In this document: positions 1-47,530 of the stretch, in pieces
Layout of the letters: each line of letters begins with the position of its first letter
Numbering within the stretch: position 1 is the first letter of the stretch
IMG/VR virus record: IMGVR_UViG_3300027848_000036
Location: 1 to 47,530 of that record
Origin: a virus
Reading direction: 5' to 3' (one strand)
DNA: 47,530 nucleotides
Made by a program: the position numbers and the translations under genes
The notes under the pieces: model-generated
What the model saw: only the letters and a program-made list of their open reading frames with translations
The model's database searches: none
What the model was told of the DNA's origin: nothing

Positions 1-5
1 CTCAT

Positions 6-116
6 AAACGGGGCTAACAATGTTATCCCTGCGCAGCTAGCAGGGTGGTGGACGCGGGCGCGGCGCGTGCGGGCTTGGTCCCCTCACTATAGAGTCACTC
101 TCATAAACGCCGCAGG
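6..116. other. intergenic region between terminator and pentapeptide gene
   Basis: No convincing gene. Contains a 6-bp hairpin (CCCTGC at 27-32 with GCAGGG at 40-45) and the 10-mer CTCATAAACG twice (1-10 and 100-109). On the minus strand a TATAGT -10-like box lies at about 87-92 without a good -35. If the window ends are joined, this is the upstream region of the minus-strand early operon that begins with the pentapeptide-repeat gene, so a promoter is expected here, but the match is weak. Confidence 0.35.
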
Positions 117-149
117 CAAAAAAATAGGCAGCCATTGCTGGCTGCCTAT
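117..149 (-). terminator. Rho-independent terminator of the 158-778 gene
   Basis: On the minus strand a perfect 10-bp stem (arms 140-149 and 124-133, ATAGGCAGCC type) with a 6-nt loop is followed directly by a run of T (the A run 118-124 on the plus strand). It lies 9 nt beyond the stop of the minus-strand gene, as expected for an intrinsic terminator. Confidence 0.9.
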
Positions 150-157
150 CGGGGAAG

Positions 158-778
158 TTAAGACTTGAGCGAGCCAATATCCACCTTGAACACGTCAAGT
201 AAGATAGCGGCAATCGCAAGGTTAGCCTTGCAAGCGTCGCTATTGCAATCATCGGCGGTGAAGAAAGCCTTGTAAAGCTTACTTAATTCATCTTTCTGCC
301 TTGCATCAATCGCTCTAGGCGCATTGGCTCTTGCACCTTTCTTAGCAGGGGCAGCAGCAGCCAGCTTCATCCGTCCCCAGACAACGCTAGGGTTTGAATG
401 CCCCTTACCCTTTAGCATAGCATATAGAACACTTTGCTCTACTTTGATTGCCTCCCTAACTTTCTTTTCATTTGGGGTGCAAGGTCCAGCCAGCTTAATC
501 TTCTCCCATCCCTTCCCAAACTGGATGGTAAGGCTATTCGCATAGGCTAATGTTTTTCCATCCCCTGACATAACCGCCGTGACAAATGCCATACGCAAGG
601 CTGGCAATGGCTTAGTTTCTGCCGCCTTGCGGGCACCATTGGCGATAGTGGCAATGGCTTTAGCTTGGCGCGCATCCTCTTTTGCTTTGGCCTTGACGCG
701 ACTAGCTGCCAATATCTGGCTGGCTGACTTAGCGGCTGGCTTGCGGGCTGGCTTAGTTGTCTCTGTTGTGTTGGCCAT
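158..778 (-). CDS. hypothetical protein, 206 aa
   Basis: I do not recognise this protein. The first 60 residues are rich in Ala and Lys and probably unstructured (for example PARKPAAKSASQ). The middle contains KVREAIKVEQSVLYAMLKGKG and a second Ala/Lys-rich linker around residues 140-155. The C-terminal 50 residues look helical and carry two cysteines (DDCNSDACK). An ATG start with AGGA about 10 nt upstream supports the start. It is transcribed away from the packaging genes and ends at a strong terminator. The basic N-terminus suggests, but does not show, nucleic-acid binding. Its position next to the divergent repeat region makes a regulatory or early role possible. Confidence 0.75.
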   Translation of the reverse strand: MANTTETTKPARKPAAKSASQILAASRVKAKAKEDARQAKAIATIANGARKAAETKPLPALRMAFVTAVMSGDGKTLAYANSLTIQFGKGWEKIKLAGPCTPNEKKVREAIKVEQSVLYAMLKGKGHSNPSVVWGRMKLAAAAPAKKGARANAPRAIDARQKDELSKLYKAFFTADDCNSDACKANLAIAAILLDVFKVDIGSLKS

Positions 779-1246
779 AAGTAAATATTCCTAGTTAAGT
801 ATACGCTAGCAGAATTGCTAACGCCCTTATTATGTAGCACATGGAAACGGAGCGCCAAGAGGTAACGTTGTTAGACGCGCGCACCGTACCTCCCCCCTAT
901 CCCCCGACACAGAGAAAATGTTACCGCCCCCCTTCATTACTATTAAGCACACCCGATGGGTAATTTTTGAAATTTGGAGGTTTGTTCTCCATATTTGGAG
1001 GTTTGTTCTCCATATTTGGAGGTTTGTTCTCCATATTTGGAGGTTTGTTCTCCATATTTGGAGGTTTGTTCTCCATATTTAGAGAAAACGAGGAGTTACG
1101 AGGGGTAGGGGCCTATTCTCCAGACCCCCCCGCCATGTTTTCAAACGAAAACCCATAAAAATTTTTCGCAAAATTTTGGAGAAGGGTAACCCTACTTGCG
1201 CAGGAGAAAGAAAAAATATATAGGCACTACAAAGGGGACAAGACCC
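779..1246. other. divergent control region upstream of the packaging operon
   Basis: About 470 bases without a supported gene, between the minus-strand 206-aa gene and the small terminase gene. It holds a C-rich stretch (890-935), the 21-bp tandem repeat array (973-1077), AT-rich palindromic sequence (two AAAATTTT blocks around 1158-1177), and the palindrome AGGGTAACCCT (1183-1193). A weak sigma70-like pair, TTGCGC at 1196-1201 and TATAGG at 1219-1224 with 17-bp spacing, could drive the late operon. The combination suggests a promoter, operator or origin region. Confidence 0.5.
973..1077. repeat. five perfect 21-bp tandem repeats
   Basis: The unit (TTTGGAGGTTTGTTCTCCAT plus A) is present five times without a mismatch, followed by a degenerate partial copy. 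Each unit contains a small inverted repeat, TGGAG/CTCCA around a 7-nt loop, and a GGAGG sequence resembling a Shine-Dalgarno core. Because 21 is both a multiple of three and two helical turns, the array reads as a heptapeptide repeat in one frame and also places identical sites on the same DNA face. Iterons of a replication origin or an operator array are the most natural readings. Confidence 0.9.
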
Positions 1247-1918
1247 ATGAGCGAAGCGCAACCTACAAAAACAATACTTCTCGAACCAAGCGAAGAACAC
1301 CCGATCCCCTATGACCTATCGGATGAAGAACCGAAGACAAAGTTGGATGATCTGAAGATCACTGCAAGTACCGCTGACCTGCTTGATGAACTTGGTGCGG
1401 ACGACAGTATAAACCTCCCTGAACTAGACGACGAAAAAGACGAAACCGCGCTTAAAAAGCTGCTGAAACAAGCGGCCAGTGGTAACGCCAAGGCCTTACA
1501 GTCTAATATAGGTGCGCGCAGCGCGCAGGAATTCATGCGGAACTATTCTTCCGGTCTGGCTATGGATCACGCGCGCATACGCTCCGCGTTGACAAACAAG
1601 CTTCTGGAGCTAGCAGACCATGGGGACGCCAAGATAGAACTAAAGGCTATCGAATTACTCGGTAAACATAGTGATATCGGGATGTTTACAGAAAGATCAG
1701 AAATAAATATCAACTATAACTCCCCAGAAGCGCTGGAAAAAGCAATTAAAGACAGAGTAAAACGCCTGTTGAATGCACAACTGTTGGAAGGCCCACCCCT
1801 AGCGGACACAGTAGATGACCTATTCGCAGGGGTAAGGGAAAGAAGAGAGAAGAATAACATCCCCGAAGGGGATTTTGAAGAGATAGAAGCAGAAGAAGCA
1901 CCCCCTGCTGATGTTTGA
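1247..1918 (+). CDS. terS: probable terminase small subunit
   Basis: Expected to recognise phage DNA and regulate the large terminase during packaging. The call rests mainly on position, directly upstream of and overlapping the large terminase by 8 nt, and on size (223 aa). The N-terminal 85 residues are acidic and low-complexity. The middle (ALTNKLLELADHGDAKIELK and following) is helical and resembles the multimerisation region of small terminases. The C-terminus is strongly acidic. I chose ATG 1247 because GGGG lies 8-10 nt upstream; an in-frame TTG at 1196 would add 17 basic residues and lacks a good ribosome-binding site. No clear HTH is visible, so assignment is by context. Confidence 0.65.
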   Translation: MSEAQPTKTILLEPSEEHPIPYDLSDEEPKTKLDDLKITASTADLLDELGADDSINLPELDDEKDETALKKLLKQAASGNAKALQSNIGARSAQEFMRNYSSGLAMDHARIRSALTNKLLELADHGDAKIELKAIELLGKHSDIGMFTERSEININYNSPEALEKAIKDRVKRLLNAQLLEGPPLADTVDDLFAGVRERREKNNIPEGDFEEIEAEEAPPADV

Positions 1919-4412
1919 AGAAATCAAAATAGAAGATATCCCGAAGATACTGCCGCTCCTGTCCCCTGCGGAGCAGGAACTTCTTCTTGCCGAACTTGAA
2001 AAACTGGACAACCTGAAGAAGCGCAAGGCTGCGCAGGACCACTTCATGCCGTTCGTGCGGGAAGTATGGCCTACTTTTATATCAGGGCGGCACCATGCCA
2101 TTATGGCCGAGGCGTTTGAACGTGTGGCTGCGGGGACGTTAAAGCGCTTAATAATCAACATGCCACCGCGCCATCGGCTTGATATAAAAGAAGAAATCCC
2201 CACTACTACGGGATGGAAAACTGTCGAGACTGTAGAGACAGGGGATTATGTGTTCGCCCCAGATGGCACGCCTGTGCGGGTTATGGGTAAGTCGGCCCAG
2301 TACGAGGAAGACCTATACGAAGTCAAAACGGGTGATGGACAGGTAATAACCTGTGATGCTACCCACCTATGGACGGTGCGGTTTGGGTCGAACGATAGGC
2401 CATATCAGACGCTTTCTACCCAAGAAATCCTTCATAAGTTGGAGACAGAGAGTTGGCGCGAGTCAGGTAACCTCCCAATACTGCCCTCGCAGGAAGCCGC
2501 TAAGTACCCACATAGGCACGACTTACCCCTAACACCTTATATGCTAGGTGTATGGCTGGGGGATGGAAGTACGTACGGGGCTTCCATTGGCTGTGGGCGC
2601 GGCGACCAGCCTGCTATGCGAGCGCAGGTTGAGGCAGAGGGATACCAAACTACACACAACCCGAAATACCAGCAGTTTAATGTGTTGGGGACCCATAAAG
2701 TTCTACGTGAGCGGGGTATCCTACACAACAAACACATACCAGAAGAGTACCTGTGCGCTTCTGTAGAACAGCGCACCGCGCTCCTCCAAGGGCTTATCGA
2801 CACCGACGGTGACGTTACCAAGGAAGGGAAGGTAACCTTCAATAACAGTAACGAGCGGCTTATAGATGACACACTATGCCTTCTGCATGGACTAGGGGTT
2901 AAGGCGCGCAAAACGCGCCGCCAGACTAGCTACAAAGGGAAGCCGAGCCAACCGTCATTCCGGCTGATGTTTAAGATGGAGAACGCTGCGCGCCTTCCAC
3001 GCAAGGCGGAACGCTGCCGTAGTATGCGGGGTAACTGGGGGCGTAGTATAGATGTGTGCAAGACCACTAGGCGGGGGATAGTCCAGTGCTTGGAGGTGGA
3101 GAACACCGATGGTTTGTTTATGGCGGGCCGTGGGTGGGTTGTAACCCATAACACAAAATCCGAGTTCGCCTCCTACCTTCTTCCCGCATGGTTCCTCGGT
3201 AAATACCCCCAGAAGAAGGTTATTCAAACTTCCCATACCGCGGAGCTAGCCGTTGGCTTCGGGCGTAAAGTGCGTAACCTGTTCGATACAGATATATTCC
3301 ATGAATTGTTCCCCGGCGTGGCCTTGCAGGCGGATAGTAAGGCTGCTGGCCGCTGGCAGACAAACAAGGGCGGCGACTACTTCGCTATTGGTGTGGGCGG
3401 GGCCGTTACGGGTAAGGGCGCAGATGTACTTATTATCGATGATCCGCACTCCGAGCAAGAGGCGGCGCTAGCGGAAATAAACCCGGATATCTACGACAAG
3501 ACCTACGAGTGGTATACCTCTGGTCCGCGGCAGCGGCTCCAGCCGGGAGGGGCCATAGTCGTGGTTATGACCCGCTGGAGTAAGCGTGACCTTACAGGGC
3601 AGGTGCTGAAGTCCTCCAGCCAGCGTGGAGGTAATGAGTGGGAGGTTATAGAGTTTCCTGCGATCATGCCGTCAGGCAAGCCCCTGTGGCCGGAATTTTG
3701 GCCTATGGAGGAATTGACTGCACTGAAGACAGAACTGCCCAACAGCAAGTGGATGGCGCAGTACCAGCAGAACCCGACTTCTGACCAGTCTGCTATTATC
3801 AAGCGGGAGTGGTGGCAGGAGTGGCCCCATGATGACCCGCCACATTGTGAGTTCACCCTCCAGTCGTGGGACACAGCGTTCGAGAAGACCCAGCGTGCCG
3901 ACTATTCGGCGCTAACAATGTGGGGTGTGTTCTACAAGGAGGACGAGACAGGGACCAAGCAGCCCAACATTATCCTCCTGAATGCGTTCCGGGAGCGGAT
4001 GGAGTTTCCGCGGCTGAAGCAGGTTGCCATACAACATTATAATGACTGGGAACCTGATGGAGTAATTATTGAGAAGAAAGCCTCGGGCGCGCCACTCATA
4101 TACGAGCTTCGGGCTATGGGGTTACCGGTGCAGGAGTATACCCCGACCAGAGGTAATGATAAGATTTCCCGCCTGAACGCCGTGGCCGATATATTTGCCT
4201 CCGGGCGGGTGTGGGCACCCAACACACACTGGGCGGAAGAAGTTATAGACGAAGTGGCAGAATTCCCCGCAGGTTCCCATGATGACTATGTTGATAGCCT
4301 CAGTTTGGCGATGATGCGGTTCCGGCAGGGTGGCTATGTCACTACGCTACTAGACGAAGATGAAGAACAGATGTACTTTAAGGGCAGAAGCTCACGAAAA
4401 GGGTATTACTAA
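1911..4412 (+). CDS. terL: terminase large subunit, intein-containing precursor
   Basis: ATP-driven DNA packaging motor and nuclease that docks on the portal. The precursor is 833 aa; removing residues 89-414 (an intein) leaves a 507-aa terminase, a normal length. The ATPase P-loop region reads NMPPRH, intein, TKSEFASYLLP, so the insertion sits exactly in the nucleotide-binding loop. Walker B is ADVLIIDDPHSE (504-515). The C-terminal RNase H-like nuclease has SWDTAF (D654) and SHDDYVDS (D791, D792). The gene overlaps the small terminase by 8 nt, and its TAA overlaps the portal ATG (TAATG at 4410-4414). Without splicing the motor should be inactive, because the ATP-binding loop is split. Intact frame and conserved motifs argue that splicing is functional. 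Confidence 0.96.
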   Translation: MFEEIKIEDIPKILPLLSPAEQELLLAELEKLDNLKKRKAAQDHFMPFVREVWPTFISGRHHAIMAEAFERVAAGTLKRLIINMPPRHRLDIKEEIPTTTGWKTVETVETGDYVFAPDGTPVRVMGKSAQYEEDLYEVKTGDGQVITCDATHLWTVRFGSNDRPYQTLSTQEILHKLETESWRESGNLPILPSQEAAKYPHRHDLPLTPYMLGVWLGDGSTYGASIGCGRGDQPAMRAQVEAEGYQTTHNPKYQQFNVLGTHKVLRERGILHNKHIPEEYLCASVEQRTALLQGLIDTDGDVTKEGKVTFNNSNERLIDDTLCLLHGLGVKARKTRRQTSYKGKPSQPSFRLMFKMENAARLPRKAERCRSMRGNWGRSIDVCKTTRRGIVQCLEVENTDGLFMAGRGWVVTHNTKSEFASYLLPAWFLGKYPQKKVIQTSHTAELAVGFGRKVRNLFDTDIFHELFPGVALQADSKAAGRWQTNKGGDYFAIGVGGAVTGKGADVLIIDDPHSEQEAALAEINPDIYDKTYEWYTSGPRQRLQPGGAIVVVMTRWSKRDLTGQVLKSSSQRGGNEWEVIEFPAIMPSGKPLWPEFWPMEELTALKTELPNSKWMAQYQQNPTSDQSAIIKREWWQEWPHDDPPHCEFTLQSWDTAFEKTQRADYSALTMWGVFYKEDETGTKQPNIILLNAFRERMEFPRLKQVAIQHYNDWEPDGVIIEKKASGAPLIYELRAMGLPVQEYTPTRGNDKISRLNAVADIFASGRVWAPNTHWAEEVIDEVAEFPAGSHDDYVDSLSLAMMRFRQGGYVTTLLDEDEEQMYFKGRSSRKGYY
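2175..3152 (+). other. class 3-type intein with LAGLIDADG homing endonuclease in TerL
   Basis: A 326-residue in-frame insertion (precursor residues 89-414) between PPRH and TKSE. It starts with Arg, not Cys or Ser, so it lacks the class 1 nucleophile. The class 3 signature WCT is present: Trp154 in block B (ATHLWTV), Cys393 in block F (VQCLEVENTDGLFMAG) and Thr412 before the terminal His413-Asn414. The first C-extein residue is Thr415. Block A is recognisable (TTTGWKTVETVETGDYVFA). Both endonuclease motifs are intact: LGVWLGDGS (212-220) and LLQGLIDTDGDV (291-302), each keeping its acidic residue. Boundaries are set by aligning the flanks to the usual terminase PPRHxKSE loop. It probably splices itself out and can home into intein-free terL alleles. 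Confidence 0.93.
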
Positions 4413-6970
4413 TGGCCGTTGAAAAATCAGTGAACCAAGCACCGCTCGGACTAGATGCCCTTGATCCGATGGAGGAACACCATAAGGAGATGCCTGATAT
4501 TGAAGTAGTCATAGCCAACGACGATGATGATGAGGGTATGGAAATACTGCTCGGCGAAGGCGAAGATACAGAGGAGTCCATAGACTTTAACGAGAATATG
4601 GCGGAGTATCTGGACGACAACGTGCTTAATTCCCTCTCCTCTGAACTGCTATCTGATTACGAGGACGACGAAAGCTCCCGCAAGGACTGGATACAGACCT
4701 ATGTGGATGGGTTGGACCTGCTGGGGATGAAGATTGAAGACCGGACGGAGCCATGGGAAGGCGCGTGCGGCGTACACCATCCCCTGCTGAGTGAAGCACT
4801 CGTTAAGTTTCAGGCCGAGACTATGATGGAGACGTTTCCGGCGTCAGGGCCAGTGAAAACACAGATTATTGGCAAGGAGACACAAGAAAAACGCGATGCC
4901 GCGGCCCGTGTGCAGTCCGATATGAACTACCAGCTTACAGAACGTATGGTTGAGTACCGCCCGGAGCATGAAAGAATGTTATGGGGGCTTGGTCTAGCCG
5001 GTAATGCGTTCAAAAAGTGTTATTTTGACCCTAGTTTGAACCGGCAGACCTCTATGTACGTCGCCGCGGAGGATGTTGTGGTGCCATATGGCGCTTCAAA
5101 CCTCGAAACCGCGGAGCGCGTGACCCACATCATGCGGAAAACCCCAAACGACCTGAAAAAACTGCAAAACTCGGGTTTTTACCTACCAACAGAACTAGGG
5201 GAGCCTGTTAACACCCTCGACGACGTTGAAAAAGAGATAGCCAATAAGATGGGCTTCCGTGCGGAGTCAGATGACCGCTACAAACTGCTCGAAATGCACA
5301 TCAACCTGATAATCGAAGACGACGAGTTCGTTGATGACGATGATGAAATAGCACGGCCTTATATAGTTACACTGGACAAGAGTTCTGGTAGTATACTGGC
5401 TATCCGTAGGAACTGGGTAGAAGATGATGCCAGAAAAACTAAGCGTAATCATTTTGTCCATTATTCGTATGTTCCGGGCTTTGGCTTTTATGCTTTTGGC
5501 CTTATTCATCTTATCGGTGCTTTTGCTAAGTCTGGTACTAGTCTTATTCGTCAGCTTGTTGACGCAGGGACCCTTTCAAATCTACCGGGGGGCTTCAAAA
5601 CTAAGAGCCTCCGTGTCAAAGGGGATGACACTCCTATTGGGCCGGGGGAATTCCGGGATGTAGATGTAGGCTCTGGCACAATGCGCGATAATATCATGCC
5701 GCTGCCTTATAAAGAGCCTAGCCAAGTACTCTATTCGCTTCTCAATACTATCGTAGAGGAAGGTAGGCGCTTCGCGTCCGCAGCGGATATGAAGGTGTCT
5801 GATATGAGTGCGCAAGCACCCGTAGGCACGACACTGGCGATTCTTGAACGCACACTCAAGATAATGTCAGCCATTCAGGCCCGCATCCACTATTCTATGC
5901 GGCAGGAATTCCGCATCCTTAAAGGCATTATCCGTGACAACACGGACGATGACTACCACTATGAGCCAGAGGAGGGGGAAGCCTCCGCTAAACAGGCTGA
6001 TTACGACACTGTGGACGTTATCCCGGTCAGCGACCCTAATGCAGCCACCATGGCCCAGAAGGTCGTGCAGTATCAGGCTGTGTTGCAATTAGCGCAAGGC
6101 GCGCCGCAGTTGTACAATCTCCCGCTGCTCCACCGTCAGATGCTTGAGGTGTTGGGTATCAAGGAGGCCAATAAACTGGTCCCTATGCCGGAAGACAACG
6201 AGCAGCCGCATGACCCCGTGAGCGAGAATATGAGTGTTATCAACGGCAAACCTGTAAAGGCGTTCATCTATCAGGACCACGAGGCACATATAACGGTCCA
6301 TATGTCGGCTATGCAGGACCCCAAGATACAGCAGTTGATGGGGCAGAACCCCGCGGCACAGACAATGATGGCTGCTATGAACGCCCATATTTCGGAGCAT
6401 TTGGCGTTTGAGTACCGCAAGCAGATCGAAGAGCAGGCTGGCGTGCCATACCCTGCCCCAGACGCAAAGATGGACGAACAGACCGAGGTGGAAATATCCC
6501 GTCTCGCTGCCGCAGCCGCACAGGGGCTGTCACAAAAGAACCAGCAGGAAGCTGCGCAGCAGAAGGCCCAACAGGCCCAACAGGACCCTATTGTGCAGAT
6601 GCAGCAGAAGGAACTGGAATTGAAGTCTCGGGAACTGGATATCAAGGAGAAGAAGCTTGTTCTCGACGGCGCGGAAGCAAAGGACCGCCTCGATATCGAC
6701 ACAGAACGTCTAGCTTCCACAGAGCGCATGAAGGGACTGGAAGTAGGTGCCAAAATCGCCACCTCCAAGGCCCAGCTATCCGCGAAGGAGCAGGAGTCGG
6801 GGCTACGTATGGGTATAGAAGTGGCTAAAACTTCAGCCGCGGAGGCGGAGCGGGAAGCAGACCGTAAAGCGGCAGCAGAAACGCAGAATATTGATAGGGC
6901 TACACAGTTACTACAACAGGCTGCGCAAAGCGAAGAAACACCGGTTAACGAAGGAGGAGGAGAAGAGTAA
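4412..6970 (+). CDS. portal protein
   Basis: Forms the dodecameric ring at one capsid vertex through which DNA enters and leaves. At 852 aa it is long for a portal, as in many podoviruses with an added C-terminal barrel or crown helix. The N-terminal 90 residues are very acidic. The core contains EPWEGACGVHHPLLSEALVK, typical of podovirus portals, and a hydrophobic core around PGFGFYAFGLIHLIGAFAKS. Residues from about 690 to the end form a long charged helical region rich in Gln, Lys and Glu (KELELKSRELDIKEKKLVL), probably coiled coil. Starts on the TerL stop (TAATG) and ends at the ATG of the next gene. Assignment is by position, size and recognisable core; I did not run a profile search. 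Confidence 0.88.
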   Translation: MAVEKSVNQAPLGLDALDPMEEHHKEMPDIEVVIANDDDDEGMEILLGEGEDTEESIDFNENMAEYLDDNVLNSLSSELLSDYEDDESSRKDWIQTYVDGLDLLGMKIEDRTEPWEGACGVHHPLLSEALVKFQAETMMETFPASGPVKTQIIGKETQEKRDAAARVQSDMNYQLTERMVEYRPEHERMLWGLGLAGNAFKKCYFDPSLNRQTSMYVAAEDVVVPYGASNLETAERVTHIMRKTPNDLKKLQNSGFYLPTELGEPVNTLDDVEKEIANKMGFRAESDDRYKLLEMHINLIIEDDEFVDDDDEIARPYIVTLDKSSGSILAIRRNWVEDDARKTKRNHFVHYSYVPGFGFYAFGLIHLIGAFAKSGTSLIRQLVDAGTLSNLPGGFKTKSLRVKGDDTPIGPGEFRDVDVGSGTMRDNIMPLPYKEPSQVLYSLLNTIVEEGRRFASAADMKVSDMSAQAPVGTTLAILERTLKIMSAIQARIHYSMRQEFRILKGIIRDNTDDDYHYEPEEGEASAKQADYDTVDVIPVSDPNAATMAQKVVQYQAVLQLAQGAPQLYNLPLLHRQMLEVLGIKEANKLVPMPEDNEQPHDPVSENMSVINGKPVKAFIYQDHEAHITVHMSAMQDPKIQQLMGQNPAAQTMMAAMNAHISEHLAFEYRKQIEEQAGVPYPAPDAKMDEQTEVEISRLAAAAAQGLSQKNQQEAAQQKAQQAQQDPIVQMQQKELELKSRELDIKEKKLVLDGAEAKDRLDIDTERLASTERMKGLEVGAKIATSKAQLSAKEQESGLRMGIEVAKTSAAEAEREADRKAAAETQNIDRATQLLQQAAQSEETPVNEGGGEE

Positions 6971-7164
6971 TGAGTGATACTATACTGGTACACCTATCAA
7001 AAACACTAGACGGAGACATGGAGTCTATTATTGATGGGCTATCCATGGGCGGGGCGTCTAGTTACGATGAGTATAAATACTCCTGTGGTATTATACGCGG
7101 TATGCTGATGGCCAAAAACCACGTTATTGAACTAGCACAAAGGATGGAAGACACTGATGACTGA
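6970..7164 (+). CDS. small conserved phage protein, 64 aa
   Basis: A short acidic protein between portal and co-chaperonin genes, with ATG overlapping the portal stop (TAATG) and an 8-nt overlap with the following gene. The strong GGAGGAGG before the start supports expression. The sequence (SYDEYKYSCGIIRGMLMAKN) is predicted helical. No domain recognised. Small proteins of this kind are common at this position in podovirus head operons, but the function is unknown to me. Confidence 0.75.
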   Translation: MSDTILVHLSKTLDGDMESIIDGLSMGGASSYDEYKYSCGIIRGMLMAKNHVIELAQRMEDTDD

Positions 7165-7543
7165 TATAAAACTCGCCACAAAAAGCGATACAGAACTTGA
7201 TAAGGTCGCTGCAAAACAGCTTCCACGACCATCAGGATACCGCATCCTGTGTATGGTGCCTCCGGCGGAGAAGGAATTTGCCGGTGGACTGTTGAAGTCG
7301 GATATTACGATTCAGAACGAAGAGATACTGGCTACGGTGCTATTCGTAATGGAATTGGGTCCCGACGCCTACATAGACAATAAACGCTTTCCCGGAGGAC
7401 CGTGGTGCAAGAAGGGCGATTTTGTAGTTGTTCGTCCCCACGCAGGCTCACGCTTGAAAATCCACGGGCAGGAATTTCGGATTTTGAATGACGACTCCAT
7501 TGAAGCCGTCGTCGATGATCCAAGAGGCATTTACCGCGCATAA
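7157..7543 (+). CDS. GroES-like co-chaperonin
   Basis: Likely caps a host (or phage) GroEL to fold capsid protein, as T4 gp31 does. The 128-aa protein has a roughly 20-residue N-terminal extension, then a GroES-type beta-barrel: GYRILCMVPP (27-36), a mobile-loop-like FAGGLLKSD (41-49; compare the AGGIVL of GroES), a roof region, then GDFVVVRPHAG and a C-terminal strand pair ending DDSIEAVVDD, matching the GroES pattern of ESDILAIV. Lies between portal and scaffold and overlaps the previous gene by 8 nt, so it is co-expressed with the head genes whose products it probably helps to fold. Similarity is read by eye; a structural search would settle it. Confidence 0.8.
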   Translation: MTDIKLATKSDTELDKVAAKQLPRPSGYRILCMVPPAEKEFAGGLLKSDITIQNEEILATVLFVMELGPDAYIDNKRFPGGPWCKKGDFVVVRPHAGSRLKIHGQEFRILNDDSIEAVVDDPRGIYRA

Positions 7544-7559
7544 CTAGAGAGGAAGTACC

Positions 7560-8513
7560 ATGGCCGACAATAAGCCAACAATCGAAGACGAACGTGAAGA
7601 CGACGATCTGGAAGTATCGCTTGAGGATGATAACCTCCAGATTGAAGTAGAGGACGATACCCCCGAAGAAGATAGAAATCGCCAACCACTACCAAAGGAT
7701 TTGGTCAAGGAGTTGGAAGACGACGAGCTTGGCGAGTATTCTGATGCTGTTAAACAGCGCCTGAAGCAGTTCAAGAAGGTCTGGCATGACGAGCGGCGTG
7801 AGAAAGAGAAGGCGTCCCGCGAGCAGCAGGAGGCGCTGTCCTTTGCCAATCGTGTCCTTGAGGAGAATAAACGGCTGAAAGGCACGCTTAACCAAGGCGA
7901 GCAGGCTCTTATCTCTAGTTGGGGTGAAAACGCCAACTCGGCCATAGAAGTAGCCAAGCGGGAGTATAAGGAGGCCTATGAATCTGGCGATAGCGACAAG
8001 CTACTGGATGCGCAGACCAAGTTAAACGATGCTACATATAGGGCAAACCAAGTAAAAGGTTATAGACCTACTTTACAAGCCCCAGAAGAAGCTGTAGTAT
8101 CGCCTCAACAGCAGCCAAATATTCCTCGGCCTGACCAGAAAACCCTAGCGTGGCAAGAGCGCAACGGATGGTGGGGTACCGATCCTGAAATGACTGCTTC
8201 TGCGCTCGGCCTTCACCAAAAGCTCCAGCGTGAACATGGTGACTCCTTTGTGGGTTCCGAAGAATACTGGCAAACCGTAGACACAACTATGAAACGCCGG
8301 TTCCCCGAATATTATGACGGGGATGACGACGATGCCGCGGCGACAGAAGCGCCCCGCAAAAAGGCCAAGGCTGCGAATGTAGTTGCGCCAGCTTCACGAA
8401 GCACCTCTCCCAGAAAAGTGGTACTGAAGGCCTCACAACTAGCAATTGCTAGAAAACTGGGCCTTACCCCGAAGCAATATGCTGAAGAACTCGTGAAAAT
8501 GGAGTCGAACTGA
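7560..8513 (+). CDS. probable capsid scaffolding protein
   Basis: Scaffolds guide capsid assembly and are then removed. This 317-aa protein has an extremely acidic N-terminus (residues 7-45), a long charged helical or coiled-coil segment (about 60-115, including KQFKKVWHDERREKEKASRE), a Pro/Gln linker and a basic C-terminal tail (RKKAKAANVV and SPRKVVLKASQ) of the type that binds the coat protein. Position before the capsid gene fits. A strong GAGAGGAAG ribosome-binding site precedes the ATG. No protease motif is seen. Assignment is by composition and context rather than by a family signature. Confidence 0.75.
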   Translation: MADNKPTIEDEREDDDLEVSLEDDNLQIEVEDDTPEEDRNRQPLPKDLVKELEDDELGEYSDAVKQRLKQFKKVWHDERREKEKASREQQEALSFANRVLEENKRLKGTLNQGEQALISSWGENANSAIEVAKREYKEAYESGDSDKLLDAQTKLNDATYRANQVKGYRPTLQAPEEAVVSPQQQPNIPRPDQKTLAWQERNGWWGTDPEMTASALGLHQKLQREHGDSFVGSEEYWQTVDTTMKRRFPEYYDGDDDDAAATEAPRKKAKAANVVAPASRSTSPRKVVLKASQLAIARKLGLTPKQYAEELVKMESN

Positions 8514-8986
8514 TGAACGATGTAAAACGCAACAATAGTGCCGAAAGCCGGGTGGACAGGGTGTTAGAAGCCCGCGAACATCAGGAACGTCCAAAGGTTT
8601 GGCAACCAGCATCCACGCTGCCAGAACCTATTAAGGAAGCCGGGTACAACTACCGTTGGATACGCGTTTCCAGTATGGGCAAAAGCGATGCCGCAAACGT
8701 ATCTGGTAAGATGCGGGAGGGGTGGGAACCTGTTAGATCAGAGGAACAGCCACAGTTGGCAAAGTTGTCCGATGCAGATAGCAAGTTTACCGATAACATC
8801 GAAATGGGGGGCTTGCTCCTCTGTAAGATGCCAACTGAAATGGTAGGGCAGCGCGCCAAATATTTCAGTGACAAGAATAAAGCAAACATGGAGTCTGTCG
8901 ATAACAACTTCATGCGCGATAACGATCCGAGAATGCCGCTTTTTACAGAGCGGAAAACAAAGACCTCTTTTGGTCGTGGCAATTAG
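8513..8986 (+). CDS. conserved hypothetical head-module protein, 157 aa
   Basis: ATG sits beside the scaffold TGA (ACTGATGA, a 1-base overlap), so translation is probably coupled. The hydrophilic protein has a recognisable central part (GYNYRWIRVSSMGKSDAANV, then EGWEPV) and a segment reading EMGGLLLCKMPTEMVGQRAKY. Proteins with a YRWIR-EGWEPV-L-KMP pattern are familiar to me from podovirus head modules, where their role is not established; minor head protein or assembly factor is possible. No catalytic motif. Confidence 0.75.
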   Translation: MNDVKRNNSAESRVDRVLEAREHQERPKVWQPASTLPEPIKEAGYNYRWIRVSSMGKSDAANVSGKMREGWEPVRSEEQPQLAKLSDADSKFTDNIEMGGLLLCKMPTEMVGQRAKYFSDKNKANMESVDNNFMRDNDPRMPLFTERKTKTSFGRGN

Positions 8987-9000
8987 AATAGGAGTTAGGC

Positions 9001-9594
9001 ATGGCTTACCCTGCAATTGAAGCGCCGTATGGCCTTCGCCCAGTCAACTTGATTGGTTCACAGGTATTTGCCGGTGCAACGCGGCATATTCCAATTACTT
9101 CCGCCTCGGCAACCGCCATTTTTTATGGTGATGTTGTCAAGTTGGATAGTACTGGGACGTTGGCGAAAGACACTGGCACCAACACTGCAACACCTGTCGG
9201 TGTTTTCCTTGGTTGTTCGTATACTGATGCGACCTATGGCAAAACCTTCCGGCAGTCGTATCCCGGAGCCGTAACTGCTTCGGATATTGAAGCCTACGTA
9301 GCAGATGATCCAAACGTATTGTTCAAAGTAGCAGTCGTGTCCGGTACCACCGTTATTGGTGGTGTAGTGCGCACGGTTGTTGGCAACAATGCTGTTCTGG
9401 TTCAGAACGCAGGTTCCGCCACCACTGGCAATTCCGCAGTAGCCGCTAGCGCGACCACGAACACCACTTCAACGTGGCCGGTTCGTATCGTGGATGTAGT
9501 TGCTGAAACGGTGAATGCTTCGGGTTCTTATACCGAAGTCATCGTTAAATGGAACGCTGGTATGCACCAATATAACAACCCAACTGGCGTCTAA
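9001..9594 (+). CDS. capsid decoration or minor structural protein, 197 aa
   Basis: Begins MAYPAIEAPYGLRPVN, with a GGAG ribosome-binding site. The rest is beta-rich, high in Ala, Thr, Val and Gly and almost free of charged clusters, which is typical of capsid-surface or head-fibre proteins. It sits immediately before the major capsid gene and is separated from it by 12 nt. Its role as decoration protein is inferred from composition and location. It could instead be a second coat-associated protein. Confidence 0.7.
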   Translation: MAYPAIEAPYGLRPVNLIGSQVFAGATRHIPITSASATAIFYGDVVKLDSTGTLAKDTGTNTATPVGVFLGCSYTDATYGKTFRQSYPGAVTASDIEAYVADDPNVLFKVAVVSGTTVIGGVVRTVVGNNAVLVQNAGSATTGNSAVAASATTNTTSTWPVRIVDVVAETVNASGSYTEVIVKWNAGMHQYNNPTGV

Positions 9595-9606
9595 GGGAGA
9601 CACACC

Positions 9607-10515
9607 ATGGCAATTTCACGCGCACAACTGCTCAAGGAACTGCTTCCGGGCCTGAACGCTTTGTTTGGTTTGGAATACAAACGCTACGGCGAAGAGCATA
9701 AGGAAATCTACGAGAATGAAACCTCGGAACGTTCCTTTGAAGAAGAAACGAAGCTTTCGGGCTTCGGGGCGGCACCTGTAAAGAACGAAGGTTCTGGTAT
9801 CGAATACGATACCGCACAGGAAGCATTCACTTCTCGGTATACCCACGAGACAATCGCGCTAGGCTTCTCCATTACGGAAGAAGCAGTCGAAGATAACCTC
9901 TACGATTCGCTGTCCTCGCGGTACACAAAGGGTCTGGCTCGCGCCATGGCCTATACCAAACAGGTGAAGGCTGCGGCTACCTTGAACAATGGGTTCGACA
10001 GTAACTACGTAGGTGGTGATGGCGTTGAATTGTTCTCGGCTTCTCACCCTCTGGTGTCTGGCGGTGTAAACGCAAACATCCCAACAACTCCGGCTGATTT
10101 GAACGAGACTTCCTTGGAAGCAGCGGTCATTCAGATTTCGGCGTGGACGGATGAACGCGGTCTGCTGATTGCGGCGAAGCCCAAGAAGTTGATTATCCCA
10201 CCTGCGTTGCAGTTTGTTGCTACTCGCTTGCTCGAAACCGAGCTTCGCGTTGGTACGGCTGACAACGATCTGAACGCCCTCCGCACGAATGGGGCTATCC
10301 CTGAAGGCTACGGCGTCCACCACTGGCTCACCGATACGAACGCGTGGTTCCTTACTACCGACGTTCCAAACGGCCTGAAGCACTTCACCCGCTCTGCTAT
10401 GAGTACAGGAATGGATGGAGACTTCGAGACGGGGAATGTCCGTTATAAGGCCCGCGAGCGGTACAGCTTCGGCTGGTCCGACCCACTGGGCATGTGGGGT
10501 TCTGCGGGCGCTTAA
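9607..10515 (+). CDS. major capsid protein
   Basis: The 302-aa protein forms the capsid shell. Residues YTHETIALGFSITEEAVEDN followed by SLSSRYTKGLARAMAYTKQV, then a DGVELFSASHPLVSGG segment and the C-terminal RYKARERYSFGWSDPLGMWG, are characteristic of the Mu gpT-like group of HK97-fold coat proteins. A strong GGGAGA ribosome-binding site precedes ATG 9607. The gene is followed within 30 nt by a near-perfect terminator, consistent with high expression and transcript end formation after the capsid gene. No N-terminal delta-domain protease site is obvious. Confidence 0.92.
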   Translation: MAISRAQLLKELLPGLNALFGLEYKRYGEEHKEIYENETSERSFEEETKLSGFGAAPVKNEGSGIEYDTAQEAFTSRYTHETIALGFSITEEAVEDNLYDSLSSRYTKGLARAMAYTKQVKAAATLNNGFDSNYVGGDGVELFSASHPLVSGGVNANIPTTPADLNETSLEAAVIQISAWTDERGLLIAAKPKKLIIPPALQFVATRLLETELRVGTADNDLNALRTNGAIPEGYGVHHWLTDTNAWFLTTDVPNGLKHFTRSAMSTGMDGDFETGNVRYKARERYSFGWSDPLGMWGSAGA

Positions 10516-10542
10516 CTCACGGAACAACAGTAGTAGTAGTAA

Positions 10543-10575
10543 GAAAGGGGGGTGTAATTATCCCCCTTTCTTTTT
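10543..10575 (+). terminator. Rho-independent terminator after the capsid gene
   Basis: A perfect 9-bp stem (GAAAGGGGG at 10543-10551 with CCCCCTTTC at 10562-10570), 10-nt loop, followed by TTTTT at 10571-10575. It separates head genes from the downstream small structural genes and probably causes partial termination that raises capsid mRNA relative to the following genes. Confidence 0.92.
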
Positions 10576-10620
10576 GTGTACTTTCTGCTATCTTACTAAC
10601 TCTAGGAAAAACAACTCCCG

Positions 10621-10676
10621 TTGACTGCCCTAGCAGACGTAGTAGAGACAACGGGGGGCAGTGCTACTACACGGAG
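10621..10676 (+). promoter_or_regulatory. leader with candidate promoter and hairpin
   Basis: After the terminator, TTGACT (10621-10626) and TAGAGA (10643-10648) are 16 bp apart, a weak sigma70-like pair. The leader can also fold: GTAGTAG (10639-10645) pairs with CTACTAC (10664-10670), and CTGCCC (10625-10630) with GGGCAG (10656-10661). A GGAG ribosome-binding site lies at 10673-10676. Transcription may restart here, or the fold may control the next gene. The evidence is suggestive only. Confidence 0.3.
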
Positions 10677-10683
10677 AAAAGAC

Positions 10684-10968
10684 ATGAGTACGACCACTTT
10701 TTCAGGCCCAGTTGTATCTACCGCAGGAATCCAAACAGGAGGCGCGGTAACCGCCCAATCCGCGGCTGTTATAACTGCTGGTGGCGGGGCCGCTCTCCTC
10801 ACTGGCACTACCTCTACCATTGGTATTTACGCTGGTTCAGGCGCTCCCACCATTGCGGCTGCGCAGGGTTCCATTTACCTCCGCTCAGATGGAGCAGGTG
10901 TAGCATCTAGGCTGTATGTTAACACAACCGGCTCTACCACATGGACCGCAGTTTCCACCGCAGCTTAA
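10684..10968 (+). CDS. small structural protein, 94 aa
   Basis: I chose ATG 10684 because GGAG lies 7 nt upstream; an in-frame TTG at 10621 would extend the protein through the hairpin leader. The protein is Ala/Gly/Thr/Ser-rich. It begins MSTTTFSGPVVSTAGIQTGG and ends with RLYVNTTGSTTWTAVSTAA, a beta-strand pattern found at the ends of phage fibre or decoration proteins. Probably a virion surface component. First gene after the capsid terminator. Confidence 0.7.
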   Translation: MSTTTFSGPVVSTAGIQTGGAVTAQSAAVITAGGGAALLTGTTSTIGIYAGSGAPTIAAAQGSIYLRSDGAGVASRLYVNTTGSTTWTAVSTAA

Positions 10969-10980
10969 TAGGGGGTAACT

Positions 10981-11280
10981 ATGCAGACCGATGTTAAAGC
11001 CACAAAACCGCTGACCGCCACTGGGGCGTTTGCAGACGCTAACGACAACGCAGTAGGGCGTACGCGTATCAAGGCGGTGTATGTCCACCTCGGTGCCGCT
11101 GCGGGGTCTGTAGCCCTTATAGATGGGGTTGGTGGGAAATACCTCCTTACGGTGAACACCCCCACAGATACACAGGCTGGGTGGGTACATATAGATTTAC
11201 CGGGGCAAGGTATTATAGCTGAGATAGGGCTATACGCTACCCTTACGAATGTCACTTCAGTAGTAGTGGTCTACGGGTGA
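10981..11280 (+). CDS. small structural protein, 99 aa
   Basis: Starts 12 nt after the previous gene with GGGGG upstream of the ATG. Predominantly beta-strand: KAVYVHLGAAAGSVALIDGV, then GWVHIDLPGQGIIAEIGLY and a closing VVVVYG. The pattern suggests a small beta-sandwich virion protein. No family is recognised with certainty. Its stop is directly followed by the glycosyltransferase-like gene. Confidence 0.7.
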   Translation: MQTDVKATKPLTATGAFADANDNAVGRTRIKAVYVHLGAAAGSVALIDGVGGKYLLTVNTPTDTQAGWVHIDLPGQGIIAEIGLYATLTNVTSVVVVYG

Positions 11281-11281
11281 T

Positions 11282-12013
11282 ATGGAAAAGGAATCTCATT
11301 CTCTCGCTGGGCGGAAACTGTTCATAGGCCTACCCGCGTATGACTTCAAGGTATCCCTGAAGCTAGCTATCTCACTTGCGAAACTGGCACAGCACGCCCC
11401 TAGGCACGGTGTGGATATACAGATAGGTAGTATCTGCGGCTGCTCTGTTGTCTCCCGCGCCCGCAATCTGCTGGTGAATGACTTCTTGGAGTCTGAATGT
11501 GACACCCTGCTATTTATAGACTCCGATATAAATTTTGAAGCCGACGATGTGTTCCGGCTTATGGCTTGGACCGCGGAAAGCGGGCGGGATATTGTAGCGG
11601 GGGTGCCGCGGACCCGCAGCACAGACATGGTGTATATCGCTGATTTAGACGAAGACGAAGGTAGTCTCACCATGGATGCTAGGGGGCTAGTGAAGGCCCA
11701 ACGCGTTGCAACAGCATTCATGATGATCCGTAGAGAAGTAATCACTTCCTATGTTGCACAGAACCCTACCCGCCAGTATTTCGACGGTAGGTTGAAGAAA
11801 ATAGTCCCCTGCATATTTGATTTTCTCCTGACGGAGGAAGGGTATATTGGTGAAGATTACCTATTCTGCGACCAAGCGCGGGACCGTGGGTTCTCCATTT
11901 GGATAGACCCAGCTATCAAACTTGGGCACATGGGTGTCCAAGAATATGAGGGCGATTTTGGTGCGGATGTGCTGTATTTTATGATAGTACCTACAGTAGA
12001 AGAGGCTGCATAG
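11282..12013 (+). CDS. GT-A fold glycosyltransferase-like protein
   Basis: Probably transfers a sugar from a nucleotide donor. The 243-aa protein opens with a Rossmann-like KLFIGLPAYDF, has SRARNLLVNDFLES before the metal-binding DxD motif in LLFIDSDINF (D80-S81-D82), then the acceptor-side segment GRDIVAGVPRTRS and a late GEDYLFCDQARDRG motif typical of family 2-like enzymes. No membrane segment. It lies among structural genes, so modification of a virion protein is possible, as is action on the host surface. Translation of the next gene overlaps its stop by one base. Confidence 0.82.
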   Translation: MEKESHSLAGRKLFIGLPAYDFKVSLKLAISLAKLAQHAPRHGVDIQIGSICGCSVVSRARNLLVNDFLESECDTLLFIDSDINFEADDVFRLMAWTAESGRDIVAGVPRTRSTDMVYIADLDEDEGSLTMDARGLVKAQRVATAFMMIRREVITSYVAQNPTRQYFDGRLKKIVPCIFDFLLTEEGYIGEDYLFCDQARDRGFSIWIDPAIKLGHMGVQEYEGDFGADVLYFMIVPTVEEAA

Positions 12014-12273
12014 TGGATGAAGTACATTGGTGGAATCTTATCCTTTCAGCTATATCGGGGTTGGTTATGTATTTGTTAAAAAGTCATTCCGATGAAGTGA
12101 AGCGGGTTAGTAAATTATTGAACCAGACGCGTGAGCAGGTCGCCCGTGACACTATGTCGCGTACTGAAGCTTCGGCTGCGTTCAAAGAACTCCAAATACG
12201 CATCGACCATCTAGGAGATAGGTTGAGCGATAAAATAGACAGTAACAACAGTAGATCAGGCGGGGGGAAATAA
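12013..12273 (+). CDS. single-span membrane protein with coiled coil, 86 aa
   Basis: GTG start overlaps the previous TAG by one base. Residues 6-22 (WWNLILSAISGLVMYLL) form one membrane segment. The remainder is a charged amphipathic helix (KSHSDEVKRVSKLLNQTREQ to DHLGDRLSDKIDSN). One N-terminal helix plus a cytoplasmic or periplasmic coiled coil is typical of small phage membrane proteins, including some holins or holin partners. It is well away from the lysis genes at 16.7-18.3 kb, so its role is open. Confidence 0.65.
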   Translation: MDEVHWWNLILSAISGLVMYLLKSHSDEVKRVSKLLNQTREQVARDTMSRTEASAAFKELQIRIDHLGDRLSDKIDSNNSRSGGGK

Positions 12274-12274
12274 T

Positions 12275-12744
12275 ATGGCCCAGAGTTTCAAACAAGCATT
12301 CGCAGCGGCGCGCAAAGCCAAAGGCGCGGGGGGTACATTCTCGTGGAATGGTAAAAAATGGAATACTGATTACGAGGGGGAAAAAGCTGGTAAGGCTGCG
12401 GCCAAGTCAGGTCGGACTATGCCTGCTGCGCCTACTCGTGGAAATAATATGGCCCAGAGTTTCAAACAAGCATTCGCAGCGGCGCGCAAAGCCAAAGGCG
12501 CGGGGGGTACATTCTCGTGGAATGGTAAAAAATGGAATACTGATTACGAGGGGGAAAAAGCTGGTAAGGCTGCGGCCAAGTCAGGTCGGACTATGCCTGC
12601 TGCGCCTACTCGTGGAAATAATATGGCCCAGAGTTTCAAACAAGCATTCGCAGCGGCGCGCAAAGCCAAAGGCGCGGGGGGTACATTCTCGTGGAATGGT
12701 AAAAAATGGAATACTGATTACGAGGGGGAAAAAGCTGGTAAGGC
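12275..12744 (+). repeat. 174-bp perfect tandem repeat, 2.7 copies
   Basis: Copies begin at 12275, 12449 and 12623 with period 174 bp (58 codons). The third ends at 12744. I find no mismatches between copies. Each copy starts with ATGGCCCAG preceded by GGAAATAAT, so the duplicated unit includes the sequence just upstream of the original start codon. Perfect identity implies recent expansion by slippage or recombination. Confidence 0.93.
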
Positions 12745-13297
12745 CGCCCCCAAGAAAGAAACCGAGGCTGCGGCCAAGAAAGAAACCAAATACACAGGCT
12801 CATTAGCGGGGAAAGGGTTTACACCCCCAGCAGCGAAAAAACCTTCGGATGCTTTACGCGCTGCTGCGGCCAAGAAAGAAACCAAATACACAGGCTCATT
12901 AGCGGGGAAAGGGTTTACACCCCCAGCAGCGAAAAAACCTTCGGATGTGAATAGTAAAGACCTCCCAAAAGCGGGGGGCACCACCAGAGGTACCAAAGTT
13001 GTTGGTGGGCCACAGAAACACCCTACGTCTATGGTCGTAGATAAAGACTCCTTGGCAAATAAAGCGGGTCCAGCCGTGCGTAAAGCTATAAGCGATATTG
13101 GGAGCTGGGCGAGTGAAGTGCGCAGCAGAGATATCCGCGAAACAGAAAAAAAAGCCGCGGCCTCTCAAAAGCGAAGGCTCGCAGCGGCTAGTAGCACCAA
13201 AGCCGCCAAGGGGGGTAGTATCAAAAAACTCGCCAAAGGGGGCCGTGTAGGTGATGGGTGCGCCAAAAGTGGGCGTACTAAGGGAAGGTTTGTGTAA
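12275..13297 (+). CDS. Lys/Gly-rich protein with internal tandem triplication, 340 aa
   Basis: The N-terminal half consists of a 58-residue unit beginning MAQSFKQAFAAARKAKGAGG, present twice in full and once as a 41-residue copy. The DNA copies are identical. A second duplicated unit, based on TKYTGSLAGKGFTPPAAKK, follows. The C-terminus is GGRVGDGCAKSGRTKGRFV, a motif shared with the next two reading frames. The unit FSWNGKKWNTDYEGEKA occurs in many phage virion-associated proteins, in my recollection, but its function is not known to me. High lysine content suggests DNA or capsid-interior association. Starts one base after the previous stop. Confidence 0.75.
   Translation: MAQSFKQAFAAARKAKGAGGTFSWNGKKWNTDYEGEKAGKAAAKSGRTMPAAPTRGNNMAQSFKQAFAAARKAKGAGGTFSWNGKKWNTDYEGEKAGKAAAKSGRTMPAAPTRGNNMAQSFKQAFAAARKAKGAGGTFSWNGKKWNTDYEGEKAGKAAPKKETEAAAKKETKYTGSLAGKGFTPPAAKKPSDALRAAAAKKETKYTGSLAGKGFTPPAAKKPSDVNSKDLPKAGGTTRGTKVVGGPQKHPTSMVVDKDSLANKAGPAVRKAISDIGSWASEVRSRDIRETEKKAAASQKRRLAAASSTKAAKGGSIKKLAKGGRVGDGCAKSGRTKGRFV
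12767..12947 (+). repeat. 85-bp direct repeat, two copies
   Basis: Identical 85-bp stretches at 12767-12851 and 12863-12947 (period 96 bp, 32 codons) encode AAAKKETKYTGSLAGKGF and the following PPAAKKPSD. This is a second in-frame duplication inside the same gene. Confidence 0.9.
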
Positions 13298-13686
13298 TGA
13301 GTAAGTTGGGTAAAATAGCTGGCTCTATATCCCCCCTTATAGGGGCTATTAACGGCCAAGGCCTTTTTGGTAAGTTGTTGCGTCCCAAGGACGACAGTGA
13401 GGAAGCCCTTGCTGCCGCCATGGAGGGGGAAAAGAAAAAAGGTGGGGCCAAGAAAATGGCCAAGGGCGGCAGGGTAAACAACAACGTTAAACAGAAGGAA
13501 CCCGTAACTGGGGGTCCTAAAACTGTGCCAGATACCGCGGAGCGCAGAGACTTCTTGGAGCGTATGCAGAAGCAGAACAAAGACACACGCGCTAAATCCG
13601 CTAAGAAAAATCCCGGCTATGCCAAAGGCGGGCGTGTAGGCGATGGGATTGCTAAAAGAGGCCGTACTAGAGGAAGGATGATATAA
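13297..13686 (+). CDS. Lys/Gly-rich protein with GRVGDG-type C-terminus, 129 aa
   Basis: ATG overlaps the previous stop (TAATG). The N-terminal 30 residues are hydrophobic-amphipathic (KIAGSISPLIGAINGQGLFG). The middle is lysine-rich with MAKGGRV, and the C-terminus KGGRVGDGIAKRGRTRGRMI repeats the motif of the upstream protein. Function unknown. The strongly basic, glycine-spaced tail suggests nucleic-acid or capsid interaction. Forms part of a run of small basic ORFs. Confidence 0.7.
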   Translation: MSKLGKIAGSISPLIGAINGQGLFGKLLRPKDDSEEALAAAMEGEKKKGGAKKMAKGGRVNNNVKQKEPVTGGPKTVPDTAERRDFLERMQKQNKDTRAKSAKKNPGYAKGGRVGDGIAKRGRTRGRMI

Positions 13687-13787
13687 TACATAAAGCTGAT
13701 GGATGTGCAAAGCGGGGTAAGACCCGTCTGCGCAAGCAAGCCAACCTAGAACTTATTCGGGAGGGCAGGGGCTTAAACCCGCTATGA
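13683..13787 (+). pseudogene. start-less micro-ORF with the GCAKRGKTR motif
   Basis: This frame encodes HKADGCAKRGKTRLRKQANL and ends NPL-stop at 13787. It carries the same motif as the C-termini of the two preceding proteins, so it is probably coding in origin. No ATG, GTG or TTG is available: the frame opens after a TAG at 13668-13670, and AGGAAGG (13671-13677) precedes two ATA codons (13683, 13686). Either a start codon has been lost, an ATA start is used, or it is reached by reinitiation from the ATGATATAA that ends the previous gene. Confidence 0.4.
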
Positions 13788-13840
13788 ACGCAAACACCAG
13801 TCTTTTGAAACGTGGTGGTAAAGTGAAGAAGAAGAAGTAG
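13784..13840 (+). CDS. 18-residue basic peptide, possible micro-gene
   Basis: Encodes MNANTSLLKRGGKVKKKK. Its ATG overlaps the stop of the start-less frame before it (ATGA at 13784-13787), the usual sign of translational coupling. The KRGGKVKKK sequence matches the lysine/glycine style of the neighbouring proteins. Too short for statistical support, so expression needs direct evidence. Confidence 0.4.
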   Translation: MNANTSLLKRGGKVKKKK

Positions 13841-13846
13841 TATTAC

Positions 13847-14029
13847 ATGAAAGCTACTGCACGCACTAGAAAGCTCCAGCGGGATAAAGCAATTTATCAA
13901 CCGGGGAATATGCGTAGGCAGTTGAACATAAAGGAGAGGCAGGCAAAACCTGCCTCTGAAGCGGAGTCCGAGAAGGTCAAACGTGACCGGAAGGATAAAT
14001 GGCATACGAAAGTGAAGTTGAGGACGTAA
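13847..14029 (+). CDS. small basic protein, 60 aa
   Basis: A highly basic protein (MKATARTRKLQRDKAIYQPG), with more than a third Lys and Arg. It starts 6 nt after the 18-residue peptide stop; the ribosome-binding site is not strong. Its stop forms TAATG with an internal ATG at 14029 of the next gene. No domain recognised. Member of the run of basic small ORFs between 12.3 and 14.0 kb. Confidence 0.55.
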   Translation: MKATARTRKLQRDKAIYQPGNMRRQLNIKERQAKPASEAESEKVKRDRKDKWHTKVKLRT

Positions 14030-14703
14030 TGGCCACTACTGGCACAACATCTGCCAATCTGGACTTGAACGCTATCGTTGAAGAGGCGTTTGAACGGTGT
14101 GGGCGCGAGGTCCGTACCGGCTATGATATGAAGACAGCCCGCCGCAGCCTCAATCTCCTTATGATGGAGTGGAGCAACCGCGGCATAAACCTATGGACTG
14201 TAGAAGAAGGCTCTATCCCGCTGGTTGCAGGCACGGCCACTTACGATCTTCCAGCCGACACAGTAGATTTGATGGATCAGGTTATACGCACGGGTTCTGG
14301 TACAACCCAGTCTGATATTAACATCTCCCGTATAAGTGTATCTACCTACGCAACTATACCTAATAAGACCAGCACCGGTAGGCCCATACAGCTATGGATT
14401 AACCGGCTAGCTGCCCCCACGGTTACCGTTTGGCCTGTGCCGGATAGCGGTGATTACACTATGCTATACTGGAGGCTACGTAGGATTGAAGATGCTGGTG
14501 ATGGACTGAACACACAGGATGTTCCCTATCGTTTCCTCCCCTGCCTTGTTTCTGGACTAGCTTATAATCTCTCCCTGAAGCTCCCCGGCGCGTTAGAACG
14601 CTCTGCCCTGCTGAAACAGGAGTATATAGAACAGTGGGGGATGGCGGCTGACGAAGATCGTGAGAAAGCCACTCTTCGTATCGTTCCGCATATAGGGAGA
14701 TAG
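13999..14703 (+). CDS. T7 gp11-like tail tubular / head-tail adaptor protein
   Basis: Adaptor ring between portal and nozzle in short-tailed phages. Helical N-terminus (DLNAIVEEAFERCGREVRTG), then SLNLLMMEWSNRGINLWTVE, beta-rich centre with TATYDLPADTVDLMD and TVWPVPDSGDYTMLYWRLRR, and C-terminal helices, a layout familiar from podovirus adaptors. Two starts are plausible: ATG 13999 after GGAAGG, and ATG 14029 overlapping the previous stop (TAATG). The conserved region begins soon after the second, which I slightly favour on coupling grounds; the longer form is given here. Confidence 0.82.
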   Translation: MAYESEVEDVMATTGTTSANLDLNAIVEEAFERCGREVRTGYDMKTARRSLNLLMMEWSNRGINLWTVEEGSIPLVAGTATYDLPADTVDLMDQVIRTGSGTTQSDINISRISVSTYATIPNKTSTGRPIQLWINRLAAPTVTVWPVPDSGDYTMLYWRLRRIEDAGDGLNTQDVPYRFLPCLVSGLAYNLSLKLPGALERSALLKQEYIEQWGMAADEDREKATLRIVPHIGR

Positions 14704-14706
14704 AAT

Positions 14707-15060
14707 ATGGGCACGCGCTTCGCTGCCGGTAAAAAGGCTATTGCTATATGTGACCGTTGTGGATTCCAATATAAACTGTCTCAGTTGAAAGAAACCGTAG
14801 TAAAAATGCGGAAGACCGGCCTGTTGGTTTGCCGTGAATGCTGGGAGCCTGACCAACCACAAAACATGCAGGGTATGTACCCTGTGGTTGACCCTCAAGC
14901 GCTACGTAAGTCCCGCCCTGATAATAGTGAAGAACAGTCCCGCGACATTCAGTGGGGCTGGAACCCTGTGGGAATGAATAATGTCTTGGGGTTATCAGGC
15001 ATTCCTGATACTATGGTAGGGGCAGGAGCCGTAGGAACTGTGTCTGTGGAGATAAGCTGA
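14707..15060 (+). CDS. zinc-ribbon phage protein, 117 aa
   Basis: Two CxxC pairs, C15-C18 (CDRCGFQYK) and C42-C45 (CRECWEPDQPQ), form a probable zinc ribbon, followed by a Pro-rich hydrophilic tail. It lies between two adaptor-type genes and ends with an ATGA overlap with the next small gene. A structural role in the head-tail junction or a DNA-contact role is possible. Function not known to me. Confidence 0.75.
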   Translation: MGTRFAAGKKAIAICDRCGFQYKLSQLKETVVKMRKTGLLVCRECWEPDQPQNMQGMYPVVDPQALRKSRPDNSEEQSRDIQWGWNPVGMNNVLGLSGIPDTMVGAGAVGTVSVEIS

Positions 15061-15203
15061 TGAACAAGTACAACCAACCAAAATCCGTCCCAGTACCTAA
15101 TGTATGCGGGTACCCTAACAAAATTGCGAATACGCAGACCCTCAAGGTGCGCGGCACTGGCGCGGCTACAAAAGGTACTGGCGCTAGCCAGAAAATGGGC
15201 TGA
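15060..15203 (+). CDS. 47-residue conserved basic peptide
   Basis: Encodes a peptide beginning MNKYNQPKSVPVPNVCGYPN and ending with TLKVRGTGAATKGTGASQ and KMG. Both ends overlap neighbours by ATGA (15060-15063 and around 15201-15205), so it is translationally coupled on each side. The RGTGAATKG phrase is one I associate with many marine phage genomes, always as a very short protein. Function unknown. Short length makes it easy to miss. Confidence 0.7.
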   Translation: MNKYNQPKSVPVPNVCGYPNKIANTQTLKVRGTGAATKGTGASQKMG

Positions 15204-15862
15204 TGAATTACACTGTCCTCCTCAATACAATAAAGGCGTACGCCGAAAATGATTTCCCGGATACTCCGGGGTCAGGTGGCCTTACGTCTACGGAGCAGAT
15301 AGACACCTTTATCCAACAGGCGGAAAACCGTATATATAATAACGTAGAGTTGCCCAACTTCCGCAAAAACCAGACAGGTAACTTCACTGCTAGTAACAGG
15401 TATCTGACAACCCCCACAGACTGGCTGGCTACATATGAACTTTCTGTTGTTGATGGGGATGGCAAGTACAGCTTTCTGTCTAATAGAGAAGTTAGTTTCC
15501 TTCGGGAGTCCTTCCCGGACCCAACAGTTACAGGGCTTCCACAATATTACGCTATTTTCGACGACACTACTTTTGTTGTAGCCCCAGTCCCTGATGCGTC
15601 TTACGTCTCGGAACTACATTATTACTACCAACCAGAGAGCATAGTCACAGCTACAACCACATGGCTTGGGGACAATTTTGATCAGGTACTTCTATACGGC
15701 GCGTTGTTGGAAGCTGCTGTGTTCATGCAATCCCCAGAGGATGTGATTGTTGTTTACAAGGGCCGGTACGACGAAGCCATGGCGGCGTTGAAAGTACTTG
15801 GAGAGGGGAAAAACCGCTCCGATAATTTTAGGAACACCCCCGTACAGATACCAGTAGGATAA
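15203..15862 (+). CDS. phage adaptor / tail-completion protein
   Basis: A 219-aa protein: IDTFIQQAENRIYNNVELPN near the N-terminus, YLTTPTDWLATYELSVVDGD, then PQYYAIFDDTTFVVAPVPD and LLYGALLEAAVFMQSPED. This is the pattern of podovirus adaptor proteins that join portal and tail tube, and it resembles the gene at 13999. Coupled by ATGA to the preceding micro-gene. Assigned by pattern and context. Confidence 0.78.
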   Translation: MNYTVLLNTIKAYAENDFPDTPGSGGLTSTEQIDTFIQQAENRIYNNVELPNFRKNQTGNFTASNRYLTTPTDWLATYELSVVDGDGKYSFLSNREVSFLRESFPDPTVTGLPQYYAIFDDTTFVVAPVPDASYVSELHYYYQPESIVTATTTWLGDNFDQVLLYGALLEAAVFMQSPEDVIVVYKGRYDEAMAALKVLGEGKNRSDNFRNTPVQIPVG

Positions 15863-15865
15863 AAT

Positions 15866-16153
15866 ATGTTTACCGATGAAGTAGGTACTTTTCTTGGAGG
15901 TGTAACAGTAGAGACGACTTCTGGGCGCGGCGCGTCAGTAGAGGAGTTGGCAGAACGGGCATTATCGCGTATACTATCTGTAGGTACCAACGTAGACCCA
16001 GTATTGCGGGATCAAGCTGAAACTTATAAAGAGAGTATACGGCAGGTGCTTGTGTTCTACTTGAATGAAGCAATGCGGAGTAGGAATGTTAGTCTGGTGA
16101 GTAAGTTCAAACAGGCAGGGCACCCTGAATTGGTTGGTATTTTAGATTTATAG
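15866..16153 (+). CDS. conserved hypothetical protein, 95 aa
   Basis: Mostly helical C-terminal half (RDQAETYKESIRQVLVFYLN) after a short N-terminal segment FTDEVGTFLGGVTVETTSGR. The start follows the adaptor stop by a few bases, with GTAGGAT upstream. No family recognised. Position between adaptor and small structural genes suggests virion assembly. Confidence 0.65.
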   Translation: MFTDEVGTFLGGVTVETTSGRGASVEELAERALSRILSVGTNVDPVLRDQAETYKESIRQVLVFYLNEAMRSRNVSLVSKFKQAGHPELVGILDL

Positions 16154-16164
16154 GGGGCGTAATA

Positions 16165-16641
16165 ATGGCTATTTCCCAAGCAATGTGTACTTCGTTCAAG
16201 GCAGAACTTCTCCTTGGGGTGCATGATTTTAGGGCTACAGGTGGGGGTGATACTTTCAAACTAGCGTTGTATACGTCTACCGCAACAATTGATGCTAACA
16301 CAACCGCGTATTCAGCTACCAACGAATCTACAGGCACAAATTATACTGCTGGTGGCGCGGCACTGGCGAATCTTGGTGTGGTTACAACTAACACCAACGC
16401 TATTGCGGGTGTGGGCTGGTTGGACTTCACCGACCTTGTATTCACCAATGTGTCCACAACGGCGCGTGGGTGTGTGATATACAACAACACCCCTTCCGCG
16501 AATAGTAACGCTAACACGGCCTTAACTAACGCCGCGGTAGCGGTGCTTGATTTTGGGACCGACAAAACAGCCACCGCGGGTGATCTTACTATTGTGTTCC
16601 CGGCAGCAGCTTCAACTACGGCGATTATCCGTATTGCTTAG
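16165..16641 (+). CDS. beta-rich structural protein, 158 aa
   Basis: Starts MAISQAMCTSFKAELLLGVH after GGGGG. The central part contains DTFKLALYTSTATIDANTTA and YTAGGAALANLG, and the end has AGDLTIVFPAAASTTAIIRI. This is a recurring small phage structural family in my recollection, probably beta-sandwich. A tail or decoration role is inferred. It is the last gene before the lysis cassette. Confidence 0.75.
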   Translation: MAISQAMCTSFKAELLLGVHDFRATGGGDTFKLALYTSTATIDANTTAYSATNESTGTNYTAGGAALANLGVVTTNTNAIAGVGWLDFTDLVFTNVSTTARGCVIYNNTPSANSNANTALTNAAVAVLDFGTDKTATAGDLTIVFPAAASTTAIIRIA

Positions 16642-16660
16642 GATGAAGGAGGGGTAAAAC

Positions 16661-17047
16661 ATGGCATATAACTTAGGGGCACGCTCGCTCACTCGGATGA
16701 AAGGTGTCCATCCAGACCTTGTAAAGGTGGTGCATCGCGCCATCGAAATAACAGATATTGATTTCACCGTGCTTGAAGGGGTTCGCCTGCTCTCGCGCCA
16801 AAAACAATTGATGAAGCAAGGTGCGACCAAAACCATGAATAGCCGCCACCTGACCGGCCACGCTGTTGACCTTGGCGCTTGGGTTAGTGGCAGGGTGGCT
16901 TGGGATTGGCCGCTGTACTATAAGATTGCCAAAACCGTGAAACAAGCGGCGGAAGATGTAGGGGTCCCAATTGAGTGGGGTGGGGATTGGCGCACATTCA
17001 AAGATGGGCCACACTGGCAGTTACCATGGAATAAATACCCAAAATGA
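16661..17047 (+). CDS. endolysin, M15 L-Ala-D-Glu/D-Ala peptidase type
   Basis: Zinc peptidase that cuts peptidoglycan peptides at lysis. Single-domain, 128 aa. Metal and catalytic residues match the phage T5 endolysin pattern: H63 and D70 in SRHLTGHAVDLGAW, then D115 and H118 in DGPHWQLPW, with the same 7- and 3-residue spacings. No signal peptide, so export needs the holin. It overlaps the next gene by 4 nt (ATGA). First gene of a complete lysis cassette. Confidence 0.93.
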   Translation: MAYNLGARSLTRMKGVHPDLVKVVHRAIEITDIDFTVLEGVRLLSRQKQLMKQGATKTMNSRHLTGHAVDLGAWVSGRVAWDWPLYYKIAKTVKQAAEDVGVPIEWGGDWRTFKDGPHWQLPWNKYPK

Positions 17048-17346
17048 AGTGGCCCGTGCCACCTATCTCCACTCATGATGGGCGGCGTGCGTGGGCTTTT
17101 ATTGCAATCTGTGGCGGGTGTATGGTGTTCACACTGTTTGCCGCGGTTGGGGTATACCTTGTCCGTAACACACCACCATATGCGTTCTTACTCGCTCTAG
17201 CCGCGCATGGACAGGTTCTGGTAGGCCTAACCGCGTTAGGGTGGGTTCTTGGGCGACGGGCGCATATACAAATAACAACTGACAGTATGACGATTGAGGA
17301 TAATAAAATAGCCGCAACAACCAAACACGAGGAACCCGCCCCATGA
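17044..17346 (+). CDS. probable holin, two membrane segments
   Basis: Would form inner-membrane lesions that release the endolysin. The 100-aa protein has two hydrophobic helices, about residues 16-40 (AFIAICGGCMVFTLFAAVGV) and 46-69 (FLLALAAHGQVLVGLTALGW), a short turn between them and a hydrophilic acidic tail. Starts with ATGA on the endolysin stop and overlaps the i-spanin gene by 4 nt. Holin assignment is by topology and location. Confidence 0.8.
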   Translation: MKWPVPPISTHDGRRAWAFIAICGGCMVFTLFAAVGVYLVRNTPPYAFLLALAAHGQVLVGLTALGWVLGRRAHIQITTDSMTIEDNKIAATTKHEEPAP

Positions 17347-17738
17347 TGCCAATTTGGGCTTATGTTGGTGGGGGTGCGCTTCTGGTGGGCGCTGCTGGTG
17401 GATGGACAGTCCGGGATTGGAAGGCTGATGCGGAGGCGAAAGCCGCGGTCGAGGCAACCAATAAGATTAAAGACGACATGCAAGAAAAAATGGACCAACA
17501 AGCCGCAGCGTACGAAATATGGCGGCAGGATTTGGAGCCACAAAAAGTAGAAACTCGCAATACAGTGAGGGAGATATACCGTGACCGTAAAATTCCCGTT
17601 CAGTGCGCTGTGCCTGCTGGTGCTATCAGCCTGCTCGAAGCAGTACGTGCTACCGCCAATTCCGCAGCCTCCGGCGAACCTCTCCCAACCGTGCATGGCG
17701 GTCCAACCAATACCGAACCCGTTGGTAGACCCCGATAG
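17343..17738 (+). CDS. Rz-like inner-membrane spanin
   Basis: The i-spanin spans from the inner membrane into the periplasm and, with its lipoprotein partner, fuses the two membranes in the final lysis step. N-terminal membrane anchor at about residues 3-22 (PIWAYVGGGALLVGAAGG), then a long charged helix (KADAEAKAAVEATNKIKDDM) and a helical C-terminal region with ETRNTVREIYRDRK. Length 131 aa fits. The Rz1-like gene starts inside it in another frame, the classic embedded arrangement. Confidence 0.88.
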   Translation: MMPIWAYVGGGALLVGAAGGWTVRDWKADAEAKAAVEATNKIKDDMQEKMDQQAAAYEIWRQDLEPQKVETRNTVREIYRDRKIPVQCAVPAGAISLLEAVRATANSAASGEPLPTVHGGPTNTEPVGRPR

Positions 17739-17838
17739 GTTGCAATGGGAAGCCGACCTACTATTCCTTTATGCTGAATGCGCCAAGTCGAAGCTAGGGC
17801 TTATAGGGGCATGGCCCCAAACCAAACAGGAGGACTAA
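17581..17838 (+). CDS. Rz1-like outer-membrane lipoprotein spanin
   Basis: Starts with GTG within the i-spanin gene, shifted +1, overlapping it by 158 nt and extending 100 nt beyond. A lipoprotein signal peptide with lipobox LSAC (Cys18) is followed by a Pro-rich segment LPPIPQPPANLSQP, as in Rz1. The mature part also has two further cysteines. Outer-membrane partner of the Rz-like protein. The cassette endolysin, holin, Rz, Rz1 indicates a Gram-negative host. Confidence 0.9.
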   Translation: MTVKFPFSALCLLVLSACSKQYVLPPIPQPPANLSQPCMAVQPIPNPLVDPDRLQWEADLLFLYAECAKSKLGLIGAWPQTKQED

Positions 17839-17841
17839 TAC

Positions 17842-18330
17842 GTGTCTTCCGGCCCTCCCGATGCTTTTGGTTACACGCCTATACCTATAGGACGGGTCGA
17901 TAAACGCTGGCTGGATATACGTGATAAAATCTCACTCCCCGAGGATATGTGCCCCGACATTGCGGGAATCCGCACTGTGGATGTTATGGTGAACAGGAAG
18001 ATTATGTACCAAGCGGACGCTACGGATGAATGGACCACCCCGAAGGAAACTTTGGAGAGGGGTTATGGGGACTGTGAAGATATAGCCCTTGTTAAACGGG
18101 CTATCCTGCTATCCACAGGATACAAAGACCCTGATATATACCTTTTTCTGGTTAAGGATTTGGTAGCTCGGCGGGACCACGCGCTACTTATAGTGCGGGG
18201 GAAAGAGGAGTGGTTTGTGCTGGACAGCTTCAACTCCCTCTCCCTGCCGTTGCGGCTAGTTATAGATTACGTACCATTACTAGCGTTCTCCGGTGACAAG
18301 GCTTGGTTCTTCGGGAAGAGAATCAAATGA
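17842..18330 (+). CDS. transglutaminase-like cysteine protease (BTLCP type)
   Basis: A 162-aa protein with a papain-like triad in transglutaminase order: C78 in ERGYGDCEDIALVKR, H113 in ARRDHALLIVRG and D128 in FVLDSFN. This matches the bacterial transglutaminase-like cysteine proteinase family, which includes the periplasmic protease LapG. The GTG start follows GGAGGACTAATAC. No signal peptide is evident, so it would act in the cytoplasm, in the virion, or after holin lesions form. It sits directly downstream of the spanins and overlaps the next frame with ATGA. A role in degrading host surface adhesins or processing virion proteins is inference. Confidence 0.85.
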   Translation: MSSGPPDAFGYTPIPIGRVDKRWLDIRDKISLPEDMCPDIAGIRTVDVMVNRKIMYQADATDEWTTPKETLERGYGDCEDIALVKRAILLSTGYKDPDIYLFLVKDLVARRDHALLIVRGKEEWFVLDSFNSLSLPLRLVIDYVPLLAFSGDKAWFFGKRIK

Positions 18331-18482
18331 CTACCGTAACAGTCACTGCGACCGGGACAGGCAGCTTCACTATCCCTTCGGGCGTCACGTCGATCACGTT
18401 CGAGGCGTGGGGTTCAGGATGCTCAGGGTTAGGGGACGGGACCTCTCAGGGGGCGGGCGGCGGAGGTGGCGCTCCCAATTAA
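18327..18482 (+). pseudogene. truncated glycine-rich fibre N-terminus
   Basis: A 51-codon frame starting ATGA on the protease stop. It encodes TATGTGSFTIPSGVTSITFE and then a Gly-rich run (SQGAGGGGGAP), the characteristic beginning of glycine-rich phage fibre proteins that normally continue for hundreds of residues. It stops at TAA 18480-18482. The next frame (+1) continues with fibre-like sequence, so this looks like a gene shortened by deletion and frameshift. Confidence 0.55.
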
Positions 18483-18690
18483 CGTAGCAACTACTGGTAT
18501 TTCTGCTACAGCTAGCACAGGAACTGCTACCATAAAGCTAATTTATCCTGTATATGTCGCAGGAGTTAGCGCGTTTGCCCTTACAAGCGGGGTGTTAAAC
18601 TGGAGTAATGTAGTTGATGGGCAGAATCCCGGCTGGAGTGCCGTGCCTGATATTCAAATCCCTGATTGGGGGGATATTCCGGTAGTATGA
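18466..18690 (+). CDS. fibre-like fragment, 74 aa
   Basis: In the +1 frame relative to the glycine-rich fragment. It contains NVATTGISATASTGTATIKL, one unit of the TGxSATxxxGT repeat seen in phage fibre proteins, and ends with NWSNVVDGQNPGWSAVPDIQ, a typical closing segment. GTG 18466 overlaps GGAGG and is a poor start. I read it as the 3' part of a decayed or frameshifted gene; independent translation is possible but less likely. Confidence 0.45.
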   Translation: MALPINVATTGISATASTGTATIKLIYPVYVAGVSAFALTSGVLNWSNVVDGQNPGWSAVPDIQIPDWGDIPVV

Positions 18691-18713
18691 AACAACAATT
18701 GTAAGGGTAGATA

Positions 18714-21458
18714 ATGGCTAGCACATATAGCAACCTCAAGTTCCAGTTGATGGCCACAGGTGAAAACAGCACCACTTGGGGGAACGTCAGTAACGTGAAC
18801 CTCGGCACGGCTGTGGAGGAAGCAATCGCGGCTACAGCCAGCGTTACCTTTACCTCTGGCCCTGTGACGCTCACATTAACAGATACCAACACCACGCAAG
18901 CAGCGCGTAAGATACGGCTCAACCTTACTGGTACTTCCGGGGGGGCGCAAAACCTTATCGTGCCAGCAATTGAAAAAGCATATATTATCAGCAACGGCTG
19001 TGTGGATACCATTACGGTGAAAAATTCCACCGGTACGGGTGTGGCTGTCCCTTCCGGTAAGACGATGTGGGTCTATAATAATGGCACCAATGTCGTCGAT
19101 GTAACAACGCATTTATCTTCCCTGACGCTATCCTCTCCTCTTCCTGTAGCGTCAGGGGGGACTGGCTCAAATTCGGGCAGCGCAGCCTCGCTAACCAACT
19201 TTAATGGTTCTAACGTAGCTTCCGGCACTGTGGCAGTGGCAGTGGGTGGTACAGGGCAGACTACCTACACAAATGGCCAAATACTTATCGGGAATACCAC
19301 AGGGAATACCCTATCTAAAGCCACCCTGACGGCTGGCACAGGCGTTACCGTTACAAATGGTACCGGAACAATTTCTATCGCTGCGGATAACAACGGGACT
19401 GTAACCAGCACGGATGCTTCGGGCGGAACTACAGGACTTACCTTTTCAGGGGGGCCTATAACTACTTCAGGCACCCTAACCCTTGCAGGCACGTTGGCTG
19501 TAGCCAACGGTGGTACGGGGTCCACAACGGCTTCGGCAGCCAGAACAGCCCTCGGTGTTCCAGCTTTGGCAGGCACCGGGGCCACTGGCACTTGGGGTAT
19601 ATCTATTAGTGGCAACGCGGCAACGGCTACGTCTGCGACCACGGCTACGTCTGCGACCACGGCTACGTCTGCGACCACGGCTACGACGGCTACGACGGCT
19701 AATGCTACCGCGGCGGCGTCTACGTTTAACAATGGTGGTTTGGGGGCAGCTTCAGGGACCACTTTTGATGGCTCTACTGCACGCACCATCAGTTACAATA
19801 CCATAGGCGCGCCAAGTACTACTGGTACGAACGCGACAGGTACATGGGGGATAGCCATTTCGGGTAACGCGGCCACCGCTACCAATGGTGTGGTAACCAC
19901 AGGCTCCTATGCCGACCCAGCATGGATCACCTCCCTTGCGGGTTCCAAGGTAAGTGGTAATATCGCCGGTAGTTCTGCAAGTCTTAGCGCGACCCTCGCG
20001 GTTGCCAGTGGTGGTACAGGGCAGACTACTTACACAAACGGCCAACTACTTATTGGGAACACCACAGGGAACACCCTGTCTAAAGCCACCCTAACCGCGG
20101 GGGCAGGTATTACAGTTACAAACGGCACCGGGACTATAACTATTGCGGCGACAGGCGGTGGGGCTGTTACTAGCGTGGACGCGGCGGGTGGAACCACCGG
20201 CCTTTCCTTTTCAGGTGGGCCTATAACTACTTCAGGCACCCTAACCCTTGCAGGTACGTTGGCTGTAGCCAACGGCGGTACGGGGTCCACAACCGCGGCA
20301 AATGCGCGGACGGCTCTAGGTGTTCCAGCTTTGGCAGGCACCGGGGCCACTGGTACTTGGGGTATTAGCGTATCAGGTAGCGCGGCGAGTCTAAGCGCTA
20401 CACTGGCGGAAACTAGCGGCGGCACAGGTGAAACGACCTATATGAACGGCCAACTCCTTATCGGGGATACAGGCGGCGGGCTTACCAAAGCCACTCTGAC
20501 GGCTGGCACAGGTATATCCGTGACTAATGGTTCTGGGTCGGTGACGATAAATTCTACCGCGGTTACTAGTGTGGATGCTTCGGGTGGGACTACCGGTCTT
20601 TCCTTCACTGGGGGACCTATTAACTCTACCGGTACTCTAACCCTTGCGGGCACGCTGGCTGTGGCCAACGGTGGTACGGGCGCTACGTCTGCCTCCGCTG
20701 CGCGGACGGCTCTAGGCGTTCCAGCTTTGGCAGGCACCGGGGCCACTGGTACTTGGGATATAGGTATTAGTGGTAATGCAGCGACAGCTACGACAGCTAC
20801 GACAGCTAACGCGCTGAACACGGGCAACACCTATACCGCTGTTGGGTATGTTTCTACGGCAACGGAGGCCACAGCCTTACAGATTGGTGATAATTCTGGG
20901 GTACGTAACTTCGGTACTGCGTCTACAATCTATATTGATGTAGCTGGGGGCAGCGCTTCTGCTGGTTCTCTTATTCTTCGGAACACTAACGTATTTACTT
21001 CTATGGCGATCTTTAATGGCACCGGTACGCAGCTTGTTTCCCTTGGGGTAGGCACGGCCCCATCAGGCACTACGGGTGAAATCCGTGCAACAAATAACGT
21101 TACTGCATACTACTCTTCGGACGCCAGACTGAAAGAAAATATACAACCTATCAGCGCAGCGCTTGATATTATTATGGCTGTTGGGGGGAAAACTTTTGAT
21201 TGGACAGATGAATATATAGAAACCCATGGTGGGGTAGATGATTATTTTATGCGCAAAGCAGATTTTGGGGTTATTGCGCAGGATATTGAGCCGGTATTCC
21301 CACTAGCAGTACGAACCCGCAACGATGATACGCTCGCGGTGGATTATGAAAAACTGGTTGCTGTAGCATTCCAAGCGATCAAGGAATTGAAAATAGAAGT
21401 AGATGTGCTACGTGGTCATGCAGTGAAGGTAATAAATAATGGCACTACCCGCAAATGA
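18714..21458 (+). CDS. tail fibre with C-terminal S74 intramolecular chaperone
   Basis: A 914-aa receptor-binding or tail fibre protein. The N-terminus is virion-attaching (NLKFQLMATGENSTTWGNVS). The shaft is built of degenerate repeats: GGTGQTTYTNGQLLIGNTTG units, LAVANGGTGSTTA units, ALGVPALAGTGATGTWGISI units and ATSATT tracts around 19623-19690. The C-terminus is a peptidase S74 domain: SSDARLKENIQPI, with S802 and K807 at the five-residue spacing of the known Ser-Lys dyad, then FGVIAQDIEPVFP. That domain trimerises the fibre and cleaves itself off just before S802. Its end overlaps the next gene by 20 nt. Confidence 0.93.
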   Translation: MASTYSNLKFQLMATGENSTTWGNVSNVNLGTAVEEAIAATASVTFTSGPVTLTLTDTNTTQAARKIRLNLTGTSGGAQNLIVPAIEKAYIISNGCVDTITVKNSTGTGVAVPSGKTMWVYNNGTNVVDVTTHLSSLTLSSPLPVASGGTGSNSGSAASLTNFNGSNVASGTVAVAVGGTGQTTYTNGQILIGNTTGNTLSKATLTAGTGVTVTNGTGTISIAADNNGTVTSTDASGGTTGLTFSGGPITTSGTLTLAGTLAVANGGTGSTTASAARTALGVPALAGTGATGTWGISISGNAATATSATTATSATTATSATTATTATTANATAAASTFNNGGLGAASGTTFDGSTARTISYNTIGAPSTTGTNATGTWGIAISGNAATATNGVVTTGSYADPAWITSLAGSKVSGNIAGSSASLSATLAVASGGTGQTTYTNGQLLIGNTTGNTLSKATLTAGAGITVTNGTGTITIAATGGGAVTSVDAAGGTTGLSFSGGPITTSGTLTLAGTLAVANGGTGSTTAANARTALGVPALAGTGATGTWGISVSGSAASLSATLAETSGGTGETTYMNGQLLIGDTGGGLTKATLTAGTGISVTNGSGSVTINSTAVTSVDASGGTTGLSFTGGPINSTGTLTLAGTLAVANGGTGATSASAARTALGVPALAGTGATGTWDIGISGNAATATTATTANALNTGNTYTAVGYVSTATEATALQIGDNSGVRNFGTASTIYIDVAGGSASAGSLILRNTNVFTSMAIFNGTGTQLVSLGVGTAPSGTTGEIRATNNVTAYYSSDARLKENIQPISAALDIIMAVGGKTFDWTDEYIETHGGVDDYFMRKADFGVIAQDIEPVFPLAVRTRNDDTLAVDYEKLVAVAFQAIKELKIEVDVLRGHAVKVINNGTTRK

Positions 21459-21975
21459 TACCACACCCTTATCCTTATCTGGTATCCAGACGGAGTTTGG
21501 TGGGGCGAACCCAATAGGGTTAAGTGAGTATTATGCTGGTGGGGCATATGTCCCAACGGGCACTACTGGTACTTATGGGGCAGTACCCACTACTGGGGCG
21601 ATTTCCATACGTAACTTTTATGGTACATCCCAGTTTGCGGTTTTGGGGGGGTCCACTTTTGTCTCCGGGGCTAACATCCGGTCAGGTGCAGGTAATGTAA
21701 CGACAACCACATCCTCGGCCACTGGCGGTACGGTTGTGGGGGGGTCCACTCCATACACCTACCTATGGGAATACGTCTCTGGGGACGTGGCCACAGCTAA
21801 CACTGCTACTTCAGTATCCACAACTTTTACCCGCACAGTGGCCGTTGGAACAGGGCAGACCATAGTAAAATCTGGTGTGTATCGGTTAAAGATAACAGAT
21901 AACCAGACAAATGTGATTTATGGCCCCAACTGCACCGTACAAACTACACACTGGAGCATAATATGGCGTTCATAA
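21439..21975 (+). CDS. structural protein, 178 aa
   Basis: Begins MALPANDTTPLSLSGIQTEF and GGANPIGLSEYYAGG, an N-terminal segment found in many phage tail-associated proteins. The C-terminal part, TVVGGSTPYTYLWEYVSGDV with STTFTRTVAVGTG, resembles an Ig-like or PKD beta-sandwich domain. It overlaps the fibre by 20 nt and the nozzle gene by 13 nt. Probably a fibre-associated or adhesin-like virion component. Confidence 0.7.
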   Translation: MALPANDTTPLSLSGIQTEFGGANPIGLSEYYAGGAYVPTGTTGTYGAVPTTGAISIRNFYGTSQFAVLGGSTFVSGANIRSGAGNVTTTTSSATGGTVVGGSTPYTYLWEYVSGDVATANTATSVSTTFTRTVAVGTGQTIVKSGVYRLKITDNQTNVIYGPNCTVQTTHWSIIWRS

Positions 21976-23882
21976 AGCTCCAGTTTCAACCGGGGATTAA
22001 CCGCAACACCACCAACTATTCCGGTGAAGGGGGCTGGTGGGAGTGTGATAAAATTCGCTTCCGCACGGGGTATCCAGAAAAGATAGGCGGGTGGAAGAGC
22101 GCTACTTCCACCACTTACAGCGGGGTGTGCCGCCAAATGCACAACTGGGTGACTTCCTACAATGATAACATACTTAGTTTGGGCACAAACAGTAAACTCT
22201 ATCTGGAAGTAGGGGGGTATATTTATAATATTACTCCTCTGCGGGCCACTAACCCTGTTATGTCCACCCCAGATACGGATAACTCCATTGGGACTACTAT
22301 TAGCACTACTACAATAACAGTATCCCTAGGCACGGTGCATAACGCTAGTACTGGTGATTTTGTCACGATTAGTGGAGTTGTAGGGGATATTGGTGGTGTT
22401 CCTGTGGCGGAGTTAAATGGTAACCACGAGGTTACTGTAGTAACGACTTCATCTTTCTCTTTTGAAACTACCTCTGCGGCGACCTCTACCACCACAGGTG
22501 GGGGCACTACTATCAGTATAGATTTTGAACTCGCCGCTGGTAATCCGGTGTTAACCGCCGGGTATGGGTGGGGTACGGATACTTGGGGGAGAGACGCCTG
22601 GGGGTTAGGTTCTACTACCCCTATATACTTCTCGCAGCGGGATTGGTGGCTTGATAATTTTGATAACGACTTAGTGGCGGCCCCACGGGGTGGGTCTATA
22701 TATTACTGGGCGCGGGGGGTTTTGGCGGACCCCGGAACAGCATTAGATACTAAAGCGGTTACTCTTGCTTCGCTGGCCACCGCGGCTGCGTTTGACCCCG
22801 ACGCCGTTCCTTCTAAAGTTAACCAGATATTGATATCCCAAAATGACAGGCACCTACTAGCGTTTGGCGCGGTGCCCTTCGGGTCTACTGATACCACCGA
22901 TTTCGACCCTATGCTTATAAGGTGGGCGGATCAAGACACGCCTGAAGACTGGACGCCATCGGTCACAAATACCGCTGGTGATCTGAGAGCATCCCGTGGT
23001 TCTATGATAGTGCGCGCGATGCCTACACGGCAGGAAATATTGGTGTGGACGGATAACACCCTCTACGGCCTCCAATTTTTAGGGACCACAGATGTATTTG
23101 GGATGCAGGAGTACGCTAGCAACATATCCATTATGTCTCCCCGCGCCTGCGTAACCTCCGGGAGTGTCGTGTATTGGATGGGCAACCGGAAATTCTACAC
23201 ATATACCGGTCAAGTACAGACGTTGGAAAGTTCGGTGTCGGATTATGTGTTTGGAGATTTCAACTTTGGGCAGGCGGAGCAGGTTGTCTGTGGGACCAAC
23301 GAAGCATGGGATGAAATTTGGTGGCACTACCCCAGCGGGTCTTCTAACTGGAATGATCGCTATGTGATTTATAATTATGTGGAGCAGGTGTGGTACTACG
23401 GCACTATGGGTAGGACAGCTTGGCTTGATACCTCTGTGCGAAACAACATTGTCTCCGCAACAAGTGACTGGGACGGGACGACTGTAACCAACAGCAAGTT
23501 GTATAGCCAAGAAGATGGGCTTGATGCTGATGGTGTAGCAATGACTAGTTATATACAGTCTAATGACTTCGACCTTGCTGATGGGGAAGATTTTATGCTG
23601 ACCAAGCGGCTTATCCCTGATCTACGGTTCGATGGCTCTACGGCAACTACCCCCACAGTGAGTCTAGAGATACGCCCGCGGCGCTCTCCGGGTAGCGCGT
23701 ACCAAAATGATCCCGCTGATACGCAGGATGTAATTGAAGCCTCTGCTGATATTTACACAGAACAGGTGTTTATCCGCGCCCGCGCACGGCAGATGGCTAT
23801 AAAAATAAACTCGGATACCCTTGGGGTGCAGTGGAGGCTTGGTGCCCCGCGGCTAGACGCACGGTTGTCAGGTAAACGATAA
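21963..23882 (+). CDS. T7 gp12-like tail tubular protein B (nozzle)
   Basis: Forms the tail nozzle through which DNA leaves. The 639-aa protein starts with KLQFQPGINRNTTNYSGEGG then WWECDKIRFRTGYPEKIGGW, hallmark of this family in podoviruses. Middle and C-terminal segments (LIRWADQDTPEDWTPSVTNT, QEILVWTDNTLYGLQFLG, YVIYNYVEQVWYYGTMGRTA) fit a beta-propeller core. Its stop overlaps the next start by 1 nt (TAATG). This gene and the adaptors are the main evidence for podovirus morphology. Confidence 0.9.
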   Translation: MAFIKLQFQPGINRNTTNYSGEGGWWECDKIRFRTGYPEKIGGWKSATSTTYSGVCRQMHNWVTSYNDNILSLGTNSKLYLEVGGYIYNITPLRATNPVMSTPDTDNSIGTTISTTTITVSLGTVHNASTGDFVTISGVVGDIGGVPVAELNGNHEVTVVTTSSFSFETTSAATSTTTGGGTTISIDFELAAGNPVLTAGYGWGTDTWGRDAWGLGSTTPIYFSQRDWWLDNFDNDLVAAPRGGSIYYWARGVLADPGTALDTKAVTLASLATAAAFDPDAVPSKVNQILISQNDRHLLAFGAVPFGSTDTTDFDPMLIRWADQDTPEDWTPSVTNTAGDLRASRGSMIVRAMPTRQEILVWTDNTLYGLQFLGTTDVFGMQEYASNISIMSPRACVTSGSVVYWMGNRKFYTYTGQVQTLESSVSDYVFGDFNFGQAEQVVCGTNEAWDEIWWHYPSGSSNWNDRYVIYNYVEQVWYYGTMGRTAWLDTSVRNNIVSATSDWDGTTVTNSKLYSQEDGLDADGVAMTSYIQSNDFDLADGEDFMLTKRLIPDLRFDGSTATTPTVSLEIRPRRSPGSAYQNDPADTQDVIEASADIYTEQVFIRARARQMAIKINSDTLGVQWRLGAPRLDARLSGKR

Positions 23883-25936
23883 TGGCGCTAGTAGGCTCTA
23901 AAGCCCCTCCTTTACCGCTGGCGACCACAGAGTACAGCAAAGCGCAGCAGGACCAGCTTCTTCGCTCGTTGTCTATATACTTTAATAAGTTGGATAGCCT
24001 TACTCCAAACCAAGCAGAATCCTATACCGCGGATAGTTTTATAGGGGGTACGATAACCCTCACTACTGAACTAGCCACAGCCTATGGCGGCACTGGGCAG
24101 ACTACATATACTGATGGTCAGTTGCTTATAGGGAAAACTGACGGCACATTAGCGAAAGCCACCCTGACTGCGGGGGCTAATATATCCATCACTAATAGTG
24201 ACGGGGGTATTTCAATAGGCGCAGCAGGACTTACCACAGGTACTGTGACTAGCATAAATGCTTCTGGTGGGGCTACCGGGCTTACTTTCTCTGGCGGTCC
24301 TGTAACCACCTCTGGCGTAGTTACGATGGCTGGAACCCTTGCTATAGCCAACGGCGGCACTGGAGCAATAACGGCACCTTTGGCGCTTACAGCCCTTGGA
24401 GCCTATGCGGCCTCCAACCCTAGCGGCTACACCACCAACACCGGTACAGTCACTTCTGTCACCACTTCTGGCTCAGTCAACGGAATCACTCTGACGGGTT
24501 CAGTCACCACCTCTGGTAGTTTAACCCTCGGCGGTACGCTTTCTGGAGTAAGTCTGACTACACAGGTTAGCGGGACGTTACCAATAGCCAACGGCGGCAC
24601 TGGAGCAATAACGGCACCTTTGGCGCTTACAGCCCTTGGAGCCTATGCGGCCTCCAACCCTAGCGGCTATACCAACAACGCTGGAACCGTGACTTCGGTT
24701 ACTACGGCAGGCTCAGTCAACGGAATCACCCTGACGGGTTCAGTCACCACTACCGGCGCTCTCACCCTCGGTGGTACGCTTTCGGGCGTGAGCCTGACCA
24801 CACAGGTTAGCGGTGTCTTACCTGTAGCAAACGGCGGAACGAATAATTCCTTCTTCGCAGTCAGCGGCCCATCTGCATCGGCCAAAACATTTACTTTCCC
24901 CAATGCTTCGGCCACGGTCTTGACTTCCAACACAGCCGTTACTGTGGCGCAAGGCGGTACGGGACAAACTGCATATACGAACGGTCAATTGCTAATCGGG
25001 AACACAACAGGCGGCACACTGGCTAAGGGTACTCTAACTGCGGGAACGGGCATTACCGTAACCAATGGAGCCGGATCGGTTACAATTGCAGCACAGAATA
25101 ATGGTACAGTCACTTCTGTTGGAACGGCTGGATCGGTCAATGGAATAACGCTCTCTGGAACAGTCACCACTTCTGGTAGCCTTACCCTTGGCGGCACCCT
25201 TTCAGGCGTGAGCCTGACTACGCAAGTAAGCGGAACATTGCCTATCGCCAACGGCGGTACAGGCGCTACATCTGCCGGTGCTGCACTTACTGCGCTAGGT
25301 GCTTACGCCGCTGCCAACCCATCTGGGTTTACATCGAACACGGGTACAGTCACTTCTGTCACCACTTCTGGCTCAGTCAATGGAATTACCCTGACGGGTT
25401 CAGTCACCACTTCTGGTGCGCTTACACTTGGCGGAACGCTTTCAGGTGTCAGTCTAACTACACAGGTCAGTGGGACGTTGCCAGTGGCCAATGGTGGCAC
25501 AGGAGCAGCCACACTGACCGGCTACACCAAAGGCAACGGCACATCTGCTTTTACCGCGTCTGCAACAATTCCCGCAGCCGACGTTACGGGATTGGCCACA
25601 GTAGCCACATCAGGATCGTTTGCCAATCTGTCAAACAAACCGGGCATTCAGTCTAACTGGCAGAACGTCGTCGGGGCTTCTAAGACGCTAGGGGCCGCCG
25701 ACAAAGGAACGAATGTGCTTATCGTAGCTTCGGGAATAACAATAACATTCCCGTCAACAGGCTACGCATCGGGGGAGGGTTTGATGCTCTCCAACATTAG
25801 CGGTGGCGCGGTCACTTTCGCTTACGCTTACGGAAGCGATATGGGTACTAACTTCCCCGCCAATGCCTCGATAATAGCTATCTGTGATGGCGGCGGGTTT
25901 TGGCGTCAATATTGCTACTCCACCAGCCGGTTGTGA
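23882..25936 (+). CDS. second repetitive tail fibre protein, 684 aa
   Basis: The N-terminal 60 residues (YSKAQQDQLLRSLSIYFNKL) are helical and probably attach to the tail. The shaft holds at least three copies of a roughly 80-residue module containing SVNGITLTGSVTTSGSLTLG, GTLSGVSLTTQVSGTLPIAN and ALTALGAYAASNPSG, mixed with GGTGQTTYTDGQLLIG units shared with the upstream fibre. The C-terminus is a compact domain (GASKTLGAADKGTNVLIVAS, then GYASGEGLMLSNISGGAV). No S74 domain. It follows the nozzle with TAATG coupling. Confidence 0.85.
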   Translation: MALVGSKAPPLPLATTEYSKAQQDQLLRSLSIYFNKLDSLTPNQAESYTADSFIGGTITLTTELATAYGGTGQTTYTDGQLLIGKTDGTLAKATLTAGANISITNSDGGISIGAAGLTTGTVTSINASGGATGLTFSGGPVTTSGVVTMAGTLAIANGGTGAITAPLALTALGAYAASNPSGYTTNTGTVTSVTTSGSVNGITLTGSVTTSGSLTLGGTLSGVSLTTQVSGTLPIANGGTGAITAPLALTALGAYAASNPSGYTNNAGTVTSVTTAGSVNGITLTGSVTTTGALTLGGTLSGVSLTTQVSGVLPVANGGTNNSFFAVSGPSASAKTFTFPNASATVLTSNTAVTVAQGGTGQTAYTNGQLLIGNTTGGTLAKGTLTAGTGITVTNGAGSVTIAAQNNGTVTSVGTAGSVNGITLSGTVTTSGSLTLGGTLSGVSLTTQVSGTLPIANGGTGATSAGAALTALGAYAAANPSGFTSNTGTVTSVTTSGSVNGITLTGSVTTSGALTLGGTLSGVSLTTQVSGTLPVANGGTGAATLTGYTKGNGTSAFTASATIPAADVTGLATVATSGSFANLSNKPGIQSNWQNVVGASKTLGAADKGTNVLIVASGITITFPSTGYASGEGLMLSNISGGAVTFAYAYGSDMGTNFPANASIIAICDGGGFWRQYCYSTSRL
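24344..24669 (+). repeat. 86-bp direct repeat in the second fibre gene
   Basis: Bases 24344-24429 recur without mismatch at 24584-24669 (period 240 bp, 80 codons). The intervening sequence is also homologous but diverged. Other module copies nearby have lower identity. Perfect identity in one pair indicates recent duplication or gene conversion within the shaft. Confidence 0.85.
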
Positions 25937-25947
25937 GAGGGAAAAAT

Positions 25948-26292
25948 ATGGCACAAATCGTAAAAACTTGGTCGATCACTGAAATGCAGTGTTATTCTGA
26001 CGTAGCGGGTAAATATAACGTGGTCTCCACTATCGGATGGATGCTGGCTGGGACGGGTGGTGTTCATTCGGCTACCATACGCGGGGTATTGAACATCCCG
26101 CTTGTCTCTGCCAGCGAGTTCACGGACTTCTCATCACTGACACAAGCCCATGTCGTTGGCTGGGTGCATAGCACTATGGGGGCGGTTCAGGTCGCAGCTT
26201 ACGAAGACAACCTAGGTCTTCAGATCGAGGCGTTGGCAAGCCCGCCACTTGTGACCCCGCCCCTCCCTTGGGCATCACCGGCTGAATCATGA
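25948..26292 (+). CDS. conserved tail-module protein, 114 aa
   Basis: ATG 25948 follows GAGGG. Sequence begins MAQIVKTWSITEMQCYSDVA and continues with NVVSTIGWMLAGTG and FTDFSSLTQAHVVGWVHSTM, a pattern I recognise as a widespread small phage protein located after tail fibre genes, probably a fibre-tip or assembly component. The Pro-rich end PPLVTPPLPWASP is unstructured. An upstream in-frame start within the fibre gene is less likely. Ends with ATGA into the next micro-ORF. Confidence 0.75.
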   Translation: MAQIVKTWSITEMQCYSDVAGKYNVVSTIGWMLAGTGGVHSATIRGVLNIPLVSASEFTDFSSLTQAHVVGWVHSTMGAVQVAAYEDNLGLQIEALASPPLVTPPLPWASPAES

Positions 26293-26363
26293 GCGTCTCC
26301 GACCAACTCCTTAACCTGCTAACAATCCGGCAACTGCTTCTAGAGCGAAAGCATAAAACATGA
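26289..26363 (+). CDS. 24-residue micro-ORF
   Basis: MSVSDQLLNLLTIRQLLLER and four more residues. The ATG overlaps the previous TGA (ATGA), and the peptide is an amphipathic leucine-rich helix. Coupling and composition suggest it may be translated. Too short to be certain. Confidence 0.35.
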   Translation: MSVSDQLLNLLTIRQLLLERKHKT

Positions 26364-26393
26364 TAACCCCGTTTAACTTTTGAGGAGTATATG

Positions 26394-26552
26394 ATGAATA
26401 TTAAACTAGAATTGTCTATAGACGAAGTACAGACTATTGCTAACGTGCTAGGCCAGACCCCTACTTCAAGTGGGGTATTCCCACTGCTTATGAAGATTAA
26501 AGAGCAAGCTGACGCACAAATGACAACGTTACCAACCCCTGAAGAAAAGTGA
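26394..26552 (+). CDS. small conserved phage protein, 52 aa
   Basis: GAGGAG at 26382-26387 lies 6 nt before ATG 26394 (a second ATG at 26391 is too close). Sequence MNIKLELSIDEVQTIANVLG continues with SGVFPLLMKIKEQAD, a two-helix protein of a type common in phage genomes. Function unknown. The next 62 nt up to the GTG at 26615 hold only a GATAGGAAT ribosome-binding site. Confidence 0.65.
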   Translation: MNIKLELSIDEVQTIANVLGQTPTSSGVFPLLMKIKEQADAQMTTLPTPEEK

Positions 26553-26614
26553 GTTGTTCCCTTGGCGGCGTTTTCGTACTATAAGCGTAGCCACAAGCTA
26601 GATAGGAATCATAC

Positions 26615-28390
26615 GTGACCGACCAATCCTCCGCATATCACGGCATGGCGCAGCAGATTCAGTCACGGGGCCGTGGCGAAGATACGCAGCTTATCCATAT
26701 GACCCCCAACGAAATTAACAGCCTGCAAGGGTTGGCTATGGCGCATGGAGGCTCCCTCACTATTAACCCCGATACGGGTCTTCCAGAGGCTGGGTTCCTA
26801 TCCAGCATTCTCCCTATGGTAGCAGGTGGATTGCTTGCAGCCACGGGAGTCGGTGCGCCTCTTGCCGCTGCTATGGTAGGTGGAGGCACCGGGATACTTA
26901 CTGGTGATCTTAACAAAGGCCTTATGGCTGGCCTCGGTGCCTTCGGTGGCGCGGGTCTAGCTGGGGGCCTTGGCGTAGGGTCGTCCCTTCTTGGGGGTAA
27001 CGCTGGCGGGTTGTTAAGTAGTAATGCTGGTATGTTTGGGGCAAATATGGGCACAGGCGCGGCAGCCAGTGGCGTAGGGGCAGCAGGGGCAGCAGGGGCA
27101 GCAGGGGCAGCAGGGGCGGTTCCGGGCGCGGCGGCCACTGGCGCAGGAGCGGCAGGTGGTATTGGGAACGTGATATCTCCCGAGATTCTAGCGCAAGCTG
27201 CTGCTGAAGGTGGTGGTGCAGCGGGCGCAGGTGTAGCTGCTGGAGTGGCACCAAGTATACCGGGTATGGCGGCACTCCAATCCTCGCCTGAGTTTTTGGC
27301 AAAAATGGCCGCTGAAGGGGGTATGGCAGCAGGCGCAGGCGCACCCACAAGTATCCTCCCCGCCGCGGGCATAGGCTCCGGTGTAGGGGCGTCCCCTATA
27401 ATGGTAGGTAATGTTCCCCAACAGGGGTTCATGGGTGGATTTGCGGACGCCACACGTATTGCAGACAGCGGTATGTTGAAGAACGCTGGGCCTATTATGG
27501 GCGGTCTGGGTATCCTAGGAGGTGTTAGCGGTGCGCTTGAAGGTGGGGCGTACAAACCCCCCGAGAAAAAAGATAAATACCCATACGAAGGACCGTATCT
27601 CCCGAAAGATCGTGGATATACAGAGCGTGACCCGCGGGCCACTTCGTCCGAGCAAATGTGGTTCCAAAACCCTAACGCGGGATATTATGCCTCCCAGAAC
27701 CCTCCCGCGGGATATGCTGGTGGCGGTGAGGTAGACCATGGGTTCTCTCAAGTATCAATGGCACCTACCAGTGGTGGCGCTGGAGGATATGGAGGATATG
27801 GGGGAGGTTACGGAGGTATGGGCGTCACGAGTGGCGCAGGTGGTTTTGATTTACAGCAAATGATACAAGCCATGCAAAAGCAGGGGGGTGGCCCAACAGG
27901 TCCAACCCCTTCACCGCAGGCACAAACGCAACCGCAGGCGCAAGCGCAGCGTAACCCGTTCAGTTTTAATAATATCCCAAACCCAAATAACCTCCAAGCA
28001 CCTGACTGGCATAAACAGGCCATGCAGGGGGGAGGGCAGCCTGTACCGTTGCAGGACGACTCCTTTGTAGTTGATGCGCGCACCGTATCTGAATTAGGTA
28101 ATGGTAGCAGCGGTGCGGGGCAGGAGTTCCTATCTCGTTATGGTGGTACGCCTGTTATGGGCCGCGGCGATGGGGTCAGTGATGACGTACCTGCGAGTAT
28201 TAACGGTAGCGCACCAGCCAGAGTAGCCCGTGATGAAGTGGTCTTCTCCCCTAACTCTGTTAGGATGATGGGCGGCGGGAATGTGAAAAAGGGCGCGGAC
28301 AAGCTATATGCCTTGATGGATAAAGCGCAGGATTCCCGCCGAAAAGCCAAACGTGGGCACGATAGCAAACTAGCCAAGAGCGCAATGTAA
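26615..28390 (+). CDS. Gly/Ala-rich internal virion or tail-associated protein, 591 aa
   Basis: GTG start after TAGGAAT. N-terminal helical part with HMTPNEINSLQGLAMAHGGS, then a hydrophobic AGFLSSILPMVAGGLLAATG segment and a long Gly/Ala region that includes a GAA-type tract (about 27075-27125), probably membrane-active. The centre is Gly-, Tyr- and Pro/Gln-rich. The C-terminus (DSFVVDARTVSELGNGSSGA, then GSAPARVARDEVVFS) is recognisable from large phage virion proteins. Probably an ejection-apparatus component; exact role unknown. Ends with TAATG into the GNAT-like gene. Confidence 0.7.
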   Translation: MTDQSSAYHGMAQQIQSRGRGEDTQLIHMTPNEINSLQGLAMAHGGSLTINPDTGLPEAGFLSSILPMVAGGLLAATGVGAPLAAAMVGGGTGILTGDLNKGLMAGLGAFGGAGLAGGLGVGSSLLGGNAGGLLSSNAGMFGANMGTGAAASGVGAAGAAGAAGAAGAVPGAAATGAGAAGGIGNVISPEILAQAAAEGGGAAGAGVAAGVAPSIPGMAALQSSPEFLAKMAAEGGMAAGAGAPTSILPAAGIGSGVGASPIMVGNVPQQGFMGGFADATRIADSGMLKNAGPIMGGLGILGGVSGALEGGAYKPPEKKDKYPYEGPYLPKDRGYTERDPRATSSEQMWFQNPNAGYYASQNPPAGYAGGGEVDHGFSQVSMAPTSGGAGGYGGYGGGYGGMGVTSGAGGFDLQQMIQAMQKQGGGPTGPTPSPQAQTQPQAQAQRNPFSFNNIPNPNNLQAPDWHKQAMQGGGQPVPLQDDSFVVDARTVSELGNGSSGAGQEFLSRYGGTPVMGRGDGVSDDVPASINGSAPARVARDEVVFSPNSVRMMGGGNVKKGADKLYALMDKAQDSRRKAKRGHDSKLAKSAM

Positions 28391-28857
28391 TGTTGGTAGA
28401 GAAAATACCCATGCAGGCGTCCATGGTCCCTAATGAACTAGCAAGGGAATTATGGCCCGACATTGAGGAATATATAGAGAAGGGCGCTGCCTACTCTGGT
28501 GGCCGTTATGAATCGGAAGATATTCTCGCCCTTGTGGAAACTCTGGGATATAAACTCTGGATTGCTTTCGATGGTACTGGTATTAAAGGAGCCGTAGTCA
28601 CAGGGTTTGTACAATACCCACGCCTAAAGGCTCTGGATATGATGTTTATTGGTGGCGAAGACGGGCCGGAATGGAAGATACCAATGCTGGACCTGCTAAA
28701 AAAGTGGGGGGCAGACAACGGCTGTGTGAAACTAGAAGCTATGGGCCGTGAAGGCTGGGAGCGTATGTTCAAGAATGAAGGGGCCAAGCGGCGTTGGCTG
28801 GCTTTTGAAATTGATATTACCCCTGCTGAAGTAGCTAAAGAGAAGGTGGTTGTATAA
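28390..28857 (+). CDS. GNAT-like protein, possible T7 gp13-type internal protein
   Basis: A 155-aa alpha/beta protein: ELARELWPDIEEYIEKGAAY, then beta strands KLWIAFDGTGIKGAVVTGFV and LKALDMMFIGGED, then LLKKWGADNGCVKLEAMGRE and GWERMFKNEGAKR, the layout of a GNAT fold. The Q/RxxGxG/A acetyl-CoA loop is not evident, so it may be non-catalytic, as T7 gp13 appears to be. It precedes the ejection-type proteins, as gp13 does in T7-like phages. Coupled at both ends by TAATG. Confidence 0.7.
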   Translation: MLVEKIPMQASMVPNELARELWPDIEEYIEKGAAYSGGRYESEDILALVETLGYKLWIAFDGTGIKGAVVTGFVQYPRLKALDMMFIGGEDGPEWKIPMLDLLKKWGADNGCVKLEAMGREGWERMFKNEGAKRRWLAFEIDITPAEVAKEKVVV

Positions 28858-31166
28858 TGGGCGCATCTAAAGCTCCAACAGAGCAACAAGTCACTACTAC
28901 CACCAGCAATCTGCCGGAGTACGCAGAACCGTACTTCATGAATATGATGCAGTCGGCACAGGCAAATCTCAACCAGCCTTACCAACCCTATACTGCCGAG
29001 CGCCAAGCGGATTTCAACCCCTACCAGTTGCAGGGCCAGCAGAATATAATGGGGATGCAACAGCCGGGGCAGATGGGCACTGCGTCCAACTTAGCCTCTA
29101 CGGCGGGTCTAGGCGCGCTAGGTGCGTCCCAGTACAGCCCGTACCAGTTTTCGGCGCAGCAAATTGGCCAGCCAAATCTAAACCAATACCAGATGGGCGG
29201 TGTTGGCGGTGTTGGATATCAGAACGCCAGTAGCCCACAGACGGGTGCGGCGCAGACAGGGTATCAAGCGAATTTACAGAATATGCAGATGGGTTTGCCC
29301 GGAATGGTGAACCCGTCCACGCAGCAGGGTGGCTCTATGCAGGCCGCGCAGTCTGGCTATTCGCCTAACCTGCAAAATATCATGATGGGCAATGTGGGTG
29401 ATGTAAGCGCACAGCAGTATGGTTCCCCCCAGATGCAAGGTGGGCAGACTAGCTTTAACCCCAACCTGCAACAATATCAGATGGGGCAAGCGCAGCAGGT
29501 ATCCGGGTTTGGTGTGGACCCTAACACTACCCCACAGATGCAAGGCGCGCAGTCTAACTACAACCCCATGTTGCAGCAGTTCCAGATGCAGCAGCCTGAA
29601 ATATTTGGGCGGCAGCAGGCTGACCAGTATATGTCGCCATATATCCAGAATGTGGTGGATACAACCAAACGGGAAGCCATAACCGACGCCAAGAAGAGCC
29701 AGCTTGTAGATGACTTAGGCGCGGCGCGTCAGGGCACCTACGGTGGTTCACGGCAAGCCCTTGCGGGGTTGGAGCGCGAGCGAGGCCTGAACCAGAACCT
29801 AAGTGATATTCAATATAAAGGCCTACAAGGGGCATACGAGAACGCGCAGCAGCAGTTTGAGCGGGATCGTGGTGCCGGAATGTCCGCGGATCAGACCAAC
29901 CTACAGGCGCGTCTTGGTGTGCAGGAATTGGGCACGCGGACTGGCATGGAGCAGTCACTAGCAAATATGAGTTCGCAGCAGCAAGCGAACGTCCAAAACC
30001 AAGCCGCACAGCTTCAGAATCAAGGGCTTAATGCTGAACAGGCTATGCGCGCTGCCCTTGCGAACCAACAGGCTGGCTTACAGGTAGGGCAGTCTAACTT
30101 ACAGGCGGCTCTGGGTACGCAAGAACTGGGTGCTAATGTTGGTATGCAGACTGCGTTTGCTAACCTCGACGCAGGCCAACAGACTGCGGTGCAGAACCTT
30201 GCCGCCAGCCTAGAGACGCAGGGGCTTAATGCAGACCAAGCGATGCGGGCGGCTCTAGCCAATCAGGGTGTTGACTTATCAATAGCACAGGGCAACCAGC
30301 AGTCGGGCTTGCAGACGCAGGGCTTGCAGACGCAGTCGGATATGCAGATGGCGTTGTCTAACATGGACAGCCAACAACAAGCGAACGTACAGAACCTCGC
30401 GGCCAAGCTGGAAACACAGGGGCTTAATGCAGACCAAGCGATGCGGGCGGCGCTCTCCAACCAGCAGATGCAGTTTGGTACCGGACAGGCAAATTTGGAC
30501 GCTGGGCTACAGACCCAAGGGCTACAGACGCAGGCAGATATGCAGACGGCGTTTGCCAACCTAGACTCCCAATCACAGGCGAATGTCCAGAACTTGCAAG
30601 CGCAGTTACAGACACAAGGTATGAACGCAGAGCAAGCGATGCGGGCGGCGCTCTCCAACCAACAGATGCAGTACAACGTAGGCCAGACCAACCTTGGTGC
30701 GGCTATGGATACGCAGCAGCTTGGCACACAATACGGGTTCCAAGCACAGCAGGCTAACCAACAAGCTAACCTTGATGCACAGCGTATGTACGAGCAGTCC
30801 CGTCAGTTCGGTGGTAGCCTTGGTATGCAGGGTTACCAGACTGCATTAGATAGCGCCAATAGCCTAGGACAACTTGGTCAGACGCAGCAGCAGATGGACC
30901 TCCAGCGTTATGGTGCGCAGCAGGGTGTGGGCGACCAGTACCAGCAGATGCAGCAGACACAGTTGGACCAACAATATGCCGACTTCCTACGCCAACGGGA
31001 TTATAGCAACGAGCAGCTTGGGTATTATAACAACCTGCTCCGTGGGCTTCCTATGACGATGGGGTCTACATCAACGACTTACGCTCCCCCTACTTCCCTA
31101 GCCAGTCAGATTGGCGGTTTGGGGCTTGGTGGGTTGAGTATGTATAATATGTACCAAAGAGGATGA
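28857..31166 (+). CDS. Gln-rich repeat internal virion protein, 769 aa
   Basis: Residues 30-270 are Gln/Asn/Tyr-rich degenerate repeats (SYSPNLQ and QYQMG types). A short conserved core DQYMSPYIQNVVDTTKREAI then QGTYGGSRQALAGLERERGL follows. Residues about 350-640 hold four copies of a 66-68-residue module centred on TQGLNADQAMRAALANQ, predicted long helices. The core motif is typical of podovirus internal proteins at this position. Probably an ejection tube or core component. Function inferred from location. Confidence 0.75.
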   Translation: MGASKAPTEQQVTTTTSNLPEYAEPYFMNMMQSAQANLNQPYQPYTAERQADFNPYQLQGQQNIMGMQQPGQMGTASNLASTAGLGALGASQYSPYQFSAQQIGQPNLNQYQMGGVGGVGYQNASSPQTGAAQTGYQANLQNMQMGLPGMVNPSTQQGGSMQAAQSGYSPNLQNIMMGNVGDVSAQQYGSPQMQGGQTSFNPNLQQYQMGQAQQVSGFGVDPNTTPQMQGAQSNYNPMLQQFQMQQPEIFGRQQADQYMSPYIQNVVDTTKREAITDAKKSQLVDDLGAARQGTYGGSRQALAGLERERGLNQNLSDIQYKGLQGAYENAQQQFERDRGAGMSADQTNLQARLGVQELGTRTGMEQSLANMSSQQQANVQNQAAQLQNQGLNAEQAMRAALANQQAGLQVGQSNLQAALGTQELGANVGMQTAFANLDAGQQTAVQNLAASLETQGLNADQAMRAALANQGVDLSIAQGNQQSGLQTQGLQTQSDMQMALSNMDSQQQANVQNLAAKLETQGLNADQAMRAALSNQQMQFGTGQANLDAGLQTQGLQTQADMQTAFANLDSQSQANVQNLQAQLQTQGMNAEQAMRAALSNQQMQYNVGQTNLGAAMDTQQLGTQYGFQAQQANQQANLDAQRMYEQSRQFGGSLGMQGYQTALDSANSLGQLGQTQQQMDLQRYGAQQGVGDQYQQMQQTQLDQQYADFLRQRDYSNEQLGYYNNLLRGLPMTMGSTSTTYAPPTSLASQIGGLGLGGLSMYNMYQRG

Positions 31167-31167
31167 T

Positions 31168-32817
31168 ATGGTGGACCAAACAACTTCCTTTGATATGATG
31201 CAGCCGGAAACAATCGCCAAGGAATATGGCGGTAGCAAACAGAAAATAGCCTTGGCGATGCAGCAAGGGCTTGTTGACCCCACAGCGGGCACGTTGGCGG
31301 GGATGTTTATTGACCGTATGCGGTCTAGGGATATGTTAGGACAAGGCGCACCACCTACTGTAGTGCAGCAGGTGTTCGCACCTCCGCAGCAGCAGCAGCA
31401 GGGCGCGCCTCCGCAACCGGGAGGACCGGGGGCCATGCCTCCTCAACAAGGCATGGGTGGTCCTCCCACGGGTATGGGCGGTCCTCCTCCTGAGGGTGCG
31501 ATGATTGCTCCACCTATGCAGGGGTTGACGGACTTGCCTGTACCCGACCAAATGTTCGGCGCGGAGCAGCCGTCTATGGCTGGTGGAGGGCTGGTTGCGT
31601 TTGCTGGTGGGGGGTCAACTATAGAACGTATGGTACCAATAACCTCCTATAGTGAGAGCAGGAATAACCCTAACGCAGTGAGTCATAAAGGGGCGAAAGG
31701 GCTTATGCAAATAATGCCAGCTACAGGGCGCGATCCGGGCTATGGTGTGGATGCGTGGGATGGTTCAAAAGAGGATAACCTACGTTTTGGTACCGACTAT
31801 CTTAACGCTATGATGAATGAATTTGGTGGCGACCCAGCGAAAGCGTGGGCAGCGTATAACGCCGGTCCGGATGCCACACAAAAGGCGATTAAAAAACACG
31901 GGAAAAACTGGCTGTCCAAAATGCTAAAAGAAACCCGTGACTACGTGGCTACGAACACTAGGGCGCTTGATGGGAAGACAAACGAAAAACCCCTTACCAC
32001 TGACCAAGCAGCGACAGGACTGCCCAGCCTAGAACCCGGAATAGCCAGCGAGTACGTTGGCGAATACAAACAGATGGTGCCCAGAGATTATACCAATAGG
32101 GATGAACTTATGGCAGCGTTGGCCAAGGAGCGTTCCCCTGAAGCCAAGAAAGCACAGAAGGATCAGGATATGTGGTCCATGCTGGCGCAAGTTGGTTTCG
32201 GCACGGCTGCGGGTAAGTCGGGTAATTTCCTTACTGACCTTGGCAGCGCGGCTAATGCTGCGCTACCTGCTGCACAAGAAGCCACAGCAGCGCGTAAAGC
32301 ATCCGATATGGAAACCCTGAACGCGCAAGTTGCGCTTGAGGCCAGCGGCAACGCAGACCTCGAAAGAGACGCAGGTGTCGGTATTGCTTTGTATAAATCT
32401 TCTGTCGATAACCTGTTGCGCAAAGAACTTACAGACCAAGAAGACCAACTTAGACGCGACGGTATGAAGCAGGAGGAAATACTCGCAGGACGCCAGCAAC
32501 GCGCAACTGCTATAAATACACGACTTACAGTAGAGGCTTCCAAACCACAGACACAGCGGGCTGCGGACACAATCTACAACGTTATGAGGGATCGCCAACG
32601 CGAGAATTACAAAACGTATGAAAATGGTAAGGCCGCAGCTTTTGGCCTGTTCAAAAAGAACGGTAATCCAAAAGCAGAATCAGAGTTACGGGCTATGGCG
32701 CTACAGGCAGCTATGGACCAAGAAACGCGAGCAGATATTGCTAAGTATGAGGCTAGACCTAGCCAGCAGCCAGATAATTTTAACCTTGGCGTCACCGCGG
32801 CGTCGTTTGATTCATAA
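31168..32817 (+). CDS. virion-associated lytic transglycosylase, 549 aa
   Basis: Probably opens the peptidoglycan during DNA entry. N-terminal helical domain, then a Pro/Gly/Gln-rich linker (about residues 70-115), then an SLT domain: SYSESRNNPNAVSHKGAKGL with catalytic E163, MQIMPATGRDPGYG, and AKAWAAYNAGPDA. The remaining 300 residues are helical and charged. No signal peptide, as expected for a virion enzyme. Its stop is coupled to the giant gene that follows (TAATG). Confidence 0.88.
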   Translation: MVDQTTSFDMMQPETIAKEYGGSKQKIALAMQQGLVDPTAGTLAGMFIDRMRSRDMLGQGAPPTVVQQVFAPPQQQQQGAPPQPGGPGAMPPQQGMGGPPTGMGGPPPEGAMIAPPMQGLTDLPVPDQMFGAEQPSMAGGGLVAFAGGGSTIERMVPITSYSESRNNPNAVSHKGAKGLMQIMPATGRDPGYGVDAWDGSKEDNLRFGTDYLNAMMNEFGGDPAKAWAAYNAGPDATQKAIKKHGKNWLSKMLKETRDYVATNTRALDGKTNEKPLTTDQAATGLPSLEPGIASEYVGEYKQMVPRDYTNRDELMAALAKERSPEAKKAQKDQDMWSMLAQVGFGTAAGKSGNFLTDLGSAANAALPAAQEATAARKASDMETLNAQVALEASGNADLERDAGVGIALYKSSVDNLLRKELTDQEDQLRRDGMKQEEILAGRQQRATAINTRLTVEASKPQTQRAADTIYNVMRDRQRENYKTYENGKAAAFGLFKKNGNPKAESELRAMALQAAMDQETRADIAKYEARPSQQPDNFNLGVTAASFDS

Positions 32818-35800
32818 TGGGTTATAATTTGCAGGCAGCGCGTAAAGCCGGAGTCCCAGACGCCGAAATAGCTGCGTATCTAGGTGAAAAATACGGGTAT
32901 GACACAGCGGCGGCTAGTTCAGCCGGAGTGCCTAGTAGTGAGATAATAGCATACCTAATTTCCCCGGCAGCGGCCAAAAAAAGAGCCGCAAGGGAGAAAG
33001 CAGCGGAAGACGACCAGAGTATCCTACGCAGTGTAGCAGATAGCCCCCTCATTATTGCCGAGAGTGCAATAAGTAGCGCTGCGTCTATCGTGGATTTATT
33101 TGGTGCAGACAATGCGGTGTCGGATACTATGAAGGATATGGCTTCATGGGTAAGCAGCTTCCGTTCCGCGCAGTCTAAGAAGGATGCAGCAGAGCAGCGG
33201 CGGTTGTTCAAAGAAGCCGAAGATAAAGGTATCTGGGAGAATTTCAAGGCTGCTACTAAGTCAATAGGGGTAGCCCCTTTGGATACGCTTTCTATGGTCG
33301 TTGGCAGTGCCGCACCTTATGTTGCCTCCATACTGGGGGGTTCGGTTGTTGCGGGTGGTACAGCCATTGCTGGTGGTGTGGGTGTCGTTAAAGGCTCTAT
33401 ATACGATGCTACAGAAGAAGCCCTGCTGAAAGCAGGAGTGAATGAGAAAAGCGCAGCAGAAGCCGCAGCAGAAGCCCAGTCATATGGGGGCGAAAACCTT
33501 GATATGATCGCTTTGGGGGGTGTTATTGGAGGTATAGCAAACAGACTCGGTGTGCCCCGTGTGTTGGCGAAAACCCTAGGTATCCAGACCACAAAAGAAA
33601 TAGCCGCGAAAGCCGCGGCTAAGGAAGTAGCTAGAGCCGCAGGCAAAGAAGTAACCAAGAAAAGTGTGCTTAAAGAAGGAGCGAAGGAATTTGCGGTAGA
33701 AGGCCTAACTGAGGCTACACAGGCAGGGCAGGGGCAGTTTTCGCAGAATCTAGCCCTGCAACGACAGGGTTTTGATGTACCACTATCCCGCGGTGTGGCG
33801 GGGCAGGCCGCGTTTGAAGGCTTGGCTGGGGGCATACTTGGTGGTAGTCTTGGTGTGCATAACGTTAGGGTGGAGAACAAAACCCTAAAAAGGGTCAAGC
33901 AGCGCGATGCTGATGGGGTTGATAAGGCTGAAGAAGCGATTGTACTTCCACCTTCAGACGAGGAGAAGATACGTGAAGCGTTTAAGGATGATCCTACGCC
34001 GGATAGGGCGAATGAGGCGCGCAGGTTTCGCAGCCTCTATAGCGGAGTACCTATTGCCGATGCTATCGCGCAAGGGAAAGCCCTCCCCGACCCAAACGCC
34101 CCAGCCGCAGCAGACCTTGCAACCGTTGGAGACACTGTACCAGACGCCGGGGGCACCGCCGCAGCCGTTAACCCTGCCGGAAGTCTCAACGGCTTTCGCC
34201 GTACTGGTGAGTCCAATACCGTTGGCGGAACAGAACCTGCCGCCGCGCCTAGCGATGTTACAGCAGGAGGAGTGGCAGCACCTAGCCCACTGGTACCTCG
34301 GGGTGAAGCAGGAACGAGAGCAGCAAACGATACACTAGCTGTAGACGATGCTGAAGCAGCTACTGGGGTAACTCTAGAGCCTGCCAAAAAAGAGCGGGTT
34401 GCCGCTGGGTTCCTAGCAAACCCTGAAATCGCTGCAGACCCTGCAATGGCGCAGGAGGTGGTTCGCACCGCGGCTGCCCTGCCGCTGGTAAACCCACTAT
34501 TAGATGAAACACCCGCCGATGTAGGAATAGAGTCTAGTCCTATAGAGCCTCTGAATACTAGAGAAGGGGTATCACTACCGGATTCCCAGCCCACAGCGAG
34601 GCTCAATAAGGAAACTGCGGATATTTCTTCGCTGCGTACAGTCGCGGAAAGAAAAGCAGCATATAAACCACTAGTGGCAGCGGAAGTAGCCCGCCGGGAG
34701 TTGGACCTCAAAACACCTGAAATACAAAAACTAGTCAATCAGACTACGGACAGGTTAGCACGCGCCACCGACCCGCTGGTGGACCCCGCAGAGGCAGTCG
34801 ATGTAGTTGCTAAAGAGCGTGGATTGAACACCATACCAAAAACTACTGCACCGATGCCGGAAATATCCCCTGTGGATGCTGACCCAGATCAGGAAAGCTT
34901 CCAACAGTATAAGAGAGGGGAAATACAATATGGGGATATGACTACCGGCGCGGTAGAAAGGCTTAAAGTTGCGCGCGATGCGGAGAATTACGCAGCGGTG
35001 TTAGCAGACGAACCAAACATTACACGCGAGGAATATGAGCAGCGGAAAACCGGTGGTATGGGGCTATTCCGGGATATGATGGAAGGTAAGGTTAACCAAG
35101 ATGGCAGCCTTGCGCCAGTAGAGGAAGCACCTGCGCCTGCGCCAGTAGAGGAAGCACCTGCACCTGCGCCAGTAGAGGAAGCACCTGCACCTGCGCCAGT
35201 AGAGGAAGCACCTGCACCTGCGCCAGTAGCCATAGAAGACGTACAAGTAGACTCTACATCTACGCCTGTAGCTATGGAGGAAGCACCTGCACCTGCGCCA
35301 GTAGAGGAAATATCCCCTGAAGCGGAAGCCGAATTAGCGGCCCTGCCGTTCTCTGAGCAAGCAGCGCTGGTTAACGACAGCATACAAAACACTAGTGGTA
35401 TTAACCAAGAATATAAATACCACTATCTCCCCAAGGATACCCAACCCTACCGGCTGTTGCAGATGAACGATGGGAGGAAAAATACTGTTGCCCTCAAGGA
35501 CGGCACCCTTGCAGGGCTAATGCGGCAGATTGCGGGTGTGGAAGCCAATACTGTGGGTAAGATAAAAAAGGCTAACGCCACAGAGCATAAAGCAAACGCC
35601 AAGTTCAAAGAAACCGGGGAGCGCGCTGTACTCCTAGCGGATCAAATAGAGCCGGGGGTAGCACCTGAAATAACCCCCTTCATGCGGGATATGCAGAATT
35701 TATATGGTAATCTGGCGGGATTGGTGGAGTCGGGTAAGATAAACCCTAGCCAGTTCGCGAAGATTAAAAACGCTATCGAAGAAGCCAACGCGCTACCTGA

Positions 35801-38800
35801 AGAAGCACAGACGAAAGAGGCGTTTAACAAAGTTGTTGTTAAAGCGGGTGTCCAGCAGAAGTTGATGGACGCGGGGCTGGCGTTCCGTGGGCTAGACGAA
35901 ACCAGTAAAACCCCCACTTCTCCGCTACACATGAACCGCAATGAACCAGTATCGGAAAACCTCCGGGACTTGCTGTGGACGGCGCAGTTCCAAGTAGACG
36001 CGCTAGAGAAAGCAGGTAAGTTACGTACACGTACTGGGTCTAAACCTGCTATCCCTATTACAGTAGACGTACTAAAGGATTTGGTTCTCCCTATAACGCG
36101 TAACTGGAAGTCCCGGCTGGAGCCAAAATTCTACGAAACCTTCGCAGACCTCCCTGCCGATATACAGACCATAGTAGACGATATGGGTGCGGCAGACACC
36201 ATACAGGGCATGGCTATCGACAATGCTCTATACTTTGTTGCCGAAAATATTGCCTCCGAGGCAGAGGCGAAAGCTGTGCTGTTCCATGAAGCCTTGGGGC
36301 ATGTTGGGCTGCGGGCTAAATTTGAAACCAAAATGGACAAGGTTCTTGAAGACATATACGACACCAACCCGAACGTACGGGCGCAAGCCGACGCTTGGGC
36401 CGCTGCCCACCCCGACGAGTACGTAGACTTCAAAGACCGTGGTAACGAAAAGGCTCTATCCGTAGAGGAAGTGCTTTCGGGTATGCAGGAGCAGGGAGGG
36501 CCAATAGTAGGACCGATGGCCAAAATAGCCGCGGTGGTACGTCAATTTGGTAGGATGTTAAGCAGAGCCTTCAAACGTATAGTACCGTACACAGATGCGG
36601 ATGTTCGAGCTATCCTAGCGTCTGCTGCTAAAGAAATAACTGGTAGTAAGGGAGTTGTGGCCCGCAATTCCCCCGAAGGGAGAGCCGCGCTGAAGGCGCA
36701 AGCGTCGAATAATAAAGTGTCTGCGAAAGCGGAGGCTTCACATTTCGGCACCAACCAGAGAAGTTTCAAGGAACTTACTGACTCTATCTGGGAAGCTGTA
36801 GCGGACGGCCACGCTTGGGAATCATGGAAGGGGTCTGTATCGAAACTCCTACCTTCCCTCCGCGGGAAACATTTTGATACTATGCTTAACGCCCTGCCCA
36901 CGGATGCCATTATTGATTGGCATGATGATCTGTTTATAAAAGCACAGAAACTGGCCCCTAGGACTGTTACCGCTCTACGTAGTATGGCACGTATAATACC
37001 CAAGATGACCTCCTTCCGGTCTGCACTGGCTGATGCGACAGGGAGATTGGCTGACGAACTAGGCGATTTTGTGCGTGTGTACGGGGTAAAGGAATTGTCC
37101 GACGCACAGCATGGCTCGCGGGTTGGCGCAGTAGACCCTGAAACTTTCGGGAGTAAGACCCTTGAGGAAGTTTACGCCACTGACCCTGTGGTGCAAGATC
37201 AGACAAGGATGATGAACGCTACAGCTAACAAGGCTGCGAAAGGCGCACACAAAGGCAAAATAACCATACGTAAAAAACAGATAGAGCCAGTGTATAACGC
37301 ATGGAAGGAACTTGGCAGGCAGGCTGGGGGGCAAAAACTATATGCTAAGATGCGGCAGTATTATAAAGATATGAACGCGTTGGAGCGCACGCTGCGTAAC
37401 CAAAAGATCAAGAACATGGGTCTAGACCCCGCTTCTGAGGCTAAATTGCTCGACACTATACGGCTGGAGCAAGAAGAAGCCTTTGGAGAGACTGACGAAC
37501 ACGATACAGCTTCATCGCTATACCCAAAAGTATACTTCCCACTTATGCGCCATGGGGACTATTACTTGTCCATTAAGAACCCTGAAATGTTGGGAGGACG
37601 GCAGTTTTTTCTAAGCGATAGCCCCGGCCAGAGGGACGACATTATGCGGGACCACGCTAAGTTTGTGGGTAAAACTGTAGCAGAATTGCAAGCCGACCCT
37701 GACTACTTCAGCACTGGCGACCTAGCGGAAATGAATAATGATTTTGAAGAGAGTAGCAAAATGCTGCGGGATCAATTCGAGATTATTGACCAACTGACCG
37801 CGGTAAACAACAGCAAATATGATATAAGTAAGCATGGTAGCCCCGCAGCGGCCCTTGAGGCGATGAAGCAAGACCTGAAGGACGACCTTTACCAGACCTA
37901 TCTACGCACGCGCCCGGAAGCCTCGCTCCGTAAACGGTTCATCCACGCCAAGGCAGTTACGGGATATAGTAACGATCTTATGCGCACCCTTATTGTGCAG
38001 GGGAACCAATACTCCTCCCAACTAGCCAAACTGAAATTTGGGAAGGATATACAGGCCGGTATAGACGCGTCGTATGAAGCCCTAGAGGGTATGCCACAAA
38101 AGGATACAGACAAGCTACAGCCTATGATTAAGCAGGTAGCTGATATGGCGATGCAGATACTGAACCCCCCAAAAAGGGGCGCGTTTGCTTCCGCTATGAG
38201 CCAAGCATCTTTCATATGGTTCCTGACCGCGCCCGCTACTGCCGCTGTCCAACTTACTGTTATCCCTATGCGCGTACTGCCTAGGCTAACTGCTGAGTAT
38301 GGAGAAGTTAAGGGTTGGAAGGCGCTAACCAAATTCTCTGCTGCCTTCAAAATTAAAGGGGGGGACCATCTTATCAGTTTGGAGGGTTCCGCTTTCCTGA
38401 AGGACCATCCGATTCTGGCTATGGCGTTCAAAACCCTGCGCGACGAACGGGAGACGTTTGGTGCGCTTGTCACGGAGGTACTGCGCAACGACGAAGCGCC
38501 TCTCAATGCCCAGAAGAATGCCTATACTTTGGGTATTAAAGTAGTTGGTGCGGCTATTTCCGCTACAGAACGTATGTCTCGTGAAGTAGCGGGTATGGCT
38601 ACCTTCGAATTAGAGTACGCACGCCTAGGTAAGACACAACCTGAACTTAGCCCGGATGCGCGTTTTGAACTGGCTATCGACGTAGCCGCGGACACAGTTA
38701 ACCGCACGGTCGGTAACTACAGTGAGTTTAATAAGCCAGCAGTGTTCAAAGGGGATACGGGGCGCTTGCTGTTCCAGTTCAAAACCTTCTCTGCAATCAC

Positions 38801-39842
38801 CACGCACTTCTTCATAAGCACCGCGCGCCGTATGTTGTTGGGGCTAGTAGGCAAGGGAGTAAGCAAGGCTGATACAGTAGCGGCTTGGCGGGAAATGACC
38901 GGGGTTCTCGCTATGGGGGCCATTATGTTTAACGGAATAACTGGCCTACCCCTGTTCAGTGTGGCTATGTGGATTATAGACCTAGCCAGTGAAATGTATG
39001 ACGACGATGACGATGACGAGGAAATGCGCAAGCAAAGCCCCTACGGGGCGAACAGCGCAGAGTATCGCTTCCGTTACGAATGGCTCCCTGAAATGCTAGG
39101 GCAGAAGGTAACGGATGGGGCGGAGTCAACCACTTTGGTAGACATGATCCTCAACGGTGCATTATCTGAACTTACTGATGCAAACGTCGCCTCTCGTACT
39201 AGCTACAACGACCTATGGTTCCGGGATAATTCCTACGCCACTGACTCTACTGCCCAAACGTGGTTTTCCAACCTTATTGGTAATGTGCCTATACTGTCGC
39301 TGATAGACAAAGCAGGGCGGGCCAAGGATGAACTTGATAAGGACGAATTCGGGCGGGCGGCTGAAGCCATAATGCCCGCGTTTGCTCGTACATCTATCAC
39401 CGCTGCTAGGTTTAGTAGCGAAGGGGCAAAGTCACGCGCTGGGGACACTATATTCTCTAAACACCAACTCAGTGGCGCAAACATAGCCATACAGGTACTT
39501 GGCTTCCCCCCTGCGCGCCTATCCCAAGTGCAGGAAGAGCGTATGGAGCGGGACAAACTAGCCGGTGAGGCGAAACAAGAGCGTACTGCCCTACTGCACA
39601 AACTCAACCTAACGCGCGTTAGTTACCCAGTAGATAGAGAAAAAGTGGATGGTATCCTCCAAAAAATGGAGGAACATAACAAAAAATGGCCTGCTCCAGA
39701 CTTGATGATTTCCCGCGAAACAATCAATAAATCTTTCGACACCTCCATGAAGGGTAAGGAATTACAGTTCGGTGGGGATACCTTCACCAAGAAGGATGCG
39801 GCGCGCGAGTTGCCCGGAGCAATGCAGGCTAGAGGTAAATAA
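32817..39842 (+). CDS. giant polyvalent internal virion protein, 2341 aa, with HExxGH metalloprotease motif
   Basis: Largest gene in the window; likely injected with the DNA, analogous to T7 gp16. N-terminal repeats QAARKAGVPDAEIAAYLGEK and SSAGVPSSEIIAYL; a hydrophobic region at about residues 160-245 (APYVASILGGSVVAGGTAIA); a Pro/Ala-rich linker including four 27-bp repeats coding PVEEAPAPA (about 768-803); a zinc metalloprotease motif HEALGHVGL at 1157-1165 with nearby acidic residues; a long helical middle; and a C-terminal domain with LLFQFKTFSAITTHFFIS (about 1984-2001) and a membrane-like MGAIMFNGITGLPLFSVAMW, resembling the large polyvalent protein (LPD, PLxRFG) modules. The protease could self-process or attack host proteins; that is inference. 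Confidence 0.88.
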   Translation: MGYNLQAARKAGVPDAEIAAYLGEKYGYDTAAASSAGVPSSEIIAYLISPAAAKKRAAREKAAEDDQSILRSVADSPLIIAESAISSAASIVDLFGADNAVSDTMKDMASWVSSFRSAQSKKDAAEQRRLFKEAEDKGIWENFKAATKSIGVAPLDTLSMVVGSAAPYVASILGGSVVAGGTAIAGGVGVVKGSIYDATEEALLKAGVNEKSAAEAAAEAQSYGGENLDMIALGGVIGGIANRLGVPRVLAKTLGIQTTKEIAAKAAAKEVARAAGKEVTKKSVLKEGAKEFAVEGLTEATQAGQGQFSQNLALQRQGFDVPLSRGVAGQAAFEGLAGGILGGSLGVHNVRVENKTLKRVKQRDADGVDKAEEAIVLPPSDEEKIREAFKDDPTPDRANEARRFRSLYSGVPIADAIAQGKALPDPNAPAAADLATVGDTVPDAGGTAAAVNPAGSLNGFRRTGESNTVGGTEPAAAPSDVTAGGVAAPSPLVPRGEAGTRAANDTLAVDDAEAATGVTLEPAKKERVAAGFLANPEIAADPAMAQEVVRTAAALPLVNPLLDETPADVGIESSPIEPLNTREGVSLPDSQPTARLNKETADISSLRTVAERKAAYKPLVAAEVARRELDLKTPEIQKLVNQTTDRLARATDPLVDPAEAVDVVAKERGLNTIPKTTAPMPEISPVDADPDQESFQQYKRGEIQYGDMTTGAVERLKVARDAENYAAVLADEPNITREEYEQRKTGGMGLFRDMMEGKVNQDGSLAPVEEAPAPAPVEEAPAPAPVEEAPAPAPVEEAPAPAPVAIEDVQVDSTSTPVAMEEAPAPAPVEEISPEAEAELAALPFSEQAALVNDSIQNTSGINQEYKYHYLPKDTQPYRLLQMNDGRKNTVALKDGTLAGLMRQIAGVEANTVGKIKKANATEHKANAKFKETGERAVLLADQIEPGVAPEITPFMRDMQNLYGNLAGLVESGKINPSQFAKIKNAIEEANALPEEAQTKEAFNKVVVKAGVQQKLMDAGLAFRGLDETSKTPTSPLHMNRNEPVSENLRDLLWTAQFQVDALEKAGKLRTRTGSKPAIPITVDVLKDLVLPITRNWKSRLEPKFYETFADLPADIQTIVDDMGAADTIQGMAIDNALYFVAENIASEAEAKAVLFHEALGHVGLRAKFETKMDKVLEDIYDTNPNVRAQADAWAAAHPDEYVDFKDRGNEKALSVEEVLSGMQEQGGPIVGPMAKIAAVVRQFGRMLSRAFKRIVPYTDADVRAILASAAKEITGSKGVVARNSPEGRAALKAQASNNKVSAKAEASHFGTNQRSFKELTDSIWEAVADGHAWESWKGSVSKLLPSLRGKHFDTMLNALPTDAIIDWHDDLFIKAQKLAPRTVTALRSMARIIPKMTSFRSALADATGRLADELGDFVRVYGVKELSDAQHGSRVGAVDPETFGSKTLEEVYATDPVVQDQTRMMNATANKAAKGAHKGKITIRKKQIEPVYNAWKELGRQAGGQKLYAKMRQYYKDMNALERTLRNQKIKNMGLDPASEAKLLDTIRLEQEEAFGETDEHDTASSLYPKVYFPLMRHGDYYLSIKNPEMLGGRQFFLSDSPGQRDDIMRDHAKFVGKTVAELQADPDYFSTGDLAEMNNDFEESSKMLRDQFEIIDQLTAVNNSKYDISKHGSPAAALEAMKQDLKDDLYQTYLRTRPEASLRKRFIHAKAVTGYSNDLMRTLIVQGNQYSSQLAKLKFGKDIQAGIDASYEALEGMPQKDTDKLQPMIKQVADMAMQILNPPKRGAFASAMSQASFIWFLTAPATAAVQLTVIPMRVLPRLTAEYGEVKGWKALTKFSAAFKIKGGDHLISLEGSAFLKDHPILAMAFKTLRDERETFGALVTEVLRNDEAPLNAQKNAYTLGIKVVGAAISATERMSREVAGMATFELEYARLGKTQPELSPDARFELAIDVAADTVNRTVGNYSEFNKPAVFKGDTGRLLFQFKTFSAITTHFFISTARRMLLGLVGKGVSKADTVAAWREMTGVLAMGAIMFNGITGLPLFSVAMWIIDLASEMYDDDDDDEEMRKQSPYGANSAEYRFRYEWLPEMLGQKVTDGAESTTLVDMILNGALSELTDANVASRTSYNDLWFRDNSYATDSTAQTWFSNLIGNVPILSLIDKAGRAKDELDKDEFGRAAEAIMPAFARTSITAARFSSEGAKSRAGDTIFSKHQLSGANIAIQVLGFPPARLSQVQEERMERDKLAGEAKQERTALLHKLNLTRVSYPVDREKVDGILQKMEEHNKKWPAPDLMISRETINKSFDTSMKGKELQFGGDTFTKKDAARELPGAMQARGK
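35118..35225 (+). repeat. four 27-bp tandem repeats (PVEEAPAPA)
   Basis: Four tandem 27-bp units within the giant gene, with one synonymous difference in the first. A further partial copy occurs near 35277. They encode a Pro/Ala/Glu linker, probably a flexible or extended spacer between domains. Confidence 0.85.
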
Positions 39843-39844
39843 GG

Positions 39845-39872
39845 AAAAACCCCCGCCATTTCTGGCGAGGGT
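39845..39872 (-). terminator. Rho-independent terminator of the minus-strand module
   Basis: Read on the minus strand, ACCCTCGCCA and TGGCGGGGGT form a 10-bp stem with one G-U wobble, closed by a GAAA tetraloop and followed by TTTTCC. On the plus strand the wobble becomes an A-C mismatch and no T run follows, so it mainly serves the leftward transcripts that end here, protecting the convergent late module. Confidence 0.85.
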
Positions 39873-39934
39873 CCTAGTTCTGAGCAAGTGAACCACACTT
39901 AAAGGTAGGAGCAAACTACCGGTGGCCACTATAT

Positions 39935-40129
39935 CTAGATTCTCCACACTCGTAAACCCCTAATCCCGTCTACAATCACTACCTTCTGGACCGTAGTGAT
40001 ACATAGTGAGGCTAAATGGAGTCTAATTTCCCGTCTTACACGCTTGCAATCAAGGCATGGGAAGAACAAGTCGCTACCCTTCTTAAACCTATCCCATGGT
40101 ATTTCGTACAGTACTCCTTCAACTATCAT
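39935..40129 (-). CDS. small conserved protein, 64 aa
   Basis: Starts inside the last codons of the primase-helicase gene in another frame (11-nt overlap), so translation is coupled. Sequence MIVEGVLYEIPWDRFKKGSD, then FFPCLDCKRVRREI with a CxxC, and a C-terminal VVIVDGIRGLRVWRI. The LYEI/WDRF to LRVWRI pattern is one I associate with small proteins in phage replication modules. Function unknown; possibly a DNA-metabolism accessory protein. Between its stop and the terminator there are about 60 bases with no gene. Confidence 0.75.
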   Translation of the reverse strand: MIVEGVLYEIPWDRFKKGSDLFFPCLDCKRVRREIRLHLASLCITTVQKVVIVDGIRGLRVWRI

Positions 40130-42956
40130 CGCCGTCGGCCTGCGCGGTTTTCACAATATCATCAATGTCAAAAAAGTCTGGGTGGCCTCCATCCAATACT
40201 AGGCAATGCACAGGAGGGTTGCTTATTTTCATCCCCTTGGTAATTCGCTTCGCGTCCGCGGTTTTGAATATACCTTTCGACTTCAGCAGCTTTATAGTTT
40301 CGGCGTAGTCTATCTGGTATTCCACACAGTATTTTTTGAATGGTTTGGTGACTATGTATATGTCCTTAGTATCAGGCTCGTATCGGATGCGTAGTTCCCC
40401 GTAGGTAGGGTCCAATGCTGGAGGGGCGTCTAGCAAGGTGCGCGAGTCTGCATCGCCCTTAATCACCAACGTGCTTTTAATGTTGGAATTCATATAGTCG
40501 CCAATAATACTCACTACATCCACGACAGGGGCGGTGACTTGGCCGCGCATCGTATCAATCATTTCCATTGTGTAGTCCAATATTGGGTTCAAATCCCACG
40601 ATAGTAAGCCACACTTATCTTTAGCGATCATCCCACCAGCAATGTTGGATGCCGCTACAGCGGACCATATGCGCTCCCGCTGCGTCAGCCCCAATTCACG
40701 GTCGAGGTTTGACTGCACACGCGCTACTATGTCCACAGCTTGCTTCTTGTTCTCCACCAACCAGCGCGCGTATTTAGGACCGGCGTGGCCATAATTATGC
40801 AGCAACTGGTGGTCAAAGAATTGTTTGGCTTCTGCTTGGTCTATGGAGTCTGTCTGCCGGATATGGTACTCAAGCAACCGCATCATTTCGCCATCTGCTC
40901 CAGTCTTCTTACCACCTAGCTTCTGGTAAAAGGACGAGTTGGAGGAGCATAGGGCGATTGTCTGCCAAGAGGTAAAATTCTGACGTAGTTCATTCGTGCT
41001 GCCCTTCATACGCTCCTTACCCTTACCCTGCGATACAGAGTACGCAAGTTCGGAGAACTCCATGTCACTCATATTGGTCATTTCGTCTATGGTGTATGGC
41101 AGGTTGTTGTAAACACCGAGACGCGTGATCTTCGCGTTCATCGTGTCCTGCTTAATAGTACACATCCCCTCGGGGGAGCCGTACACGCTATTGCACATAT
41201 GCAGAATTGTGGTCTTACCTGTGCCGGAAGTAGGGTAAATCACGTTGACAATAGCCCCGCGCTGCCCCGTAAACTTCAGTAGGGGCGCGCCAAACGCCGT
41301 CAGGGCTGCAAATGCGTGGGGTTCGTGGCCCGGACGCCCATAGAGGTCGAATACTTCTTTCCACTTCTCAAAGCTGCCCCTTGGGCCAATATGCGGCACA
41401 AGTGGGGCTGTAACCGTGGAAGGGGGGCTGTTGTGGAATCCATCCGCTGCAACTTCTACATCACCAATAATAAACTTGGTGTCCTTGTCGGTCCACCCAA
41501 ACTGCACGCGCATATTTTCTCTCCTCCGCCCATTGTTTTGTAGTTCACCTATCATGCGAATTATATAGGTTACTAACCATCGAAATTGTTTGTCCTCGCA
41601 GGCTACCCCTTGGGATGCTAGCACATCACGCCAATCCCCGTTGCCTTTGATTGCTTTAAGGGGCACCATGAATTCCTGCACTCCCTCCGCTGGTAGGTGT
41701 AGGCGCATAAGTAGTGTCTCGCCGTCCGCAGGGTCGTGCATACGCTTCACTACATATAGATCGTTGGCGTATACCAACCTAGGTTCGGACTCTTCATCCA
41801 CTGCGTCTAACCAAATACCCCCTGTTTTAGGGCGCGTGAAGCCCCAAGGGGCTTTGGTTACTTTATATTCTACGCCATCTTCCGTTAACTCCCGTTCCTC
41901 TTCGGTTGCGGGGGTTATGACTTTACCTAGTTGGATAGGGGTCTTTATCTTGCCCCAATGGGGGCATGAGGGACATATGTTCGGATTTTCTTGGTCGAAT
42001 ATTGCGCAGTTTTGTGGGCCACCTGTCTTGGCGGCTTTTTTATCCGCCTCTGTGGGGTCATAGTCGGGGTGGTTTTGGGACACGCCCGCTATCGCCTTGT
42101 CGCGCTCAATACATCTGTCTGCTATCGACAGCGCGGCGCGCCATAAAGGCTCTGAGAGGGTGGTATTGTCCTGCACACATTGTAAAAGCTGTTCGCACCC
42201 GTCCCCGGCAAGGGAGCGGTCCATGATACGCTTGAAGCTGGAGTCTATTGTGTCCAGAAGCTTCTTACCAAGTTTGGTCTTCCCCCTTGGCGCGTTACCA
42301 AACAGGCTGCTCCCCGCCACTGGTGTAGCAACTGATGCTATCAGACTCGACATGAAGGGCGCAGCAAACTCGCTAAGGCTCTGCGACGTGTATCTATCCT
42401 GTATTACCTTTACGTCTCTAGGTGTATCTTCTTTGAAATTCTTTGTATTTGGAATACGCAGGATGCGGGATACTTCAAAGACAGCAGGGTCAATAAGCAG
42501 GCCATGTTCCCTGCATCGGGCCTTTAACTGCGCCGCTACAGGTTCCCACTGCTCTCTGGTAACATCCTCCGTCAGCGGCCAATACACATGAAGCCCACCA
42601 CCGCTGCTAACAATGATAGGCCTTTTCATGCCTTCCGCTTTTATGAAGCCTTGTAGTGCCGCAATAGCATCATCTTGGATTGCGTACCCCTTACCAGTTT
42701 TGGCCTTATCTTCACCACAGTCTATATCAAGCCAGAAGGCACGCAACGCCTGCACGTTGGACTTTTTGCGGTCTTCCTTTGTTTTGAATTTGGCGAGCGA
42801 AAAGAAAACATTACGCTCCTTCGCAACCATAGTGGGTACGTAAGCATCCACTTCTGCGCGGGTCTTGAAAAACTTTTGTACGATGCTGCCTTTGATGCTT
42901 ACTACGCAGAACCACCCTCCGGCGGGCTGCACAATATCCATAAGGTCAATAGTCAC
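40119..42956 (-). CDS. primase-helicase (AEP-like primase plus superfamily 3/DUF927-type ATPase)
   Basis: Likely primes and unwinds phage DNA. The 945-aa protein has an N-terminal archaeo-eukaryotic-primase-like part: LRAFWLDIDCGED (D77, D79), IIVSSGGGLHVYWPL (115-128) and FEVSRILRIPNTKN (R164, R167), matching the three catalytic motifs. A Cys cluster (NICPSCPHWGK) follows. The C-terminal ATPase has Walker A YPTSGTGKTT (K581) and NLPYTIDEMTNMS as Walker B. GTG start at 42956 with GGGG 7-10 nt upstream; ATG at codon 6 is an alternative. Central gene of the replication module. Confidence 0.88.
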   Translation of the reverse strand: MTIDLMDIVQPAGGWFCVVSIKGSIVQKFFKTRAEVDAYVPTMVAKERNVFFSLAKFKTKEDRKKSNVQALRAFWLDIDCGEDKAKTGKGYAIQDDAIAALQGFIKAEGMKRPIIVSSGGGLHVYWPLTEDVTREQWEPVAAQLKARCREHGLLIDPAVFEVSRILRIPNTKNFKEDTPRDVKVIQDRYTSQSLSEFAAPFMSSLIASVATPVAGSSLFGNAPRGKTKLGKKLLDTIDSSFKRIMDRSLAGDGCEQLLQCVQDNTTLSEPLWRAALSIADRCIERDKAIAGVSQNHPDYDPTEADKKAAKTGGPQNCAIFDQENPNICPSCPHWGKIKTPIQLGKVITPATEEERELTEDGVEYKVTKAPWGFTRPKTGGIWLDAVDEESEPRLVYANDLYVVKRMHDPADGETLLMRLHLPAEGVQEFMVPLKAIKGNGDWRDVLASQGVACEDKQFRWLVTYIIRMIGELQNNGRRRENMRVQFGWTDKDTKFIIGDVEVAADGFHNSPPSTVTAPLVPHIGPRGSFEKWKEVFDLYGRPGHEPHAFAALTAFGAPLLKFTGQRGAIVNVIYPTSGTGKTTILHMCNSVYGSPEGMCTIKQDTMNAKITRLGVYNNLPYTIDEMTNMSDMEFSELAYSVSQGKGKERMKGSTNELRQNFTSWQTIALCSSNSSFYQKLGGKKTGADGEMMRLLEYHIRQTDSIDQAEAKQFFDHQLLHNYGHAGPKYARWLVENKKQAVDIVARVQSNLDRELGLTQRERIWSAVAASNIAGGMIAKDKCGLLSWDLNPILDYTMEMIDTMRGQVTAPVVDVVSIIGDYMNSNIKSTLVIKGDADSRTLLDAPPALDPTYGELRIRYEPDTKDIYIVTKPFKKYCVEYQIDYAETIKLLKSKGIFKTADAKRITKGMKISNPPVHCLVLDGGHPDFFDIDDIVKTAQADGDDS

Positions 42957-42995
42957 AGTGCAGCCCCATCCAATATACCGTTTGAAAGCCCCTCG

Positions 42996-43229
42996 TCACG
43001 CGGAGGCGTTTGATATGAATTTTCTTATTTGCGCAGTATGCTCTTTGCTAGGCTCGAAGGCCCCACGGAACCATAGGTATATGGTTTGTCGAGAAACACC
43101 AAGCGTTGAAGCGGCGTGGTGGACGGGTATGCGTTTTGATATGCACACCCGCCCTAATCTTACTCCTAGCTTGGTATCGTCAGCTAAGGCATTTTGCGCT
43201 ACGAGATTTGTGTCGTAGCCTCTAGCCAT
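42996..43229 (-). CDS. helix-turn-helix protein, 77 aa
   Basis: HTH in PVHHAASTLGVSRQTIYLWF (residues about 35-54), with the recognition-helix pattern S-R-Q-T-I-Y. Probably a DNA-binding regulator or origin-binding protein. ATG overlaps the stop of the gene upstream (TAATG). A 39-nt spacer to the primase gene contains no terminator. A role in controlling the early genes is plausible but not shown. Confidence 0.78.
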   Translation of the reverse strand: MARGYDTNLVAQNALADDTKLGVRLGRVCISKRIPVHHAASTLGVSRQTIYLWFRGAFEPSKEHTAQIRKFISNASA

Positions 43230-44206
43230 TAGCTTTCCTCTTCATCGCCCCAATCTTTAAGCACTTGGGATAGGTCGCGCTTCTTCGCAGGTTCTGGGGG
43301 CGCGGTCTTCTTCTTTTTGCTTACCACAGGCTCGGCGTCGTCTTCTGCGCTCTCAAAGAAACCAGCGTTGGCAGTCGCTGCTGCCTCTACAGACTCCTCT
43401 GGTATCGGAGCGGGTGCATCATCGTCGTCATCGTCGGGTTCTTCCTGCGCCACCGCCTTCTTAACTACCTTGTCGGTTTGCGATACTTGCAGGGACACAT
43501 AGGACTCCGCTTCTGGCCGCTGCTGCGCTGCGATAACAGCATCAAATTCTGCATCCGTCAGGTTCCGCACAGGTTTGAAATTGACCTTCATCGTTGGGGA
43601 TGATTTATCGAAGGACACTCTGGTTACTACTGTATCAGGGCTTTCGTTGTGGGCTACCAAGAATTTTGAGTAGCTTTCAAACGGATGGGTGTTGCCATCC
43701 CCCTTGCCAAATAGGGAAGCCGCGGGAATATTCATCTGGTACAACTCACCTTCAGGGTCACCCATAAGCATAATCGCCAACCTGCGGTTGTAACGGCACG
43801 CGCGCTTCCCGCTGCTACCAGAACCCTTCACATTTTGCGGGCAGGTAGCACATTTCTTACTCTGCGGGTCGGTAGCGCCTTCATCTGGGGTGTCCCCAAG
43901 GTTAGACCAACAATCGGGCAGTTTTGCCGCGCCGTTCGGGTCATACGCATCCGAGTAGTAGGTACGCGAAACAGCGGGTAAAGCATTCACTACGATGATA
44001 TTGATTTCATCAGCCACAGGATTACCAACTGGCTCTCCGTTCACCATGCGTTTGAACTGGTGCTGCGAATTAAGGGCTACGCGGCGTGTGGTGCCAACCC
44101 CCGGCTGGTCTTTAACCTGCTGCCCCAACGCGGTCAGCTTGCCAGTGCGCTTCGTCGCCACCACTGCGTTCTTGTCTTCAAAAATAGTCAGATTGGTATC
44201 AGTCAT
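43229..44206 (-). CDS. probable single-stranded-DNA-binding-type protein, 325 aa
   Basis: Organised like phage SSB-type proteins: an alpha/beta core (about 40-245) with four cysteines C99, C119, C122, C137 (PDCWSN, KKCATCPQN, KRACRYNRR) that could bind zinc, then a long acidic, Pro/Ala-rich linker and a final acidic tip LSQVLKDWGDEEES resembling the partner-binding C-termini of SSB proteins. Located with primase-helicase genes. T4 gp32 similarly combines a Zn site and an acidic tail, but sequence homology is not claimed. It could also be another replication accessory. Confidence 0.55.
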   Translation of the reverse strand: MTDTNLTIFEDKNAVVATKRTGKLTALGQQVKDQPGVGTTRRVALNSQHQFKRMVNGEPVGNPVADEINIIVVNALPAVSRTYYSDAYDPNGAAKLPDCWSNLGDTPDEGATDPQSKKCATCPQNVKGSGSSGKRACRYNRRLAIMLMGDPEGELYQMNIPAASLFGKGDGNTHPFESYSKFLVAHNESPDTVVTRVSFDKSSPTMKVNFKPVRNLTDAEFDAVIAAQQRPEAESYVSLQVSQTDKVVKKAVAQEEPDDDDDDAPAPIPEESVEAAATANAGFFESAEDDAEPVVSKKKKTAPPEPAKKRDLSQVLKDWGDEEES

Positions 44207-44213
44207 ATTCGCC

Positions 44214-44642
44214 TCACTTGTTGGATGGTTTACGTACTTGGATGGTGTATTTGCGGTCTGTATTCAAACCTACTGGGTGTTTGTTGGGGTGGTCCTCAAG
44301 GAACTGCCGCATAGCCCCATTATTGACGCGTTTTTCCAGTAGGTAGGGGGCATTATTCTGCACAATAAACTCGTGCATTGCCTCCCAATCACTAGCCCAA
44401 AACCGTTCAGTAACGCGTCTGGACACTGTGCCGACAGGGGTTTTGATACTATCTGCCCCTAGTCTGTTGCACTCGTCCAGCAGCGCGTTGCTTACGGTTT
44501 CAAGGTTCTCTTTAAGTGGTGCTAGCCTTTCCTTCAGGGCTTCTTCCTGTTCGGCTATGCTAGCGCGTAGGCCTGTGTATGCTTTCACAAGTGTCGGCAT
44601 ATCAAGCCCTATTTCGGGTTCTTCGGTCATAGTTTGCTCCAT
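44214..44642 (-). CDS. coiled-coil protein of the replication module, 142 aa
   Basis: N-terminal coiled coil (YTGLRASIAEQEEALKERLA) followed by a small domain: IKTPVGTVSRRVTERFWASD, then MHEFIVQNNAPYLLEKRVNN, MRQFLEDHP and a final strand pair. Phage proteins with this build are often encoded near SSB or recombination genes; I do not assign a function. The ATG four codons in (44630) has GGAG 6 nt upstream and may be the true start. Preceded by a candidate promoter at 44654-44680. Confidence 0.72.
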   Translation of the reverse strand: MEQTMTEEPEIGLDMPTLVKAYTGLRASIAEQEEALKERLAPLKENLETVSNALLDECNRLGADSIKTPVGTVSRRVTERFWASDWEAMHEFIVQNNAPYLLEKRVNNGAMRQFLEDHPNKHPVGLNTDRKYTIQVRKPSNK

Positions 44643-44653
44643 TCCCTACTCTA

Positions 44654-44680
44654 GTTATAGATGGTGTTTTACATTGTCAA
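44654..44680 (-). promoter_or_regulatory. candidate sigma70-type promoter
   Basis: Minus-strand TTGACA (44675-44680) and TATAAC (44654-44659), spaced by 15 bp, lie in the only sizeable gap (39 nt) of this part of the operon. The -35 is a perfect consensus; the spacer is shorter than the optimal 17. It would transcribe the coiled-coil, SSB-type, HTH and primase genes independently of the upstream genes. Confidence 0.5.
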
Positions 44681-44681
44681 G

Positions 44682-46223
44682 CTAGTTTTCGATTTCCATA
44701 CGATATAAATCAATTATTTTTTGGTGGTTCTCAATATTCCCGTTCAGCATTTTGTAGAGGTGGTCCTCAACAGGGCTTCCCTTTATATGCACGATGGTCA
44801 TGGGGTTGTGCTGGCCCGGACGGTTTATGCGGGCATTGGCTTGTAGATAAGTCTCTACGCTCGTTACTGGGGCGTACCAGATTATTGTGTTTGCTGCCGT
44901 AAGGGTAAGGCCATGGGACGCTGCCTGTGGCTGTATCAGCAGCACTTTGACATTGTCCCCCTCCTGAAAGCCTTTCACTATGTCACTACGTCGATTGACT
45001 GAAACCTTGCCATTGATAACATCCGACTCCACCCCTGCCTTATCCAAAGCCTTTTTCAATAGGTTTATGGTGTGGGTGAAGGGGATGAACACCAAAACTT
45101 TATGGCTGCTCTCGTTGATCGCCTCTAACACTACGTTAAGCCTGTTGCTTACGTCGAACTCCATTGTATCACCATCGTCGGTGTACGCCGCGCCCCCGCT
45201 GATCTGGAGTAGTTTGTTTATGTTTGTGGCTGCGTTGATAGAGGTAACATCTTCACCCCCCGCGGAGATAAGCATCTGCTGCTTTAGTATATTATAATAC
45301 TTCTGCTGCTGCGGCGTAAGCGGTGCCTCCCGCTCAACCACAGTCACTTCCGGCAGGTCTAGGCATTGATCTTTTTCAAACCGGATAGCCGGTTGGAGCG
45401 CGCTGTGTACCACGGTATCCGCATGGGCTTTGGCCACCCACTTGAACTGTGTCGCCTTATACATAACTTTATCGCGGAACGCCCCAAAATACTTGGGTAC
45501 TCCCTCTGGGTTGACCAGTTTTGCTAGCCCAAAAGCATCTACAGGGCTTTGCGCTGCGGGCGTACCTGTAAGCATCCACAACCAAGGTATCTTCTGGCTA
45601 AGGCGGTTCAGCACCTTCCAGCGGGTTGTCTGTGAATTTTTGTATGCGTTAGCTTCATCAACCACTATCATATCAAAATCACCGTCGAGGATTTCCTTCT
45701 CGACTACGGCTACGCCATCAGGGTTAATGATTACAAACTCCGCCCCTACAGCAAGGATTTTCCTACGTTGGGCGGCGCTACCATGCGCCACAGAACAAGT
45801 CCGGTGCATAGCAAAGGTGAACAGGTCTTGCTGCCACGCTGATTTCATAATGGATAGGGGGCAGATAACCAGCACACGGTTGATTTCACTCTGCTCCATA
45901 AGATAGTCTGCGCTCCATATAACCGAAGCGGTCTTGCCGGTCCCTTGCTCGTTGAAGCAGAAGGCCCGCTTGCGTATAGACAAGAAGGAGGAGGTAGTGC
46001 GCTGGTGGTCGAAGGGGGTAAATTTACCCGTCCATGTATAATCCCGCAGCATGGGGGAGGGGGTGTCTGCGTAGCCTAATTCGGCAAGGGCTTTGGCCTC
46101 GGAGGTTCCCCAGAAGACAGCGGTTTCCCCGCCTCCGATATCCTTATATCTCGTGATCTTCTTTTTTAGGGCCAACAGGTCCGTGTGCTGGAAGACCAGC
46201 GCCTTGTCTTCTACGATTTCCAT
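44682..46223 (-). CDS. SNF2-family DEAD/H helicase
   Basis: ATP-dependent DNA translocase or helicase, 513 aa. Motifs in order: Q-like PFDHQRTTSSFL (70-81), Walker A NEQGTGKTASV (91-101), motif Ia VLVICPLSIMKSAW, motif II VVDEANAYKN (187-196), motif III LTGTPAAQSPVD (218-229), and in the second RecA domain LIQPQAASHGLTLTAANTII and motif VI YLQANARINRPGQ. The DExx box is DEAN. Size and motif set fit SNF2-like phage helicases, thought to act in replication, recombination or fork restart. It is separated by 6 nt from the HNH gene. Confidence 0.93.
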   Translation of the reverse strand: MEIVEDKALVFQHTDLLALKKKITRYKDIGGGETAVFWGTSEAKALAELGYADTPSPMLRDYTWTGKFTPFDHQRTTSSFLSIRKRAFCFNEQGTGKTASVIWSADYLMEQSEINRVLVICPLSIMKSAWQQDLFTFAMHRTCSVAHGSAAQRRKILAVGAEFVIINPDGVAVVEKEILDGDFDMIVVDEANAYKNSQTTRWKVLNRLSQKIPWLWMLTGTPAAQSPVDAFGLAKLVNPEGVPKYFGAFRDKVMYKATQFKWVAKAHADTVVHSALQPAIRFEKDQCLDLPEVTVVEREAPLTPQQQKYYNILKQQMLISAGGEDVTSINAATNINKLLQISGGAAYTDDGDTMEFDVSNRLNVVLEAINESSHKVLVFIPFTHTINLLKKALDKAGVESDVINGKVSVNRRSDIVKGFQEGDNVKVLLIQPQAASHGLTLTAANTIIWYAPVTSVETYLQANARINRPGQHNPMTIVHIKGSPVEDHLYKMLNGNIENHQKIIDLYRMEIEN

Positions 46224-46229
46224 ACTTGC

Positions 46230-46481
46230 TCATTTCCCGTTGCGTTTTGCTCTGTTTTTGCTCCGCGAGATTACTTTCAGGTTGCTAGCCTTGTTGGTCC
46301 CACCTTTAGATATCGGTTTTGTGTGGTCTACGTCTTTGCCATCCCCCTTCTTGGCTTTCCCTGCCTTCACCATCTTGGCTCTGGCAGCGTTGGTTTTGGC
46401 CCGCCGCTTCTTATACACTTCTGTGCCACCATATTTTTCATATTCTTTTTTATATGGGCGAGGCGTTTTGGTGTACGGCAT
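46230..46481 (-). CDS. HNH endonuclease, 83 aa
   Basis: Small basic protein with an HNH core near the C-terminus: DGKDVDHTKPISKGGTNKAS, then NLKVISRSKNRAKR, which supplies the D-H, the central N and the final N. The zinc-binding cysteines of some HNH subfamilies are absent. AGGAG lies 7 nt before the ATG. May act in replication or packaging, or be a freestanding homing-type nuclease. Upstream of the SNF2 gene in the same operon. Confidence 0.85.
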   Translation of the reverse strand: MPYTKTPRPYKKEYEKYGGTEVYKKRRAKTNAARAKMVKAGKAKKGDGKDVDHTKPISKGGTNKASNLKVISRSKNRAKRNGK

Positions 46482-46490
46482 TGCTATCTC

Positions 46491-46694
46491 CTAAGTATGT
46501 ATACTATTCTTGATATGGTGTAGCATATTACGGCGCAAAGACATAGATATGCTAACCCTACTCCCCATAGGTTCAAAATTCATCACTGATACCCAAAATA
46601 GTTCATCTTGTATCGCTACCCGTAACTCGTCACGGATAAGCGCTCGTACATCCCCCTGTAATTTTAGAGACATAGCTGCGGTTTCTTCGTCCAT
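46491..46694 (-). CDS. small hypothetical protein, 67 aa
   Basis: I chose ATG 46694, with AGGAGAG 5-11 nt upstream; GTG 46697 is also in frame. The first half is an amphipathic helix (AAMSLKLQGDVRALIRDELR), the second half beta-like (VMNFEPMGSRVSISMSL). A helix of this kind with RALIRDELR occurs in several small phage proteins I have seen. Function unknown. Confidence 0.6.
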   Translation of the reverse strand: MDEETAAMSLKLQGDVRALIRDELRVAIQDELFWVSVMNFEPMGSRVSISMSLRRNMLHHIKNSIHT

Positions 46695-46704
46695 CACTTC
46701 TCTC

Positions 46705-46806
46705 CTAGATATGCTCGGCGCGGTCGTTCATCTCGTCTTCGGTCATGGGGCGGTAGCCTTCGCCGTTGCAGTCAGGGCAGGGGTCATCAACCGTTCTCAA
46801 TGTCAT
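46705..46806 (-). CDS. 33-residue CxxCxGxG micro-protein
   Basis: Encodes MTLRTVDDPCPDCNGEGYRP and MTEDEMNDRAEHI. CPDCNGEGY is a single zinc-knuckle half-site of the DnaJ CxxCxGxG type, followed by an acidic tail. AAGAGG is only one base before the ATG; a TTG two codons later has better spacing. Sits between the pentapeptide-coupled peptide and the 67-aa gene. The motif match makes chance less likely, but two partners would be needed to complete a zinc site. Confidence 0.5.
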   Translation of the reverse strand: MTLRTVDDPCPDCNGEGYRPMTEDEMNDRAEHI

Positions 46807-46828
46807 ACCTCTTGGCGACTTAACGGTG

Positions 46829-46879
46829 CTACTTCCCCAACCCTTCACACTCCGGACATTCTATTTCAGGATTGGTCAT
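46829..46879 (-). CDS. 16-residue CxxCxGxG micro-peptide
   Basis: Encodes MTNPEIECPECEGLGK. The ATG overlaps the stop of the pentapeptide-repeat gene (ATGA on the minus strand). CPECEGLG has the same CxxCxGxG spacing as the next micro-ORF downstream. Together they would supply four cysteines. Very short, so expression is uncertain. Confidence 0.45.
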   Translation of the reverse strand: MTNPEIECPECEGLGK

Positions 46880-47530
46880 CGCTGGCCCTGCCCATTTAGC
46901 GCCTGCCATTCCTCGATCCATTCAAGGGCCATCTCCGCAGCAAAGCCGCCACCAGTATCATCGCCGGGTTTGTCACCCTCTCTAATCATAGAGAACCACT
47001 GTTCTGATGGATCAGACGCGTTGTGGTGGATTTTATTGTAATCAACGCACCTCGCGTTTGCGATTGTTCCGACGAGACAGGCGCACTCGCCTTCATATTG
47101 AGAGCCATCTACACGGCCATTGCGTAGGCTCTCAGCGAGTGCGGGAACCTCGGTTTTGTTTTCGGTCAACGTCATCCACAAACATGACTTGAAAGAACGC
47201 AGGTCGGCACCGTTCAGGTCGGCATCGCTCAGGTCGGCACCGCTCAGGTCGACATCGCGCAGGTCGGCACCGCTCAGGTCGACATCGCGTAGGTCGGCAC
47301 CGCTCAGGTCGGCACCGCTCAGGTCGGCACCGCTCAGGTCGGCATCGCGCAGGTCGGCATCGCTCAGGTCGGCATCGCGCAGGTCGGCATCGCTCAGGAC
47401 GGCATCGCGCAGGTCGGCATCGCTCAGGTCGGCATCGCGCAGGTCGGCACCGCTCAGGTCGGCATCGCGCAGGTCGGCACCGAACAGGTAGACACCGCGC
47501 AGGTCGGCACCGTTTTTCACGCCCCACCGG
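46876..47530 (-). CDS. pentapeptide-repeat protein, 5' end at or beyond the window edge
   Basis: Residues from about 4 to 107 are A(D/N)Lxx pentapeptide repeats (GADLRDADLSGADLRDADLS), about 21 units, expected to form a right-handed beta-helix. A C-terminal domain of about 105 aa follows (SFKSCLWMTLTENKTEVPAL, CACLVGTIANARCVDYN, then MALEWIEEWQAL). GTG at 47520 could start translation, but the frame stays open to the edge (RWG before VKNGADLRG). If the ends are joined it starts at ATG base 5, giving MSRWGVKNGADLRG. Pentapeptide proteins can mimic DNA and inhibit gyrase; that role is not shown here. First gene of the early operon. Confidence 0.85.
   Translation of the reverse strand, partial: RWGVKNGADLRGVYLFGADLRDADLSGADLRDADLSDADLRDAVLSDADLRDADLSDADLRDADLSGADLSGADLSGADLRDVDLSGADLRDVDLSGADLSDADLNGADLRSFKSCLWMTLTENKTEVPALAESLRNGRVDGSQYEGECACLVGTIANARCVDYNKIHHNASDPSEQWFSMIREGDKPGDDTGGGFAAEMALEWIEEWQALNGQGQR
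47207..47508 (-). repeat. 15-bp degenerate tandem repeats encoding pentapeptides
   Basis: A 15-bp unit (plus-strand form AGGTCGGCACCGCTC) recurs about 20 times with a few alternative bases, in phase with the pentapeptide code. Low sequence divergence between units implies recent expansion or homogenisation. Confidence 0.85.

Follow-up and report, generated by a model that had tools for sequence, protein, structure and literature searches.

The window, by which we mean the whole stretch of DNA that was analysed, is the complete 47,530-base virus record IMGVR_UViG_3300027848_000036 and contains one copy of terL. The open-reading frame at 1911..4412 was identified as the terminase large subunit (TerL) by its matches to Terminase_6C in Pfam (2.9e-10) and to PHROG 38, terminase large subunit (3.3e-99), and it holds the only P-loop-type intein of the window, all remaining matches lying at E 0.8 or worse. 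The gene directly upstream is called the terminase small subunit by position only, and a longer open-reading frame there (1196-1918) matched neither Pfam nor PHROG. The features of the locus are as follows.

1247..1915, + strand: gene directly upstream of terL, terminase small subunit by position
1911..4412, + strand: terL precursor open-reading frame, 833 aa, stop included in the coordinates
1911..2174, + strand: N-extein, 88 aa, its terminal PPRH (2163-2174) being the start of the P-loop by alignment with intein-free TerLs
2175..3152, + strand: intein assigned to class 3, 326 aa, precursor residues 89-414
2355..2372, + strand: block B DxxH and Trp, with Asp61, His64 (B:10) and Trp66 (B:12)
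2544..2567, + strand: LAGLIDADG motif 1 (LGVWLGDG), acidic Asp130, Asp in 52/52 unique inteins
2790..2810, + strand: LAGLIDADG motif 2 (GLIDTDG), acidic Asp211, Asp in 47/52, LAGLIDADG_3 match at 7.8e-10
3087..3089, + strand: Cys305 (F:4) in VQCLEV, precursor Cys393, predicted initiating nucleophile
3144..3152, + strand: Thr324 (G:5), His325 (G:6) and Asn326 (G:7), the intein C-terminus, followed by the +1 Thr
3153..4409, + strand: C-extein, 419 aa, its first residue the native +1 Thr of TKSE

Placement of the insertion in terL

The first-pass annotation had described a 326-residue in-frame insertion between PPRH and TKSE, and its coordinates (2175-3152), length and residues were all correct. 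It had also proposed a check, namely that intein-free homologues resume exactly at this junction, and they do. With the C-extein alone as query, which imposes no selection against a P-loop intein, PPRH was found joined to TKSE in 80/80 viral-contig TerLs (L015-L094, the best 80 of at least 597 C-extein relatives), as well as in the TerLs of pelagiphage HTVC027P (L001) and phage DSL-LC04 (L002), indicating that the +1 Thr is a native TerL residue. The C-extein matched intein-free TerLs end to end, with no second intein in it, and the joined exteins, computed from the translation, come to 507 aa. This terL site is occupied by the same intein in seven other contigs, at 67-83% identity to that of the window. 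By GC content (0.536, compared with 0.515 and 0.548 in the exteins) the intein has no foreign base composition, and no close bacterial source was found for it among 64 loci in genome_contigs, the best of which was 35% identical.

Several other features of the window were recorded. A 21-base unit is repeated 5.4 times (98% match) at 972-1084, immediately 5′ of the terminase genes, and a 30-base unit 10.5 times at 47198-47512, the right end of the record. The open-reading frame 12275-13297 contains nearly all of two exact tandem repeats, of 174 and 96 bases respectively, at 12266-12744 and 12767-12947, and a 2341-residue open-reading frame at 32817-39842 had no Pfam match at E 0.001.

Splicing residues, fold and the LAGLIDADG domain

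Class 3 inteins are defined by the lack of a nucleophile at A:1 together with Trp B:12, Cys F:4 and Thr G:5 (Kelley 2016, PMC5050341), and in block G the positions G:6, G:7 and G:8 are His, Asn and the +1 residue (PMC5222942). The window intein begins with Arg, where a class 1 intein would have Cys or Ser, and the Arg start, the block B Trp (Trp66, in HLW), the block F Cys, the Thr-His-Asn terminus and the +1 Thr that had been read from the translation are each present in it. The W-C-T triplet reported with them also stands, with the clarification that its Thr is G:5, the Thr324 of THN, and not the +1 Thr (PMC5050341).

To place these residues in a family, sequences were collected by a pattern for the C-junction only (THN followed by TKSEF), which gave 94 stretches, 80 of them listed as loci and 79 with an open-reading frame. 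Both junctions were located in 62 of the resulting 80 sequences (79 loci and the window); six of the remaining 18 start after GPRH and were missed by the N-junction pattern, and 12 have no N-junction in the open-reading frame. The alignment thus holds 62 full-length inteins including that of the window, 52 of them unique (51 and the window). Trp B:12, Cys F:4 and His B:10 are each present in 52/52 unique inteins and the Asp of the block B DxxH in 50/52, while the 52/52 for Thr-His-Asn is not independent, since it was fixed by the search pattern. Residue 1 is Ala in 35, Arg in 13, Asp in two, Lys in one and Cys in one, so that a nucleophile stands there in 1/52; a varying first residue with an invariant F:4 Cys is exactly what class 3 chemistry predicts. 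The single exception, the P-loop intein at L105:1900-2946, has the full WCT set and Cys1.

General intein profiles recovered this family poorly. The window protein was not matched by Pfam Intein_splicing, which matched 2/42 family members at E 0.1, and scored 12.3 bits with the NCBIfam intein C-terminal model, below its 15.6 cut-off. When a profile of 42 family members was compared with the PDB, the first matches were the class 3 DnaB inteins 6bs8 (7.1e-21) and 6rix (2.4e-20), followed by gp41-1 and then the PI-SceI endonuclease. An AlphaFold2 model of the intein (pLDDT 92.9, pTM 0.91) superposed (VIA-align) on the class 3 intein 6bs8_C at 1.4 A over 123 residues (Z 19.2) and on PI-SceI 1jva_B at 3.2 A over 320 residues (Z 27.6, 19% identity). 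By these two superpositions, the splicing domain resembles that of class 3 inteins and the full-length element combines HINT with LAGLIDADG; the HINT fold, blocks A, B, F and G, the C-terminal His-Asn and a +1 residue from among C, S and T (Thr) are all in place. The assignment of a class 3 intein to the TerL P-loop made in the first-pass annotation is therefore borne out by sequence, by family-wide conservation and by the fold model.

The endonuclease domain, claimed earlier to be intact and in frame, likewise looks intact in both sequence and model, where the two motifs with their acidic residues lie in a LAGLIDADG fold and from which activity is predicted only. PF14528 and PF05204 exceed their cut-offs in the window intein, and LAGLIDADG_3 and Hom_end match 42/42 family members at E <=0.1. 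Compared with L008-L010, dN/dS is about 0.06-0.09 in the splicing and endonuclease parts alike, a rough estimate because dS in these comparisons is 1.2-1.9; read with caution on dS, it argues that both functions are maintained. In the 320-aa inteins L102, L106, L111, L120 and L152, the motif 2 acidic residue is lost and the counted splicing residues are kept.

Distribution of TerL inteins and alternative readings

A quick tree of 75 inteins, supported by SH-aLRT only, separated two lineages at 100, one of 18 inteins with Arg, Asp or Lys at residue 1 and one of 57 with Ala there in 56 and Cys in one. The two lineages are mixed on a tree built from 65 carrier exteins, which omits the long branches L126, L156 and L187, with 8 changes compared with a shuffled mean of 13.5, although 13/48 inner branches are open and the well supported branches force only 3/8 of the changes. 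L105 (Cys1) was grouped with the Ala1 inteins there, following the intein tree, and with the other group in a 235-row tree. A single clade of an intein lineage on the extein tree was rejected (AU p 8.7e-7). Presence and absence across the 235 exteins required 29 changes compared with a shuffled mean of 59.7 (range 55-65), on a quick tree that has many long rows and leaves 85/212 inner branches open. As far as this weakly resolved tree shows, the P-loop intein is thus clustered yet patchy, a distribution that fits a homing element. TerLs that lack the intein are common, numbering at least 120 stretches.

Transfer is also visible at the junctions, where nucleotide identity was profiled per 17-codon bin. 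Between L008 and L010, identity is 54-76% in the N-extein, 86-100% in 18/19 intein bins and 70% in one, and 54-86% afterwards, and intein dS is 0.18-0.30 where extein pS is 0.77. Between L009 and L010, the N-extein gives 90-100% and the intein 82-100%, with a drop to 64-78% from the C-junction onward. L117 and L128 give the reverse pattern by dS, 0.49 in the extein and 1.4-2.0 in the intein. For the P-loop intein family, there is good support for spread between phages, and these clear transfers concern relatives of the window. The window intein is 83% identical to its nearest relative, that of L008, and the nearest exteins to those of the window are empty ones at 82%, the nearest carriers reaching 79%. 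The proposal that the endonuclease makes the intein mobile between co-infecting phages accordingly holds for the family, from the conflict between trees and the identity steps at junctions, and does not extend to a recent transfer of the window's own intein, whose arrival is not dated as recent. Conservation of the DNA at empty sites was also considered as a recognition sequence and rejected as uninformative, because the pattern used to choose many of the 187 empties covered that site.

Relatives carry inteins at further TerL sites. Class 3-like inteins at Walker B were found in 62 stretches, with Ala1, Trp and the F:4 Cys in 32/32 unique full-length sequences and no N-junction found in 16/62 loci, and class 1 inteins at the C-motif (M/TRW) in at least 120 stretches. 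Both a Walker B class 3-like intein (DPH/SEQ) and a P-loop intein occur in one TerL in L009/L125, L127, L151, L165 and L499. The idea that the second intein depends on the first (10/52 nonredundant P-loop carriers compared with 0/98 empties, Fisher p 1.4e-5, kinship ignored) was dropped because many second-site carriers have an empty P-loop: PPRHTKS is uninterrupted in 25/123 C-motif loci and 8/62 Walker B loci, with further variants besides. L118 has a class 1 intein before Walker B (C...THN/CIIDDPH) with a 220-residue HNH-like open-reading frame in the +1 frame, in which Pfam matched only NUMOD1 (2.5e-6).

Given the placement, the residues, the fold model, the constraint on the family and its spread, we interpret the element as a class 3 intein with an in-frame LAGLIDADG domain in the TerL P-loop, a selfish mobile element at a highly conserved site, and give this reading a probability of roughly 0.94. 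The chemistry and the cutting we infer. By analogy with class 3 biochemistry, Cys305 would attack the His88-Arg1 bond after translation, the N-extein would be transferred to the +1 Thr, and Asn326 would cyclise to release a 507-aa TerL with its P-loop restored. During co-infection, the endonuclease would cut intein-free terL between PPRH and TKSE, and repair of the cut gene would copy the intein across, a spread already seen in the family phylogeny. With its P-loop split by the insertion, TerL would be expected to have no ATPase activity until spliced, and splicing should be necessary.

The necessity of splicing does not make the intein a timed switch, however, and for the suggestion in the first-pass annotation that it delays packaging we found no evidence. 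Such a switch might work through oxidation of Cys305, with Cys60, beside the block B Asp, as a possible partner, slowing splicing and delaying packaging under stress. A precedent exists in the class 3 intein Msm DnaBi1, where a Cys48-Cys118 disulfide blocks splicing (PMC6195587), and Cys60 is present in 14/17 non-Ala1 inteins and 0/35 Ala1 inteins, but this conservation may reflect descent. Since intein-free TerLs are common and presence is patchy, as fits a homing element, no switch is needed, and published TerL inteins, those of class 3 among them, spliced readily in the reported experiments (PMC5050341); we consider regulation of this kind very unlikely. A broader version, in which TerL is a multi-site intein battleground (class 3 at the P-loop and Walker B, class 1 HNH at the C-motif, with interphage spread) combined with Cys60/Cys305 redox-conditional packaging, is quite unlikely as a whole; within it, the analysis supports the several sites and the P-loop intein's spread, the redox part being no more than conceivable.

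The remaining alternatives concern the element itself. A relic that no longer splices, its insertion having inactivated TerL and left a defective phage, would be compatible with the lone terL of the window and with splicing being a prediction, but the catalytic residues and open frame are retained, dN/dS is low in both intein domains and the element has an open frame in many other contigs too, making this most improbable. We give almost no weight to the idea that the intein belongs to class 1 or class 2 and that its first residue has degenerated. Although the class 1 intein gp41-1 also ends in THN and a +1 Thr is found in other intein classes too, F:4 is Cys here rather than the Asp usual in class 1, the B:12 Trp and the DxxH are conserved as described above, and class 3 inteins are the nearest solved relatives. 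A selfish class 3 intein thus remains our preferred reading.

Nested endonucleases and comparison with known inteins

Outside the window, the class 1 C-motif inteins of TerL (L108 (=L010), L104, L114, L147, L376-L492) carry an HNH endonuclease outside the intein's own frame. Among 123 C-motif loci, 120 found by the C-junction pattern and three from the P-loop search, an open-reading frame that contains a DHxH motif and spans 100 residues or more lies in the +2 frame in 104 and in the +1 frame in none, 19 having no such frame. The intein frame is interrupted in 2/104 and otherwise stays open across the nested one (102/104, three of them running to the end of the sequence analysed), and synonymous recoding of the nested protein preserved the open intein frame in an average of 13% of trials, in a set of 76 inteins from loci chosen for an open intein frame. 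Three nested proteins were compared with Pfam and matched Endonuclease_7 (PF02945) at 7e-20 to 3e-17. A start codon stands at intein base 237 in 63/71 unique inteins (ATG 51, GTG 12), and 57/70 inteins with any start have a loose Shine-Dalgarno-like match upstream, a count made without a shuffled control. Pairwise comparison of 14 inteins gave higher conservation in the nested frame than in the intein frame for 91/91 pairs (mean identity 0.53 compared with 0.33). Phages Chandler, Phlyer, Angelicage and AlanGrant (L550-L553) likewise have the +2 frame open, over 178-209 residues and with a first start at intein base 240, and their records list the terminase alone (Phlyer also its intein) and not the nested gene. 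The Chandler intein is among the TerL inteins shown to splice (PMC5050341). We found no mention of an out-of-frame or overlapping gene in the portions of Kelley 2016 (PMC5050341) used here, and search results from the literature returned no description of a nested endonuclease, which may hold wider interest than the P-loop intein itself.

With the class 3 inteins Msm DnaBi1 (6bs8) and Mch DnaB1 (6rix/6riy) the window intein has in common the splicing fold, the WCT residues and the DxxH, the last described for Msm DnaBi1 (PMC6195587). Unlike the window intein, DnaBi1 has no endonuclease (PMC6195587). The class 3 DnaB mini-inteins sit in a helicase with a +1 Ser, whereas the window intein sits in TerL with a +1 Thr. 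The full-length HINT plus LAGLIDADG architecture is instead common to the window intein and PI-SceI (the Sce VMA intein, 1jva). PI-SceI is a class 1 intein of a yeast gene.

The closest published systems are the mycobacteriophage TerL inteins at the P-loop, Walker B and C-motif (Kelley 2016, PMC5050341), five of which, including the class 3 TerL1-c and TerL1-e, spliced in a reporter, and two of which, TerL1-b and TerL1-c, cut intein-free partners. These inteins (TerL1-a to -e, TerL6-f) and that of the window have in common the TerL host, insertion at ATPase motifs, LAGLIDADG and a sporadic distribution, and some are class 3 with WCT as in the window. TerL1-e (phage Gaia) is 33% identical to the window intein, and 33% over the whole length is also the identity of the best-ranked relative in 50,697 phage records, where the relatives lie in terminases, RecB-like or Cas4 genes and HNH-annotated genes (among the 40 of 728 matches listed). 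The sites differ. TerL1-a lies between the invariant Lys and the Thr/Ser (K to S/T), whereas the window intein lies between H and TKS, two residues upstream and outside that definition; TerL1-b is one residue from site a according to the text of PMC5050341, and the window site two. With junctions placed by eye, eight TerL inteins in phage records lie six at K to S/T, two elsewhere and none at H/TKS. L006 (YungMoney) has a class 3-like TerL intein at K to S/T with a penultimate Arg, and the class 3-like inteins of L003 (CcrColossus) and L007 (Vibrio phage D456), also at K to S/T, by eye have no Trp two residues after the block B His.

A literature search, from its search results, returned no published account of the H/TKS site or its clade. 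Class 3 TerL inteins are already published; the site and clade of the window look new, extending such inteins to a phage group found almost only in metagenome contigs and offering an insertion point shifted relative to the classic P-loop site, a large family for comparison, clear footprints of transfer, and intein-bearing and empty TerL pairs as ready material for tests of homing and class 3 splicing.

What the first reader, a model, noticed from the sequence alone, without database searches (positions are those of the whole stretch)
13671..13840. Start-less ORF and coupled 18-aa peptide in a cluster sharing the G-C/I-AKRG-R/K-T motif
Three consecutive reading frames carry the same motif (VGDGCAKSGRTKG, VGDGIAKRGRTRG, ADGCAKRGKTR). 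The third has no ATG/GTG/TTG but a strong AGGAAGG before ATA codons, and its stop forms ATGA with an 18-residue Lys-rich peptide. Either non-canonical initiation, reinitiation after ATGATATAA, or recent start loss. The repeated occurrence of one short motif at successive ORF ends looks like a functional tag or DNA-binding tail of unknown purpose.
Basis: partly seen in the sequence, partly recalled or inferred. Interest (0 to 1): 0.6.

Follow-up and report, generated by a model that had tools for sequence, protein, structure and literature searches.

The report
Portable phage C-terminal tag; broken copy
The start-less frame is a broken leftover of a short protein ending that, in intact form, closes dozens of otherwise unrelated proteins at one spot in a large group of uncultivated water phages, probably as a shared address label.

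Summary
It is the relic of one copy of a C-terminal tag. Among 409 closed tag frames in the fetched DNA, only this one and its copies in the nearest relative lack a start codon. Its conserved Gly is Leu, its stop is gone, and the relative differs by an indel exactly at the tag's end and has a nonsense codon in the next small ORF.

The motif itself matters. DG[C/I]Ax[R/K]G[K/R]T[K/R]G[K/R]MV* is a portable tail. A 32-nt pattern found 141 copies in 121 viral contigs, 120 ending exactly three residues later, on about 87 unrelated bodies, at one island just upstream of the portal adaptor. A tag-blind sample gave 60 copies upstream and none in 261 kb downstream. Synonymous codons vary, so selection acts on the peptide. 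The exception is the last Gly codon, mostly GGA/GGG when the tag ends the gene; it forms a Shine-Dalgarno for the next, overlapping gene. This explains the 'strong AGGAAGG'.

Function is inferred: an address tag on variable, probably virion-carried proteins, like the capsid-targeting sequence of T4 internal proteins. No family model or paper for it was found.

The parts
12275..13297 (+). ORF1, tagged gene; body carries three near-identical SFKQAFAAARKAKGAGGTFSWNGKKWNTD units
   Evidence: single unit in L002 and L003
13253..13294 (+). C-terminal tag of ORF1, DGCAKSGRTKGRFV
13280..13288 (+). AAGGGAAGG in the tag's coding end, Shine-Dalgarno of ORF2 (8 nt before ATG 13297, TAATG overlap)
   Evidence: sequence; codon statistics in relatives
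13297..13686 (+). ORF2, tagged gene under purifying selection (dN/dS 0.078 against L003)
13642..13683 (+). C-terminal tag of ORF2, DGIAKRGRTRGRMI
13671..13677 (+). AGGAAGG inside ORF2's tag: embedded Shine-Dalgarno whose downstream start codon is missing
13683..13688 (+). Two ATA codons of the start-less frame; 13683 is the -1 position where the clade most often has ATG
13671..13787 (+). Start-less open frame: relic of a third tag copy
13692..13730 (+). Degenerate tag KADGCAKRGKTRL (Gly+10 replaced by Leu)
13731..13737 (+). Site of the 6-nt indel and substitutions against L002/L013, which keeps KMV here
13784..13840 (+). 18-aa ORF MNANTSLLKRGGKVKKKK; its KRGGKVKK resembles stretches inside tagged proteins
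13847..14029 (+). 60-aa ORF, weakly like the KAIKKPGALR small-protein family; nonsense codon in L013 at the codon matching 13940
14029..14703 (+). Portal adaptor (SU10/Pam1 type), fixed downstream neighbour of the island

Best explanation
(1) Relic (about 0.85): the start-less frame is a decayed orphan copy of a C-terminal tag, left after a third tagged gene lost its body and start. (2) Tag (about 0.9): intact copies are a portable C-terminal peptide module, typically xKGGxVSSASKRADG(C/I)AxRGKTxG(K/R)MV*. It is shared by dozens of unrelated small basic proteins encoded in one hypervariable island just upstream of the portal-adaptor gene of a large aquatic phage clade, and it is kept by selection on the peptide. 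(3) Dual coding (about 0.85): when the tag ends the gene, its last codons (GGA/GGG then AAG/AGG/CGG) also form the Shine-Dalgarno of the next gene, whose ATG overlaps or abuts the stop. (4) Function (about 0.4, inferred): the tag is an address label. A conserved head or neck component recognises this disordered tail, so that a changeable set of proteins is carried in or on the virion and perhaps delivered to the host, as the capsid-targeting sequence does for T4's diverse internal proteins. Steps 1-3 rest on sequence statistics; step 4 is inference.
For: Relic: of 409 closed tag frames only this one and its copies lack a start. Gly+10 is Leu; the relative shows KMV then no stop, with a 6-nt indel exactly at the tag end, and a nonsense codon in the next ORF. 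Portable tag: 141 copies in 121 contigs, 120 with exactly 3 residues before the stop, on about 87 unrelated body clusters; 108 of 124 loci carry the adaptor, gene/tag strand agreement 696 to 0. Tag-blind set: 60 copies, 47 ending at the stop, all upstream of the adaptor, 0 in 261 kb downstream. Peptide selection: D, G, G, T invariant in 52 of 52 blind copies while synonymous codons vary. Dual coding: Gly+10 is GGA/GGG in 84/121 terminal tags against 21/242 at Gly+1/+6 (p 6e-33) and 2/20 in tags with 3 or more further residues (p 6e-7); replicate 28/44 against 8/92 (p 4e-11) and 1/18. The next start lies within 6 nt of the stop in 105/120; replicate, next ATG at -1 to +6 in 40/46. Function: some tagged proteins match PHROG 'virion structural protein' families; tag predicted disordered; no membrane stretch; precedent in T4 (PMC3012670).
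Against: No binding partner, virion proteome or expression data. The PHROG 'virion structural' match rests on a 45-aa N-terminal module, not on the tag. The strict tag is missing from 14 of 35 clade loci with at least 3 kb upstream, although 10 of the 14 have variant tails. The relic frame is still open in the nearest relative and keeps the -1 overlap with the 18-aa ORF, so a role cannot be excluded. Window and L013 are too similar for a selection test on the relic.
Confidence: 0.6

Rival explanations
1. The tag is a nucleic-acid-binding tail: basic C-termini that hold small proteins on phage DNA or RNA, without a protein receptor.
For: Tag and bodies are both basic (mean net charge about +6 and +5); K and R exchange freely at four positions.
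Against: Asp, Gly, Cys/Ile, Ala and Thr are conserved more strictly than the charges; the exact distance to the C-terminus is fixed. Neither is needed for charge binding.
Confidence: 0.25
2. The start-less frame is translated, from ATA with the strong SD, or by reinitiation after ORF2, giving a minimal tag-only peptide.
For: AGGAAGG stands 5 and 8 nt before the ATAs; the frame is open in L013 as well and its stop overlaps the ATG of the 18-aa ORF in the clade's usual way.
Against: The SD is explained by the tag of ORF2; no other tag frame lacks a start; the tag is degenerate at Gly+10 and at its end; ATA is a very weak start in bacteria (general knowledge).
Confidence: 0.08
3. A single point change TGA to TAA at ORF2's stop turned an ATGA overlap into ATAA and so removed the start of a real short third gene.
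For: The -1 ATG overlap is the commonest geometry after tags (35 of 120); ATA at 13683 is one change from ATG.
Against: The product would be a bare tag without body, unlike any other copy; the relative shares the ATA, so there is no direct trace of the ATG.
Confidence: 0.2
4. The motif is conserved only as DNA or RNA, as a recombination target or a ribosome-binding site, and the peptide has no function.
For: The last codons do form an SD; tagged genes sit in a shuffled island.
Against: Synonymous positions differ widely between copies that share the peptide (third-position identity 46% between contigs), and the first 10 residues of the motif do not contribute to the SD.
Confidence: 0.05

Closest known systems
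T4 internal proteins (IPI and relatives) with the capsid-targeting sequence (PMC3012670)
   Same: One constant short tag on a set of diverse small proteins; variable bodies, constant address.
   Different: The T4 tag is N-terminal (general knowledge). Here the tag is C-terminal, with no known sequence likeness, in another phage clade, and carriage in the head is not shown.
Encapsulin cargo-loading peptides (from memory)
   Same: Short C-terminal peptide after a flexible linker on unrelated proteins, read by a shell of the HK97 fold.
   Different: No encapsulin here; the receptor is unknown; the sequence differs.
PHROG 16759 / 22033 / 25121 and phiKZ PHIKZ165.1
   Same: The N-terminal module MPSxSKKQHNFMAAVAHNPAFAKKxGVPQSVGxDF of some tagged proteins.
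   Different: phiKZ165.1 has the module without the tag; the tag is outside those families' matched region.
DUF6321 (PF19846)
   Same: Module found in the same island and once with the tag fused behind it (L029).
   Different: DUF6321 is a larger domain; it does not contain the tag.

Membership tests
T4 internal proteins / capsid-targeting sequence | Constant targeting sequence on otherwise diverse proteins | tested here: met
   about 87 unrelated body clusters with one tail
T4 internal proteins / capsid-targeting sequence | Targeting sequence at the N-terminus | tested here: not met
   the tag lies at the C-terminus, 120 of 141 ending 3 residues later
T4 internal proteins / capsid-targeting sequence | Protein packaged in the head and injected | not testable with these tools
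   no virion proteome; only an indirect PHROG match
Encapsulin cargo-loading peptide | C-terminal linker plus short peptide on unrelated cargo | tested here: met
   tag predicted disordered
Encapsulin cargo-loading peptide | Bound by a shell protein encoded next to the cargo | not testable with these tools
   the capsid gene is nearby but binding is unknown
C-terminal sorting signals with membrane anchor (LPXTG, PEP-CTERM, GlyGly-CTERM) | Hydrophobic helix near the C-terminus | tested here: not met
   no 19-residue window above 1.6 in the last 60 residues of 144 proteins; no sorting-signal model among NCBIfam matches
P-loop (Walker A, GxxxxGK[ST]) | Invariant Lys inside an NTPase fold | tested here: not met
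   GCAQRGKT fits the pattern, but Lys is Arg in the window's ORF1 and ORF2 and His in 6 of 52 blind copies; the region is predicted disordered
Known protein family in Pfam, NCBIfam or PHROGs | Tag covered by a family profile | tested here: not met
   134 tagged proteins: few, scattered matches; in proteins scanned one by one the matches lie in the bodies

The most novel reading that the evidence does not exclude
A large group of uncultivated aquatic tailed phages carries a swappable set of small proteins, each marked by one constant C-terminal address tag that loads them into the virion for delivery. The same DNA that codes the tag serves as the ribosome-binding site of the next module, so any tagged cassette slotted into the operon is both translated and addressed.
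Probability: 0.3. Interest if true: 0.85.

Novelty: new variant of a known kind. Interest (0 to 1): 0.58.

Why it matters
If the tag is an address, one short peptide would identify a whole class of virion-delivered proteins in uncultivated phages, whose bodies are too diverse for homology searches. It would also offer a C-terminal handle for loading cargo into phage heads. The dual-coding end explains how cassettes can be swapped without breaking translation of the next gene. It also warns that open frames and strong Shine-Dalgarno sequences after such genes, as in this finding, can be by-products.

Tried and rejected
Isolate phages by DNA similarity: none. ORF2 as protein against isolates: none. 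Tag in plasmids: none. Tag in 257 Gb of bacterial and archaeal genomes: 3 hits; one is an out-of-context frame, one lies on a contig that also carries the phage adaptor, one sits at a contig end fused to an acyltransferase, likely a chimera. Tag peptide in phage isolates: only three Planktothrix/Synechococcus phages. Walker A reading: rejected, see membership test. Programmed frameshift from ORF2: no slippery heptamer in the sequence. Dependence of the Gly codon bias on distance to the next start: uninformative, because almost all tags are coupled (12 'far' cases, p 0.74); the extended tags served as the control instead. dN/dS on the relic: impossible, too few differences. One of my own counts ('35 of 35 loci with a tag') was a script error and was corrected (21 of 35). 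Structure search of one tagged family: only uncharacterised viral proteins, low-confidence model. Literature: no paper with the tag letters, PHIKZ165.1 or Pag-Yong1.

Full report
What is in the window. The window is a virus record of 47,530 bases, a tailed phage with terminase, portal, capsid and an SU10-type adaptor. Between the capsid block and the adaptor lie ORF1 (12275-13297) and ORF2 (13297-13686), both ending in the motif. They are followed by the start-less frame 13671-13787, an 18-aa ORF (13784-13840), a 60-aa ORF (13847-14029) and the adaptor, which by comparison with relatives starts at 14029. Two motif matches in the window against none in 100 shuffles exclude chance.

The nearest relatives. 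Its third frame reads KADGCAKRGKTRLKMVSLANLE, that is, the normal tag end KMV but no stop. The window differs there by a 6-nt gap and several changes, the largest difference in 480 bases. The 60-aa ORF of L013 carries a nonsense codon. L003, at about 85% DNA identity, has three tagged genes and a DUF6321-like gene in the same place and no relic. ORF2 is under strong purifying selection (dN/dS 0.078, dS 0.885 against L003). So the operon looks live up to 13686 and decayed from there to 14029.

The motif elsewhere. In them and in L014 there are 141 copies. In 120 the frame ends exactly three residues after DGCAxRGKTxG, and in the rest 4 to 17 residues after. The bodies fall into about 87 clusters without detectable similarity. 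Columns outside the pattern are conserved too: SASKRA before it and MV-stop after it. Of 124 loci, 108 carry the window's adaptor, in all but one downstream of the tagged gene and mostly within 0.5-2.9 kb; gene and tag strands agree 696 to 0. Capsid proteins of the listed loci match the window's at about 80% identity, so this is one clade with a hypervariable island.

A tag-blind test. A profile of the tag found 60 copies, all on the adaptor's strand, 47 ending exactly at the stop. All lie upstream of the adaptor (223 kb) and none downstream (261 kb). Of 35 loci with at least 3 kb upstream, 21 have a strict tag and 10 more have variant tails such as RGDGIAKRGRTRGRIV*, GGGIESRGKTKGRFV* or VRGAGCAKKGVRPCKMM*. 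In 52 copies not in the first set D, G, G and T are invariant, C/I and A nearly so, and K/R exchange freely. Bodies occur with the strict tag, with a variant, or without it. One body module is 74% identical to phiKZ's PHIKZ165.1, which ends without a tag.

Peptide and RNA both matter. Among copies with the same peptide, third codon positions are only 46% identical between contigs, so the peptide is what selection keeps. One stretch is different. The last Gly codon is GGA or GGG in 84 of 121 tags that end the gene, against 21 of 242 for the other two Gly codons (p 6e-33), and in only 2 of 20 tags that run on for 3 or more residues (p 6e-7). The tag-blind set repeats this: 28 of 44, 8 of 92, 1 of 18. 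The next gene starts within 6 nt of the tag's stop in 105 of 120, mostly at -1 (ATGA), +2 (TAATG), +4 or +5, and in the replicate the next ATG lies at -1 to +6 in 40 of 46. The tag end is therefore also the Shine-Dalgarno of the next gene. ORF1 to ORF2 in the window is a clear case (AAGGGAAGG, 8 nt, TAATG). ORF2 keeps the signal but the next start is missing.

The start-less frame. Of 409 closed tag frames in all fetched DNA, the only ones without a start codon before the tag are this one and copies of the same stretch in overlapping loci. Its Gly+10 is Leu, its stop is gone, and the residues after the tag resemble nothing else found beyond the near-identical relative. A relic is the simplest reading. 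A point loss of an ATG at 13683 is possible as part of the story, since -1 is the clade's commonest start position, but no relative shows it. ATA initiation has nothing in its favour beyond the borrowed SD.

What the tag may do. The tag usually follows a Gly/Ser-containing linker, is predicted disordered in the one family modelled (pLDDT 38-51), has no membrane stretch and is basic. It marks mostly small proteins encoded beside the capsid and neck genes. One tagged family shares its N-terminal module with PHROG 'virion structural protein' families. T4 offers the precedent: its internal proteins are described as a diverse set of defence proteins sharing only a capsid-targeting sequence (PMC3012670). 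I therefore favour an address tag for virion-carried proteins. This is inference, at about 0.4. A nucleic-acid-binding tail is the main rival.

Novelty. No family model covers the tag, no open-access full text in the library holds its letters, and bacterial genomes and plasmids practically lack it. The principle, one tag on many bodies, is known; a C-terminal, dual-coding version in this clade appears undescribed in what I could search.

Noticed in passing
12266-12744: Perfect 174-bp tandem repeat (2.8 copies, 100% identical) inside ORF1, including an internal ATG; L002 has one copy. A 96-bp perfect repeat follows (12767-12947).
   Followed up: partly
1911-4412: Large terminase interrupted after MPPRH by an intein-like insert with a LAGLIDADG domain; the insert seems to begin with Arg where Cys or Ser would be expected.
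   Followed up: partly
L014, L015, L026, L030 and others, gene after the tagged gene: 39 of 114 genes next to a tagged gene begin with a second constant module, MxASRGMGAIxPSKMPK...YAEGGKV, an N-terminal counterpart of the tag.
   Followed up: partly
15060-15203: 47-aa ORF containing LKVRGTGAATKGTGASQKMG, resembling the variant tails (RGxGxAxKG) of related phages.
   Followed up: no
27713 and 31576: YAGGGEV and MAGGGLV motifs in two large late proteins (one with an SLT domain), like the xAKGGxV stretch before the tags; may link tagged proteins to internal virion proteins.
   Followed up: no
L137:165-1841: Acyltransferase on a contig of a Patulibacter bin ends in a perfect phage tag near the contig end; probably a chimeric assembly.
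   Followed up: partly
L201 near 371 and L167 near 1025: Proteins with two tag copies in tandem, or with the tag followed by repeated MAGGG-like units.
   Followed up: no
Extended tags, e.g. L036, L090, L081, L089, L016: In about 15% of motif-found copies the tag runs on, often into a second short ending such as GTMVMCGGGMxK or GTQIKMMGGGAC.
   Followed up: partly
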